Source of the DNA: Bacteroidota bacterium
GTDB taxonomy: Bacteria > Bacteroidota > Bacteroidia > Chitinophagales > LD1
DNA length: 48,498 bases
Assembly (NCBI GenBank): GCA_026391075.1
Contig: JAPLES010000011.1
Location: 1-48,498 of the forward strand
Reading direction: 5' to 3'
Shown here: one piece after another, positions 1 to 48,498 of the stretch
Position numbering within the stretch: the first letter of the stretch is position 1
How the letters are laid out: every line of letters begins with the position of its first letter
The notes under the pieces: model-generated
Seen by the model: only the letters and a program-made list of their open reading frames with translations
Database searches by the model: none
Told to the model about the DNA's origin: nothing
Program-made: the position numbers and the translations under genes

Positions 1-565
1 TATCTCTATCAGCAACTAATGCGATTAGCTTGCCTTCATTCAGCCGCTCCATCAATATTGGAATTGTTTTTTCTTTATGACTAATTGCTTCAATACCAAT
101 GCTTTGGCGATATGCTAAAAATTTCTTGAAAATAGCCTCTGGTTTTAATTTTTCAACAACTGCAGTGAGGGTAATGCCTGTAGAACAAAAATATGCTGCT
201 GCATGATCCCAATTACCTGCGTGTGGCAAAGCAATAATGCACCCCTGTTTTGTTGCTATCGGATCACGAAGGAGATTTTCGCGAACAACAAAGGTAGTTT
301 CAATAATCCTACTTTGACTCCATTTGTTTAATCTAAAGGTGTCAAACCAATATCTTAAATAAGATCTCATTCCGTCTTTAGTTAAATCCTCTATTTCACG
401 CTCTGACATATTAGGCATCACCCGGTGATAATTGCCTCTTAGCCTTTTAACTCCTTTGCCGTTTTTCTGAAAAATTCGATCAGAGATTACCTTAGATAAT
501 TTATACGCACTTTTTTCTGGTAACACACCGATAAATTTCCAAGCAAATAGATAAAGCAAATACAT
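1..565 (-). CDS. Lysophospholipid-type acyltransferase (PIM acyltransferase family), C-terminus cut by window edge
   Basis: The reading frame opens with ATG at 565 and runs off the left edge after 188 residues. It carries the LPLAT catalytic signature HAGNWD (H115, D120), where His and Asp transfer an acyl chain to a lipid acceptor. In Actinobacteria this neighbour of PI-phosphate synthase (Mycobacterium Rv2611c) acylates phosphatidylinositol mannosides at the membrane. The start codon directly follows the stop of the PI-phosphate synthase gene (TAA then ATG), so the two are translationally coupled. The family and the synteny are clear; the exact acceptor is inferred. This gene belongs to the actinobacterial piece and not to the rest of the window. 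Confidence 0.85.
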   Translation of the reverse strand, partial: MYLLYLFAWKFIGVLPEKSAYKLSKVISDRIFQKNGKGVKRLRGNYHRVMPNMSEREIEDLTKDGMRSYLRYWFDTFRLNKWSQSRIIETTFVVRENLLRDPIATKQGCIIALPHAGNWDHAAAYFCSTGITLTAVVEKLKPEAIFKKFLAYRQSIGIEAISHKEKTIPILMERLNEGKLIALVADRD

Positions 566-1144
566 TTATTTCACCGCTTTATAAACAATCATCATCCGTT
601 GGGCCATAGTGAAGATTGAGATTACTGCTAAACTCCAAATTCCAACTGCCATTGCGTATTCAACATCTAAACCATGCAAGCCATACGCTGCTAAGGCAAT
701 AATTAACCGCTCGGACCGCTCTGCTAGTCCACCATTACATTCAATTCCAAGTGACTCTGCTCTAGCTTTTATATAAGAAACCATAAATGATGCACAGGTT
801 GTTACTAGTAAAACTGGTACTAATCGATCAGATTTATCAATAAAATAAAAGAGTGCGCCAATAAATATTGCAGCATCACTAACCCGGTCAAGTGTTGAAT
901 CAAGAAGTGCTCCCCACTTGCTTACTCCCTTATTTGAAGCACGAGCTACTGCTCCATCAAATAAATCAAAAAGCACAAAGCCTGCAACCCAGATCACCTT
1001 TGGGAAAAAATATAGCGCTGCTATTACGCTGCCTAGGCCACCAATTGTTGAAATCAGGTTGGCACTTACACGCATTTTGATCAAAGTTTTGACCAGCGGC
1101 GCAATAATTTTCGCGACAGGATCACGTAATGAACGCTGCAACAT
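566..1144 (-). CDS. pgsA: Phosphatidylinositol phosphate synthase (CDP-alcohol phosphatidyltransferase)
   Basis: This 192-residue multi-pass membrane enzyme condenses CDP-diacylglycerol with inositol phosphate, the first step to phosphatidylinositol and its mannosides. The CDP-alcohol motif is present as DLFDGAVAR, followed after nine residues (eight is usual) by GALLDSTLD. The segment SYIKARAESLG and the block AERSERLII also match the actinobacterial enzyme. The start at 1144 (MLQRSLRDP) gives the N-terminus expected from Mycobacterium PgsA1. Upstream in-frame starts at 1153 and 1171 are possible but approach or overlap the divergent gene beginning at 1170. It is coupled to the downstream acyltransferase. 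The product could be annotated PgsA or PIP synthase; actinobacterial synteny favours the latter. Confidence 0.88.
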   Translation of the reverse strand: MLQRSLRDPVAKIIAPLVKTLIKMRVSANLISTIGGLGSVIAALYFFPKVIWVAGFVLFDLFDGAVARASNKGVSKWGALLDSTLDRVSDAAIFIGALFYFIDKSDRLVPVLLVTTCASFMVSYIKARAESLGIECNGGLAERSERLIIALAAYGLHGLDVEYAMAVGIWSLAVISIFTMAQRMMIVYKAVK

Positions 1145-1169
1145 AATTCCCATCGTAGGCTTACCGATC

Positions 1170-1448
1170 ATGGCTGACCTAATTAACGCACGGTTTGTAC
1201 TCGGAATTTCACCTGAGAATGCAGGAATTTGTGCCGCCCTTGGCCTACCGGCTGCACAGATCGATGACCCAACCTTAATAGCTGCTGATGTAGTTGTGGT
1301 GGTAGCAAGCACTAAAACGGGAATTGATCCAACAGTTATTGCTCAATGGCAGAACTTTCGTGAGTTATATGTGCCAACAATTGTTGCGGTAATTGATCTT
1401 GAAGATGGTGATGTTGATTTTGAGGATATGAGTGCAATACTGCGCTGA
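1170..1448 (+). CDS. Hypothetical protein resembling a fragment of an EF-G-type GTPase domain
   Basis: A 92-residue frame starts with ATG at 1170, divergent from the PIP synthase gene. The part ADVVVVVAST...VPTIVAVIDLEDGDVDFED resembles the stretch of elongation factor G between the G3 and G4 boxes. No P-loop is present and the NKxD box is not recognisable. A TetM/EF-G-like gene is, from memory, found between HIT and pgsA genes in Streptomyces, so this may be a shrunken form or remnant in a streamlined genome. That relation is inference. The frame stays open and is followed after 17 bases by another plus-strand gene. It could still be a short unrelated protein. Confidence 0.5.
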   Translation: MADLINARFVLGISPENAGICAALGLPAAQIDDPTLIAADVVVVVASTKTGIDPTVIAQWQNFRELYVPTIVAVIDLEDGDVDFEDMSAILR

Positions 1449-1465
1449 TCAATCTAGAGGATCAA

Positions 1466-1693
1466 ATGATTACCGATTACTCAACTTCTTCAGTAACTCA
1501 ATTAGCGAGTGATACTGAACATCAAGAATTAATACTGGAGTTTAAAGAAGAGCTTCATAATGCATTAGTTGAAGGTGGGTGGGATCAATTTGTGCAAGGC
1601 TTGATAATTCCGGCAATCCCACTTATATTAAAAAACAAATTAGGAATATCTGAAATAAAACGATTTTTAGATTTGATCCCAACCCGCAGCTAA
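1466..1693 (+). CDS. Small hypothetical protein (75 aa)
   Basis: The frame begins ATG at 1466, with GAGGATC a few bases upstream as a weak ribosome-binding site. It encodes an acidic, helix-rich protein with no motif I recognise. It lies 17 bases after the GTPase-like frame on the same strand and overlaps the 3' end of the convergent HIT gene by 27 bases. It belongs to the actinobacterial piece. Function unknown. Confidence 0.5.
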   Translation: MITDYSTSSVTQLASDTEHQELILEFKEELHNALVEGGWDQFVQGLIIPAIPLILKNKLGISEIKRFLDLIPTRS

Positions 1694-2209
1694 CTGCTCC
1701 CGGCTTTCCTGCAATAATTTTGGTATTACCTTAGTTTTTCCAATAATCGGCATAAAGTTTGCATCTCCTGCCCATCTAGGGACTATGTGTTGGTGAAAGT
1801 GCTCAGCAATTCCAGCTCCTGAAACTCCACCTTGATTTATTCCAATATTAAAACCTGATGCATTACTAACTTTGCGCAATACCTTCATCCCATGAGCAGT
1901 AAGTTCTTGGACCTCATTGCGCTCTGAGTCAGTTAACTCTGGTAGCTCTGCCACATGTCGGTTTGTGCAGACTAATAAGTGACCTGCGTTATAAGGATAA
2001 AGATTCATAACAACATATGCCTCTTTGCCTCTTGCCACAATTAACGCCTCTTCATCATCTAATTCAGCAATTCTGCAAAATGGACATTTAATTTCATTGC
2101 CAACGATTGGCCGATTCTCACCTTCAAGATATGACATGCGATGTGGAGCCCAAAGCCGTTGCCAACTATCGGGCATTCCAGCACCCCCTGGTAATACTTG
2201 ATCAGCCAT
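1667..2209 (-). CDS. HIT-domain protein (Ap4A phosphorylase-like)
   Basis: A 180-residue histidine-triad protein. The active-site triad is HFHQHIVPRW near residue 138, and the N-terminal CPFC pair and NLYPYNAGHLLV match the nucleotide-binding core of the branch that includes Mycobacterium Rv2613c, which cleaves diadenosine tetraphosphate phosphorolytically. Its ATG directly follows the stop codon of the preceding frame, which ends as actinobacterial threonyl-tRNA synthetase does. The order thrS-HIT-pgsA-acyltransferase is conserved in Actinobacteria. The family is certain; the substrate is inferred from orthology. Confidence 0.9.
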   Translation of the reverse strand: MADQVLPGGAGMPDSWQRLWAPHRMSYLEGENRPIVGNEIKCPFCRIAELDDEEALIVARGKEAYVVMNLYPYNAGHLLVCTNRHVAELPELTDSERNEVQELTAHGMKVLRKVSNASGFNIGINQGGVSGAGIAEHFHQHIVPRWAGDANFMPIIGKTKVIPKLLQESREQLAAGWDQI

Positions 2210-2356
2210 TTATATTTGCTTGCGATCTTTAACAGCAGCTAATACTTCAGCGATTGCATCCTTAATTGGAATTTCAACAGGTTTCGAATCCTTAGCATAA
2301 GATTTTGGAATAGAAAAAAGGAGGCAAAGAAGGTAGAGGCGTAATGATTTAGGCAT
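2210..2356 (-). other. Chimeric frame: Bacteroidota signal peptide joined to actinobacterial ThrRS C-terminus
   Basis: A 48-codon frame with two unrelated halves. The first 21 residues (from ATG at 2354-2356) form a hydrophobic Sec signal peptide ending SYA, and begin 45 bases downstream of the end of the FHA/protease gene. The last 27 residues (PVEIPIKDAIAEVLAAVKDR then KQI, stop 2210-2212) look like the C-terminus of an actinobacterial threonyl-tRNA synthetase. They sit exactly where thrS belongs, with its stop touching the HIT start codon. The change of organism is therefore at about 2283-2300. I read the frame as an artefact of joining two genomes rather than a gene; the left part is a real thrS 3' end and the right part the 5' end of an unknown secreted protein. 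Confidence 0.75.
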
Positions 2357-2401
2357 AGCGTAAATTAAAGATATTTGGAAGTAATTAGAATCCTCTTTGT
2401 A

Positions 2402-3631
2402 TTACTTTACCAGGTGAATATACTTCGCCAAAATTCCTCTATTAAAACCCTGACCATTCAATGTTCCTTCATAAGTAATGGCGACCAATTTGCCGTATTG
2501 ATTGAAAACAGGAGAGCCGCTGCTGCCGCTGGCAATTTGTGCAGAATACTGGATGTAATTTTTTGCGGGAATTTGAGTAAAGCTGCCTTATGTAGATGTG
2601 CAGTTGAGTTCATTGCTTTCGTTGGTAGCCAATACATCTCCATACGGAAAACTTATTACGAAGGCTGAAGAACCTACCTGAATTTTAGTTTCATCAGGTT
2701 CGGTTAGAGCTCTTGGAATTACGGATACGTTAGGAGGCAACTGGCCAGAAATGGTTTTGATGGAACCCAGGTCAACAGCATCGTCTTCAGCAATTTTATG
2801 AACGGAACATTCGATACGGTTTTCCGGGGAAAATCTTTTGCCGTTGGGATAAATGTAAATAGCTTCCTGTTCGCCATAGAATTTAGGTTCTACATCGCCC
2901 CAGCCATTTTCGCGAAGTGTTTTTTTGATGGCAGGTTTTACTTTGGTAAAGAAGTAATCCTTTAATTGTTTGTCGAAATACCACGGTTGAATAACATGGT
3001 GATTTGTTATAAGCGTTCCATTGCTATCTATGAAAAATGCGGTGCCTTCGGACGAAAGTGGTTGAAGGTCATTTTTGTTTTTACTGAAACCAATTACACT
3101 ATCGCGTAATCCGAAATAAACGATCCCTGCCTTGGTTTCAATACGGACATAATATTTCACTTCTACTAAAGCCACGGCATTTTTGTAGCTGTTGTATATT
3201 TCATTTGCAGATAACGGAGTTTCAGGTTTTATGTGCTTATAGTTAGAGAAGAAATTGAAGGCAAGAAGTAAAACACCAATTACTGCTAATGCCACTATTG
3301 TTTTTGGCGCGTAGCGTTTAACGAATTGACGGATATGGGCGAATGAATTTCTCGATTCATCGCTTGTAGCTGTCGTGTAGGAAGTTGGTTTTTTGATTTT
3401 GCTCCAATCGAGTTTCTCCACACCACCAAAGAGAACTTCATCGCCCTGTTTTATTTCGGTGGTTTGGTTGTTTATTTTTTTGCTGTTTACTGTTGTGCCG
3501 TTGGTGCTGTAGTCCTGCAAAAGAATTTTACCTGTGTTGGTAACAGTTAGTTTGGCGTGGTCGCGGCTGCAAAAATTAGTAGTGAGTATGATGTCGGCTT
3601 CGGGGTAGCGACCGATGGTGTAGGTTTTCAT
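2402..3631 (-). pseudogene. FHA-transmembrane-trypsin-like serine protease, interrupted by in-frame TAA
   Basis: Read through, this gene has 410 codons. An N-terminal FHA phosphopeptide-binding domain (GRYPEADI, SRDHAKL, DYSTNGTTVN; about residues 1-80) is followed by a transmembrane helix near 125-145 and a trypsin/DegP-like domain with the His (LITNHHVI) and Asp (EDDAVDLG) of the triad. Codon 348 is TAA (2588-2590). The same frame continues without any shift through the serine motif GSSGSPVF to a second TAA at 2402. The stop therefore removes only the catalytic serine region. It could be a real nonsense mutation, a consensus error or a read-through site. The start at 3631 (MKTYTIGRYP) is chosen because FHA begins there and a TATATTCG box lies 5 bases upstream. 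It probably sensed the kinase encoded nearby. Confidence 0.82.
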
Positions 3632-3636
3632 TGTTG

Positions 3637-3644
3637 CGAATATA
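3637..3644 (-). promoter_or_regulatory. -7 box TATATTCG of the FHA/protease gene
   Basis: On the minus strand the octamer TATATTCG ends 5 bases before the ATG at 3631. It differs by one base from the Bacteroidota -7 consensus TAnnTTTG. A TTTG 23 bases upstream, inside the adjacent palindrome, can serve as the -33 element. The transcript would be nearly leaderless. Confidence 0.5.
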
Positions 3645-3648
3645 TACG

Positions 3649-3672
3649 ATTTGCAATTCGCTAATTGCAAAT
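3649..3672. promoter_or_regulatory. 24-bp palindrome upstream of the FHA/protease gene (likely operator)
   Basis: Two perfect 10-base arms, ATTTGCAATT and its complement, are separated by CGCT. The site covers the spacer and -33 region of the promoter reading toward the FHA/protease gene, 5 bases from its -7 box, as expected for a dimeric repressor or activator. The regulator is unknown; the HTH protein encoded divergently is one candidate, but its own palindrome (3715-3746) has a different sequence. Confidence 0.5.
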
Positions 3673-3714
3673 CAAAAACGACTTCGCTTTTCTTTATCAA
3701 ATACAAAGGAGACA

Positions 3715-3746
3715 CAATTTTCCATTTTCTGGAAAATGGAAAATTG
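3715..3746. promoter_or_regulatory. 32-bp palindrome upstream of the HTH/nucleotidyltransferase pair (likely operator)
   Basis: The arms CAATTTTCCATTTTC and GAAAATGGAAAATTG are perfect 15-base inverted complements around a TG centre. The site ends one base before a TATTTTTG -7 box and covers where RNA polymerase would contact the -33 region of the operon starting at 3760. Toxin-antitoxin operons are commonly repressed by their own antitoxin at such palindromes, so autoregulation by the HTH protein is the likely reading. As DNA it could also fold into a hairpin, but no T-run or gene end makes it a terminator. Confidence 0.65.
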
Positions 3747-3747
3747 T

Positions 3748-3755
3748 TATTTTTG
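3748..3755 (+). promoter_or_regulatory. -7 box TATTTTTG of the HTH/nucleotidyltransferase operon
   Basis: This is an exact match to TAnnTTTG, ending 4 bases before the ATG at 3760 and one base after the 32-bp palindrome. No clear TTTG is seen 17-23 bases upstream, where the palindrome lies. The spacing implies a leaderless or nearly leaderless mRNA. Confidence 0.45.
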
Positions 3756-3759
3756 ATGT

Positions 3760-4290
3760 ATGGAAAATAAAGCGCTAAAAAGCCAAGACATTGTAGTAAT
3801 ACTACAAGTGCTGATTACAGGTAAAGGCTGGAAATATGAGCAGTTGGAAAAAGATTTAGGTCATAGTAAATCGGCTTTACACCGTTCCCTTGCGCGATGC
3901 GCACACGCACATTTAATGAATGAGAATCAAACTATGGTTTTTACCGCTGCACTCACGGAATTTTTAGTGCATGGAATTCAGTATGCATTTCCAGCCCATC
4001 CAGGTAAGATTGTGAGAGGTGTAGCTACTGCTCATTCTGCTCCACCACTAAATAAAACCATTGTATCTGAGAAAGATGTATACGTATGGCCATACCCCAA
4101 AGGCGATAAACGAGGACAGGCAATTGAGCCGTTGCATAAGCTCATGCCAGAAATTACTCAAAGGCATAAAGAGCTTTATGAAATGCTTACCCTAATTGAT
4201 GCCATTAGAGTAGGGAAAGCCCGTGAAAAAAATATTGGTGCTGAATTACTGGAAGAAAAAATAAAGAGCTATGCCAGCCAACAGCAATAA
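3760..4290 (+). CDS. HTH protein, probable antitoxin/regulator of the adjacent nucleotidyltransferase
   Basis: A 176-residue protein with an N-terminal winged-helix-like region (about residues 8-50: a Tyr-Glu-Gln-Leu helix, then HSKSALHRSLARC) typical of DNA binding. The rest has no motif I recognise. It overlaps the nucleotidyltransferase gene by 20 bases, an arrangement usual for antitoxin-toxin pairs. It starts just downstream of a 32-bp palindrome, consistent with autorepression. No Shine-Dalgarno sequence is seen. The gene and the pairing are clear; the antitoxin role is inferred from the architecture and not from family recognition. Alternatively the pair may be a resistance-type nucleotidyltransferase with its regulator. 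Confidence 0.7.
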   Translation: MENKALKSQDIVVILQVLITGKGWKYEQLEKDLGHSKSALHRSLARCAHAHLMNENQTMVFTAALTEFLVHGIQYAFPAHPGKIVRGVATAHSAPPLNKTIVSEKDVYVWPYPKGDKRGQAIEPLHKLMPEITQRHKELYEMLTLIDAIRVGKAREKNIGAELLEEKIKSYASQQQ

Positions 4291-4954
4291 AGAGTTGATA
4301 GAAGTAGTGGCGCGTGGTCTTGGTGACTTATTGCCTGAAGTGGTATTTATTGGCGGTGCAGTGACCGAACTTTACTCCCCTGCTGAGAAAGAAATACAGG
4401 AAGTGCGTGCCACTGATGATGTGGATTGTGTAATACAATTAGCTACCCGTTGGCAACTGGCGGAGTTTGAAGAAAAATTGCGGCAACGAAAATTTGTAAA
4501 CGACCAAACCAAAATAATGCGGTGGAATTATGCAGGTATTATAGTAGATGTGATGCCTGACGATGCTGGCATACTTGGCTTTAGTAACCCGTGGTATGCA
4601 GAGGGAATAAAACGCTCGGTTAAATATAGCTTGCGAGAAGATCTCACGATACGCATTTTTACGCTGCCTTATTTTTTAGCTACTAAGTTTTGTGCCCTCT
4701 TTGACCGAGGAATGAAAGACCTTCGGCTTAGTAAAGATTTAGAAGATATTATTTTCTGCATTTACTACCGCGCTGATGTAGCTGACGAAATAAAAGGTGC
4801 ACCACAAAATTTGCAGGAATACATAAGCGAAAGCATTAAACAACTTTTGCAAGAACCAATTATTACGGAAGCTATTTACGCTGTGCTGCCTGGCGGTGAA
4901 GTGAATGAGGAAAATGTAGCAGTGATAAAAGAGAGGATGAAGTCATTTTCTTGA
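4271..4954 (+). CDS. Nucleotidyltransferase, AbiEii-toxin-like
   Basis: A 227-residue protein of the DNA polymerase beta-type nucleotidyltransferase fold. It shows FIGGAVTELY (GG motif near residue 27) followed by RATDDVDCVI with the metal-binding Asp pair, and a further Asp in GIIVDVMPDD. AbiEii-family members with this layout transfer nucleotides to RNA acceptors and act as toxins or phage-abortive effectors when freed from their HTH partner. The conserved KFCALFDRG segment also fits the AbiEii side. The 20-base overlap with the upstream HTH gene implies coupled translation. It ends 28 bases before the convergent HEPN-like gene. Family placement is fairly firm; toxicity is inferred. Confidence 0.75.
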   Translation: MPANSNKELIEVVARGLGDLLPEVVFIGGAVTELYSPAEKEIQEVRATDDVDCVIQLATRWQLAEFEEKLRQRKFVNDQTKIMRWNYAGIIVDVMPDDAGILGFSNPWYAEGIKRSVKYSLREDLTIRIFTLPYFLATKFCALFDRGMKDLRLSKDLEDIIFCIYYRADVADEIKGAPQNLQEYISESIKQLLQEPIITEAIYAVLPGGEVNEENVAVIKERMKSFS

Positions 4955-4982
4955 TAGCCTACTAACGTTATTTGAAGTTTGA

Positions 4983-5723
4983 TTAAATACGATAAGGACT
5001 CTCTTTTAAATAAAGTTGATAATCCAATTCCGAAATAAATGCGGAAATAGACCTACTGAATTCCTTTACATATTCGATGCTTATTGAAAAATCGTTCGTT
5101 TTCTCATTAAACCAAACATGTTCATTGCTTTTTGCCTCGGCTAAAATTTTTTTATAATCAGCTGACTTAATGTTAGCATGAACGATAAATTTTCGCATCA
5201 GGTGAAACTTCATTAGTTTATTCCATTCTGTAGATAAAATCGGTGTATCAGTAATAGATAGATTATTGAAAATAAATTTACGATACTTAGCAAGGTCGCT
5301 ATTTGCTTTAACTTTTTTACGGCTGGAAAAAGAATCTATTATCTTAAAAATAATTTCAGGAACAAATGTTTTTAATTTAGGTTTTTGTTCGCTTTTATAT
5401 TTGGAGGAAGTTTCAAAATGAGGGTCTAAGCCTACACAAATTGAAACCATTTTCCTTTCAAAATATGAGTAGTAGGCAACAAGAACACTTTCAATAAGAA
5501 TTTGATTTATTCCCCCTAAGCCTATTATATGTTCATCAATAAATCCATCCAATAAGGACTCCTCTTCATTTGAAAAGCTCTTAGGTCTGCTCTTCTCCAC
5601 GGTCTTAATTTTATCAGTAATAATACCGTCAAGTGTCGTCAGATAAGAATTAAGTGAATCTAAGCCATTCAAGATTGGGGGTTCATAGATTTGTTCTTCA
5701 GATTCTTTGGTAAGTCTGCTCAT
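4983..5723 (-). CDS. HEPN-like protein (possible ribonuclease)
   Basis: A 246-residue cytosolic, helix-rich protein. A helix with YYSYFERKMVSIC (about residues 84-96) and a later helix containing R177-KFIV-H182 (MRKFIVHAN) form the pattern of HEPN domains, where the R-x4-H pair forms the RNase active site. The family assignment rests on this pattern only. It is the last gene of a four-gene minus-strand run (PP2C, KTSC-like lipoprotein, kinase, this), 25 bases after the kinase. A kinase-controlled RNase would be a reasonable idea but is inference. It faces the nucleotidyltransferase gene across 28 bases; HEPN and nucleotidyltransferase proteins pair elsewhere as toxin-antitoxin systems, though usually on the same strand. 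Confidence 0.6.
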   Translation of the reverse strand: MSRLTKESEEQIYEPPILNGLDSLNSYLTTLDGIITDKIKTVEKSRPKSFSNEEESLLDGFIDEHIIGLGGINQILIESVLVAYYSYFERKMVSICVGLDPHFETSSKYKSEQKPKLKTFVPEIIFKIIDSFSSRKKVKANSDLAKYRKFIFNNLSITDTPILSTEWNKLMKFHLMRKFIVHANIKSADYKKILAEAKSNEHVWFNEKTNDFSISIEYVKEFSRSISAFISELDYQLYLKESPYRI

Positions 5724-5748
5724 GCTGATTAAATAGAGTGAATTAAAT

Positions 5749-7782
5749 TCAATAGGAATTATAATAACTGTCTATCGAAATAATCTGCTGCAAACAAGAA
5801 TTATCCCCGAATAAAGTTTGAGACTGTGCTGACTTATCTTCACTTGCAGATTCGAGGGTGTTGAATTCGTATACTTCAACATCTGGATTCTTACCATAAA
5901 AACAGTTTGCACTTTTTATTGATTCTATTACTTGGTATTTTTTTCCCAAATCAAAATTTGGGATTCTATATATCCTTGAGAAATGCGCATGGTATCCTTT
6001 TTCAAAATTCCCTATTGAGCCAGTTACAGTAGTGATTTTTGCTATTACATAAACGAATTTTGTTTTAGATGATTTTTTTGAAGAAGCTATTTTTTCTGAC
6101 TCGTTTGTGGAAGTAGAAGCGTCATCTTTCCCAAATATTTCTTGAGGGGTAGGAAGTTTTGCCGGTTTTTGATGCCGTAAATTATCTGGAAGATCTTCTT
6201 CTGGAACTATTCTTGATACATATTTGATAGATTGAACGAGTTCAGAGTTTTTCTTGATTGATACAAAAAAGTAAATAAAGAACCCTACCAAGGAAAGCAA
6301 CAAGAGAAGTAGTAAAGAATATTTTACTGCTTTAGACTTTCTTTCAGAAAAAGACTGAAACCTAAAGCCCAATGTGCCGAATGCCCAAAGCAGCATTACT
6401 AAAGAAAATCGAATTGGATAGAGCAAAATTGCAGGTATAAGAGAAAAACCCAAAACAAAATTTGGTATACTACTCCCAAGAGGGGTAAAAATAAAATCTA
6501 CTAAATCATCGGCATCAATGTCTAAATAATTTTTTAAAAAGAGAGCGTATAGTTTATCGTAACCAATTTTCGTTTGATCATTCAAACGATGAAAAATCCA
6601 TGCATACGAATAGTTACCACAGTATGGAGGTTTAACAATTATGTCATTTATCTTTATTGCCCCTTCATTGGCGACAAGGTCGCAAATTATTGCCTTACGC
6701 GAATCCACTAAGGGTTTTGTAGAAAAGTAGAGAGCACCCATCAATACTACAAAGACCAAACCGATTAAAATTGGCAAGCCTAAGGCCAATAAAAATTCCC
6801 TTGCAATTACCTTCTTCCAGTTCCCATTCCTTAAATCAAAATCAAACAAAGCCCGCAGTATTGATTTTGGTTTTTCAGCAGCAGTTTTTTTCAATTTTAT
6901 GCTTATTACTTGAGTTTTCTCTGCAAATGCATCACTGCTTACTTGCAACAGACTTTTCAATTCCATAGCAGATTGAGGTCGAATATTGGTTTCGCGTAAA
7001 AGACAGCGCGTGACAATTTGCTTGAAAGGCGCGTGCAAATTTTGTGTGGCGGTGCCAAGGTCTTTGTTGAGTATGTTGTTTATGATTTGTTCATTGCTTA
7101 AACCTTGTGTGGTTTTGCCAAAGGGGTGAGTGCCTGTGAGGGCTTCGAGGAGCATAACGCCTAAACTCCATACATCGGCTGCGGGTGTAATGTTGCCTGT
7201 GCTAAAAAATTCGGGAGCCATGTATTCTACTGTGCCTACAAGTTGAGTGCTGGCGGCTGTGGCATCGGTGCGTTTGGCAATGCCAAAGTCGGTAATTTTT
7301 GCGCGGAGTTTTTCGCCTTCGCTAAAAAGTAAAATGTTGGTAGGTTTAAGGTCGCGGTGTATTATGTTTTCGCTGTGCAGGTAAGCAAGCCCTTCAATAA
7401 TGTCTTTTGCTAAATCTTCAATGAGGCGATAATCGGGCGTGCCTTTTTTGAGCAGGTCGGCAAGTGTGCCGTTGTTGGCATATTCCAAAATGCCTACGTG
7501 GTAAGCAATGGGTTTGCCGTGTATATCGCTGCTGCCCGTGTTTACTTCATACGCCTCAATGTGTTTTACAATGTTGGGGTGGTTGAGTTTTTTAAAGCGT
7601 TTGATTTCGGAAATGAGGTTGTATTTATCATCGGCTGTTCCTTGTGATATTTTTAGCGCAACAAAGATGTGGTCTTCGTTGTCATACGCTTTGTAAACTT
7701 CACCAAAGCCACCTTTGCCGAGCAGGTCTTTGGCGGGATCATAAGTAAAGCGCTTACGGAATGATTGGAGGGTTACTTCCAT
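5749..7782 (-). CDS. Membrane Ser/Thr protein kinase (PknB-like catalytic domain)
   Basis: A 677-residue protein. Residues 14-280 form a complete Hanks-type kinase: glycine loop GKGGFGEVY, VALK (K44), HRDLKPTN (D144), DFG at 165-167 and APE at 189-191. Three hydrophobic stretches follow (about 330-355, 440-472 and 488-508), with about 170 residues C-terminal to the last one. The C-terminal part matches nothing I know; no PASTA repeats are present. The neighbouring PP2C phosphatase and, further along, the FHA protein complete a phosphorylation module: kinase, phosphatase and phosphothreonine reader. The 18-base gap to the upstream lipoprotein gene and 25-base gap to the HEPN-like gene suggest one operon. 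Confidence 0.92.
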   Translation of the reverse strand: MEVTLQSFRKRFTYDPAKDLLGKGGFGEVYKAYDNEDHIFVALKISQGTADDKYNLISEIKRFKKLNHPNIVKHIEAYEVNTGSSDIHGKPIAYHVGILEYANNGTLADLLKKGTPDYRLIEDLAKDIIEGLAYLHSENIIHRDLKPTNILLFSEGEKLRAKITDFGIAKRTDATAASTQLVGTVEYMAPEFFSTGNITPAADVWSLGVMLLEALTGTHPFGKTTQGLSNEQIINNILNKDLGTATQNLHAPFKQIVTRCLLRETNIRPQSAMELKSLLQVSSDAFAEKTQVISIKLKKTAAEKPKSILRALFDFDLRNGNWKKVIAREFLLALGLPILIGLVFVVLMGALYFSTKPLVDSRKAIICDLVANEGAIKINDIIVKPPYCGNYSYAWIFHRLNDQTKIGYDKLYALFLKNYLDIDADDLVDFIFTPLGSSIPNFVLGFSLIPAILLYPIRFSLVMLLWAFGTLGFRFQSFSERKSKAVKYSLLLLLLLSLVGFFIYFFVSIKKNSELVQSIKYVSRIVPEEDLPDNLRHQKPAKLPTPQEIFGKDDASTSTNESEKIASSKKSSKTKFVYVIAKITTVTGSIGNFEKGYHAHFSRIYRIPNFDLGKKYQVIESIKSANCFYGKNPDVEVYEFNTLESASEDKSAQSQTLFGDNSCLQQIISIDSYYNSY

Positions 7783-7800
7783 AGTTGTGCATTTGTAGCT

Positions 7801-8193
7801 TTAGTTAAGCAATAAACGATACTGGTGTTTGATATTCGCGTTGTAGAAGCTACCAAAAGAATCAGCCTGTTTGAATGATTCCCAAACAGTAACGGGAACG
7901 CCCTGATGCAGATAATTACCTCTATCGGTTTCAATAAAAAAGAAGCCATCTATATTATTACAACTATAATAACGAGCTGCCCTTATCCAACTGCTTTTAC
8001 TTGTGTTTGCTTTATCCGTAAATGAAAAATCCGCGCTTTCAACAGCTGTTACTGCTGCGTTGTATGAAGTGAAGGTAGCAGGCAAGGAGTTACAATTTTC
8101 CGTTTCGCCTTTTGATTCGTCAGCAGTATTTTTGGGGCTATTTGAATTACAAGATGCAATGAACAGGATTATAAACAGGCAGAAGTTTCTCAT
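7801..8193 (-). CDS. Lipoprotein with KTSC-like domain
   Basis: A 130-residue lipoprotein. The signal peptide ends in a lipobox (FIASC, Cys15), followed by an Asn/Ser-rich linker. The second half (residues 68-128), from SSWIRAARYY through GNYLHQGVPVTVWESF to the final NANIKHQYRL, follows the pattern of the KTSC domain: a Ser-x-Ile start, a Tyr-x-x-x-Gly-Val-Pro turn and a closing basic helix. KTSC proteins are usually cytosolic, so lipid anchoring is uncommon. It sits between the PP2C gene (9 bases upstream) and the kinase (18 bases downstream), so it is probably co-expressed and may be the sensor or target of the kinase. That last point is speculation. Confidence 0.72.
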   Translation of the reverse strand: MRNFCLFIILFIASCNSNSPKNTADESKGETENCNSLPATFTSYNAAVTAVESADFSFTDKANTSKSSWIRAARYYSCNNIDGFFFIETDRGNYLHQGVPVTVWESFKQADSFGSFYNANIKHQYRLLLN

Positions 8194-8202
8194 GGGGTGG
8201 GT

Positions 8203-8913
8203 TTATGCCTGAATGATTTGAAAAGTAAAATTATCTCCCGTCTTTCCTTCACAAAACGAAAATATATTTTGTGCCTTTTCTTTGAGCGTGTTTTTACTGC
8301 TTAGTTCCGTGCAAAGGATTTCATCAGTAATGTTTTCGAGAACTCCATCGGTGCAAAGGAAAAAATAATCGCCCTTTTGAATTCCGGTATTGTTGATGCG
8401 GTAAAATGAAAAATTGCCTTTGTTGTTTGCACTTAAAGAGTTTGTAATGAAATTGCGAATGCCTGTAAGCTTTGATTCATTTGTTTCTCCTTGTTTGCGC
8501 AAATCATTTACGAGGGAGTGGTCTTCGGTAACAAAAAGGATTTGTCCATTACGAATGTGATATAAACGACTATCGCCAAGCCATGCAATATTTGCACCGA
8601 TAGAATCAAAAGCAATCAAGACAAGGGTTGTTGCCATTTTTTTGAGTTCAGGATATTTGTTTTCCGTTTCCTGAAATTGCTCAATAGTATATTGAAGTGC
8701 TTTGCTTAGATAGTTGTCTTCGTAAATTTTTGTGGAATTTGATTTGAAGTAATCGGATATAGACGAGCAAGCTAATTTGGATGCAACTTCACCATATGCT
8801 CTACCACCTACTCCATCGCAAACGATGTAGAGATTTTCTTGCGCACAATAAGCATCCTCATTTATTGAGCGTGATCCACTATTTGTATATGCGGTTGAAA
8901 TGATTTCGGACAT
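8203..8913 (-). CDS. PP2C-family Ser/Thr protein phosphatase
   Basis: A 236-residue soluble metal-dependent phosphatase. All the usual motifs are in order: SINEDA, VCDGVGG, MATTLV, LGDSRLY, TEDHS, LCTDGV and GDNFTF, giving the Asp residues that hold two Mn/Mg ions. It reverses the phosphorylation made by the Hanks-type kinase two genes downstream; such pairs are commonly encoded together. The frame starts with ATG at 8913. It is the first gene of the run, with about 200 bases of non-coding sequence before the divergent gene at 9120. Confidence 0.93.
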   Translation of the reverse strand: MSEIISTAYTNSGSRSINEDAYCAQENLYIVCDGVGGRAYGEVASKLACSSISDYFKSNSTKIYEDNYLSKALQYTIEQFQETENKYPELKKMATTLVLIAFDSIGANIAWLGDSRLYHIRNGQILFVTEDHSLVNDLRKQGETNESKLTGIRNFITNSLSANNKGNFSFYRINNTGIQKGDYFFLCTDGVLENITDEILCTELSSKNTLKEKAQNIFSFCEGKTGDNFTFQIIQA

Positions 8914-9119
8914 GAGGTATAAATGTAAAATACAAAATGAAAAAAATATTTTTCGTTGGCTGAATCAATATTTTTCACCATAAAATGGCTTGCCATTAGT
9001 TACAAAAATCTAAGCGGCTCGCCAACTTTTCCCTCACAAATATTTTCAATAAATTTTTCTAACGAGCAGATATGTTGAGCGTCTCCGCAATATCTTAGCG
9101 ATTCACCAAACAATTTACT

Positions 9120-9341
9120 ATGCAGGAAAAATTCGTTGTAAAACTTACTTCGGGAGAAAATGTTTCGCGCCATAAAGACGAACTCTACATTATGCCAATG
9201 GGCTGGAAATTATTAACCGGAATCGCTCACACCACAGCAGAAAAAGCAAAAGATGAAATGGCGGCTCACATGCAAAAGCATCCGATGGAAACCACAGTTT
9301 ACAAGGTGGATAGTTATTTCGTTCAAGATAACTTCTGCTAA
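9120..9341 (+). CDS. Small hypothetical protein (73 aa)
   Basis: A compact 73-residue frame (MQEKFVVKLTSGENVSRH...) with alternating beta strands and one helix and no signal peptide. No family is recognised. Its stop and the next ATG share one base (TAATG), so it is co-translated with the 109-aa protein that follows. The pair lies between the phosphatase and the recombinase and may be cargo of an integrated element. Confidence 0.6.
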   Translation: MQEKFVVKLTSGENVSRHKDELYIMPMGWKLLTGIAHTTAEKAKDEMAAHMQKHPMETTVYKVDSYFVQDNFC

Positions 9342-9670
9342 TGCCCGATGAAGATTTCTTTAACCAACTGAACAAAGGCGACAAAGTCTGGTTGGTAACG
9401 GATACATTGAATATCGCAGAAGATGTTGTCTTGACTGCTGCAAAAGATGAGACCAATAGAAGGAATAAATTCATTCACCTTCGGAATAGTAAGCGGGTGC
9501 TAACTTGGAAAGACCGCCACTACATTTACCAAACTCACCAACTGGATAAACTTAGAAGTGTAGTTCAAAAGGTTTTGTTTTCAGACCTTATCATCTGGGA
9601 CGATGAACTTAAAAAACAAATGGCTGAAACTAACCTGCCAGTTATCCCACCAGTTCCGAAATCCGCTTAA
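9341..9670 (+). CDS. Hypothetical protein (109 aa), coupled to the preceding gene
   Basis: A soluble 109-residue protein starting MPDEDFFNQL. It is rich in Lys, Asp and Trp and ends in a Pro-rich tail (PVIPPVPKSA). No known domain is recognised. The TAATG overlap with the 73-aa gene shows a two-gene operon. It converges on the small gene at 9683-9967. Confidence 0.6.
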   Translation: MPDEDFFNQLNKGDKVWLVTDTLNIAEDVVLTAAKDETNRRNKFIHLRNSKRVLTWKDRHYIYQTHQLDKLRSVVQKVLFSDLIIWDDELKKQMAETNLPVIPPVPKSA

Positions 9671-9682
9671 TAGCATTGTAGA

Positions 9683-9967
9683 TTATTCTGATTCTCTATT
9701 TTTATTTTCTATAAAATTTTTTTTGACAGACCTTTCGCAATAAATGGTTTTGTCGCCAGAACGCTTGAATAACATTGAGTGGGAGTGTCTCAATTCCTTT
9801 GCCTTAGTTATAAACTCAAATTCACTTTCGGTGATCGTCAGACTTTTAGTTGTCTTTAGCGTGATTATCTCACTACCCTGAACAACTATCACAACTTCCT
9901 TCACTCTGGGCAGGCGCAGTGCATGAATAACTTCCGCTTCTCTTTCTGATAATTCTAATTGTGGCAT
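9683..9967 (-). CDS. Hypothetical protein (94 aa) downstream of the recombinase
   Basis: A 94-residue basic protein starting MPQLELSEREAEV. Strand-like segments (EVVIVVQGSEIITLKTTKSL) are followed by a basic helix-rich tail. No family is recognised. It lies 53 bases after the tyrosine recombinase on the same strand, so it may travel with it, for instance as an accessory factor. That is inferred from position only. Confidence 0.55.
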   Translation of the reverse strand: MPQLELSEREAEVIHALRLPRVKEVVIVVQGSEIITLKTTKSLTITESEFEFITKAKELRHSHSMLFKRSGDKTIYCERSVKKNFIENKNRESE

Positions 9968-10020
9968 AAATATTTTCTGGTTTCGGTGACTTGCAAAGAA
10001 ACAGAGAAATATTCTTTTTA

Positions 10021-11400
10021 TTAAGCAGCGACAGCATCCTCAAAATGCTCTTCGTCACCTATCAATCTTAGCACTTTCTCCACATTTTCTTTTGTGTATG
10101 CCAGTTGCGAAATCGCTATTTTATAATTGTCTGCAAAATTGACGTATCTCCGAAAACTCTTTTCATCCTTATGACCTGAAACCTCTTTCACTACGCGCTC
10201 TGGAATACCAAGAATTAAGCTATTGGTGATGTATGTTTTTCGCGCCACATGTGCGGTTAAAACTTTATAGAAGGGTATCCTTTCTATTTTAGCTATTCCG
10301 TTATAATGTCTTACTTTACATACTCCGTAATTTAATTTCGCTTCCTCCCCCATTAACTTCAATGCCTCATTAAATTTTTGATTACTGATCCGTAAAATTG
10401 GTAATGAATCTCCATCATATTTATCGAGAATCTCTTGTGCGTATTCAATTATAGGAACCATAAGAAGTTTACCGTGAACAATTTTCCCCGCAGAAAGACG
10501 CCATACAAGTCTCCCCAATTCATCACGATAAAAGTGAGTTCTCCTTAAACTCTCATAGTCTCCATAACGCTGACCTGTCCAGCACATAAAGCAAAACTGA
10601 TCTCTTATTTTATTTAGCCGGTCGCTGCTGAATTCGGTGTTTTGCAGTTTAATTAGCCTCCGCAAAGGCAGAACATATATCTCTCCAGCAGTTTCATTAA
10701 CTTTAATCTCTGACATTTCATAAAGTTTTATCACTCCCTTTCTTTGATAGTATTTAATGAAAGTTTTTAATGCCTTTATATACTTAGACTTTGTTGAATC
10801 AGTAAGTTTCTCTTTAGAATTTAGAAACGTTTGAAATGACAATAAAAATTCAATGTCTATTTTCTCTGTAGCTAAAGAAATCATCTTGCTTTTTGCAAAA
10901 AGCTCTAAGTAGGTTTTCATACTGTAGTATTTTTTCTTCGTGTTTGACCGAAGTGCAAATCCTTTTCCAGTGCGATGATTTTCTAAGAACGAATTAAACC
11001 TTTCAGTAAAAGATGTCTTAGTCTCAAATTGCTTATTTCTTGTTGCATGTGGAAGTATTAAAGTTCTAACTTCTTCAAGAGAAGTAACAACTCCTGAATT
11101 TTCATTTTGCTCAGCTAACTTACTTACTGCAATGTCGAGGTCGCCAAGAAACTCATTTAGAGTTTGTGAATGTTTCTTATACTTCTTGGTATTAGCACGC
11201 TCCTTTTTAAAATCCCAATACACCGGCTCAATTCGCTTCGTGGTATATGCTTTAATTCGTTTACCTGCCGTAGATACGCTACAAATTATCTGCAACTTAG
11301 TTTTCATGTAGTCCTCTATAAGTGCTGGATTTGAGCGGCTGATTTCCATTACCTTTTTTTCGTTCCATGCGCCCTTAAGATAGAAGTGTGTTGATGCCAT
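10021..11400 (-). CDS. Tyrosine recombinase / phage-type integrase
   Basis: A 459-residue Bacteroidota-type integrase: an N-terminal arm-binding and SAM-like region (residues 1 to about 230), then the catalytic domain with first Arg (WTGQRYGD), His-x-x-Arg (HVARKTYIT), a further His (VSGHKDEKSF) and nucleophile Tyr in RRYVNF. It cuts and rejoins DNA at attachment sites through a 3'-phosphotyrosine link. ATG at 11400 (MASTHFYLKG) is preferred over the in-frame ATG codons at 11427 and 11445 because relatives begin at this point. No matching attachment repeats were found on either side, so element limits are unknown. Repeats of the CTA type just upstream may be its binding sites. Confidence 0.9.
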   Translation of the reverse strand: MASTHFYLKGAWNEKKVMEISRSNPALIEDYMKTKLQIICSVSTAGKRIKAYTTKRIEPVYWDFKKERANTKKYKKHSQTLNEFLGDLDIAVSKLAEQNENSGVVTSLEEVRTLILPHATRNKQFETKTSFTERFNSFLENHRTGKGFALRSNTKKKYYSMKTYLELFAKSKMISLATEKIDIEFLLSFQTFLNSKEKLTDSTKSKYIKALKTFIKYYQRKGVIKLYEMSEIKVNETAGEIYVLPLRRLIKLQNTEFSSDRLNKIRDQFCFMCWTGQRYGDYESLRRTHFYRDELGRLVWRLSAGKIVHGKLLMVPIIEYAQEILDKYDGDSLPILRISNQKFNEALKLMGEEAKLNYGVCKVRHYNGIAKIERIPFYKVLTAHVARKTYITNSLILGIPERVVKEVSGHKDEKSFRRYVNFADNYKIAISQLAYTKENVEKVLRLIGDEEHFEDAVAA

Positions 11401-11454
11401 TTTGCTTGTGTTTTGTGGTGCAAACATACAGCAGATTGGATACACAAGTGGATA

Positions 11455-11505
11455 CAGAATATCTACATCATCTATTTACATCTATTTTTATCTACTTATT
11501 AGAAT
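11455..11505. repeat. Short CTAC/CTAT-type direct repeats upstream of the recombinase
   Basis: Between the recombinase start and the response regulator, the plus strand carries several close variants of ATCTAC or ATCTAT at spacings of about 8-12 bases. Arrays of short direct repeats beside an integrase gene often act as arm-type sites or regulator sites. Low sequence complexity is the alternative. Confidence 0.3.
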
Positions 11506-11581
11506 GTTGATAATCAGCCAGTCAGAAGAATAAATAATAATTGATTACATTCGATGGTCATTCAAAAAAGCCCTGACGGAG

Positions 11582-12208
11582 CTACTCAATCAACTTCAAC
11601 AGTACCGCTTTCTTAATAAGCGAAGCGGTGTTACTTACTTCTAATTTCTCGATAAGGTTTTTGCGATGGGTATCTACTGTGCTTGGACTGATAAATAATT
11701 TTTCTGCTATCACTGCGTTGGTGTTTCCATCGGCAATCAGTTCTAAAATTTCTTTTTCTCTGCGGGTAATAGTTACTGTTTCGCTGGTTTGCTTTTGCTC
11801 GCGTATGGCGCGTATAACTTCATGGCTGAAATATTCTTTGCCCAGCATCACCATTTCAATCGCCTGTAACAGTTCTTGTTTAGTAGTGTTCTTAAGCAAG
11901 TAACCACTGCCTCCGTTCTCTGTAATTTTTTGAATGTAACTCGGCAGCGATTGATTGCTCACCGCAATTACGCGCGAATTTTTATGGTTCTCTGAAATGT
12001 GTTTGCATACATCCAATCCGCTTTGGTCGGGCAGATTAATATCGAGCAACACCACATCAACCTCTGTGCGCTTTAAAAATTTGAGCGCGGCATCGGCAGT
12101 AGTGGCAGAACCGATTACCTCTACCGATGTTTCATCTTTGAGCAAGGCACTGATGCCTTCTATCACCATGGGGTGGTCGTCAACGAGCAGAATTTTTGTT
12201 GCTTTCAT
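11582..12208 (-). CDS. NarL/LuxR-family response regulator
   Basis: A 208-residue two-domain regulator. The receiver domain has the acidic pocket (LLVDDHP), phospho-acceptor Asp56 (VVLLDINLP) and the Lys region, and a C-terminal LuxR HTH spans about 143-205 (TRREKEILELIADG, STVDTHRKNL). It overlaps the histidine kinase gene by four bases (ATGA) and so is the cognate partner. Phosphorylation would dimerise it on target promoters. Its targets cannot be seen; the secreted-protein modules starting divergently from the kinase gene at 14.2 kb are possible. Confidence 0.93.
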   Translation of the reverse strand: MKATKILLVDDHPMVIEGISALLKDETSVEVIGSATTADAALKFLKRTEVDVVLLDINLPDQSGLDVCKHISENHKNSRVIAVSNQSLPSYIQKITENGGSGYLLKNTTKQELLQAIEMVMLGKEYFSHEVIRAIREQKQTSETVTITRREKEILELIADGNTNAVIAEKLFISPSTVDTHRKNLIEKLEVSNTASLIKKAVLLKLIE

Positions 12209-14163
12209 AGTGGTATTTCTATAGTAATGGAAGTGCCTTGCGATGATGAATCTAAATGAAATTGTCCGCTCAGCAGTTGCACACGGTTTTGCATGCTCTT
12301 GAAACCGCTGCCTTTTTCGGTGTTCAATATAGAGGTGTCAAATCCTTTGCCGTTGTCTTCTGTTGCAAAAAGAAGTTTAGAATTATCGCAAGTGAGTTGC
12401 AAAATAATTTGTGATGCACCTGCATGTTTAATTGTGTTGTGCAATATCTCCTGTGCTATGCGATAGAGTGCCAAGTCAACAGAAGAATTGGTTTTGTATT
12501 TATCCATTCCAAACGATTCGTAAATGGCTTTTATTTTACCATCGGCAGAAACACTGCTGCACAAATCGCGCAGCGAAGCATCGAGACCAAACCGGTGAAG
12601 ATTTTCGGGCATCAGGTTCTGCGCAATTCTTCTAAGCTCGGCAATGCTATCATCTAATTTGTTTACCGAGTTTGTAAACGCATCAGCTTGTTGTGCGCTA
12701 AGAATAATTGTCTCTCGCATATTATTGAACGAATATTTTACACTGCTGAGTGTGCCACCCAGGCCATCGTGTAAATCGCGGGCGAGCCGGCTTCGCTCCT
12801 GCTCTTCGCCTTGCAAAAGTGCTTAACTTGCTTCGAGTTTTTTTTCGCGCTCCAGCGATTGTATTTTTTCTTCTTTCAAAATATTTTCAGTTTCTATTCT
12901 TCGTTGTCTTTGTCGTTGCAGATAATAGAACAGCGCACTTATAGAAATGATAAACGCAATTACGCCAACCAAAACACCAAGCCATATTTTTTTCTGTTTC
13001 AGTTCATGCTCCTGAAGCAAATTCTTGTTACGTTCTTTTTCGGTTTCATATTTTGCTTCGTAAACAGAAGTATTTTCAATTGTTTTCTCGTTAAGTAATT
13101 TGTCGAAATAAAAAGTTGACAAGCCCGAAATGGAATCACCTTTTTCGATATCGCCTTTTGCCACCCATATATTTGAAAGCGTGTTGTAAGACCTTCTTAA
13201 CTGGTCATCGGCACTATCCTTTTGCGCCAATTCAACCGCTTTGCTTTCACACTCCAGTGCAGCATCGTAATTTTTTTCGTAGAGATAAGAAATAGCGTTG
13301 ACGTGATAGGCATTAGATAATTGGTCGGTTAAGTCTACTTCTTTAGCAGTGAGCAGCAATTCCTTCGCAGTCGCTTTCAGTTTTTCATACTGCTTGGTGT
13401 CTAAATATTCCTGCGATAAATTTCCGAGGTTAACACAAATGCCAATGGTGTTGTTTGTCTTTTTTGCTTCGATGTAAGCTCTCTTAAAAAATTCGATTGC
13501 CTTTTCGTGATTTCCCAGACGACTATTAGAGACGCCAATATTATTCATAGCACCCACGTAGTCGAAAGATTTTATACCTCTTTCGAAAAAAGCAATTGCT
13601 TTTTTCCCGAACGCTAACGCCTTTTCATATTGCCGAAGCGAATTGTAAGTGCCGCACATATTGGTATACAGCACAGCCATTCCACTGCTATCACGAAGTT
13701 GCTCCATGCACTTGCTGGCTTGCAGAAAATAAAACACGGCACTATCATATCTCCCCATTATGGAATAAGTGCTTCCTACATTTCCCAACGAAGCAGCAAT
13801 CAATCTTTTATCACCGTAATCAGTTGCCATTACAACCGATTCCTTATTCAGCTTCAACGAAGTTTTGTAATCGCTTTTAATATTGTAAACCGCAGTGGCG
13901 TTAAAATAGTATCGTATTTCTCCTTTCTTAAAATTTAATTTCTTGCTGAGAGCCAAACCGGTGTTATAAAAATACATAGCAGAATCGGGCAGGTCATATT
14001 CAAACTGCCAACCGGTGGCATAATATTGAGCAACAAGATTTGTATCTTCTTTAGATGAGCGAAGTACCGCTACTAAACTATCGCGCTCGCCTGCAAATGA
14101 TACAGCGCAAAAGCACCAGATAAAAACAACAAAAAAGAAATTTTGAATCGTTAAGCGTTTCAT
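12205..14163 (-). pseudogene. TPR-sensor histidine kinase, interrupted by in-frame TAA
   Basis: Read through, it has 653 codons: a signal peptide (start MKRLTIQNFF at 14163), a long TPR array (about residues 25-390), a transmembrane helix (IWLGVLVGVIAF), a basic coiled linker, a HisKA_3 dimerisation region with H-box RSRLARDLHDGLGG, and an HATPase domain (HNTIKHA, DNGKGFD, GSGFKSM). Codon 447 is TAA (12823-12825), between the linker helix (KKLEAS) and the H-box, and the frame continues unchanged (ALLQGEEQER). Relatives usually have Gln or Lys here, so one base change explains it. A TTG at 12814-12816 could restart the catalytic half as a cytosolic kinase without a sensor. It pairs with the response regulator. 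A GATATTTG box lies 6 bases before the ATG. Confidence 0.82.
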
Positions 14164-14198
14164 GCTTTGCAAATATCTGAGAAGCAAGCTAATCTTTT

Positions 14199-14323
14199 CT
14201 CCCCTTTTTAAGGGAGAACATTTTTTGCAGAATACACTTTTTGATGGAAATAAAACGGGTTGCTCCTGCTGCACATTTGCATTGTCAAAACGAGATCACA
14301 TTTCAAAACAATTAAAAACAAAA
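14199..14323 (+). repeat. Leader repeat, copy A (upstream of the M43 metalloprotease)
   Basis: The most diverged of three related leaders. It shares the blocks AATACACTTTTTGATGGA, GCTGCACATTTGCATTGTC and ACAATTAAAAACAAAAA with the copies at 16127 and 17713, in the same order and ending just before the start codon. The outer CCCC-T-run/GGG hairpin is only partly kept. It probably acts as a promoter or 5' untranslated region that co-regulates the modules. Confidence 0.7.
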
Positions 14324-15682
14324 ATGAAAATGAAAAAGACAATTCTACTTCTTACCGCCACTTTACTTCTTCACACAGCATTTGCGCAATCTGAAAAGTG
14401 CGCTACCGCTAAAGCATGGACTTTATTGAAAACAAAAGACGCCAATGCACAAGCAAGAATGGAACAGATGGAGGAGTTCACAAAAAATTATCACGCACAA
14501 AATCCTGTTTTAAATTACAAAGTAAATAACACGGCAAACGCTTCACGCAGTCAGCGCAGCGTTATTATGATACCGGTAGTAGTGCATGTAATTTATCACA
14601 ACGAACAACTGGGTGTAGGCGCAAATATTTCCGATGCGCAGATTCACTCGCAGATAGATGCGCTCAATGCCGATTTCAGGTTATTGAATGCCGATTCAAT
14701 TCCTACATCGCATCCGTTTTGGAATTATTCAGCCGATTGTATGATTCAATTTTGCTTAGCAAAACAAGAACCTAACGGAAATCCTACCAATGGAATTGTG
14801 CGCATCAATTCAAGCGTAACTTCTTTTAGCGAGCAGGATTTTTTTGATGATGTAATGAAATTTACTTCTACCGGTGGCGATGATAATTGGAACCCTGAGC
14901 ACTACCTCAACTTCTGGACATTCCGGATAGACGCCACTTCGGGCATGCTTGGTAAAAGCAGTTTCCCTTCTAACCTCGCTACAAATCCGGAGTTGGACGG
15001 AGTGATTTGCCGCTTCGATGCTTTTGGCACCACCGGTCCTTTGAGACCAGCCAATACCCTTGGCAGAACAATGACGCACGAAGTTGGACACTGGTTCAAC
15101 CTGAAACACATTTGGGGCGATGATGATGGAGCAACGCAAAATCTCGCATGCGACCTTGGCGAGTGCGATGGAAGCGATGGAGTAGATGATACACCCAATC
15201 AATGTGAACGCAATTATGGCTGTCCTAGTTTTCCAAACAACCCTTACAACGATTGCGGCAGCGATGAAAATGGCGACATGTATATGGACTACATGGATTA
15301 TACCGATGACCCATGCATGGTGATGTTTACTTTTGGTCAGGCCGAAAGAATGCAGGCTGCACTTGCCGGACCAAGAGCTGAAATACGTAATTCGAACGGT
15401 TGCCAAATGTCTACCGGTGTTGCAGATATTTATGCTGATAAAAACATAGAGGTTTCACCAAATCCAAGCAGCGGTAATTTCAATATCCGGTTCAAACAAG
15501 GCACCGGTGAAATGATTTCAAAATTATCGGTAAGCAATTCATTGGGCATGACTGTTGCGAATATTGAATTGGATAATTCCGACAACTATCAGCTAAATTT
15601 AAGCAACCAGCCAAGCGGAATTTATTTTCTTCAGGCAGTTGAAAAAGGCAAAACCATTTCTAAAAAACTTATTTTGAACTAA
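14324..15682 (+). CDS. Secreted M43 (pappalysin-type) metalloprotease with T9SS sorting domain
   Basis: A 452-residue protein with a Sec signal peptide (MKMKKTILLL... cut after FAQ). Its zinc site HEVGHWFNLKH is followed by WGDDDG and DDTPNQ and a Met-turn region (YMDYMDY), as in M43B zinc peptidases. The last 75 or so residues (VSPNPSSGNFNIRF ... ISKKLILN) form a type IX secretion C-terminal sorting domain, so the enzyme is exported and anchored or released at the surface. Two start codons, 14324 and 14330, are possible. Its stop overlaps the next ATG (TAATG). Copy A of the leader repeat precedes it. Confidence 0.92.
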   Translation: MKMKKTILLLTATLLLHTAFAQSEKCATAKAWTLLKTKDANAQARMEQMEEFTKNYHAQNPVLNYKVNNTANASRSQRSVIMIPVVVHVIYHNEQLGVGANISDAQIHSQIDALNADFRLLNADSIPTSHPFWNYSADCMIQFCLAKQEPNGNPTNGIVRINSSVTSFSEQDFFDDVMKFTSTGGDDNWNPEHYLNFWTFRIDATSGMLGKSSFPSNLATNPELDGVICRFDAFGTTGPLRPANTLGRTMTHEVGHWFNLKHIWGDDDGATQNLACDLGECDGSDGVDDTPNQCERNYGCPSFPNNPYNDCGSDENGDMYMDYMDYTDDPCMVMFTFGQAERMQAALAGPRAEIRNSNGCQMSTGVADIYADKNIEVSPNPSSGNFNIRFKQGTGEMISKLSVSNSLGMTVANIELDNSDNYQLNLSNQPSGIYFLQAVEKGKTISKKLILN

Positions 15683-16035
15683 TGAAAAATATAACCATCC
15701 TGTTACTGCTTTGTTTAAGTGCATGTGCAGCCAGCAAAAAAGTTGAATCAAATCCAAGTAAGACGTTAGTAGTGTCTTTCTATAGCATAGGCAGCGGAAT
15801 TGATTACAAAACAAAAACTGAGTTCGACAAATATGTTGAGCAGTTTCAGAACACGGAAAAGAAAACGTTACCGGTAAGCAAAGTTCAAAAAGGCAGAGAA
15901 GGCGAATATGATTACTGCATTGATTTAAAGCCGTTGTCATCAACTGAGCAAACAAAGTTTATAGATGGCGCCAAACAATTGCTCAACACAGGTCAGTGGA
16001 TTAGGATAGCCGAAAAAGAAAAATGCAATCCCTGA
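15682..16035 (+). CDS. Small lipoprotein (117 aa), parent family of the two downstream microproteins
   Basis: It starts within the stop of the M43 protease gene. The signal peptide ends in a lipobox (LSACAAS, Cys15). Residues 19-62 (KKVESNPSKTLVVSF, then KTKTEFDKYVEQFQNTEKKTL) align with the 63- and 59-residue proteins at 16256 and 17838. Those lack the lipobox Cys and the C-terminal 50 residues, which here include a Cys near residue 73 (YDYCIDL). Function unknown. Coupling to the protease suggests an accessory or inhibitory role, which is speculation. Confidence 0.75.
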   Translation: MKNITILLLLCLSACAASKKVESNPSKTLVVSFYSIGSGIDYKTKTEFDKYVEQFQNTEKKTLPVSKVQKGREGEYDYCIDLKPLSSTEQTKFIDGAKQLLNTGQWIRIAEKEKCNP

Positions 16036-16054
16036 ATCCCTTAAACAGCTAGCC

Positions 16055-16094
16055 AAAAACAAAAGCCTTCTCCAACGAGAAGGCTTTTGTTTTT
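16055..16094 (+). terminator. Intrinsic terminator after the M43 protease/lipoprotein pair
   Basis: Perfect 18-base arms (AAAAACAAAAGCCTTCTC and its complement) enclose a CAAC loop and end in a T-run on the plus strand. The A/T-rich arm ends make it work in both directions. It closes the first module 20 bases after the lipoprotein stop. Confidence 0.85.
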
Positions 16095-16126
16095 AAGCCC
16101 GCTCATAGGGGGTTTAGGGGTGGTAT

Positions 16127-16255
16127 CCCCTTTTTCGGGGAGAAAGATTTTTTCAAAATACACTTTTTGATGGACGAAAAAGGGGCTCTGCGCGCTGCAC
16201 ATTTGCATTGTCAAATAACAACAACGTTTTTTTAAAACAATTAAAACCAAACAAC
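16127..16255 (+). repeat. Leader repeat, copy B
   Basis: About 129 bases directly before the 63-aa gene. CCCCTTTTTCG at its left and CGAAAAAGGGG about 45 bases on are perfect inverted arms, and between them TCAAAA and TTTTTGA can form an inner hairpin. GCTGCACATTTGCATTGTCAAA and an A-rich tail up to the ATG follow. It is close to identical with copy C over most of its length. Confidence 0.8.
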
Positions 16256-16447
16256 ATGATACTCCTCACAATTCTGATAAGCGCTTTTATAGCAAGAAAA
16301 AAGGCGAAATCAAATTCAGACAACGCCCTTGCTGTTTCTATTCAAAACGTAAGTAACAACAAAACCAAAACTTCACTGGAACAATATGTGGCGTGGTTAC
16401 AGAACACAGACACAACCGCTCTGCGTGCGCGCCTCGCTAAAAATTAA
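16256..16447 (+). CDS. Microprotein (63 aa), module B
   Basis: Starts MILLTILISAFIARKKAKSN: one short hydrophobic helix, a basic stop-transfer segment and a soluble tail with KTSLEQYVAWLQNTDTTAL. It is 70-80% alike to the 59-aa protein at 17838 and shares its core with the 117-aa lipoprotein at 15682, but has neither the lipid-attachment Cys nor the C-terminal half. ATG at 16256 is chosen because the copy C protein starts at the same point and the leader repeat ends there. An upstream in-frame ATG at 16208 lies inside the leader. It precedes the beta-helix lipoprotein by 58 bases. Either a conserved small membrane protein or a translated leader; function unknown. Confidence 0.65.
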   Translation: MILLTILISAFIARKKAKSNSDNALAVSIQNVSNNKTKTSLEQYVAWLQNTDTTALRARLAKN

Positions 16448-16505
16448 TTCGTCTATCCATTATAAAACACCATTTTACATAACCATTTAAACCAAAACAA
16501 AATTT

Positions 16506-17618
16506 ATGAAACATCTTACAAACCTTTCGGCCGCTCTTGTTCTTGAAGGTATTCTTACGTTTAATTCCTGCAAAAAAGAAGACAACAATCCTCCTACCGG
16601 TTGCACTAAAGAATTAGTAATAGTAGGCGCCACTATAGATGCCGCCACCACTTGGGATAGCTGCCATATATATTATGTGTCAAACATTTTCCTGGGGCTG
16701 AACGCCACGCTGACCATACAGGAAGGAACCATTGTAAAGTTTGGTCCACAGAAAGGAATAGTGGTAAATGGTGGTGGCGGAAGGCTTGTGGTAACAGGCA
16801 CTGGAGGACATCCGGTGATTTTTACTTCGGCAGCCGATGACAGCCGTGGTGGCGATACGAATGGCGATGGCAGCGCTACCACCGCCCAAAAAGGCGACTG
16901 GCAGTTTATTACCCTCGGCACTACTTCGGGCAACAGTATTGACCATGCCGAAATTCTATATGCAGGTTATGCTACGGCTACTTACGAGCAGTCGCTCAAC
17001 ATGGGTGGTGGGGTCAATAACTCGGTAACAAGTACCGTTTTTGCACATAATGCAGGCAGTTTCGATTCGAAGTTCGCGGCACTCAACATGTCGGGGTGCC
17101 CGCAAAGTAGTACCGCGAAGTGGAATATTTTTTATGATAACGGGCATCCGCTTATCATAGGCACTTCTACCGATATTGACGACAGCAATACTTTTCATAA
17201 TCCGGCTAATGCCACAGAAACCAATCTGTGCAACGGAATTTTTGTGGACTGCGTGCACAATCAGGATCAGGCAGACCTGATGACATGGGAAGAAACAGAG
17301 GTAGCATTTGTATTAGGCGGCTGGAGCGGCAATAGCTGGGCTTTTGATGCCACAAAAATTCTAACGCTGGGCGATAATGTGGTGGTGAAGTTTGCCAGGT
17401 ATACAAACCCCGGCTTCTCTATTTTATTTCCGGATGGAGGGCTTGGACAGATAGCGAACTATGACGGTCCCGGTGTGGAGTTTACTTCATATGGCGATGA
17501 CACCTATAAAGGCGATACCAATGGCGATGGCTTTAGCTCACCGGATCTTTGGTCAGGTATTTCGTACCCGGGCATCAACTGGTATCAATGGTCAAATATT
17601 CATTATCAGGAGCATTAG
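16506..17618 (+). CDS. Surface lipoprotein with predicted beta-helix fold, module B
   Basis: A 370-residue lipoprotein with lipobox FNSCKKE (Cys22), a Cys-Lys-Lys start common in Bacteroidota. The rest is Gly/Thr/Asn-rich with regularly spaced hydrophobic strands (LTIQEGTIVKFG, VVVNGG, VIFTSAADD), the pattern of right-handed parallel beta-helix surface proteins. No catalytic motif was found. Asp-rich turns such as DTNGDGSAT, repeated as DTNGDGFSS near the end, may bind calcium. Its paralogue lies directly downstream (18075). The block from the leader repeat to the terminator is duplicated in tandem. Confidence 0.75.
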   Translation: MKHLTNLSAALVLEGILTFNSCKKEDNNPPTGCTKELVIVGATIDAATTWDSCHIYYVSNIFLGLNATLTIQEGTIVKFGPQKGIVVNGGGGRLVVTGTGGHPVIFTSAADDSRGGDTNGDGSATTAQKGDWQFITLGTTSGNSIDHAEILYAGYATATYEQSLNMGGGVNNSVTSTVFAHNAGSFDSKFAALNMSGCPQSSTAKWNIFYDNGHPLIIGTSTDIDDSNTFHNPANATETNLCNGIFVDCVHNQDQADLMTWEETEVAFVLGGWSGNSWAFDATKILTLGDNVVVKFARYTNPGFSILFPDGGLGQIANYDGPGVEFTSYGDDTYKGDTNGDGFSSPDLWSGISYPGINWYQWSNIHYQEH

Positions 17619-17640
17619 CCAAAACGGTTTTGAGATAAAA

Positions 17641-17674
17641 CAAAAAGCGGTGGGCAAATGCCCACCGCTTTTTG
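17641..17674 (+). terminator. Intrinsic terminator after the module B lipoprotein
   Basis: A perfect palindrome: CAAAAAGCGGTGGGCA, AA loop, then the exact complement ending in TTTTTG and TTTTA. It lies 22 bases after the stop codon. A related imperfect hairpin ends module C at 19450, so the terminator was copied with the module. Confidence 0.9.
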
Positions 17675-17712
17675 TTTTATAAAACGGCCGCGTTAATACA
17701 GCATTACCTTCT

Positions 17713-17837
17713 CCCCTTTTTCGGGGAGGAACATTTTTTCAAAATACACTTTTTGATGGACGGAAAAGGGGCTCTGCGTGCTGCACATTTGCATTGTCAA
17801 AACAATCACATTTTAAAAACAATTAAAAACAAAAAAC
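17713..17837 (+). repeat. Leader repeat, copy C
   Basis: 125 bases ending at the ATG of the 59-aa gene. All blocks of copy B are present: the CCCCTTTTTCGGGG arm, AATACACTTTTTGATGGA, the CGGAAAAGGGG arm (one mismatch against the left arm), GCTGCACATTTGCATTGTCAAA and the A-rich tail. Conservation of a non-coding block before every module points to a regulatory role. Confidence 0.8.
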
Positions 17838-18017
17838 ATGATACTCTTAACGCTTCTGATAACTACTTTGATAGCAAGAAAAAAAGCTAAATCAAATTCG
17901 AACAAAGTTCTTGTTGTTTCTGCTAACAACAAAACCAAAACTTCGCTGCAACAATATGTGGAATGGTTGCAGAACACCGACACCGTTGCTCTTCGTGCTC
18001 GCCTCGCTAAAAATTAA
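17838..18017 (+). CDS. Microprotein (59 aa), module C
   Basis: Sequence MILLTLLITTLIARKKAKSN, then KVLVVSANNKTKTSLQQYVE and WLQNTDTVALRARLAKN. It is the tandem-duplicate partner of the 63-aa protein at 16256, with a four-residue deletion in the middle but the same helix, basic stretch and C-terminus. The reading frame is kept although many bases differ, which argues that the small protein is under selection. It ends 57 bases before the second beta-helix lipoprotein, and the intervening sequence is also duplicated. Confidence 0.65.
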   Translation: MILLTLLITTLIARKKAKSNSNKVLVVSANNKTKTSLQQYVEWLQNTDTVALRARLAKN

Positions 18018-18074
18018 TTCGTCTATCCATTTTAAATCATCATTTTACATAACCGTTTAAACCAAAACATTTTT

Positions 18075-19424
18075 ATGAAACACCTTTCAAACATTTCAAC
18101 TGCGCTTATTCTTACAAGTATTTTATTTTTGAATGCATGTAAGAAGACAGAAAGTGTATTACCTCCTGTTGCCTGCTTTACTCCAAGTGCCACTATCGTA
18201 GCATCGGGTACCGCGATTAATTTTACTAATTGCACCAATGCCGGCACTTCTTATTTCTGGGACTTTGGAGACGGCACTACATCAACTGATGCATCGCCAA
18301 ACCATACCTATACCGGCAGCGGAACCTATACAGTAACCATGACGGCAACCAATGCCGATGGCACCAATACCAAAACGAGTTACATAACTGTTACCGGTGT
18401 TGGTGGTGGTTGTGTAAAGACTGTGGTGGAAGTAGACAACACGCCTATAAGTTCTCCCACTACCTGGGACAGTTGCCATATTTATCACATTACAAATTCG
18501 GTGGGATTAACAGCAACGCTTACTATTGAAGCAGGAACCGTTGTAAAGTTTGATGCCTTAAAAGGTATTAATGTAAATAGCTGACAGCTTATCGTAAACG
18601 GCACTGTTGATGCTCCGGTAATTTTTACTTCTGCAAAAGATGACAGCTACGGAGGAGATATCAATGGAGATGGAAATGCAACTTCTCCTCAAAAGGGCGA
18701 CTGGAGCGATATTAACTTCGGCAACTCTTCAAACAATACGCTTGATTATTGCAAAATATTTTATGCAGGCAGCGGAACCGCCACCCTAGAGCGTGCGGTG
18801 ACTATGGGTGACGGAGCTAATAATGTTATCACGAACTCGGTAATTGCACATACTGCAGGTGGAGCCGATCAAAAATTAGCGGCTCTGTATATGTGTTATG
18901 CTCCGCATAGTAGTGTAGCCAACGGCAATACTTTTTTCGACAACGGTCATCCGGTGTTGATAGGAATAGCTTCTGATTTTGACGACAGCAACGTATTTCA
19001 TAACCCTGATAACCCATCGGAAACAAATCTTTGTAATGGAATTTTTGTTGCCACTGTATTTGTATCTGCCGATAATATGACCTGGAGAAATACCGAAGTG
19101 GCTTATGTGTTTGGCACATACGGTAGCAACAGTTGGTATATGCCAACCAACAAAATGCTTACGTTAGGCGATAACGTGGTGCTGAAATTTAATACCAATA
19201 CACCACCAAATTCCGGCTTTTCGCTGTATATACCTGCTGGAACTTCGCAACTTGTAAACTATGACGGACCCGGAGTGGCGTTTACATCTTATAATGATGA
19301 CAGTTTAAAAGGCGATACAAATGGTGATGGCTTTTCTGTTGGAACACCCGCCTATTGGTCGGGCATTGAAACCAGCGGACCGGTTTGGTAGCACTGGTCG
19401 AATATTTATTACAATGAGTTTTAG
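18075..19424 (+). pseudogene. PKD-containing beta-helix lipoprotein, module C, interrupted by TGA and TAG
   Basis: The full frame of 450 codons encodes a lipoprotein (LNACKKT, Cys22) with a PKD domain inserted after the signal (about 30-115, YFWDFGDGTTS), then a beta-helix region parallel to the module B protein. Codon 170 is TGA (18582-18584), where the paralogue reads Gly-Gly-Arg. Codon 439 is TAG (19389-19391) in VW-stop-HWSNIYYNEF, where the paralogue reads WYQWSNIHY. No frameshift occurs and the sequence between stops is well conserved. The gene is therefore either recently inactivated, miscalled or read through. Without suppression the first stop leaves only the PKD domain and the first coil. 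Confidence 0.82.
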
Positions 19425-19449
19425 AAAAAAACTGGTTGATGAGCTTTAA

Positions 19450-19481
19450 AAATAGCGGTGGACAATTGCCCATCGCTATTT
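19450..19481 (+). terminator. Imperfect intrinsic terminator after module C
   Basis: The arms AAATAGCGGTGGACAA and TTGCCCATCGCTATTT pair with two mismatches and are followed by CTTTTT. It corresponds to the perfect terminator at 17641 of module B and lies 25 bases after the final stop of the interrupted lipoprotein. Confidence 0.7.
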
Positions 19482-19553
19482 CTTTTTAAAACATACTACA
19501 ACATCTGATACATAGTTGTATCGTTTCTTAGTTTAGCGAAACAAACACAAACA

Positions 19554-20426
19554 GTGAAAAACATTCTTCTCCTTTCACTTCTATTCTTTTCCCTGACAAT
19601 TTTTTCGCAACCAACATTCGATATTGAAGGTCATCGTGGCTGCCGTGGTTTATATCCGGAGAATACACTTGTTGCCTTTATAGAAGCGGTGAAATTGGGC
19701 GTGAATACGTTGGAAATGGATGTGGTGGTTTCTAAAGATGGAAAGTTAGTAGTGAGCCACGACCCTATAATGAATGCAGAAATTTGTTCAATTCCAGATG
19801 GCAATGCAGTTTCTGCTACTGACAAATTCAGAATTTACAATTTGAATTACGAGGAAATAAAAAAGTTTGATTGCGGCTTTCGCGGCAATTCAAAATTTCT
19901 GGAACAAAAAAAAATAGCCTCCTTTAAACCCTTGTTGAGCGATGTAATAGATTCTGTCGAAAAATTCATTCGACAAAATAATTTGCCCCCGGTGCAGTAT
20001 AACATCGAAACAAAATCTACAATTGAAGGCGATGATGTTGACCACCCGAAGCCTGCGGTGTTTGCAAAACTTCTTTACAATTTACTGAAAGAAAAAAACG
20101 TGCTGAACAAATGCATCATTCAGTCTTTCGACCCGCGAACCTTGCAGGTAGTTCACCAGCTTGATGCTAATACAACAACTGCATTGCTTGTTTTTAATGC
20201 TGATGGATTTGAAAAAAATATTTCTCAACTCGGTTTTGCACCAACTATTTACAGTCCCAATTTTATTCTTGTGAATAAAAAATTGATTCGCAAATGTCAT
20301 CAGCAAAAAATAAAAATTATTCCGTGGACAGTAAACGAGGAAGACAAAATGAAGAGTCTGAAAAAACTTGGAGTGGATGGAATTATTTCTGATTACCCCG
20401 ACAGAGCGATCAAAGTGTTGCGATGA
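19554..20426 (+). CDS. Glycerophosphodiester phosphodiesterase, secreted
   Basis: A 290-residue enzyme starting with GTG. A Sec signal peptide (cut after FSQ) precedes a GDPD TIM barrel with GHRGCRGLYPENT (catalytic His and the conserved Glu), LEMDVVVSKDGKLVVSHDP (Glu, Asp and second His) and the closing VDGIISDYPD. It splits glycerophosphodiesters from phospholipid breakdown into glycerol-3-phosphate and alcohol outside the cytoplasm. The stop overlaps the next ATG by four bases, so it forms an operon with the GH20 gene. Confidence 0.92.
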   Translation: MKNILLLSLLFFSLTIFSQPTFDIEGHRGCRGLYPENTLVAFIEAVKLGVNTLEMDVVVSKDGKLVVSHDPIMNAEICSIPDGNAVSATDKFRIYNLNYEEIKKFDCGFRGNSKFLEQKKIASFKPLLSDVIDSVEKFIRQNNLPPVQYNIETKSTIEGDDVDHPKPAVFAKLLYNLLKEKNVLNKCIIQSFDPRTLQVVHQLDANTTTALLVFNADGFEKNISQLGFAPTIYSPNFILVNKKLIRKCHQQKIKIIPWTVNEEDKMKSLKKLGVDGIISDYPDRAIKVLR

Positions 20427-21931
20427 GATTTTTTTTCTTGCTTGTATTTTTGCTCCCTCTCTTTTTGCATTCGCAAAACATTGAAATTGTTCCCGCTCCG
20501 GCACGAGTAGAAATCAAAGAAGGATTTTTCAACTATTCCAAAGGTCTCGGAATTAAAATGGATGAAGCTGATGAAGAAAGCACGGCAATCATGTCGCGCT
20601 TTGCCAACCAACTATTTACCACAAAACGATTCAAAGTTCCTCCGGTAACTAATGCGGAGAATAAAATTGTTCTTCAATTGTTATCTCCCAATTCCAATTC
20701 TTCCAATGATGAAAGTTATCGAATCAGAATTTCTCCCGATTCGGTTTTGATACAATCACATTCACATCGTGGGTTGAGTTATGGTTGTCAATCGGTAGTG
20801 CAGTTGTTTATCAATTCTCCTCTCACCAATCAAATTGTAGCTGCTGAAATCAACGATTTTCCTCAATACAAATGGCGCGGAATGGAGCTGGATGTTTGCC
20901 GCCATTTTTTTTCGAAAGAGATAGTGAAGCAATACATTGACATTCTTGCACAGTTGAAGATGAATGTTTTCCATTGGCACTTAACCGATGACCAAGGATG
21001 GAGAATTGAAATCAAAAAATATCCAAAGCTTACGGAAGTTGGCGCGTGGCGAATAGAAAAAGATGGGAGAAAATATGGTGGTTTCTATTCGCAGGAAGAC
21101 ATCAAAGAAATTGTGTTGTATGCAACTGAACGTTACGTAACTATTGTTCCTGAACTTGAATTGCCCGGGCATTCAAGTGCTGCCATTGCAGCGTATCCTG
21201 AATTAAGTTGTATTCCTAATGAAGCGAAAACAATTCCAAACACTTGGGGGATTAAGAAGGATATTTATTGCCCGTCCGATTTTTCATTTCAGTTTATGCG
21301 CGATGTGTTGGATGAAGTTTGCAAATTGTTTCCGGGAAAATTTATTCATCTCGGTGGCGATGAAGCACCGAAGGCGGCATGGAAAGAAAGTAGTGTAGCG
21401 CAGGATTTAATAAAGAAGGAGCATCTCAAAAACGAAGAAGAATTGCAACATTATTTTTTGAAGAAGATGGAAGATTATCTCGCTACAAAAAATAAACGCG
21501 CTATTGGCTGGGGAGAAATTGTGAAAGGTGGATTGAGCGATAGTGTTGTGGTGATGAGTTGGCTAAGTAAACATGCAGGTGTGAAAGCAACTGAACATGG
21601 CAACCAGGCCATCATGACTCCGCGTCTCTTTTGCTATTTTGATTACCCGCAAAGAATTACCGACAAGCGAGGCGCGTGGTATATGACTAATCTCTCCTTG
21701 CGAAAAGTCTATCACTTCAATCCAAATGCAAAATCGCTTTCGCCCGAAAAACAAAAATTGATTTTAGGTGGTCAGGCAAATGTTTGGACAGAGCATATTG
21801 CCAATGAAAAAGAATTGCGGCATCAAATTATGCCAAGGCTTGCAGCTATGTCGGAAGCACTTTGGAGCAAGCATGAGCAAAAGAGTTTTCAAAACTTCAA
21901 GCGCAGAGCAAAAAGTATTTCGCGCGATTAA
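20423..21931 (+). CDS. Beta-N-acetylhexosaminidase (GH20)
   Basis: A 502-residue secreted enzyme (signal cut after LHSQ). The N-terminal GH20b domain (about 20-140) leads into the catalytic barrel with KWRGMELDVCRHFF, HWHLTDDQGWRIEIK, PELELPGHS and the catalytic Asp-Glu pair in LGGDEAPK. It removes terminal GlcNAc or GalNAc from chitin, glycans or peptidoglycan by substrate-assisted catalysis. It ends soon after the barrel without the extra C-terminal domains many Bacteroidota relatives have. Coupled to the upstream phosphodiesterase (ATGA). Confidence 0.93.
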   Translation: MRFFFLLVFLLPLFLHSQNIEIVPAPARVEIKEGFFNYSKGLGIKMDEADEESTAIMSRFANQLFTTKRFKVPPVTNAENKIVLQLLSPNSNSSNDESYRIRISPDSVLIQSHSHRGLSYGCQSVVQLFINSPLTNQIVAAEINDFPQYKWRGMELDVCRHFFSKEIVKQYIDILAQLKMNVFHWHLTDDQGWRIEIKKYPKLTEVGAWRIEKDGRKYGGFYSQEDIKEIVLYATERYVTIVPELELPGHSSAAIAAYPELSCIPNEAKTIPNTWGIKKDIYCPSDFSFQFMRDVLDEVCKLFPGKFIHLGGDEAPKAAWKESSVAQDLIKKEHLKNEEELQHYFLKKMEDYLATKNKRAIGWGEIVKGGLSDSVVVMSWLSKHAGVKATEHGNQAIMTPRLFCYFDYPQRITDKRGAWYMTNLSLRKVYHFNPNAKSLSPEKQKLILGGQANVWTEHIANEKELRHQIMPRLAAMSEALWSKHEQKSFQNFKRRAKSISRD

Positions 21932-21935
21932 AAAA

Positions 21936-21964
21936 TTTGCATCTGCTCTATTCCAATATATTTG
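21936..21964 (+). promoter_or_regulatory. Predicted ruvC promoter (TTTG-N17-TATATTTG)
   Basis: TTTG at 21936-21939 and an exact TAnnTTTG match at 21957-21964 are 17 bases apart, within the spacing reported for Flavobacterium. The GTG start follows 4 bases later, so transcription should begin at or next to the start codon. Confidence 0.6.
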
Positions 21965-21968
21965 AAAC

Positions 21969-22526
21969 GTGAGCGACAAAAAGAAAATTATTCTCGGCAT
22001 TGACCCCGGCACCATTGTGTTAGGTTACGGCATTATTGAAGTAGAGAAACAAAAAATGATTTTGTTGAGCATGGGCGTTATTCATCTTTCGAAATACGAA
22101 GACCATTTACAGAAGCTCAAAATTATTTTCGAAAAGGTTCAGGGGCTTATTGAAAATTATCATCCCGTTGCCTGTGCTATTGAAGCTCCTTTCTTTGGCA
22201 AGAATGTTCAGAGTATGTTGAAGCTGGGAAGAGCGCAGGGAGTTGCTATTGCTTCTGCCTTAACAAGTGATGTAGAAGTATTTGAATACTCTCCCAAAAA
22301 AATAAAACAATCAATTACCGGAAACGGAAACGCTTCGAAAGAACAAGTAGCTGCGATGTTGCAACAACTTATCAAGTTTGAACTGCAACCGAAATTTTTA
22401 GATGCTACCGATGGATTAGCCGCTGCGGTGTGTCATCATTTTCAGAACAACGCTTTAGTAGGTACAAAAAGCAAGGTGAAAGGCTGGGCAGACTTTGTGA
22501 AGCAGAATGAGAAGCGAGTGAAGTGA
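21969..22526 (+). CDS. ruvC: Holliday junction resolvase RuvC
   Basis: A 185-residue endonuclease starting with GTG. The catalytic acidic residues lie in LGIDPGT (Asp), CAIEAPFFGKN (Glu) and DATDGLAAAVCHH (Asp pair), as in all RuvC proteins. It cuts four-way junctions symmetrically as the last step of recombination, together with RuvAB. No ruvA or ruvB is adjacent. A predicted promoter overlaps the upstream region so closely that the mRNA would be leaderless. Confidence 0.95.
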   Translation: MSDKKKIILGIDPGTIVLGYGIIEVEKQKMILLSMGVIHLSKYEDHLQKLKIIFEKVQGLIENYHPVACAIEAPFFGKNVQSMLKLGRAQGVAIASALTSDVEVFEYSPKKIKQSITGNGNASKEQVAAMLQQLIKFELQPKFLDATDGLAAAVCHHFQNNALVGTKSKVKGWADFVKQNEKRVK

Positions 22527-22529
22527 GAT

Positions 22530-22775
22530 TTAATTCAATGCAAATTCAAAACTTACCACATTGGTAATAATAGTTTCAGCAGCATTTTTGAAAATGTTGA
22601 ATTTCTTGTTGTTGATTTTTACAACTAGCGAATTATTAAACACGCTGTTCTCCTGCATCTCCACCAAGTCTCCTGGAAATACTCCTAGTTTAAAAAGTTC
22701 ATCACATAATTTGGAGTTGCGCATATCTACAATAAACGCTTTTTCTCCGGTCGATAATTTGTTCAGGGGTTTCAT
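22530..22775 (-). CDS. feoA: FeoA-family protein
   Basis: An 81-residue SH3-like protein: GEKAFIVDMRNSKLCDELFKLGVFPGDLVEM is the FeoA core fold, and the C-terminal half returns in beta strands. FeoA binds the ferrous iron transporter FeoB or related metal regulators. No feoB is beside it. Directly upstream on the same strand is a gene for a Cys-containing 45-aa lipoprotein. Family is sure; a role in iron uptake is assumed from the family. Confidence 0.85.
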   Translation of the reverse strand: MKPLNKLSTGEKAFIVDMRNSKLCDELFKLGVFPGDLVEMQENSVFNNSLVVKINNKKFNIFKNAAETIITNVVSFEFALN

Positions 22776-22831
22776 CGCGGTGCTTTAAGTTACTGCAATC
22801 TAACAGGCTGCAGCTTGTTTGTCAAGTGCTG

Positions 22832-22969
22832 CTAATGTTTTAGTCGATGTCCACCAAACTCAGGGCAATCGCACTTGGTAGCTTTACATGAAGACAGCGA
22901 AGTTGAAAGCATAATTCCCACAGCAAAAATGACCAGCGCGCGCTGGAGTGTATTCAGTTGATTCTTCAT
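22832..22969 (-). CDS. Small Cys-containing lipoprotein (45 aa)
   Basis: ATG at 22969, stop TAG at 22832. The peptide has a basic start (MKNQLNTLQR), a hydrophobic helix and a lipobox ending SLSSC (Cys28), leaving a mature part of 18 residues with a CDC pair (KATKCDCPEFGGH). The Cys/His content suggests metal binding. It precedes feoA by about 56 bases, so a shared metal-linked transcript is likely. The frame is short, but the complete lipoprotein signal makes chance unlikely. Confidence 0.65.
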   Translation of the reverse strand: MKNQLNTLQRALVIFAVGIMLSTSLSSCKATKCDCPEFGGHRLKH

Positions 22970-23005
22970 ATTATTACAACGTTTATTTTCTAAAGTAAGT
23001 ATAAA

Positions 23006-24070
23006 TTGGAACGAAGGAAAAGAATTTTAGTTGCTGCACTTGATTGGGGGCTTGGTCATGCCGCAAGATGCATTCCGATAATTACAGAATTGCAGCAGCG
23101 CAATTGCGAAGTATTCATTGCTTCATCGGGCAGAGCGCTGAAGTTGTTGCAGAAAGAATTTCCACAACTCACCAGTTTTGAGTTGGAGGGTTACGACCCG
23201 CAATATCCGGCTAGCGGTTCAATGGTTTGGTCAATGGCTTTTCAATTGCCGAAGTTTCTGAAAATTATTTCGCGGGAACATTATCAAACAGAACGAATAG
23301 TTTCTCAACAAAAAATTGATGTGGTTATTTCCGATAACCGCTATGGATGTTTTAGCCGTAGAGCAAAATCGGTAATCATTACCCACCAGCTAAATATTCA
23401 AATGCCTAAGTGGTGGAAATGGATGCAACAGCGTGTAAATAATTACAACTACAAAAAGTTGAAACAGTTTTCAGAATGTTGGGTCCCTTCTATACTTGAT
23501 TCATTCATTCCTGCACTTACCAATTCAAAAACTGATTTGAACGTTCGCCATATTGGATATGTATCGCGCTTTGTGAAAAAGAATTTGGAAAAAAAATATC
23601 AGCTATGCGCTATTTGTTCAGGACCCGAACCGCAGCGCACCATTTTTGAAAAAATGCTGATGAAAGAATTAAAAAAGAGTCCTTTAACGAGCATCGTTAT
23701 TAGAGGTAAAACGGAAGTGATGAATCAATATTACAACAAGAATGAAAAAATAACCATTGCTAATTTTCTTACGGCAGAAGCAATGAATGAAGCCATTGAG
23801 CAAAGCGAAATGATTATTGCACGCTCGGGCTACAGCACTGTAATGGATTTAGCAAAGCTGAACAGGAAGGCGATTTTAATTCCCACACCTGCGCAAACAG
23901 AACAGGAATTAATTGCAGCAGCATTGACGAAACAAAAAATTGCCTATTCAACGCAGCAATCAAAATTCGATTTAGAAATTGCTTTGGAAGAATCGAAAAG
24001 TTTTGCCGGCTTTATGAATTTTGATTTCGACAGTTCACTTCTGTCAAAAGCAATAGATTCGTTGCTATGA
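23006..24070 (+). CDS. Glycosyltransferase, MurG/GT28-like
   Basis: A 354-residue GT-B protein starting with TTG. The N-terminal LVAALDWGLGHAARCIPII has the Gly-rich loop and His of the acceptor side, and the C-terminal region (ARSGYSTVMDLAKLNRKAIL, PTPAQTEQE) has the nucleotide-sugar binding pattern of GT28 proteins such as MurG and MGDG synthase. It probably transfers a sugar from a UDP donor to a lipid or cell-wall precursor on the cytoplasmic face. It overlaps dgkA by four bases, which suggests lipid metabolism. The substrate cannot be determined. Confidence 0.8.
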   Translation: MERRKRILVAALDWGLGHAARCIPIITELQQRNCEVFIASSGRALKLLQKEFPQLTSFELEGYDPQYPASGSMVWSMAFQLPKFLKIISREHYQTERIVSQQKIDVVISDNRYGCFSRRAKSVIITHQLNIQMPKWWKWMQQRVNNYNYKKLKQFSECWVPSILDSFIPALTNSKTDLNVRHIGYVSRFVKKNLEKKYQLCAICSGPEPQRTIFEKMLMKELKKSPLTSIVIRGKTEVMNQYYNKNEKITIANFLTAEAMNEAIEQSEMIIARSGYSTVMDLAKLNRKAILIPTPAQTEQELIAAALTKQKIAYSTQQSKFDLEIALEESKSFAGFMNFDFDSSLLSKAIDSLL

Positions 24071-24426
24071 TTAAACTGATTAAAAGTTTCGGTTACGCCT
24101 TGAAAGGGTTGTTCTTCGCTTTGAAAGAGCAACAGAATATGCGCATTCACGCGGTGGCTATTTTAGTAGTAACCATTGCCGGAATTTTTTTGGGACTTAC
24201 CGCCATTGAATGGAGTGTGATTGCACTAACCTTTAGTAGTGTAATTGTTGCCGAAATGTTTAATACCGCTATAGAAGATTTGGTTGATTTGGTTTCGCCA
24301 GACTTCAATAAAAAAGCCGGAAGAATAAAGGATATAGCCGCTGGTGCTGTTTTGCTCGCTGCAATCGTAGCTACCGTAGTGGGAGTTTATATTTTCGGAA
24401 ACAAAATTTTTAATCTCCTTTTATGA
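24067..24426 (+). CDS. dgkA: Diacylglycerol kinase / undecaprenol kinase family
   Basis: A 119-residue membrane enzyme with the DgkA signature AEMFNTAIEDLVDLV (catalytic Glu), an N-terminal amphipathic helix (FGYALKGLFFALKEQQNMRIH) and three transmembrane helices. It phosphorylates diacylglycerol or undecaprenol using ATP. Gram-negative and Gram-positive members differ in substrate and this is not decidable here. Four-base overlaps on both sides place it in an operon with the GT28-like gene and the secreted protein that follows. Confidence 0.9.
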   Translation: MIKLIKSFGYALKGLFFALKEQQNMRIHAVAILVVTIAGIFLGLTAIEWSVIALTFSSVIVAEMFNTAIEDLVDLVSPDFNKKAGRIKDIAAGAVLLAAIVATVVGVYIFGNKIFNLLL

Positions 24427-25142
24427 AGAGAACTCTCTCTGTTTTTCTTTGTCTTTTTATTTTTTCCTTTCTCGAAGCACAAAATTCTTTTGAAGGAACC
24501 TTGAATGTGCTTTATACCAACGATAAGAGCGAAACAGTTTTATGCGAAATAAAAATTAAAGGCGATGATGTTTACCTGAAACAAGTTCAAAATGGCAATG
24601 CAAAATACGATCGCTTTGTTATTAATCTTAAGTCGCGCGAATTGTATACCGTTTCTGCGCACGACAAAAAAATTACTATCAAGTACCAACTTGACTCGCT
24701 ATTGAATTTTTACGACAGAAATAATTTGAAGGAAGGCTTTTCGCTTAATCCAAAATTCAATTTTAAAATTTCGGACAAAGCAAAAACCGATGAAGGAATT
24801 TCAATGGCGAAGTATATTGGTGAAAATGAAACGCAAAAAGCTGTTGCTTGGATTGGCGAATCTACAGCACCTGTAAATTCGCTCATTCCGTTTTTAAAGT
24901 TGCTAGGTAACTGGAATGAAACTGATGGTTCTTTTAAAAATCAAATTTTTGAAACAGAAGTAAGCAATAAAGCGAATAAGAAAAATTCGAAAGTAAAGGT
25001 GAGCATTACTAAAGAACCAGTCGCAAAAGAAATGTTTGTGTTACCTAAGACTTATTTACTAAAAGATTTTGCGAAGCTTATGATAGAAGAGCGCGACAAC
25101 AAAAATTTAAAAATGATTATTCAGGCGTTTGCTCAATTTTGA
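24423..25142 (+). CDS. Secreted protein, DUF4412-like
   Basis: A 239-residue protein with a Sec signal (MKRTLSVFLC... cut after LEAQ). The beta-rich body (FEGTLNVLYTNDKSET, VLCEIKIKGDDVYLKQ) follows the strand pattern of the periplasmic DUF4412 family. No enzymatic residues are recognised. It is coupled to dgkA by a four-base overlap, and its stop overlaps the convergent lspA by ten bases. The family match is tentative. Confidence 0.6.
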   Translation: MKRTLSVFLCLFIFSFLEAQNSFEGTLNVLYTNDKSETVLCEIKIKGDDVYLKQVQNGNAKYDRFVINLKSRELYTVSAHDKKITIKYQLDSLLNFYDRNNLKEGFSLNPKFNFKISDKAKTDEGISMAKYIGENETQKAVAWIGESTAPVNSLIPFLKLLGNWNETDGSFKNQIFETEVSNKANKKNSKVKVSITKEPVAKEMFVLPKTYLLKDFAKLMIEERDNKNLKMIIQAFAQF

Positions 25143-25753
25143 GTTTCAATCACCTGAGTTTCTGTAACAGCCTCTTTCATTTCTTCTTTGAAAAACACTT
25201 TCTGAAAAATCAGAATCAGGAACACGCCAACGGTAATAGCAGAATCTGCCACATTGAAAATGAAAGGGAAAAATTCATAAGCAGTGTCACCCCAATGAAA
25301 ATTAAAAAGCTTGATGTGAATCATATCCACTACCAAACCTTGCAAGTAACCGGCATATCCATGTTCGGGTAAAAATTTGGCAGCACCCATATAGCTGTCC
25401 GAAAAAATTACTCCGTAAATAGTTCCATCAATCATGTTGCCAAGCGCACCTGCTAAAATCATTGAGGCCGCAGTCACAAAACCCCAATGAGAATTTTGTT
25501 TAATGAGGTGGCGAATAAACCAAACGCCTCCGCCAACAGCTACTAAACGAAACGCACTTAAAAACAATTTGCCCCAAACCCCCGGCAACACCATGCCGAA
25601 AGCCATACCTGGATTTTCGGTAAAGTGTAAGCTAAACCAAGACGTAACAGAAATTTCTTCACCTAAAAACATGTGTGTCTTCACCCAAAATTTAGTGACT
25701 TGGTCAATGATTAGAATGACGAGGATAATCAAGAATGCTTTGTATGCTTTCAT
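25133..25753 (-). CDS. lspA: Lipoprotein signal peptidase
   Basis: A 206-residue, four-helix inner-membrane aspartyl peptidase. The two catalytic Asp residues sit in GALGNMIDG and FNVADSAIT, and IDQVTKFWV is the family's first helix. It cleaves the signal peptides of diacylated prolipoproteins, many of which are encoded in this window. Its ATG touches the ileS stop codon (TAA-ATG). ileS and lspA are often neighbours in Bacteroidota, usually with a DksA/TraR gene between them, which is absent here. Confidence 0.95.
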   Translation of the reverse strand: MKAYKAFLIILVILIIDQVTKFWVKTHMFLGEEISVTSWFSLHFTENPGMAFGMVLPGVWGKLFLSAFRLVAVGGGVWFIRHLIKQNSHWGFVTAASMILAGALGNMIDGTIYGVIFSDSYMGAAKFLPEHGYAGYLQGLVVDMIHIKLFNFHWGDTAYEFFPFIFNVADSAITVGVFLILIFQKVFFKEEMKEAVTETQVIETQN

Positions 25754-28700
25754 TTAATTGAGTTCTACTTTTACTTTTAAAATCTCTTCATTGAATTCCA
25801 CTTCATCAAATTCGCTAAGCGAATCAACCAGCAAAATCTCCTTCGCTAAAATTTCACTGGCGATATAATCTTTAAACGAAGCCAACGTTTTTTCAAGCAC
25901 TTCATTTTTTACCACCGAAACTTTAATGCGGTCAAGCACTTGAAAGTCTTTGTCCTTGCGCAGATTCTGCACTTTGTTTACGAACTCTCGTGCATTCCCT
26001 TCTTGCTTCAATTCATCAGTTATGGTTACATCGAGTGCAACGGTTAATCCATTTTCACTCACCACTAACCAACCAGGAATATCTTCTGTTTGAATCTCCA
26101 CATCCGAAATCAGCAATTCGAAAACTGCTCCATCTAATTGTAGATTATATTTCTGGTCTTGCTCAATTTTTGAAATGTCTGCGGCAGTAAACGCATTTAC
26201 TGCATTTTGAATCACTTTAATTTTTTGTCCTGCGCGTTTACCTAACTCTTTAAAGTTTGGTTTGATTTTCTTCTTCACCACACCACTTGCATCGCTGATA
26301 TATTCAACAGCTTTCACGTTTACTTCATTCAAAATGTAGCTCTCCACTTTAGAAAGCTGCTGTTGCATTTTTTCGCTCAGTACCGGAATCAGAATCTTCG
26401 AAAGCGGTTGACGCACCTTTATTTTTTCCTTTTTGCGAAGCGAAAGAATCAACGAACACGCATGTTGCGCCAACTCCATTCTTTCTTCTAAATCTTTATC
26501 AATCCATTTTTCGTTGGCAACGGGCAAATAATCTAAATGGATTGATTCCTTTTCTCCATTCAGGTTTTTATAAAGCCAATCACTAAAAAACGGAGAGATA
26601 GGCGACATCAATTTTGCTACGGTCATCAAACATTCATACAAAGTTTCGTAAGCGGCTTGCTTATCATCACTCATTTCTCCCTTCCAGAATCTTCTTCTGT
26701 TCAAGCGCACATACCAGTTGCTCAAATCTTCATCAACAAATTTTTCTACAGCGCGTGCCGCTTTTGTCGGCTCGTAATCTTCGAAGAAACCTGTTACATC
26801 TTTTATAAGCGTTTGCAGTTTAGAAATAATCCACTTGTCCAACTCTATCAAATACGGGCTGTCTTTAAAGCCCCCTTTTGGTTGTTGCGGCTTATCAATA
26901 TTCGCATACAGTGCAAAGAATCCATACGTATTATACAGCGTTCCGAAGTGCGAACGAACAACATCCTGTAAGCCGTTCATGTCGAACTTCATGTTCTCCC
27001 AGGGGTCGCTGTTGCGCATCATATACCAGCGCGTAGCATCAGCCGAATATTTCTCAAGCGTTTCAAACGGGTCAATGATATTGCCTAGGCGCTTGCTCAT
27101 TTTGTTTCCTGCCTTATCGAGCAGCAAACCATTGCTCACAACATTTTTGTAAGCCACAGAATCGAACAGCATTACCCCCAACACATGCAAGGTAAAGAAC
27201 CAACCACGTGTTTGGTCAACACCTTCTGCAATAAAATCTGCTGGAAATGCAGCCCCCAAACCCCCGAAGGGGGCTTTAACAGCCAGCCCTTTTTCCAATG
27301 TTGGTCTTGCTGCGAGTTCTTTCCAAAGAGAATTCAAAACAGCTTCAGTGTTCCCAATCACCTCCTCATTTGTAAAACGAATTACTTTGTAATTGAGATA
27401 AGAAAGATATTCGGTTCTTGCTTTGTCAAATTCTATTTGTTCTGTTGTGTTATGATAGCCGCCATCTACTTCAATCACTAATCTTTTTTCGAGGCAAACA
27501 AAATCCACGATAGCTTCATCTATGATGTGTTGTCTTCTGAACTTGTATCCACTCAATTTTTTTCCGCTCAGCTGAGTCCATAAAATTTCTTCTGCTTGTG
27601 TTGGTTTATTTCTGTTCTCAATCGCAAATTGTTTGAGTTTGTCATAAGTCAACGGATTCGCAGTTTTCCATTTCAAGAGCAACTCGGCTGTTTTGTCTTT
27701 TAAGCCCCCTTCGGGGGTTTGGGGGCTTGGCATCCAGTGCCACTGCGCATAAGGCATAGCACCAGAATCGAACCAAACATCAATCAAATCGGCAACTCGC
27801 TTCATTGGTTTGCCCGAAGGAGAAACAAGAATAATGTCATCAACAACCGGCTTATGCAAGTCAATTACTTCAACCAATTTCATCAAACCCGCTTTTGCCG
27901 ATTTTTCAATTTCGGATTTCAATTCAGCAATTGAGCCGATACAAATTTGTTCGCTTCCATCTTCTGTTAACCAGATTGGAAGTGGAGTTCCCCAATATCT
28001 ACTTCTACTCAAATTCCAATCCACTAAATTTTCCAACCACTGACCAAAACGACCCTCGCCTGTATGTGCAGGTTTCCAGTTGATGGTTTTGTTCAACTCA
28101 ATCAAGCGGTCTTTTACTGCAGTGGTTTTTATAAACCATGAATCGAGCGGATAGTAAATGATTGGTTTATCGGTGCGCCAACAGTGCGGATAGTTGTGTT
28201 CGTATTTTTCGGTTTTGAAAAGCTTATTCTCCAGCTTCAACTTCAAAACAATCAACTCATCAACACTCAGGTGATTTTTCAAATCAGGAATGATGTTGTT
28301 CACGCGCAGAATTTCTTTTTGCAGATGAAATTCCTTTTCCTTTTCTGCATCGGTGTAATACGCCTCCTTCACATAACGACCACCCAACGGAAATATCGGG
28401 TCGTTGACTTCATCTACAAATTTCCCTTGTTTGTCTACAAGCGTGAGGGAGCCAATTCCATTTTGCTTTGCCACCTTAAAGTCATCGGCACCAAAGCTTG
28501 GCGCAATGTGAACTATTCCTGTTCCATCGGTAGTGGTTACAAAATCTCCGAGAACAACCTTGAATGCATCGCCATCGGCTGGTTGAGTGTAAGGCAGAAG
28601 TTGTTCATAGCGGATGCCTTCGAGTTCTTTTCCTCTGAATGAATTCAGTAATTGAAAAGGAATTTTTTTGTCGCCTTTCTTATATTCATCAAAACTCAAC

Positions 28701-29647
28701 TCTGCATTTTCGGCAGTGAAATACTTTCCAACTAAATCTTTAGCAAGGATTACATGAACGAGTTGATGTGTGAAAGCGTTGAAGGTTTTCACCAATACAT
28801 AATCAATTTCTTTCCCGAGAGCAAGTGCTGTATTCGAAGGAAGTGTCCACGGAGTTGTTGTCCAAGCGAGGAAGAAAACACCAGCCCCCAAACCCCCGAA
28901 GGGGGCTTTGAATTCACCTTCATGTTTAAGAACCTCTTCAATAATATAGGCCGCCTTGGTTCCCCCTTCGGGGGTTAGGGGGCCGAACATCGCAATTGCA
29001 CTGGTATCCTTCACTTCCCTGTAGCACCCGGGCTGATTTAACTCGTGTGAACTCAATCCCGTTCCCGCGGCAGGTGAGTATGGTTGAATAGTATACCCTT
29101 CATACAATAGATTTTTATCGTAAAGTTTTTTCAGCAACGCCCACAAACTTTCTATGTAGTTGTTCTCGTAAGTGATATATGGATTGTCGAGGTCAACCCA
29201 GTAGCCCATTTTGTCAGTAAGGTCGCGCCAGATATCCGTGAACTTCATTACATCCTCACGGCAGAGGCGATTGTATTCTGCAACAGTAATTGTCTTTCCT
29301 ATATCGGCTTTAGTAATGCCGAGTTGTTTTTCTACTCCGAGTTCAACAGGCAAACCATGGGTATCCCAACCGGCTTTTCTTTCCACACGGTAACCTTGCA
29401 ATGTTTTAAAACGACAAAACAAATCTTTAATAGTCCGACTCATTACATGGTGAATGCCGGGTTTTCCATTGGCAGAAGGAGGACCTTCGTAAAACACAAA
29501 ACGTTTTTCTTCGGGGCGCGTACTCACGCTTTTTTCAAAAATTTTATTCTCCTGCCACCACTTTAAAATTTCTTTTTCAATGGTGGGAAGATGCAACTGG
29601 TCGTATTCGGGATACTGATTCGGCTTGTCTGAATTCTTTCTTTTCAT
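25754..29647 (-). CDS. ileS: Isoleucyl-tRNA synthetase with two in-frame palindromic-element insertions, one carrying a DUF559 nuclease
   Basis: 1,297 residues, against about 1,100-1,150 expected. The class I core is complete: GPPSANGKPGIHH (HIGH site), the editing domain with TWDTHGLP-type and TTTPWTLPS motifs, FDSGAMPYAQWH, GVDQTRGWFFTLH and the KMSKR loop (AGNKMSKRLG). The tRNA-binding C-terminal half is also present. Residues 222-255 and 641-799 are extra. Both blocks are bounded by palindromic repeats and keep the frame exactly. The first lies before FLAWTTTPWTLP at the start of the editing domain, the second between AQWHW and FPADFIAEG in the catalytic domain. As the only IleRS visible it should be functional, so the insertions are presumably tolerated. 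A TATATTCG box lies 8 bases upstream. Confidence 0.95.
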   Translation of the reverse strand: MKRKNSDKPNQYPEYDQLHLPTIEKEILKWWQENKIFEKSVSTRPEEKRFVFYEGPPSANGKPGIHHVMSRTIKDLFCRFKTLQGYRVERKAGWDTHGLPVELGVEKQLGITKADIGKTITVAEYNRLCREDVMKFTDIWRDLTDKMGYWVDLDNPYITYENNYIESLWALLKKLYDKNLLYEGYTIQPYSPAAGTGLSSHELNQPGCYREVKDTSAIAMFGPLTPEGGTKAAYIIEEVLKHEGEFKAPFGGLGAGVFFLAWTTTPWTLPSNTALALGKEIDYVLVKTFNAFTHQLVHVILAKDLVGKYFTAENAELSFDEYKKGDKKIPFQLLNSFRGKELEGIRYEQLLPYTQPADGDAFKVVLGDFVTTTDGTGIVHIAPSFGADDFKVAKQNGIGSLTLVDKQGKFVDEVNDPIFPLGGRYVKEAYYTDAEKEKEFHLQKEILRVNNIIPDLKNHLSVDELIVLKLKLENKLFKTEKYEHNYPHCWRTDKPIIYYPLDSWFIKTTAVKDRLIELNKTINWKPAHTGEGRFGQWLENLVDWNLSRSRYWGTPLPIWLTEDGSEQICIGSIAELKSEIEKSAKAGLMKLVEVIDLHKPVVDDIILVSPSGKPMKRVADLIDVWFDSGAMPYAQWHWMPSPQTPEGGLKDKTAELLLKWKTANPLTYDKLKQFAIENRNKPTQAEEILWTQLSGKKLSGYKFRRQHIIDEAIVDFVCLEKRLVIEVDGGYHNTTEQIEFDKARTEYLSYLNYKVIRFTNEEVIGNTEAVLNSLWKELAARPTLEKGLAVKAPFGGLGAAFPADFIAEGVDQTRGWFFTLHVLGVMLFDSVAYKNVVSNGLLLDKAGNKMSKRLGNIIDPFETLEKYSADATRWYMMRNSDPWENMKFDMNGLQDVVRSHFGTLYNTYGFFALYANIDKPQQPKGGFKDSPYLIELDKWIISKLQTLIKDVTGFFEDYEPTKAARAVEKFVDEDLSNWYVRLNRRRFWKGEMSDDKQAAYETLYECLMTVAKLMSPISPFFSDWLYKNLNGEKESIHLDYLPVANEKWIDKDLEERMELAQHACSLILSLRKKEKIKVRQPLSKILIPVLSEKMQQQLSKVESYILNEVNVKAVEYISDASGVVKKKIKPNFKELGKRAGQKIKVIQNAVNAFTAADISKIEQDQKYNLQLDGAVFELLISDVEIQTEDIPGWLVVSENGLTVALDVTITDELKQEGNAREFVNKVQNLRKDKDFQVLDRIKVSVVKNEVLEKTLASFKDYIASEILAKEILLVDSLSEFDEVEFNEEILKVKVELN
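26862..26895. repeat. Possible degenerate half of the ileS palindromic repeat
   Basis: The minus strand reads AAGGGGGCTTTAAAGACA in the codons for PKGGFKDS, close to AAGGGGGCTTAAAAGACA inside the right end of the DUF559 element. Only one arm is recognisable. The protein is about the usual length here, so this could be coincidence or the scar of an old insertion. Confidence 0.35.
27251..27727 (-). mobile_element. 477-bp palindrome-ended element with DUF559 (Vsr-like) nuclease domain, in frame within ileS
   Basis: The ends are 29-base inverted repeats differing at one base (AGCCCCCAAACCCCCGAAGG at the left, continuing GGGCTTTAA). Each holds a CCCCC-GAA-GGGGG hairpin. The length is 159 codons exactly, and the element starts on a codon boundary. 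It encodes SPQTPEGGLK at one end and KAPFGGLGA at the other. Between them (IleRS residues 676-774) is a full DUF559 domain: NRNKPTQAEEILWTQL, GYKFRRQH, AIVDFVCLEKRLVIEVDGG with the acidic metal ligands, and KVIRFTNEEV. DUF559 is related to Vsr endonucleases. There is no stop or separate start needed: the nuclease is made as part of IleRS. No target duplication is evident. Confidence 0.85.
28883..28984 (-). mobile_element. 102-bp non-autonomous palindromic element in ileS
   Basis: Inverted ends of the same type as the 477-bp element (one arm AGCCCCCAAACCCCCGAAGG, the other with CCCCCTAACCCCCGAAGGGG on the minus strand) enclose about 50 bases. It is exactly 34 codons long and in the same phase, giving GPLTPEGGTK and KAPFGGLGAG at the two ends. 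The inside (AAYIIEEVLKHEGEF) contains no domain. It looks like a deletion derivative or a miniature relative of the nuclease-carrying element. Confidence 0.8.
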
Positions 29648-29655
29648 AAAGAGGG

Positions 29656-29663
29656 CGAATATA
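29656..29663 (-). promoter_or_regulatory. -7-like box TATATTCG of ileS
   Basis: On the minus strand TATATTCG ends 8 bases before the ileS ATG. The same octamer precedes glyS and the FHA/protease gene at 5 bases. One base differs from TAnnTTTG. Confidence 0.5.
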
Positions 29664-29722
29664 ATCTATGAAAACAGAAAGCGGACAGCGTGCTTTCAGA
29701 GATATTTTTTCAACTTACGCCC

Positions 29723-31315
29723 GTGAAAAAAGAAACTTCGCGATTGGTCTTTCTGTATTTTTTGTTTTGCGCAATTGCATTTTTTCTATATCGCCATTGT
29801 GTTCACACTCATTTTTTAGACGATTCCTTTTCTGCTTTCTACGACTATAAATTGCAAGGAGCCAAAGGCTTTTTAAAATCGTTCGACTTCCCTAGTCTAT
29901 ACTACGGACACGACCTGTTTTACTTTGGTTTTTATTTTTTGTTTGGCTTAAACGACCTAGCGTGGCACATACTTTTTGTGTTGTTGTATTGCCTCAACAC
30001 GCTACTTATTTTTAAAGTGGCAGAAACCGCTCTATCGAAACTAAATTTCATCAACAGCACCGCAGCGGCATTTATTGCCTGTTTGTTTTTTTTGGTTTCG
30101 CCTTATCAAACGGAGAACATGATTTGGGTAGCCACCATGCATTATCAAATTGCCATGTTGTGTTTGTTCAGCGGTATATTGCTGATTATCCAAAACAAAA
30201 CGAGTTTGTTTTGGCTGCATCTTTTCTTTGCGGTATCGCTTCTTACACTTGAAATAACTTTTGTTTTTCCTGCTATTTGGGTAATCACTTTTTTAGTGTT
30301 TCGCAAATCGGTTGCCGAAGCGCTTAAAAAAATTATTGCTCCACAGGTGTTCATCATCATTTTCTATTTCATAAGTATGAAATTGATAAAAGGATTTTTT
30401 ATGCCGCATTATGGCGTAGAACATTTAGAGGGCTGGTCGCCTGTGATAATTTTTTCTACGCTGCTCAAATATTTTTTCAAGCTGTTCGGCTTTGTTCATT
30501 TTATGGAATATGCTGTGCGTGAAAAAGCTTACGCTTGGTGCGATGATTTAAAACATGTTTTTTGGGTGTGGGGAACGGTAATTGCTTCACTTTCTTTTTT
30601 AGCCATAGCAACGCGATTTAAACGCGAAGCCAAATTGGTTATAGTGCTTTTGCTTTTCGCGTTCCTTGTTTTGCTACCGGTGCTTAATATGTATTTCATG
30701 TTTTTGAGTAGCGTAGAAAACGACCGGCTCTCTTTTTTCGCTACACCATTTCTTTATTTAACCGCAGCTTTTTTAATAACGCGATTTCCTGCTTATGTCT
30801 ATTTGCCAATTTCTATTGGCATTCTTTTGTTGATGAAAAAATTGCTGGGCTTGTATACCTGGTATTGGATAAATGCCGCAACGGTGCAACAACACACGCT
30901 CGATTCGTACCGATGGTTTGACAAAGAAAAAGTTTACATCCTGAATTTACCGCAGAATTTTAATGGTGCGTATATCTACAGAAAAGGTTGGCGGTTTGGC
31001 TCAGCTATGTTGGTGAAGAACGACAAAAACATTCTGAAGCAAATAGAAACGGTAGCGGGACAAAACATGTTTGATATGAATGATGGCGTTTCTGTTACAG
31101 CTAAAGATTCTGTAACTTATCTTGTTTCAAAAAACGGTTGGGGTTGGTTTTGGCGCGGGCCTTTAGGCGCCTATGATTACGAAACCGATGATTTTGTTTT
31201 TAAGCTGGAAGAGAAGTCCTACACGGTTAAGTTCAAACACCCTTTAAAAGAGAGTGATGTCGTAGTTTATCAAAATGGTGGAAATTGGGAAGAGGCTAAT
31301 AAATTTACGCAATAA
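29723..31315 (+). CDS. Multi-pass membrane protein, GT-C-like
   Basis: About 530 residues. A large hydrophobic N-terminal part with some ten helices (starting RLVFLYFLFCAIAFFLYRH) carries, after the first helix, HTHFLDDSFSAFYDYKLQG. An acidic pair in this first loop is where GT-C glycosyltransferases hold their catalytic Asp. The C-terminal 130 residues are soluble. GTG at 29723 is chosen because it gives a basic start (KKETSR) before the first helix; a GTG at 29690 is in frame too. No family name can be given; a lipid-linked sugar transferase is the best guess. It is divergent from ileS. Confidence 0.6.
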   Translation: MKKETSRLVFLYFLFCAIAFFLYRHCVHTHFLDDSFSAFYDYKLQGAKGFLKSFDFPSLYYGHDLFYFGFYFLFGLNDLAWHILFVLLYCLNTLLIFKVAETALSKLNFINSTAAAFIACLFFLVSPYQTENMIWVATMHYQIAMLCLFSGILLIIQNKTSLFWLHLFFAVSLLTLEITFVFPAIWVITFLVFRKSVAEALKKIIAPQVFIIIFYFISMKLIKGFFMPHYGVEHLEGWSPVIIFSTLLKYFFKLFGFVHFMEYAVREKAYAWCDDLKHVFWVWGTVIASLSFLAIATRFKREAKLVIVLLLFAFLVLLPVLNMYFMFLSSVENDRLSFFATPFLYLTAAFLITRFPAYVYLPISIGILLLMKKLLGLYTWYWINAATVQQHTLDSYRWFDKEKVYILNLPQNFNGAYIYRKGWRFGSAMLVKNDKNILKQIETVAGQNMFDMNDGVSVTAKDSVTYLVSKNGWGWFWRGPLGAYDYETDDFVFKLEEKSYTVKFKHPLKESDVVVYQNGGNWEEANKFTQ

Positions 31316-31359
31316 GGAAAGGCAATTTGCGTTTACTTAGGCTTCAATAACTTTACAAG

Positions 31360-33678
31360 ATGAAATCAAGAATTACTTGCGCCCTTTTTTTTCTACTTTC
31401 TATTGTTCAGCTACATGCGCAGGATCGCGCATTAGGTACCTGGAAAATGTTTTTGCCTTATGGTAAAACACTGGCTTTGTGCAATGCAGGCGATAAGTTT
31501 TTTTGCGCAGCCCAAAAATCAATTTACTCCTACGAGAAATCAACGGGCACTATTCAAACCTACGACAAGTCTACCGGCTTATATGACCTAGATATTAAAA
31601 CCATTGCCTACGATGACCAAACCAGATGTTTGGTGGTAGCTTACAACAACAGCAATATTGATTTGATTTTTAACAGCACCGATGTTTACAATATTCCCGA
31701 CATAAAAATAAAGTCAACCACCACTGCCATAAGCATCAACGGAATTTCTTTCTACAATGGCAATGTATACATAGCCACAGATATAGGAATTTCGGTTCTT
31801 GATTTAGCCAAAAAAGAAACCAGCAATACTTATGTGATTGGCGCAAACGGTTCGCCCGTAAAAGTGTTTGGCACTTGTATTTATGGAAACAATATTTGCG
31901 CGGCTACTAATGAAGGACTTAAATATGCGCCTCTATCTTCTACAAATTTGCAGGACTTTAATTCATGGATTTTATTTGACACGCTTCAAGGTCTACCAAA
32001 AAAGAAAACGACTTTCGTAAATGCTCTTGGCAATAAATTGTATGCTGTAGTAAGTGGAGCAAATAGCGATACACTATACGAGTATGACGGGACTGCCTGG
32101 ACAAAAAAATTCTATAGTGCAGGAAATTTTATTACAAGTTTAAGCTTAACCAATAACACTCTTTATTTTTCGGCTATCAACAGTCTCTCTTATTCCGGTT
32201 CATTAGGAAAAATTGACGCTGCAGGAAATTATTCATTGCGAAATTCTGATGGTCACGGTCGCCCAAACGAATGGTTTGAGGATGGAAATTTTTCATGGGA
32301 GTCGGATGCCGATAACGGACTTTACAAAAATACACAAGGTAGTTTAGAAAGAATTTTACCCGATGGCCCATACTCCTCCGATGTATTTAAACTAGAAGCT
32401 AAAGATGGCGTGCTATACGTAGCGGCAGGCGGTGTTGATGATACTTGGTACTTTGCTTTTAGTCATAAAGGATTTTACATCTACAAAGATGGCAAATGGG
32501 AAAACCGTAATGAGTACACTAATGGTGAACTCGGAAACTATCTCGACATTCTTGCAGCGGCACCTATGCCTTCGGTGAACAAAACTTATTTCGGTTCTTT
32601 TTTTGGAGGACTTATTGAATATGATAACACCAAGCAAAATATAGCTTACTACAACAAATGGAATAGTCTTTTAGAGGGCACACAAGGTGACACACAGCGC
32701 ACAAAAATAAGTGCTATGGCCGTTGACCAATACAACAATGTTTGGATTGGAAACTGTGGCGCCACTAAACCAATAAAACTGATTAAGCCCGATGGCACGT
32801 GGAAAGAATTTGCCACGCCATATTCTTTTGACCTGATGAAAAAAATTGTGATTGACCAGAACAAACAGTTGTGGGCGCCTTTGCGTGGTGCTGCTAACAC
32901 CGGAATTTTAGTATGGAGTTATAACGGAACTATCGATGACCCAAGCGATGATGTGTCGCGCGTTTTAAAAGCCGGTGCGGGAAGCGGTGGATTGCCCGAT
33001 CCATTAGTATATAGTGTGGCTGAAGACCACGATGGAAATATGTGGGTAGGTACAAATTCTGGAATTGCCGTTTACTATTGTCCGGGCAGTGTGCTTACAA
33101 GTAATGGTTGCGATGCTGACCAGATAAAAGTAGAGCGCGATGGTTACGTAGGATATCTATTTGGAACAGAACAAGTGCGCACTATAACTGTTGACGCAGC
33201 AAATAGAAAATGGATAGGAACAAGCAACGGCTTGTGGCTAATAAGTGCCGATGGCAAAACTGAATTGTTGAAATTTACAGTGGACAATAGTCCGCTACCA
33301 AACAATCAAATTACCGATATAGCTATTGATGAAAAAACAGGAGAAGTTTTTATTGGAACATTAGGCGGTTTGGTAAGTTATCAGGGCGATGCTATTTCAC
33401 ATTGCAGCGATTGTGATGAGGCTGTTGTTTATCCAAATCCGGTGAAGCGCGATTATGATGGACCTATTGCTATAAAAGGTTTAGCAGAAAATGCGTATGT
33501 AAAAATTACCGATGTTGCGGGAACATTAATTTATCAAGGTAAAGCAAACGGCTCGCAAATGATTTGGAATGGCAAAGGATATAATGGCAATAGAGCAAAG
33601 AGTGGAGTTTACCTGGTGTTTTCTTCTACCGATTTAGGAAAAGAAAAAAGGGTTGGAAAAATTTTGATTGCGAATTAA
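31360..33678 (+). CDS. porZ: PorZ-like type IX secretion protein (beta-propeller with CTD)
   Basis: 772 residues with a Sec signal (cut after LHAQ). Residues 25-680 contain repeated propeller blades of the ligand-sensor type (VWIGNCGA, MWVGTNSGIAVYY, KWIGTSNGLWLIS). The C-terminal 90 residues (VVYPNPVKRDYDGPIAI ... KRVGKILIAN) are a T9SS sorting domain with the Asn-Pro start and a Gly-Val-Tyr strand. PorZ keeps its CTD and presents A-LPS to the sortase PorU at the cell surface. recO lies two genes on, a neighbourhood often seen for porZ. This explains how the M43 protease with its CTD is exported. Confidence 0.85.
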   Translation: MKSRITCALFFLLSIVQLHAQDRALGTWKMFLPYGKTLALCNAGDKFFCAAQKSIYSYEKSTGTIQTYDKSTGLYDLDIKTIAYDDQTRCLVVAYNNSNIDLIFNSTDVYNIPDIKIKSTTTAISINGISFYNGNVYIATDIGISVLDLAKKETSNTYVIGANGSPVKVFGTCIYGNNICAATNEGLKYAPLSSTNLQDFNSWILFDTLQGLPKKKTTFVNALGNKLYAVVSGANSDTLYEYDGTAWTKKFYSAGNFITSLSLTNNTLYFSAINSLSYSGSLGKIDAAGNYSLRNSDGHGRPNEWFEDGNFSWESDADNGLYKNTQGSLERILPDGPYSSDVFKLEAKDGVLYVAAGGVDDTWYFAFSHKGFYIYKDGKWENRNEYTNGELGNYLDILAAAPMPSVNKTYFGSFFGGLIEYDNTKQNIAYYNKWNSLLEGTQGDTQRTKISAMAVDQYNNVWIGNCGATKPIKLIKPDGTWKEFATPYSFDLMKKIVIDQNKQLWAPLRGAANTGILVWSYNGTIDDPSDDVSRVLKAGAGSGGLPDPLVYSVAEDHDGNMWVGTNSGIAVYYCPGSVLTSNGCDADQIKVERDGYVGYLFGTEQVRTITVDAANRKWIGTSNGLWLISADGKTELLKFTVDNSPLPNNQITDIAIDEKTGEVFIGTLGGLVSYQGDAISHCSDCDEAVVYPNPVKRDYDGPIAIKGLAENAYVKITDVAGTLIYQGKANGSQMIWNGKGYNGNRAKSGVYLVFSSTDLGKEKRVGKILIAN

Positions 33679-33705
33679 TTCTCAACTTTAATTAGCAAGC
33701 TGCCA

Positions 33706-35202
33706 ATGCAACCGTACAAATTTATCAGTTCATTTTTTGCGCTCTCCATTTTTCTATTTTTCTCTCAATGCAATCATCAACCCCAAAACACAAATTCTGC
33801 TCTTACTATTTCAAATGATACATCGGCCGTTTCGTTTCCATTTTTTCTTTCTGAAAAAACAATGATTGTAAACGAAGAACAAGACAATGAGTTGGAGGGT
33901 CACTATCTCAAAGTGTTGAACTCGATTAATGATTCTACTATTCAAATCAATTTGCCCAAGAATTTTTATTTAAACCAACGAGATCATTCCTCCTGGATAT
34001 CGGGATGGCATACGGGTAATGCCTATTACGATGCCGGCAACGAAAATCTTCGCGAAATAATTTCTATTGATAACAGCAACAATCAAGTTGTGCTCGGAAA
34101 ACTTTTGCGCGGCAATGGATATCCGCAAAAAAATCAGCGTGTTGTTTTTTGGAACAGAAGTCCTTCGGGTTTTAAAAATTCAGAGGCAGGTAAACTAGTA
34201 AACCCAAAATGGTGGAAGGCGTTTGCAGGAGAAAGTATGGAGTTTGGAGCGATAGTTTTTGACAGCGCGCGCTCCACATGGATTATGTATGCGCAGGAAG
34301 TTGATAACGACAACGTGAAAATTTATGCCGCTACTTCTCCCGATTTAATTCATTGGTCGGTAGTAAAAAACGGAGCGACATTTTTTGAACCAAAAGATTT
34401 TGCAAATACTGAATGGGCGGGTTTTGCCGAGGATGGAAAGACTCCACAGACAGCCAGAATGTATAGTGTGGTTTACGAAAAAGGAACATACTTTTTCTTT
34501 CTGTCGGGCTATGGAAAAAACGGGAAACGACATATTGGCTTGATAACCGCTACTGACCCGCTGAACGGTCCGTTTACTATTCATCCGCAACCAATAATTT
34601 CTCCTGATTCTTTTGGTTGCGATATGAACGGATGTTTTTATCCAAAAATTTGTAAGGCAAAAAACAAATTTCTGTTGTACTACGATGGCGTAAATGCAGT
34701 GGGCACAGAAGCTTTGTGCATGGCAGAATCAGAAAATTTATTCGATTGGAAAAAATTTGCAAGCAATCCGGTAATTGCAAAGCACTATGGCTGGCGAAGC
34801 GGAATTTTTACAAGCGAGCCCAACTATGTTGAATACAGTAACGATAGTGTTTGGGTAATGATTGGTGGCTATAAAAAATATAACACCGAATTTAATTCGG
34901 CCGACAGTATTCAAAACAGATTGCCGCAAGACAAAACTATTTTCAGTTCAGCAGAATCAGAAAAAGGGAAACATATTTCCGGAAATGTGATGGATGCACA
35001 ACTTGGTATTTTTCTTTCTACGGATGGGGGCTATACTTTCAGACCGCACAGCAACAATCCAGTTTGGATAAATGATTACAGCGACACACTGCAGAACGAC
35101 CATATAGGCGGAGATTTTTTTCATCATGGCAATTTGATTTTGTATCAGGCAAAATCTGAAACGCAGAAGCGGTATAATATTCTGCTGAGAGAAAAGCATT
35201 AA
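33706..35202 (+). CDS. Lipoprotein with GH43/GH32-like five-bladed propeller
   Basis: A 498-residue protein with lipobox FFSQC (Cys22). The body alternates short motifs such as WIMYAQEVDNDNVKIYAATS, LIHWSVVKNG, YFFFLSGYGKNGKRHIGLIT, CFYPKICKAKNKFLLYYDG and LFDWKKFASNPVI. This is the blade pattern of GH43, GH32 and GH130 glycosidase families, with 'sample of data' type SPDLxHW turns. I cannot fix the catalytic acids or the substrate. It starts 27 bases after porZ and ends 8 bases before recO, so it is transcribed between them. Confidence 0.7.
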   Translation: MQPYKFISSFFALSIFLFFSQCNHQPQNTNSALTISNDTSAVSFPFFLSEKTMIVNEEQDNELEGHYLKVLNSINDSTIQINLPKNFYLNQRDHSSWISGWHTGNAYYDAGNENLREIISIDNSNNQVVLGKLLRGNGYPQKNQRVVFWNRSPSGFKNSEAGKLVNPKWWKAFAGESMEFGAIVFDSARSTWIMYAQEVDNDNVKIYAATSPDLIHWSVVKNGATFFEPKDFANTEWAGFAEDGKTPQTARMYSVVYEKGTYFFFLSGYGKNGKRHIGLITATDPLNGPFTIHPQPIISPDSFGCDMNGCFYPKICKAKNKFLLYYDGVNAVGTEALCMAESENLFDWKKFASNPVIAKHYGWRSGIFTSEPNYVEYSNDSVWVMIGGYKKYNTEFNSADSIQNRLPQDKTIFSSAESEKGKHISGNVMDAQLGIFLSTDGGYTFRPHSNNPVWINDYSDTLQNDHIGGDFFHHGNLILYQAKSETQKRYNILLREKH

Positions 35203-35210
35203 GCGCAAAC

Positions 35211-35930
35211 ATGTATCACAAAACCCGCGGCATTGTTTTACACACCATTAAATATTCTGAAACGAGTGTGATTGCAAAAATTTATACCGAGAAGCTCGGC
35301 TTGCAAAGTTATATGGTAAAGGGAGTGCGCGCAGCAAAATCAAAATCGAAAGCCGCGATGTTGCAGCCACTCACACTTTTAGAAATGGAAGTTTCTCATA
35401 GAGAAAACAAAGGGTTGCAATACATCAAAGAGTTTAGAAGAGCCTTTGTTTTCCAATCCATTCCTTTCGATACACTCAAGTCAACTATTTCTTTTTTTCT
35501 GCTCGAGGTCATTTCAAAATCAATTCGCGAGCACGAACCCAATGAAGAAATGTTTGAGTTTATCTATGAAGCGCTTCGCGCTTTAGATGAAACCGAAAAA
35601 CTAAATCCCGATTTTCATTTGTTGTTCTTGATTCATTTTGCAAGGCATCTTGGTTTTGCTCCGCATGAAAACTTTTCGGACACGAATTGTTTTTTCGAAA
35701 TGGGTGAAGGTGTTTTTACTGCTACGCAAAGCACTCTTTACATTATGGATAAAAAAGAAAGCGCGTTGCTGAATAATTTGCTGGGAACAAATTTGTTTGA
35801 GTCTTCGAGTTCAAAAATTTCAAGAGCCGAACGAAAGACGATGATGAGAAATCTGTTGAAGTATTATCGGTTGCATTTGGAAAACTTCAGTTTGAAAAGT
35901 CCGGAGATTCTGGAAGAGATTTTGGATTGA
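35211..35930 (+). CDS. recO: DNA repair protein RecO
   Basis: A 239-residue protein with the RecO N-terminal OB fold (TRGIVLHTIKYSETSVIAKIYTEKLGLQSYMVKGVR) and a helical C-terminal half. RecO helps RecR load RecA onto SSB-coated single strands in gap repair; recR is encoded about 2.2 kb downstream on the other strand. The usual zinc-finger cysteines of many RecO proteins are reduced here to one Cys (SDTNCFF), as is common in Bacteroidota. Its stop abuts the convergent small gene. Confidence 0.92.
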   Translation: MYHKTRGIVLHTIKYSETSVIAKIYTEKLGLQSYMVKGVRAAKSKSKAAMLQPLTLLEMEVSHRENKGLQYIKEFRRAFVFQSIPFDTLKSTISFFLLEVISKSIREHEPNEEMFEFIYEALRALDETEKLNPDFHLLFLIHFARHLGFAPHENFSDTNCFFEMGEGVFTATQSTLYIMDKKESALLNNLLGTNLFESSSSKISRAERKTMMRNLLKYYRLHLENFSLKSPEILEEILD

Positions 35931-36188
35931 TTATTTCACTCCCACTTTTATCCAAACATTTGTTTTGCGTGTGAGGTAATCTTCCATTCGGCAAAACACA
36001 TTCCCTTTCGGAATTTCGTAATGAGGAATTACACAGTTTGTTTTAGCAGAAGCTAAATCGTTGGCACTTGTTTGAAAATGCGAATGAAGTTGAAACGAAA
36101 CTTTCGATAACAAGTAGGTTCTGTATGCGTCACTTGCCTGTGCAACGAAGGAGATGAAAACAAAAAATATGATTACATAGTTTTTCAT
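35931..36188 (-). CDS. Small secreted protein (85 aa)
   Basis: A Sec signal (MKNYVIIFFVFISFVAQASD) is followed by a 66-residue mature part containing two cysteines (NCVIPHY, FCRME), which may form a disulfide. No family is recognised. Its start overlaps the stop of the upstream glycosyltransferase by four bases, so it is co-translated with it. The mature pattern HYEIPKGNVFCRMEDYL suggests a compact fold. Confidence 0.65.
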   Translation of the reverse strand: MKNYVIIFFVFISFVAQASDAYRTYLLSKVSFQLHSHFQTSANDLASAKTNCVIPHYEIPKGNVFCRMEDYLTRKTNVWIKVGVK

Positions 36189-38101
36189 TTCCCCAGCGAT
36201 GAATAGTTTTTTAAAAACAAATTTATATCACTCGATACGGAATAAAGCCGCGCGTAGTTCAACTCCACTTCTGCAATTTCATCTTCACTCAGCGTAAACA
36301 TTTTCAATTTATCTGAAGGTTGAAGAACGCCTTGTTTTGCACTCGGAAATGTTTTCAAATTTTTTTCAGAAGAAAATCCAATCCACGTTTTTTTGCCTGA
36401 TATAACTTCTAACCAGTTAGAAACAAATTTTCCAAAATTCTTTATCATAAAAATATTCAATGGCAGAAGAGGAAGCATGAGTACAGCAACCGACAAATCA
36501 AAAACGCGTTTGCTTCGAATGTTTTGCGGTTTGAACAAAGCGTAACTTCTTTCTGCCACATACAAATCGCCTGCGCTGTCTTTTGAATTACTGCCAATGA
36601 GCGCATTGCTTCCTTCGTTTAAAATCTTGTATTCAATTTTATTTCCGCATACACTTATCTGTTCAATAATTTCTTTAAACGAAAAATCGTTGGAGCAAAA
36701 AACAATTTCGTTATTGCTGTGAATAGCCGAAGTTTTTTTAGTTGTTGCTAAATCATTGGAGGAAATAATTTCCTGGGTATTGCCGAGCAGTCTTAAAATA
36801 TTTTCAGCGCGTTGGGCATCTGCTTTACCTAACACTAAACTTCTTTTGTCGTCTTCATTTTCTACTGAAAGTGATTGATGTTTGATGAGATGATAAACGG
36901 TGCGTGTAAACAACATTTCAAAAGCGGTCCAACCCGCACCCAACAAAATGATGGCGCGGGAAAAGCGCCATTCGTTTGGAATGAAGGCATACACCACTGC
37001 AATAGTCACCGTGCCGAATAAAATGGCACGTAAAATATTTGAAACACGAAACGGCTTATCGTAAGCACCACTTAAAAACGCGGTAAACAACCAAATGAAA
37101 ATGTAAACCGGAACCACAATGAACAGAAACTCGTTCGGATAATAATGCTCGTGATATTTTATGGTGTCCTCCCAATAATTTTTGATAAAATAAATTCCGG
37201 CAAAACTTAAAAGAGCATCAATAATGAAAAGAAAAGAAGATGAAAATATGTTTGCCAGAAAAGTAAGCAGCCCTCTAAAGATGATGGCAAAATTGATAAG
37301 CAATGAAAAAAGTCCCGATTGATTTCCGCGGAAATGTTTGCGCGCAAAAATGAGCATAGCGTTGTAAAACACTTTCACATAATTCAAGCTTCCCTTCTTC
37401 GTGCTTTCGCCTTTGTAATGAATGATAGTAGTTTCAGGAAAATAGAAATTCTTGTAGCCTTCCTTTTGTATGCGGTAACTCAAATCAATATCTTCTCCAT
37501 ACATGAAAAAGTTTTCATCGAGCAAACCTACGCGGTCAAGCACCGCCTTGCGAATGAACATGAACGCTCCCGACAGCACATCAATTTCATATTTCTGATG
37601 CTGGTCAATGAAACCCAGATGATACCTTCCATACTTTTCTGACTTTGGAAATAATTTTGCAAAGCCAAATGTTTTATAGAACGCTACTTCGGGTGTAGGC
37701 AAACCGCGTTTCGATTCGGGAAGAAAATTTCCTTTGCCGTCAATCATGCGCACACCCACAGCACCACCGCGTCTGTTCACAAACGAATCCATAAAATCAT
37801 AGCACTTCACAAAAGTATCTTCAGCTACAACAGTATCAGGATTTAAAAGCAAAATGAATTCGCCTTTCGCCTGCACAATGGCCTGGTTGTTTGCTTTTGA
37901 AAAACCTACGTTGGTTTCGTTGGCAATAATTTTTACGGTTGGAAATTTTTGTTGAACCATTTCAACCGAGCCATCGGAAGAAGCATTGTCCACTACAAAA
38001 ATTTCTGTTTTTAATTTTACGCTGGCGCGCAAAACCGAAAGCAAGCATTGCTCCAGAAAATATTTTACGTTGTAGTTAACTATGATGATGGAAACTTGCA
38101 T
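36185..38101 (-). CDS. GT2 glycosyltransferase with C-terminal membrane domain
   Basis: 638 residues. The N-terminal 250 form a GT-A family 2 domain of the rhamnosyltransferase type: VSIIIVNYNV, VDNASSDGS, LLLNPDTVV and GEDIDLSYR. Five or so transmembrane helices follow, then a soluble nucleotide-binding-like stretch and KRVFDLSVAVLMLPLLPLNI with KKTWIGFS. That last part resembles the start of bacterial sugar (undecaprenyl-phosphate) transferases of the WcaJ type but lacks their full catalytic part. It probably builds surface polysaccharide at the inner membrane. A fusion of two functions is an inference from sequence pattern. Coupled to the downstream small secreted gene. Confidence 0.82.
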   Translation of the reverse strand: MQVSIIIVNYNVKYFLEQCLLSVLRASVKLKTEIFVVDNASSDGSVEMVQQKFPTVKIIANETNVGFSKANNQAIVQAKGEFILLLNPDTVVAEDTFVKCYDFMDSFVNRRGGAVGVRMIDGKGNFLPESKRGLPTPEVAFYKTFGFAKLFPKSEKYGRYHLGFIDQHQKYEIDVLSGAFMFIRKAVLDRVGLLDENFFMYGEDIDLSYRIQKEGYKNFYFPETTIIHYKGESTKKGSLNYVKVFYNAMLIFARKHFRGNQSGLFSLLINFAIIFRGLLTFLANIFSSSFLFIIDALLSFAGIYFIKNYWEDTIKYHEHYYPNEFLFIVVPVYIFIWLFTAFLSGAYDKPFRVSNILRAILFGTVTIAVVYAFIPNEWRFSRAIILLGAGWTAFEMLFTRTVYHLIKHQSLSVENEDDKRSLVLGKADAQRAENILRLLGNTQEIISSNDLATTKKTSAIHSNNEIVFCSNDFSFKEIIEQISVCGNKIEYKILNEGSNALIGSNSKDSAGDLYVAERSYALFKPQNIRSKRVFDLSVAVLMLPLLPLNIFMIKNFGKFVSNWLEVISGKKTWIGFSSEKNLKTFPSAKQGVLQPSDKLKMFTLSEDEIAEVELNYARLYSVSSDINLFLKNYSSLGK

Positions 38102-38129
38102 ACCGGCTCTTAAACGTCAGATTGAAATT

Positions 38130-38756
38130 TTAATTCGAATTCTTCACCAAATAATTTTCGTAAGGCAAGCGCGTAGCGATAGAACGAGCAAGAGTCATTT
38201 CATCAGTGTATTCTAATTCACCGCCAAAAGAAATTCCACGCGCAATGGTGGTGATGTTCACGTTGAGGTCTTTTAGTTTTTTGCTCACGTAAAAAATCGT
38301 GGTGTCACCTTCAATGGTTGGGCTGATAGCCATAATTATTTCTTTCACTTCGCCACTTTTTACTCGAGTAACCAGCGAATCAATATTCAGTTTGTCGGGT
38401 CCAATACCATCAATGGGTGAAATTACTCCACCCAGTACGTGATAGGTTCCTTTGTAAATATTGGTGTTCTCAATAGCAATTACATCGCGAATAGTTTCTA
38501 CCAAACAAACAATCGCATGGTCGCGGTGGTGACTACCGCAAATTTCGCATAGCTCGTGGTCAGAAACATTGTTGCAGGTTCTGCAAAATTTTATTTCGTT
38601 GCGCATGCGCGTTACTGCATCGCCAAAATATTTCACTTTTTCTTCGTCTTGTTTTAGCAAGTGTAACACCAATCGCAACGCTGTTTTTTCACCAATGCCG
38701 GGCAGCTTCGTAAATTCAGAAACCGCATCGGCAAGTAGTTTAGAAGAGTAGTTCAT
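38130..38756 (-). CDS. recR: Recombination protein RecR
   Basis: A 208-residue protein with helix-hairpin-helix (LPGIGEKTALRLVLHLL), a four-Cys zinc finger (FCRTCNNVSDHELCEICG) and a Toprim domain (IVCLVETIRDVIAIE, with GGVISPIDGIGP). It forms the clamp that works with RecO in RecFOR repair. ATG at 38756 is preferred to the TTG at 38759 one codon earlier. It is divergent from the GT2 gene at 38797 over 40 bases. Confidence 0.95.
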   Translation of the reverse strand: MNYSSKLLADAVSEFTKLPGIGEKTALRLVLHLLKQDEEKVKYFGDAVTRMRNEIKFCRTCNNVSDHELCEICGSHHRDHAIVCLVETIRDVIAIENTNIYKGTYHVLGGVISPIDGIGPDKLNIDSLVTRVKSGEVKEIIMAISPTIEGDTTIFYVSKKLKDLNVNITTIARGISFGGELEYTDEMTLARSIATRLPYENYLVKNSN

Positions 38757-38796
38757 CAAGGGCTAAAATAATCGTAATTGCTATATTGCGCGGAGT

Positions 38797-39507
38797 ATGA
38801 TTCGAAAACTTTCTATCGTTATTCCTGCCTATAATGAAGGCGCAACTATTCATCGTATTCTCGATAAAATTCAAAACGTAAAGCTTTTGAACGACATAGA
38901 AAAAGAAGTGGTGCTTGTAAATGATTGTTCAAATGATAACACCGAAGAAGCGATTTTGAATTACCAAAAACAAAATCCATCCATAGGAATTTTGTATCGC
39001 AAACACGAAGTAAACAAAGGCAAAGGTGCGGCTCTTCATACGGGAATTCGCGAAGCAACGGGGGAGATAATTGTGATTCAGGATGCCGATTTAGAATACG
39101 ACCCGAATGAGTTTAATGTTTTATTGAAACCAATTTTAGACGGTTTTGCCGATGTGGTTTATGGTTCGCGTTTTATGGGTGGCAAGCCACATCGCGTTTT
39201 ATTTTTCTGGCACACCATAGGCAATAAAATGCTGACCGCTATGAGCAACATGTTTACCAACTTGAATCTTACTGATATGGAAACCTGTTACAAAATGTTT
39301 CGCGCAACGGTTTTAAAATCGCTCGACTTAAAAGAAAACCGTTTTGGTTTTGAACCCGAAGTAACTGCCAAGATGAGCCGTTATCCGAATGTTCGTATTT
39401 ATGAAGTAGGCATTAGTTACTATGGCAGAACTTATGAAGAGGGAAAAAAAATTGGATGGCGCGATGGGTTCAGAGCGCTGTGGTGTATCCTTAAATACAA
39501 TCTTTAA
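38797..39507 (+). CDS. GT2 glycosyltransferase, polyprenyl/dolichyl-phosphate sugar synthase-like
   Basis: A 236-residue single-domain GT-A enzyme: [45 protein letters not shown] (DxD-type metal site) and GSRFMGG. The arrangement is that of dolichol-phosphate mannose synthase catalytic domains without a C-terminal membrane anchor. It makes a lipid-phosphate sugar that GT-C membrane enzymes use as donor. The membrane protein encoded convergently at 39512 may be such a user. The sugar is undetermined. Confidence 0.88.
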
Positions 39508-39511
39508 TTTC

Positions 39512-41356
39512 TCATCTCCACACCTCCACCTTTACATCATCAACCAACAACGGAATTTTACCGACTGATAAAAACAAAAGGAGCGAATCGTTTTTTTCAA
39601 AGTTGTTCGGTATAGGAATAAAAAAAGAAAGCAACCCTTCTCCCGGATTTCCCCACGGGTGAATGGTCTTTTTATCCAGCACCTTGTTTTCTAAACGAAT
39701 TGCTTTGTTGAAGTAAGCATTGCCATTTCGTTTAAACATAACTATGAAGTTTGAGCAATCATAAATTCCTCCACCGCCTAGTGGCTTACACCAAAGAGAA
39801 ATTTTTAGCCAATCTCCTTTACCTAAACTTAGAGCACTTAGCGAATTTGAATAACCGAAAAGAAAGGGTTCAGAACCGTCTATCGTATAAGCATAATTGC
39901 TTCCATGATTGGGAACGGACACATAGTAGCTATTGATAGAGTGTTCAAAATTGTAGTCCATTACATCTTTCGTTTTCTGTAAACCAAAAGGTTGTTCAAT
40001 GTTGCAATCAAATTCCACTAAATCTTTTTGCGAAAGCGCTGTTTTAAAAAGCGTGTTTTTGATAAAAACAAAATTGCCAAGTTCGCTTACAAGCATGTTG
40101 TTGTATGCCTGCCATGTTTGAAAAATATTTACAGAAACAAAAAAGAGCAATACAATCATTATCCCAATTCGTAAATATTTTTTAGAGAAGGAGTATTCAA
40201 GAAATGCAGCAAAGGGAATTGATAGTAGCGCATACATTTCCACCATCGGTCGAGAACCAAAACCATTGATGTAATTCCAACACCACCAACTGTAAATTAT
40301 ATAAACGTGTAGAGGGACAAAAACCAACAACGGAATTCGCCACTCTTTTACGCGAAAATACACAAACAGAATTCCTATTATGGCTAAGTACATTATTGGT
40401 GTGTATGCTAACCAGCCATTTGAAAAACCAAATAAACCCTCAACTATATGAGCATGAAAAAAACTAAACTCTTCCCCCGGATAACTATAGTAAAGCCAGT
40501 GACCCGACATGGTTTTCCAATAAGCAATAAGAATAGCTACCGGAATTAAAAAGAAGAAGACGCTTAGAAGAAATTTTTTCCATTCAACATGGAGTAGGGC
40601 CAAACGATTTTTTAAATCAGGCATTGCTTTAACGCCATAAAACAAAGGAATGATTAAGCATAAAATTTCGTTAGGACGAATAACAGCTATTAAGCCACTA
40701 CAAATACCTATAATTATTGCATAAGCCCACGCTTTGCTTTCATAAAATCTGATAACAGAAAACATTAAAAGACTAAAAAGAAAAAAGAGATAAACGTGTG
40801 CCATGGGTTGAGTGGCAACCAGAAAAAAATAAAGGTTGGTGCCAAAGCCAATAGCAAATAAAGTTACGGTAACCGCTAGAGGACTAAAATATCGAAGGAG
40901 CGTTTTATGCAAAAACCAAAAACCCAAAAAGCAATAAAACAAAACCGATAGCTGTAAGCCAATGAAATAAATTTTTGTGTAGCCATTAGCAACATAATTA
41001 AAATAAGGCGTTAGTAGATGAGCGATATAAAAAAACGGGAACTGTAAAACGGCAACTCCGTAAGTATATTTTATTACAGGTGTTCTGCCATCTTTAGGAT
41101 AAGAGAGCTCCGACACTAATAATGGTTTAGTAGTATCAAACGATTGATTCCAATTTTCGTGATTGCGAGCAGTAAGGGAAAGCTTAAGATTGTCTAGATC
41201 ATGATGAATAAAAACTGCAGGCAAATACGAATAGTAACCCCAATGGTCGCCTCCGTAAAGAATAGAATTGCCATCCCATTTATGAAAGTAGCATTGTGAT
41301 GCAAAAAGCGATACGACTAAAATGGTTAAGACAAAAAAACTTTTAATACCTCTCAT
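39512..41356 (-). CDS. Multi-pass membrane glycosyltransferase-like protein (GT-C)
   Basis: 614 residues with about eleven transmembrane helices. The first periplasmic loop has GGDHWGYYSYLPAVFI, matching the acidic loop in which GT-C enzymes hold their catalytic residue, and a later loop has AVIRPNE, also frequent in such proteins. The C-terminal 150 residues are soluble and beta-rich. It lies 16 bases after polA on the same strand. A sugar transfer role using polyprenyl-phosphate donors is likely but not proven by any unique motif. Confidence 0.65.
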   Translation of the reverse strand: MRGIKSFFVLTILVVSLFASQCYFHKWDGNSILYGGDHWGYYSYLPAVFIHHDLDNLKLSLTARNHENWNQSFDTTKPLLVSELSYPKDGRTPVIKYTYGVAVLQFPFFYIAHLLTPYFNYVANGYTKIYFIGLQLSVLFYCFLGFWFLHKTLLRYFSPLAVTVTLFAIGFGTNLYFFLVATQPMAHVYLFFLFSLLMFSVIRFYESKAWAYAIIIGICSGLIAVIRPNEILCLIIPLFYGVKAMPDLKNRLALLHVEWKKFLLSVFFFLIPVAILIAYWKTMSGHWLYYSYPGEEFSFFHAHIVEGLFGFSNGWLAYTPIMYLAIIGILFVYFRVKEWRIPLLVFVPLHVYIIYSWWCWNYINGFGSRPMVEMYALLSIPFAAFLEYSFSKKYLRIGIMIVLLFFVSVNIFQTWQAYNNMLVSELGNFVFIKNTLFKTALSQKDLVEFDCNIEQPFGLQKTKDVMDYNFEHSINSYYVSVPNHGSNYAYTIDGSEPFLFGYSNSLSALSLGKGDWLKISLWCKPLGGGGIYDCSNFIVMFKRNGNAYFNKAIRLENKVLDKKTIHPWGNPGEGLLSFFIPIPNNFEKNDSLLLFLSVGKIPLLVDDVKVEVWR

Positions 41357-41372
41357 AGCTATTTGCTTTTAA

Positions 41373-44225
41373 TCAATGCGCCTCTAACCAATTCACACCC
41401 GTTCCCATTTCTGCTTCTATTGACACCTTAGTTTTTATAGCGTGAACCATTTTATCGTAAATGATTGGCTTGATAATTTCTACTTCATCTTTATGTGCAT
41501 CAAACACCAACTCATCATGCACCTGCAAAGTCATTTTGCTTTTGAAATTTTGTCTTTTGAATTCGCGGTGAATATCAATCATGGCAAGTTTAATCATATC
41601 AGCTGCTGAACCCTGCACCGGTGAGTTGATGGCATTTCGCTCAGCATAGCCGCGCACAGTAAAATTTTTTGAGTTGATGTCTTTCAAATAACGTTTACGC
41701 CCCATGATGGTTTGCACAAAACCATGCTCGCGTGCATACTGAACATTGGCGTTCATGTATTCTTTAATCTTAGGAAACTGTGCAAAGTAATTGGCAATAA
41801 TTTCTTTGGCTTCACCACGTGTTGTTCCAATATTATCTGCCAAACCAAACGCACCTTGTCCGTAGATGATTCCGAAATTCACGCTCTTAGCTTTGTAACG
41901 CATTTCTTTAGTTACATCGGCAATAGCAACATTGTAAACCTTAGCTGCAGTAGCGGTATGGATGTCAATTTTATTTTGAAAAGCATCGAGCATATTTTCA
42001 TCGCCACTTAATTCCGCAACAATGCGCAACTCAATTTGCGAGTAATCGGCAGAAAGCAAAACATGATTTTCATCGCGCGGGATAAATGCTTTGCGCACAC
42101 GCTGCCCGCGCTCGGTGCGAATAGGAATGTTTTGCAAATTCGGATTATCGCTGGCTAATCTTCCCGTTGCGGCAATGTGCTGGCGGAAATTAGAATGCAC
42201 TCTACCCGTTACTTTATTTATCAAAAGCGGAAGTGCATCTACATAAGTAGAACGCAATTTTGCGAACTCGCGATAGTCCAGAATTTTTCCGGCAATAGGA
42301 TGAAGTTTTACCAAACCTTCGAGTGCATCTTCGTTGGTAGAAAGCTGACCGGTCGAAGTTTTCTTTCCTTCAAAAGGAATTTTCAATTCGTTGTAAAGCA
42401 CCTCGCTCATTTGCTTTGGCGAGTCCACATTAAATTCTCTTCCTGCTAATTGATAAATTTCATCGCGCACTTTCAGCAAATCAATTTCCAGTTCCTTTGA
42501 ATAAATTTTCAAGAACTCTTCATCAATCTTCACGCCTTCATATTCCATATCAGCCAATACTTCTATCAGCGGATGTTCAACATCGTTCAACACTTTTTCT
42601 ACTTCTTGCATTACAACAAGCGGTGCTAATTTGTTTTTGAGTTGAAGCGTAATGTCGGCATCTTCAGCAGCGTATTCCGAAATTTTTTCGAGCGGCACAT
42701 CGCTCATCTTGCCTTGATTCTTTCCTTTTTTACCAATCAATTCCTCGATAGAAACAGGCGTGTAACCCAAATAGGTTTCACTCAAATAATCCATGCCGTG
42801 TTTCAAATCAGGTTCTATCAAATAGTGTGCAAGCATGGTATCGTAAAGCGGCAGTGAAACGCGCACATCATATCTGCGCAACACTTGCATATCGAACTTT
42901 ACATTCTGTCCTATTTTAATTTTCGTTTTGCTTTCAAGCAGCGGTTTGAAGTGAGCAACCAACTTTGTTGCTTCATCGCGATTTGAAGAAACAGAAACAT
43001 AATATGCTTCGCCTTCTTTCACACTAAAACTCATTCCCACTAAATCGAGTGTGAAGTAATCCAGTCCAGTTGTTTCGGTATCGAAACAAAATTCTTCGGC
43101 TTCATTCAACAGTTTTACCAAATCAGAAATTTCATTTTCTGTTTGAGCCACCTTGTATTTGTGTGGTGTATTCAAAATACTTTTCCCTTTCACCACTTCT
43201 TCTAAATCATTTTCAGTAGAAGAATCTCCAAACAAATTTCCTTGCGATTCAAAAATGGTTTTTGGTTTTGTGTTTTGTATTGGTTCCTCTCCTTCGGAGA
43301 GGTTAGGAGAGGTGGTTGTTTGGTTTGCACTATAATCTGCACCTAAAATTCTTTTTCCAAGAGTTCTGAATTCTAACTCCGAAAAAATAGCTCCCATTTT
43401 TTCTTTATCGGGCGCATCCATTTTTAAATCATCGTCACTCACTTCAATAGGCACGTTCAAGTTTATCGTTGCCAAAACTTTGCTCATCAAACCCTGCTCG
43501 GCAAAATTCTTTACGTTCTCGCCCACCTTGCCTTTTATTTTATCGGCATTGGCAATGGTGTTTTCCATACTGCCGAATTCTTTGATGAATTTCTTCGCGG
43601 TCTTTTCGCCCACTCCAGGTATTCCCGGAATATTATCTACCGCATCGCCCCACATACCAAGAATGTCAATCACCTGCAATGGCGACTCCACTTCCCAATT
43701 GCGTTTAATTTCTTCCACGCCAAGAATTTCTACTTCACCACCGCTTCGTGCAGGCTTGTAAACAAAAATTTTTTCCTCCACCAGTTGCGCAAAATCTTTA
43801 TCGGGTGTAACCATATAAACGGTATGGCCTTCTGCAGCCTTTTTCTTCGCAATGGTGCCTATGATATCATCGGCTTCATATCCTCTCAACTCTAAAATAG
43901 GAATGTGCCAAGCGCGAATAATGTCTTTGATATAAGGAACAGCAAACAGAATATCTTCCGGTGTTTCTTGTCTGCCTGCTTTGTATTCAGCAAAAATTTC
44001 TTCGCGCTCTGCACTGCCACCTAAATCAAAAACAACAGCCAGGTGCGTTGGTTTTTCTTTTTGAATTAATTCAAAAAGTGTGGTGGTGAATCCGTTGATG
44101 GCAGAAACATTTTGCCCCTTCGAATTCAATAATGGGTTTCGGCCGAAAGCAAAATACGCGCGAAAGATGAGTGCGTAAGCGTCAACTAAAAAAAGTTTTT
44201 CGGTGTGATTGGAAGTGTGCGCCAT
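41373..44225 (-). CDS. polA: DNA polymerase I
   Basis: 950 residues with all three domains. The 5' nuclease has LVDAYALIFRAYFAF, VVFDLGGSAERE, GYEADDIIGT and the HhH region IPGVGEKTAKKF. The 3'-5' exonuclease begins FDTETTGLDYF, so proofreading residues are present, with a later Asp in YAAEDADIT. The polymerase has DYSQIELRIVAELSGD (motif A), KAVNFGIIYG-like KSVNFGIIYGQG (motif B) and QVHDELVF (motif C). It fills gaps and removes RNA primers. The linker between the two nuclease domains carries a 9-codon palindromic insert (43286-43312). Confidence 0.97.
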   Translation of the reverse strand: MAHTSNHTEKLFLVDAYALIFRAYFAFGRNPLLNSKGQNVSAINGFTTTLFELIQKEKPTHLAVVFDLGGSAEREEIFAEYKAGRQETPEDILFAVPYIKDIIRAWHIPILELRGYEADDIIGTIAKKKAAEGHTVYMVTPDKDFAQLVEEKIFVYKPARSGGEVEILGVEEIKRNWEVESPLQVIDILGMWGDAVDNIPGIPGVGEKTAKKFIKEFGSMENTIANADKIKGKVGENVKNFAEQGLMSKVLATINLNVPIEVSDDDLKMDAPDKEKMGAIFSELEFRTLGKRILGADYSANQTTTSPNLSEGEEPIQNTKPKTIFESQGNLFGDSSTENDLEEVVKGKSILNTPHKYKVAQTENEISDLVKLLNEAEEFCFDTETTGLDYFTLDLVGMSFSVKEGEAYYVSVSSNRDEATKLVAHFKPLLESKTKIKIGQNVKFDMQVLRRYDVRVSLPLYDTMLAHYLIEPDLKHGMDYLSETYLGYTPVSIEELIGKKGKNQGKMSDVPLEKISEYAAEDADITLQLKNKLAPLVVMQEVEKVLNDVEHPLIEVLADMEYEGVKIDEEFLKIYSKELEIDLLKVRDEIYQLAGREFNVDSPKQMSEVLYNELKIPFEGKKTSTGQLSTNEDALEGLVKLHPIAGKILDYREFAKLRSTYVDALPLLINKVTGRVHSNFRQHIAATGRLASDNPNLQNIPIRTERGQRVRKAFIPRDENHVLLSADYSQIELRIVAELSGDENMLDAFQNKIDIHTATAAKVYNVAIADVTKEMRYKAKSVNFGIIYGQGAFGLADNIGTTRGEAKEIIANYFAQFPKIKEYMNANVQYAREHGFVQTIMGRKRYLKDINSKNFTVRGYAERNAINSPVQGSAADMIKLAMIDIHREFKRQNFKSKMTLQVHDELVFDAHKDEVEIIKPIIYDKMVHAIKTKVSIEAEMGTGVNWLEAH
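43286..43312. repeat. 27-bp palindromic repeat unit, in frame within polA
   Basis: On the coding strand: CCTCTCC, TAA, CCTCTCC, GAA, GGAGAGG. This is the same architecture as the ends of the ileS elements (CCCCC, AAA or TAA, CCCCC, GAA, GGGGG). It is 9 codons long, encodes SPNLSEGEE and interrupts no domain. Confidence 0.75.
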
Positions 44226-44362
44226 AAAAATTTTAAGTGGAAGCCGAAAGTAAAAAAATCAAAATAGGGTGGAGTAAGTTAGTGGCGTAATTCCAATGTA
44301 GGTGCCATTCCGTGTCACCGCTGCCGGTCACAAAATTTTATCTCCACAAATTTTTTCAATCT

Positions 44363-44370
44363 TATTTTCG
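44363..44370 (+). promoter_or_regulatory. -7-like box TATTTTCG upstream of the DUF2807 gene
   Basis: TATTTTCG, one base from TAnnTTTG, lies 19 bases before the ATG at 44390. This leaves a short leader. Confidence 0.4.
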
Positions 44371-44389
44371 CAACAGAAAACAAATCATC

Positions 44390-45124
44390 ATGGGAAAAAC
44401 TTTTATCGTTATTCTGGTTATCGCAGTAATCGTAACTATCGTTTCTGTATCAGCCTGCAATGGTTGCAACGGCAAACGCGGCAATGGGCATGTGATTACG
44501 AAAGAACGCCCTGTCACTTCATTCAGCAAAATTTCTATTGAAGGAATTTTTCCGGTGGTGCTTAGTCAGGATGGCGGGTCCGAGTTTGTAAAAGTAGAAG
44601 CCGATGAAAATTTGCAGGAGTTTATCCTCGTGCGAAACGAAGGCAGTGAACTTATAGTAGAAACCGAAGACAATGTTTCTATCCGCAAATCGAAAAAACT
44701 TAAGGTGTTTATCAATTTGAAAAACATAAGCGAGTTGAATTATAAATCGGTGGGCAGTTTAACTACCAATGGGAAACTGAAACTTGATTCGTTGGAAATA
44801 AATTCTGAATCGATGGGTAAAGTTGATTTAGATATTGATGCAAAATTTTTGCGAGCAAATTTGAATTCAGTTGGTGTTACAAATTTGCAAGGCAACGTAA
44901 CCGAAGCGCGCATTAATAATAAAAGTGTGGGCACGCTCAATGCCTACAATTTGAAAACGCAAATAATTATGCTACACAACACAGCGGTAGGCAATGCAGA
45001 AATTTTTGCCGATAGTGCTTTCTTCATTCGCTCATCGGCTATTGGCAACGTTTATTACAAAGGCAATGGAGAAGTAAAAGAGTTAAATAGTGAAGGTCTT
45101 GGGAAGGTGCAGAAGGGAGAGTGA
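44390..45124 (+). CDS. DUF2807 (head GIN domain) lipoprotein-like protein
   Basis: About 244 residues. An N-terminal hydrophobic signal or anchor (MGKTFIVILVIAVIVTIVSV) is followed by SACNGCNG, where the first Cys can be lipidated. The body is a putative auto-transporter adhesin GIN domain (DUF2807): FSKISIEGIFPVVLSQDGGS, VEADENLQEF and repeated beta strands such as LNYKSVGSLTTNGK, LNSVGVTNLQGN and INNKSVGTLNAYN, forming a right-handed beta structure. The role at the surface is unknown. ATG at 44390 fits the signal; an earlier in-frame start at 44312 would add a non-signal extension. Confidence 0.82.
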   Translation: MGKTFIVILVIAVIVTIVSVSACNGCNGKRGNGHVITKERPVTSFSKISIEGIFPVVLSQDGGSEFVKVEADENLQEFILVRNEGSELIVETEDNVSIRKSKKLKVFINLKNISELNYKSVGSLTTNGKLKLDSLEINSESMGKVDLDIDAKFLRANLNSVGVTNLQGNVTEARINNKSVGTLNAYNLKTQIIMLHNTAVGNAEIFADSAFFIRSSAIGNVYYKGNGEVKELNSEGLGKVQKGE

Positions 45125-45256
45125 TTTAAGACTGCCTAACGAACTGTGTCATGCTGATAAAGGAAGCATCCTGAATTAAGCCGTTGGTGTTGTTTTCGTT
45201 TCGACTTTTGTTTCATCCTGCTTTTTCGCGGGAGCGATGCGCCATCCACAATCAAG

Positions 45257-46798
45257 TTATCTCAATCCCTTTCTCCAATCCACTTTCTCACTCACCACCT
45301 CTTTCAGTTTCTCAATCGAAATTCTTTCCTGCTGCATAGTGTCGCGCTCGCGAATGGTAACGGTATTGTCTTCTAAAGTTTGGTGATCGATGGTAATGCA
45401 GTAAGGTGTGCCGAGTGCATCCTGTCTGCGGTAGCGTTTGCCAATGTTGTCTTTCTCTTCGTAAAAACATTTGAAATCCCACTTGAGTGAGTTAAACACT
45501 TCATAGGCTTTTTCGCCAAGCCCGTCTTTTTTCATTAACGGAAAAACAGCAATTTGCACAGGCGCTAAAAATGGCGGAATAGACAGCACCACGCGCTCAC
45601 TACCATCTTCCAGCTTTTCATTTTTGTAAGCGTTACATAGAACCGCTAAAATGGTGCGATTCAAGCCCACCGAAGTTTCCACCACATAAGGAATATAACT
45701 CTCGTTCGTTTCGGGGTCAAAGTACTGTAGCTTCTTGCCACTAAGCTCCTGATGATTTTTCAAATCGAAATCGGTGCGGCTATGAATACCTTCAATTTCT
45801 TTAAACCCAAAAGGAAAATTAAATTGAATGTCCACCGCGGCATCGGCATAGTGCGCCAGTTTTATGTGGTCAAAAAATTTCAAACTCTCCTGTGAAAAAC
45901 CAAGCGAACGATGCCATTTCATGCGCGCTTCTTTCCATTTATCGTACCATTCTTTCTGTGTGCCAGGGCGCACAAAAAACTGCATTTCCATTTGCTCAAA
46001 CTCGCGCGTGCGAAAAATAAACTGGCGAGCCACAATTTCATTTCTGAATGCTTTACCCACCTGCGCAATTCCAAAAGGAATTTTTTTGCGCGAAGTTTTT
46101 TGCACTTGTAAAAAGTTGACAAAAATTCCTTGTGCTGTTTCGGGGCGCAGGTAAATAGTTGAACTGTCTTCTGCCAGTGAACCTACTTCGGTGCTGAACA
46201 TCAAATTAAATTGACGAACCTCGGTCCAGTTTTTACTTCCCGACATTTCGCAAGCAATTTCCAAATCAACAATGATTTGTTTTAACTCTTCGAGGTTGTT
46301 ATCTTCCAATGCTTTTTTGAAACGTGTTTCAAAAGCAACTAATTTTTCTTTGCTCCGAATTACGTTCGGGTTGGTAGCCAGAAATTTTTCTTTGTCAAAA
46401 GCATCGCCAAATTTCTTCTGTGCTTTCTCAGCCTCCTTCTCCATCTTGTCTTCAATTTTTGCAAGCGCATCTTCAATCAACACATCGGCACGGTATCTTC
46501 TCTTCGAATCTTTATTATCAATCAGCGGATCCATAAACGCATCTATGTGACCGCTGGCTTTCCATGTTTTAGGATGCATAAAAATGGCGGCATCAACACC
46601 CACAATATTTTCGTGCAGTTGTGTCATTGCCTTCCACCAGTATTCCTGAATATTTTTTTTCAGTTCCACACCGTATGGACCATAATCATACACTGCGCTT
46701 AGGCCGTCATAAATTTCACTTGATGGAAAAACGAAACCGTATTCCTTACAGTGCGAAATAATTTCCTGAAATAAGTTTTGCGTATTCTCTTTACTCAT
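45257..46798 (-). CDS. glyS: Glycyl-tRNA synthetase (homodimeric class II type)
   Basis: 513 residues: motif 1 region YDYGPYGVELKKNIQEYWW, motif 2 with FRNEIVARQFIFRTREFEQMEM, RPETAQGIFVNF and motif 3 GLNRTILAVL, plus an anticodon-binding domain at the C-terminus (APVQIAVFPL). It is the alpha2 enzyme found in Bacteroidota, not the alpha-beta form of Proteobacteria. An acidic/Lys-rich insertion (about 100-165) is typical of this branch. A TATATTCG box lies 5 bases before its ATG. Confidence 0.96.
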   Translation of the reverse strand: MSKENTQNLFQEIISHCKEYGFVFPSSEIYDGLSAVYDYGPYGVELKKNIQEYWWKAMTQLHENIVGVDAAIFMHPKTWKASGHIDAFMDPLIDNKDSKRRYRADVLIEDALAKIEDKMEKEAEKAQKKFGDAFDKEKFLATNPNVIRSKEKLVAFETRFKKALEDNNLEELKQIIVDLEIACEMSGSKNWTEVRQFNLMFSTEVGSLAEDSSTIYLRPETAQGIFVNFLQVQKTSRKKIPFGIAQVGKAFRNEIVARQFIFRTREFEQMEMQFFVRPGTQKEWYDKWKEARMKWHRSLGFSQESLKFFDHIKLAHYADAAVDIQFNFPFGFKEIEGIHSRTDFDLKNHQELSGKKLQYFDPETNESYIPYVVETSVGLNRTILAVLCNAYKNEKLEDGSERVVLSIPPFLAPVQIAVFPLMKKDGLGEKAYEVFNSLKWDFKCFYEEKDNIGKRYRRQDALGTPYCITIDHQTLEDNTVTIRERDTMQQERISIEKLKEVVSEKVDWRKGLR

Positions 46799-46803
46799 GG
46801 GCG

Positions 46804-46811
46804 CGAATATA
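46804..46811 (-). promoter_or_regulatory. -7-like box TATATTCG of glyS
   Basis: On the minus strand TATATTCG ends 5 bases before the glyS ATG (46798), identical in sequence and distance to that of the FHA/protease gene. Confidence 0.5.
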
Positions 46812-46863
46812 AAAGATGAATCAGCATGTTAGAAAACAGGAGCGGCTTCATTCTTACCAATAA

Positions 46864-46897
46864 AAAAATCCACTCCCAATAAATGGAAGTGGATTTT
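46864..46897 (-). terminator. Intrinsic terminator downstream of the 46951-47265 frame
   Basis: Read on the minus strand, AAAATCCACTTCCA and a partly complementary GGGAGTGGATTTTTTTATTGG form a stem with two symmetric mismatches followed by a T-run. It separates the small gene at 46951 from glyS, both on this strand. Confidence 0.65.
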
Positions 46898-46901
46898 GTA
46901 T

Positions 46902-46945
46902 TCCCCTTCTCCTAAAGGAGAAGGTGCCCGAAGGGTGGATGAGGT
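46902..46945. repeat. Intergenic palindromic repeat unit
   Basis: CCTTCTCCTAAAGGAGAAGG is a hairpin with perfect 8-base arms, followed by TGCCCGAAGGGTGGATGAGG. It is built from C-rich blocks and a GAA turn like the ileS and polA repeats but lies outside genes. Similar units are, as far as I know, scattered through many Bacteroidota genomes. Confidence 0.6.
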
Positions 46946-46950
46946 TGGGT

Positions 46951-47265
46951 TTATTGCATTTTAATCACCATCGTATTGAACGGGTCATCACCCATAATAT
47001 ATTTAATGTTCGCGTTGCTCTTTTCATCGCTTTCCATAGGTTGCAGAAAAATATCTGCATCTAAATAGGTTGCTTGCTTATCAATGTTTTTTACAACATA
47101 ACGCTTATAGCCCGCTACTTTAAAAATTACGCGAACAGGTTCGCCCAATTCCTTTTTGTTTAAAGCAATGGCATAATTGCCCGCATAAATCGCTGAACCG
47201 GTTAAGTCCCATTGGCTATCGCCAGGCTGTTGAAAGTGGAAAACTCCCCCCGCGCAAATGCCCAC
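46951..47265 (-). CDS. Hypothetical protein, possibly 5'-truncated
   Basis: An open frame of 104 codons with a GTG as first possible start. From WDLTGSAIYAGNYAIALNKK onward it reads like a beta-rich soluble domain ending NTMVIKMQ, with no family I recognise. The first 15 residues (MGICAGGVFHFQQPG) are encoded by a C/G-rich hairpin-prone stretch. An in-frame stop lies just upstream, and no signal peptide or good start is seen. It may be the tail of a gene whose 5' part was displaced by a repeat. A terminator follows it. Confidence 0.4.
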   Translation of the reverse strand: MGICAGGVFHFQQPGDSQWDLTGSAIYAGNYAIALNKKELGEPVRVIFKVAGYKRYVVKNIDKQATYLDADIFLQPMESDEKSNANIKYIMGDDPFNTMVIKMQ

Positions 47266-47444
47266 CGGAGTTTACCACATGCAACAGCGGTTCTAATAAT
47301 AATAATAATAGTGTTGTAAACGAATATTCTTAACCCGCTGAAGTCAACTTCAACCCTATCCTGAAAAGGGGGGGCTTACAACATCAGCACCAAGAAATTT
47401 CAGATTATTAATTAAAAGAACTTATACAAAACAAAGCTAAGCAC

Positions 47445-48498
47445 ATGAAAAAAATAATTTTATCTCTGACCTTGTTCACCTTGCTAATAATGGAAGCAAC
47501 GGCACAAGCCCCTCAAAAAATGAACTATCAAGGTATAGTTCGCGATGCATTGGGCAATTCTTTACCCGGAGGAACCAACGTAACTGTTCGTTTCCGGATT
47601 CACGATGTAACTCCATCAGGAGCAGTGGTATTTCAGGAAACCAATACCGCGGTAACCAATCAGTTTGGTTTAATTACTCAGATTATTGGCGATACAGCAA
47701 ACCTGGCTGCAGTTAACTGGGGCGGTGGTAATAAATATTTGCAGGTAGAAATTGATGCTAATGGAGGCATCAACTTTACCGATATGGGAGCTTCTCAACT
47801 CATTAGCGTTCCTTATGCTTTATATGCAGCTAATAGTGGAGGTGGGGCAACAGGTCCAACAGGAGCAGGTGGTACACAAGGCTCACAAGGTGCTACAGGT
47901 GCTCAAGGCCCCACCGGTGCACAAGGTTTACAGGGCGCAACAGGTGCCAACGGCACAAATGGTGCAACAGGAGCTACCGGTGTTGGCGCAACAGGGCCAA
48001 CAGGACCAACAGGTGCTAATGGAACGAACGGAAATACTGGTGCAACGGGAGCTACAGGGGCAACTGGTGCTAATGGAACAAACGGTGCAACCGGAGCAAC
48101 AGGTGCCAATGGGACAAACGGAAATACTGGTGCAACGGGAGCTACAGGGGCAACAGGCGCCAATGGGACAAACGGAACAAATGCCGGTGTAGGCGTAACC
48201 GGCCCAACAGGCTTACAAGGTTTAGCAGGCACTACAGGCGCCAAAGGAGTAACCGGAACTAATGGAACCACAGGCGCCACAGGTGCCAACGGAACAAATG
48301 GTGCAACAGGAGCTACCGGTGTTGGCGTAACAGGTCCAACAGGACCAACAGGTTCAGGGGGTGGAGCAACTGGGCCAACAGGACCAACAGGTGCTAATGG
48401 AACGAACGGAAATACTGGTGCAACGGGAGCTACAGGGGCAACTGGTGCTAATGGAACAAACGGTGCAACCGGAGCAACAGGTGCCAATGGGACAAACG
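47445..48498 (+). CDS. Collagen-like surface protein, 3' end beyond the window
   Basis: ATG at 47445 begins a signal peptide ([20 protein letters not shown], cut after QA). A globular N-terminal domain of about 120 residues follows ([59 protein letters not shown]), which is common in Bacteroidota surface proteins. From about residue 130 the sequence becomes Gly-X-Y repeats rich in Thr and Ala (GATGPTG, GANGTNG), with no stop before the edge at 351 codons. Such repeats can form a collagen-like triple helix and an extended stalk. The end of the gene is missing. Frames antisense or shifted through this repeat are artefacts of its composition. Confidence 0.9.
47994..48120 (+). repeat. 127-bp exact repeat, first copy
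   Basis: This stretch of the collagen-like gene is identical over all 127 bases to 48372-48498, the last 127 bases of the window, at an offset of 378 bases (126 codons). The base just before it differs between copies. Confidence 0.9.
48372..48498 (+). repeat. 127-bp exact repeat, second copy at the window end
   Basis: Identical to 47994-48120. The window stops exactly where this match stops being decidable, so the true number of repeat units in the gene is unknown. Confidence 0.9.

Follow-up and report, generated by a model that had tools for sequence, protein, structure and literature searches.

How can an essential gene hold a nuclease reading frame between two palindromic ends and stay open, and how does such DNA come to sit there? 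The question is raised by the isoleucyl-tRNA synthetase gene (ileS) in the window, the whole stretch of 48,498 nucleotides from a Bacteroidota bacterium (contig JAPLES010000011.1) analysed here. A preliminary description had singled out one insert in this gene and proposed that it is mobile.

The insert in ileS

The features of the window that bear on the question are the following.

25754..29647, minus strand: host gene ileS (isoleucyl-tRNA synthetase), 1297 aa, no stop
27251..27727, minus strand: DUF559 element, 477 bp (159 codons), open and in frame in ileS, by coordinate IleRS residues 641-799
27699..27727, minus strand: left arm (in ileS sense), 29 nt, triplex-type motif CCCCC-AAA-CCCCC-GAA-GGGGG
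27251..27279, plus strand: right arm (in ileS sense), 29 nt, inverted copy of the left arm (97%)
27314..27640, minus strand: DUF559 (PF04480) nuclease domain, core residues E28, D57, E68, G71 and R99 invariant (152/152 rows)
~28883..28984, minus strand: second palindrome-ended insert in ileS, without nuclease, ~102 bp, present in the source genome and G015
26865..26890, minus strand: half palindrome or decayed arm in ileS, peptide PQQPKGGFKDSP
43286..43312, minus strand: single triplex-type motif read in frame in polA, peptide TTSPNLSEGEEP

The insert had been described as a 477-bp, stop-free, in-frame segment with 29-base inverted ends, a full DUF559 domain and no sign of splicing, and on all these points the description holds: the arms, 29 nt each, are inverted and 97% complementary, Pfam places DUF559 at IleRS residues 670-778 (E=3.1e-31), and no splicing (Hint/intein) family is found in the window IleRS at E<=1. 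DUF559 is the sole Pfam family inside the element, apart from the related MTES_1575 below cutoff, and the lack of any transposase family there includes the Y1 (HUH) transposase characteristic of REP/RAYT systems. The host frame is unbroken, as had been stated, but the insert is no plain addition: compared with empty sites it replaces about 12 loop residues for a net gain of about 151, and the span between PYAQ and FPADF is 165 residues when occupied vs 14 when empty. No target-site duplication is visible at the ileS site, where the insert replaces loop codons. Full-length translation of the insert within IleRS would be expected in the cell from the sequence. A predicted model of 900 IleRS residues with the insert reached a pLDDT of 42 and was set aside. 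An assembly artefact is unlikely because inserts at the same site recur in independent records, including isolates.

Occupied and empty sites

Forty genomes, the source genome included, were searched for ileS, and sites were read in the best 30 loci. The insert is present in five of them (source genome, G015, G011, G020 and G023), and the empty sites that the preliminary description had proposed to look for in relatives are found in the other 25. The empty loop has a single length in 21/25 and reads like YPFENxxxFKxN; the remaining four are L031, L036, L038 and L047, of which L038 may be a remnant. In carriers most of the YPFENxxxFKxN-type loop has been replaced, so that plain deletion would not restore the ancestral loop, and most empty sites have therefore probably either never been occupied or been converted back from an empty copy.

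On a host tree of 36 ileS rows (the best 30 loci plus six further carriers, insert region left out), presence of the insert changes five times. Carriers in the source organism's own family stand among empty-site relatives, and presence is patchy within one genus. The related genome L049 has the same ileS insert, with an element protein 96% identical, and isolates, among them Flavivirga and Salegentibacter, have a more diverged insert at the same site. Occupation in all relatives, with neither empty sites nor other copies, had been named beforehand as the pattern of an old fixed domain, and it is not the pattern found.

Host genes in Bacteroidota

DUF559 is present in 222/392 Bacteroidota genomes; among the 150 strongest matches in these genomes, 39 lie in frames of at least 800 aa, 12 in frames of 250-799 aa and 99 in shorter ones. 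Comparison of the element protein with genome contigs gave 75 loci, which together with 20 regions of relatives and two earlier loci yielded 98 DUF559 ORFs; 60 more regions raised this to 158, 153 of them unique. The added regions (20 and 60) were mostly picked for long open frames, so the embedded share among their ORFs is not a rate.

Sequence clustering of these ORFs gave embedded groups in LeuRS (29, at two sites), RecG (21), IleRS (10), MetH (10), HsdR-type proteins (up to 6), ValRS (4), PurL (3) and HsdM (2), besides smaller groups and single cases; the four hosts of a further group are presumably methyltransferases. Another 30 are short stand-alone frames. L187, mis-clustered with PurL, was set apart in both trees and in the divergence test below, and is counted as PurL in the arm-complementarity, arm-plan, hairpin-frame and motif-density counts.

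Pfam analysis of ten embedded proteins, one per host type, returned the host family plus DUF559 in 10/10; the hosts confirmed in this way include N-terminal fusions to HisF and RNase H and an insert in a UvrD-like helicase. No splicing domain (E<=1e-5) and no transposase family was detected in these ten. The element shares with inteins the in-frame insertion, the nuclease, the conserved host genes and the site fidelity, but identity as an intein is rejected, since Pfam lists no splicing domain either in the ten or in the window ileS.

The nuclease domain

Of 18 pairs submitted for dN/dS estimation, 16 gave a value for the insert; it is 0.03-0.20 in 15 of them, and the remaining 0.49 rests on almost no changes. 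The DUF559 core residues marked in the feature list are invariant across all rows, H74 is kept in 151 and D83 in 150, and embedded copies do not differ from stand-alone ones in this respect. The catalytic-type residues are invariant in 123/123 embedded copies, and the fold class suggests that the invariant residues are catalytic. These data indicate a nuclease that is held in frame and under selection, at sites existing in both empty and occupied state.

In the predicted DUF559 fold, block means are 76-95 for residues 21-140, and the arm peptides come out as disordered. Foldseek ranks the uncharacterised NGO0050 (3hrl) first among PDB matches and the homing endonuclease I-Bth0305I (3r3p) second (E 1.9e-4, target TM-score 0.79), with a weaker match to Vsr (1cw0, E 0.013). 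The predicted fold is thus of homing-endonuclease type, with I-Bth0305I as best characterised match. No DNA-binding domain that would account for site specificity is recognised in the DUF559 nuclease.

Trees and silent divergence

A tree of 152 of the 153 DUF559 segments (125 columns, many forks open) groups them by host site, with 38 label changes for 15 groups vs 106 after shuffling; a careful 61-row tree, with LeuRS and RecG rows thinned, needs 8 vs 38. MetH copies from several families cluster, and likewise RecG copies, with weak support (74/55 for metH, 42/15 for recG). A single DUF559 clade at the ileS site is rejected (AU p 0.017), so two DUF559 lineages hold this site; for LeuRS the test does not reject a single clade (p 0.116). 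Grouping by site could arise from inheritance too, and the silent divergence of the insert against that of its own host gene is a stronger test.

Of the 52 same-site pairs whose divergence was usable, 12 have an insert significantly less diverged than the host at silent sites, 2 have a more diverged one and 38 show no difference (P<0.01). Members are shared between pairs, and the 12 low pairs go back to five groups. Three are recG groups, from Flavobacterium (four), Tenacibaculum (four) and Winogradskyella (two); the fourth is a leuS pair and the fifth is the window with L049. In all 12 the insert lies below every equally long host segment, by a small margin in two (0.107 vs 0.111; 0.109 vs 0.111); in the 2 high pairs it lies above every such segment, in one by the slightest margin. 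The four Flavobacterium recG copies differ by 0.014-0.041 in the insert vs 0.23-0.32 in the host (P 1e-6 to 1e-9), and their low-divergence tract changes at or near the insert ends. Between the window and L049, its nearest carrier, silent divergence is 0.30 in the insert vs 0.56 in the host (P 2e-5). A general constraint on silent sites does not account for the low pairs, because other pairs are equally or more diverged in the insert.

Insert divergence thus departs from that of the host in 14/52 pairs and in both directions, which indicates that the insert moved independently of the host gene at least in this part of the pairs. The proposed mobility is upheld by this departure together with the empty sites and the many other hosts. 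The proposed manner of spread, landing in tolerated loops, has to be revised: in place of scattered landing, the data suggest mostly homing to the same sites of orthologues, with rarer jumps to new genes.

The arms and triplex-type repeats

The elements have a common arm plan, consisting of a pyrimidine block, about three bases, and a hairpin whose 5' stem mirrors the block; a G+C hairpin is present in 261/300 arms, a count made without a control. This block-NNN-hairpin architecture fits the pattern given for BoxC/PIT/TM repeats, CCCTCNCCC-N3-6-GGGNGAGGG-N3-GGGNGAGGG on the other strand, in the survey sections that treat it (PMC4666352). With pyrimidine block, spacer and mirroring hairpin stem all present, the window arms appear to belong with this repeat family. 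According to the same sections, E. coli MG1655 has 23 copies (TMECO), always intergenic, no transposase or integrase remnant was found near the E. coli repeats in 2015, and intrastrand triplex folding was shown in vitro for the E. coli sequence only (PMC4666352). The repeats described here differ from those of E. coli in being linked to a nuclease and in lying inside coding genes.

A detector for such motifs (TM motifs: block plus hairpin, stem >=6 nt) was applied to 153 DUF559 cores, with the same loci as background. Motif density is 2.97/kb within 200 bp of the cores (209 matches) vs 0.073/kb more than 400 bp away (66 matches), a 40.6-fold difference. Within 200 bp the motif flanks 69 elements on both sides and 50 on one side and is lacking in 34, so that 119/153 have at least one flanking motif; the corresponding numbers for the 30 stand-alone genes are 15, 4 and 11. 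Matches per 100-nt bin amount to 94 and 93 in the first 100 nt either side and to 0-8 beyond 300 nt. Orientation is mainly inverted (left + 88 / - 20; right - 81 / + 20). The window arms, with 5-nt stems, fall below the detector limit, and their motif is plain at a 5-nt setting.

Arm complementarity, computed for 150 of the 153 flanks, averages 15.5 within an element, 8.8 in mixed pairs, 10.2 in mixed pairs from the same site and 8.3 in random windows. It exceeds the 99% level in 68/150 elements against random windows and in 42/150 against mixed pairs; among the 21 recG elements it is significant in 0/21. The arm sequence is typical of each genome: the LeuRS arm in G011 is identical to four other copies in G011. 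One version of the motif occurs in 14/16 carrier genomes (reversed pattern 0), and G205 has six inverted TM pairs spaced 139-173 bp apart, others being present in G199.

A fixed reading frame of the arms is rejected, hairpin centres falling in frames 0/1/2 in 48/22/12 left and 38/8/19 right arms. The motif is also not specially stop-free beyond its composition: 57/169 units are open in all six frames, vs 303/845 composition shuffles and 61/750 random 28-mers.

A set of 40 Bacteroidota genomes was compared, half with DUF559 and half without: one motif version (<=2 mismatches) occurs in 10/20 of the former and 0/20 of the latter, the reversed control giving one match; four of the ten positive genomes have a single match. 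This co-occurrence is only suggestive, because two families supply 16/20 of the DUF559-free genomes, and both DUF559 carriers belonging to one of these families lack the motif as well.

Palindromes without a nuclease

The palindrome CCCCCTTCGGGGGTTTGGGGG (<=3 mismatches) has 16 copies in the 3.6-Mb source genome, four of them in the window ileS; the reversed pattern has 0, and a chance palindrome is rejected on these numbers. Elsewhere in the genome some copies lie outside any long frame, and others are in frame in hosts which we take from sequence reading to be aroE-like and methionyl-tRNA-synthetase-like. The source genome has one further DUF559 match besides the window element. The search for the inverted ends and the DUF559 segment suggested in the preliminary description has thus yielded further copies, both here and, in many hosts, in other Bacteroidota. 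Among the ileS loci viewed, the 102-bp insert without nuclease occurs in the source genome and G015 only, and the same ileS loop in G009 is occupied by a different palindromic insert. DUF559 elements are the likely source from which solitary TM repeats would originate.

DUF559 genes in other phyla

From 43 plasmid-collection records with a YcjD-like gene, 16 from outside Bacteroidota were taken before their flanks were viewed, and a looser motif detector was used. Motifs lie within 300 bp of the DUF559 gene in 12/16 records. The looser detector gave 34 matches in 14.7 kb near DUF559 (gene included) vs 19 in 38.4 kb farther off; of these 19, 11 are in Photobacterium and 6 in Picosynechococcus, which are rich in distant motifs and hence show no special link to DUF559. 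Motifs stand on both sides in Deinococcus (3/3), Sinorhizobium meliloti, Sphingomonas and Pseudanabaena; none was detected within 300 bp of the YcjD-like gene in Azospirillum brasilense, Shinella, Novosphingobium and Thermoactinomyces. In E. coli K-12, a BoxC-type motif lies about 175 bp downstream of ycjD, which is annotated as DUF559, and a partial motif overlaps the 3' end of this gene. Taken across the loci compared, the nuclease gene is tightly linked to mostly inverted triplex-type motifs in several phyla.

Mode of spread

It is considered probable, with some reserve, that the insert is a selfish mobile element of homing type without a splicing device. A Vsr/I-Bth0305I-type nuclease (DUF559) is encoded between two inverted BoxC/PIT/TM-type palindromes, and the element, in frame in essential genes, would appear in their proteins as an additional domain carried by flexible arm peptides. 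As the patchy carriers, the grouping by site and, in part of the pairs, the uncoupled insert divergence indicate, spread would proceed mainly by entry into the matching site of orthologues that lack the insert in other lineages; there the nuclease would cleave the empty allele and repair would copy the element from the carrier. Now and then the element may jump to a new gene, its palindromic arms serving as ends or as nuclease substrate, and such jumps may create new sites and may leave nuclease-less TM repeats scattered in the genome. The 38/52 pairs without difference and the 34/153 elements without a TM motif within 200 bp count against this reading, as do the lack of significant arm complementarity in recG elements, the weak tree support for the recG and metH clades, the failure to see a target-site duplication and the missing DNA-binding domain, and in some cases whole-gene transfer with loss in some lineages is a possible substitute for homing.

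The nuclease might instead cut folded TM ends (hairpin or triplex, in single-stranded DNA) and move palindrome-ended DNA much as RAYTs move REPs, with same-site similarity reflecting later inheritance and recombination. Several observations suit this proposal, namely the inverted arms adjoining the nuclease gene, an arm complementarity higher within than between elements even at one site, the short inverted TM pairs of G205, G199 and ileS 28883-28984, and arms that match other copies in the same genome. It is nevertheless rated rather unlikely, given that the DUF559 trees follow host site, for metH even across several families, that silent divergence in part of the pairs points to same-site exchange with unchanged host flanks, and that no target-site duplication is seen at ileS. 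Homing and such structure-guided transposition are also compatible in principle: homing could operate at established sites and end-recognition could open new ones.

Strong purifying selection, invariant catalytic-type residues, hosts from repair and restriction (RecG, UvrD-like, HsdR, HsdM) and the 38/52 pairs not uncoupled from the host gene would all suit an old domain kept for host benefit, for example in DNA repair or phage defence, and spread by ordinary homologous recombination between orthologues. Such a domain is improbable in view of the functionally unrelated hosts (tRNA synthetases, MetH, PurL, the HisF and RNase H fusions), the patchy presence within one genus, the exchange limited to the insert in recG pairs, and the stand-alone copies with like arms. 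Equally little credence is given to TM repeats as mere landing hotspots, beside which DUF559 genes insert and which the nuclease does not mobilise. Repeats do occur with no DUF559 nearby, as the 66 distant matches in the 153-element loci illustrate and as the TMECO copies of MG1655 may (PMC4666352), and ycjD, the sole E. coli locus viewed, lies beside one full and one partial motif; but hotspots do not readily explain motifs on both sides at tight distance and mainly inverted in 69/153 elements, nor a motif version confined to DUF559 carriers in the 40-genome comparison, partly confounded by taxonomy and with single matches in four genomes as that is.

A wider form of the homing reading is held to be evenly balanced between true and false. 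It states that elements made up of DUF559 and inverted triplex-type ends form a separate class of mobile DNA, present in Bacteroidota, Pseudomonadota, Cyanobacteriota and Deinococcota, that this class is the source spreading BoxC/PIT/TM repeats, and that one of its forms lives as a permanent, translated and active nuclease domain in essential proteins, homing between species without splicing.

Relation to known systems

REP/BIME repeats are palindromic, often form inverted pairs and are tied to RAYT, a tyrosine (Y1 HUH) transposase. The present repeats are like them as palindromic genome repeats, often in inverted pairs, tied to one enzyme gene, and unlike them in that the enzyme is a Vsr-type nuclease, carriage is in frame and the repeat sequence is different. 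With Vsr-type homing endonucleases such as I-Bth0305I the element shares the fold class (predicted here), the fidelity to conserved sites in conserved genes and same-site exchange, and, as in homing elements, the site is occupied or empty among relatives and spread is uncoupled from the host gene (14/52 pairs). Unlike in I-Bth0305I-type homing, neither an intron nor an intein is involved, the nuclease would remain in the host protein as a translated domain, the ends are palindromes of triplex type, and nuclease-less copies exist.

The WHO/HO elements of yeasts home into an essential gene without protein splicing (PMC7282813), as is proposed here. Their nuclease is LAGLIDADG and intein-derived, and the element replaces the 3' end of FBA1 and adjoins the gene instead of lying inside its reading frame; the passages on those elements make no mention of palindromic ends (PMC7282813). 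Rickettsia palindromic elements, of about 150 bp with a conserved peptide, likewise place palindromic DNA in frame in unrelated genes; in the passages describing them no nuclease is mentioned, they belong to another phylum, and the comparison is by description only (PMC10969869). For Legionella pneumophila, 'transposase plus DUF559' segments are mentioned as possible recombination hotspots in the relevant part of one study (PMC12308824). Among the matches listed in the open-licence PubMed Central literature, no paper joins DUF559 to BoxC/PIT/TM repeats or describes a DUF559 element. As far as these searches go the combination of features is new, and the DUF559 element is rated a new variant of homing element.

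Implications

The element gives DUF559, a widespread family of unknown function, a possible function and way of life. It also offers a testable answer to how BoxC/PIT/TM repeats spread, for which the 2015 survey, in the sections concerned, reports no mobility gene nearby (PMC4666352). More generally, it suggests that a homing-type element can dispense with introns and inteins when the host protein tolerates it as a domain carried by disordered linkers, so that essential tRNA synthetases, RecG and MetH would carry a nuclease still under selection.

DUF559 inserts and their arms in other genes

DUF559 inserts occur in proteins of several types, including the HsdR-type protein of locus L194 (3375-7391), which has a GIY-YIG nuclease domain in addition to the insert. 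Locus L086 has one DUF559 block in each of two different frames, at 1860 and 3524. In the DUF559 tree, the DUF559-bearing recG of locus L064, from a record titled Limnohabitans sp. MAG20, clusters with Flavobacterium copies, and this contig was probably binned wrongly. When the LeuRS of locus L115 is compared with that of L112, similar additional peptides (APTVAGK and APTTAGK) are found in both of the L115 arms that flank the DUF559 core, a pattern that looks as though these arms had changed jointly.

Triplex-type motif in polA and other repeats

The triplex-type motif, which is contained in the element arms, is also found singly in the window:

43286-43312, single triplex-type motif, in frame in polA

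Among the genomes in which polA was compared, the motif is intact in the one from which the window derives and nearly intact in G010. In G015 additional sequence interrupts it, and in G004, G016, G017, and G001 it has decayed.

The window has other repeats. The region 14197-19331 contains a 51-mer that is repeated, together with several long direct repeats, which are imperfect and 120-149 bp in length. Collagen-like tandem repeats with nine-base steps lie at the contig end (47838-48498).

Loops of ileS in relatives

The ileS of G009 (locus L030) carries a palindrome-ended insert without nuclease, which is different from the 102-bp insert of the window ileS and is located in the same loop. At the site occupied by the DUF559 element in carriers, the loop of G012 (locus L038) reads WPFGKGGPQAPGGVTGPPFGNERK, and could be what remains of an insert that was lost.
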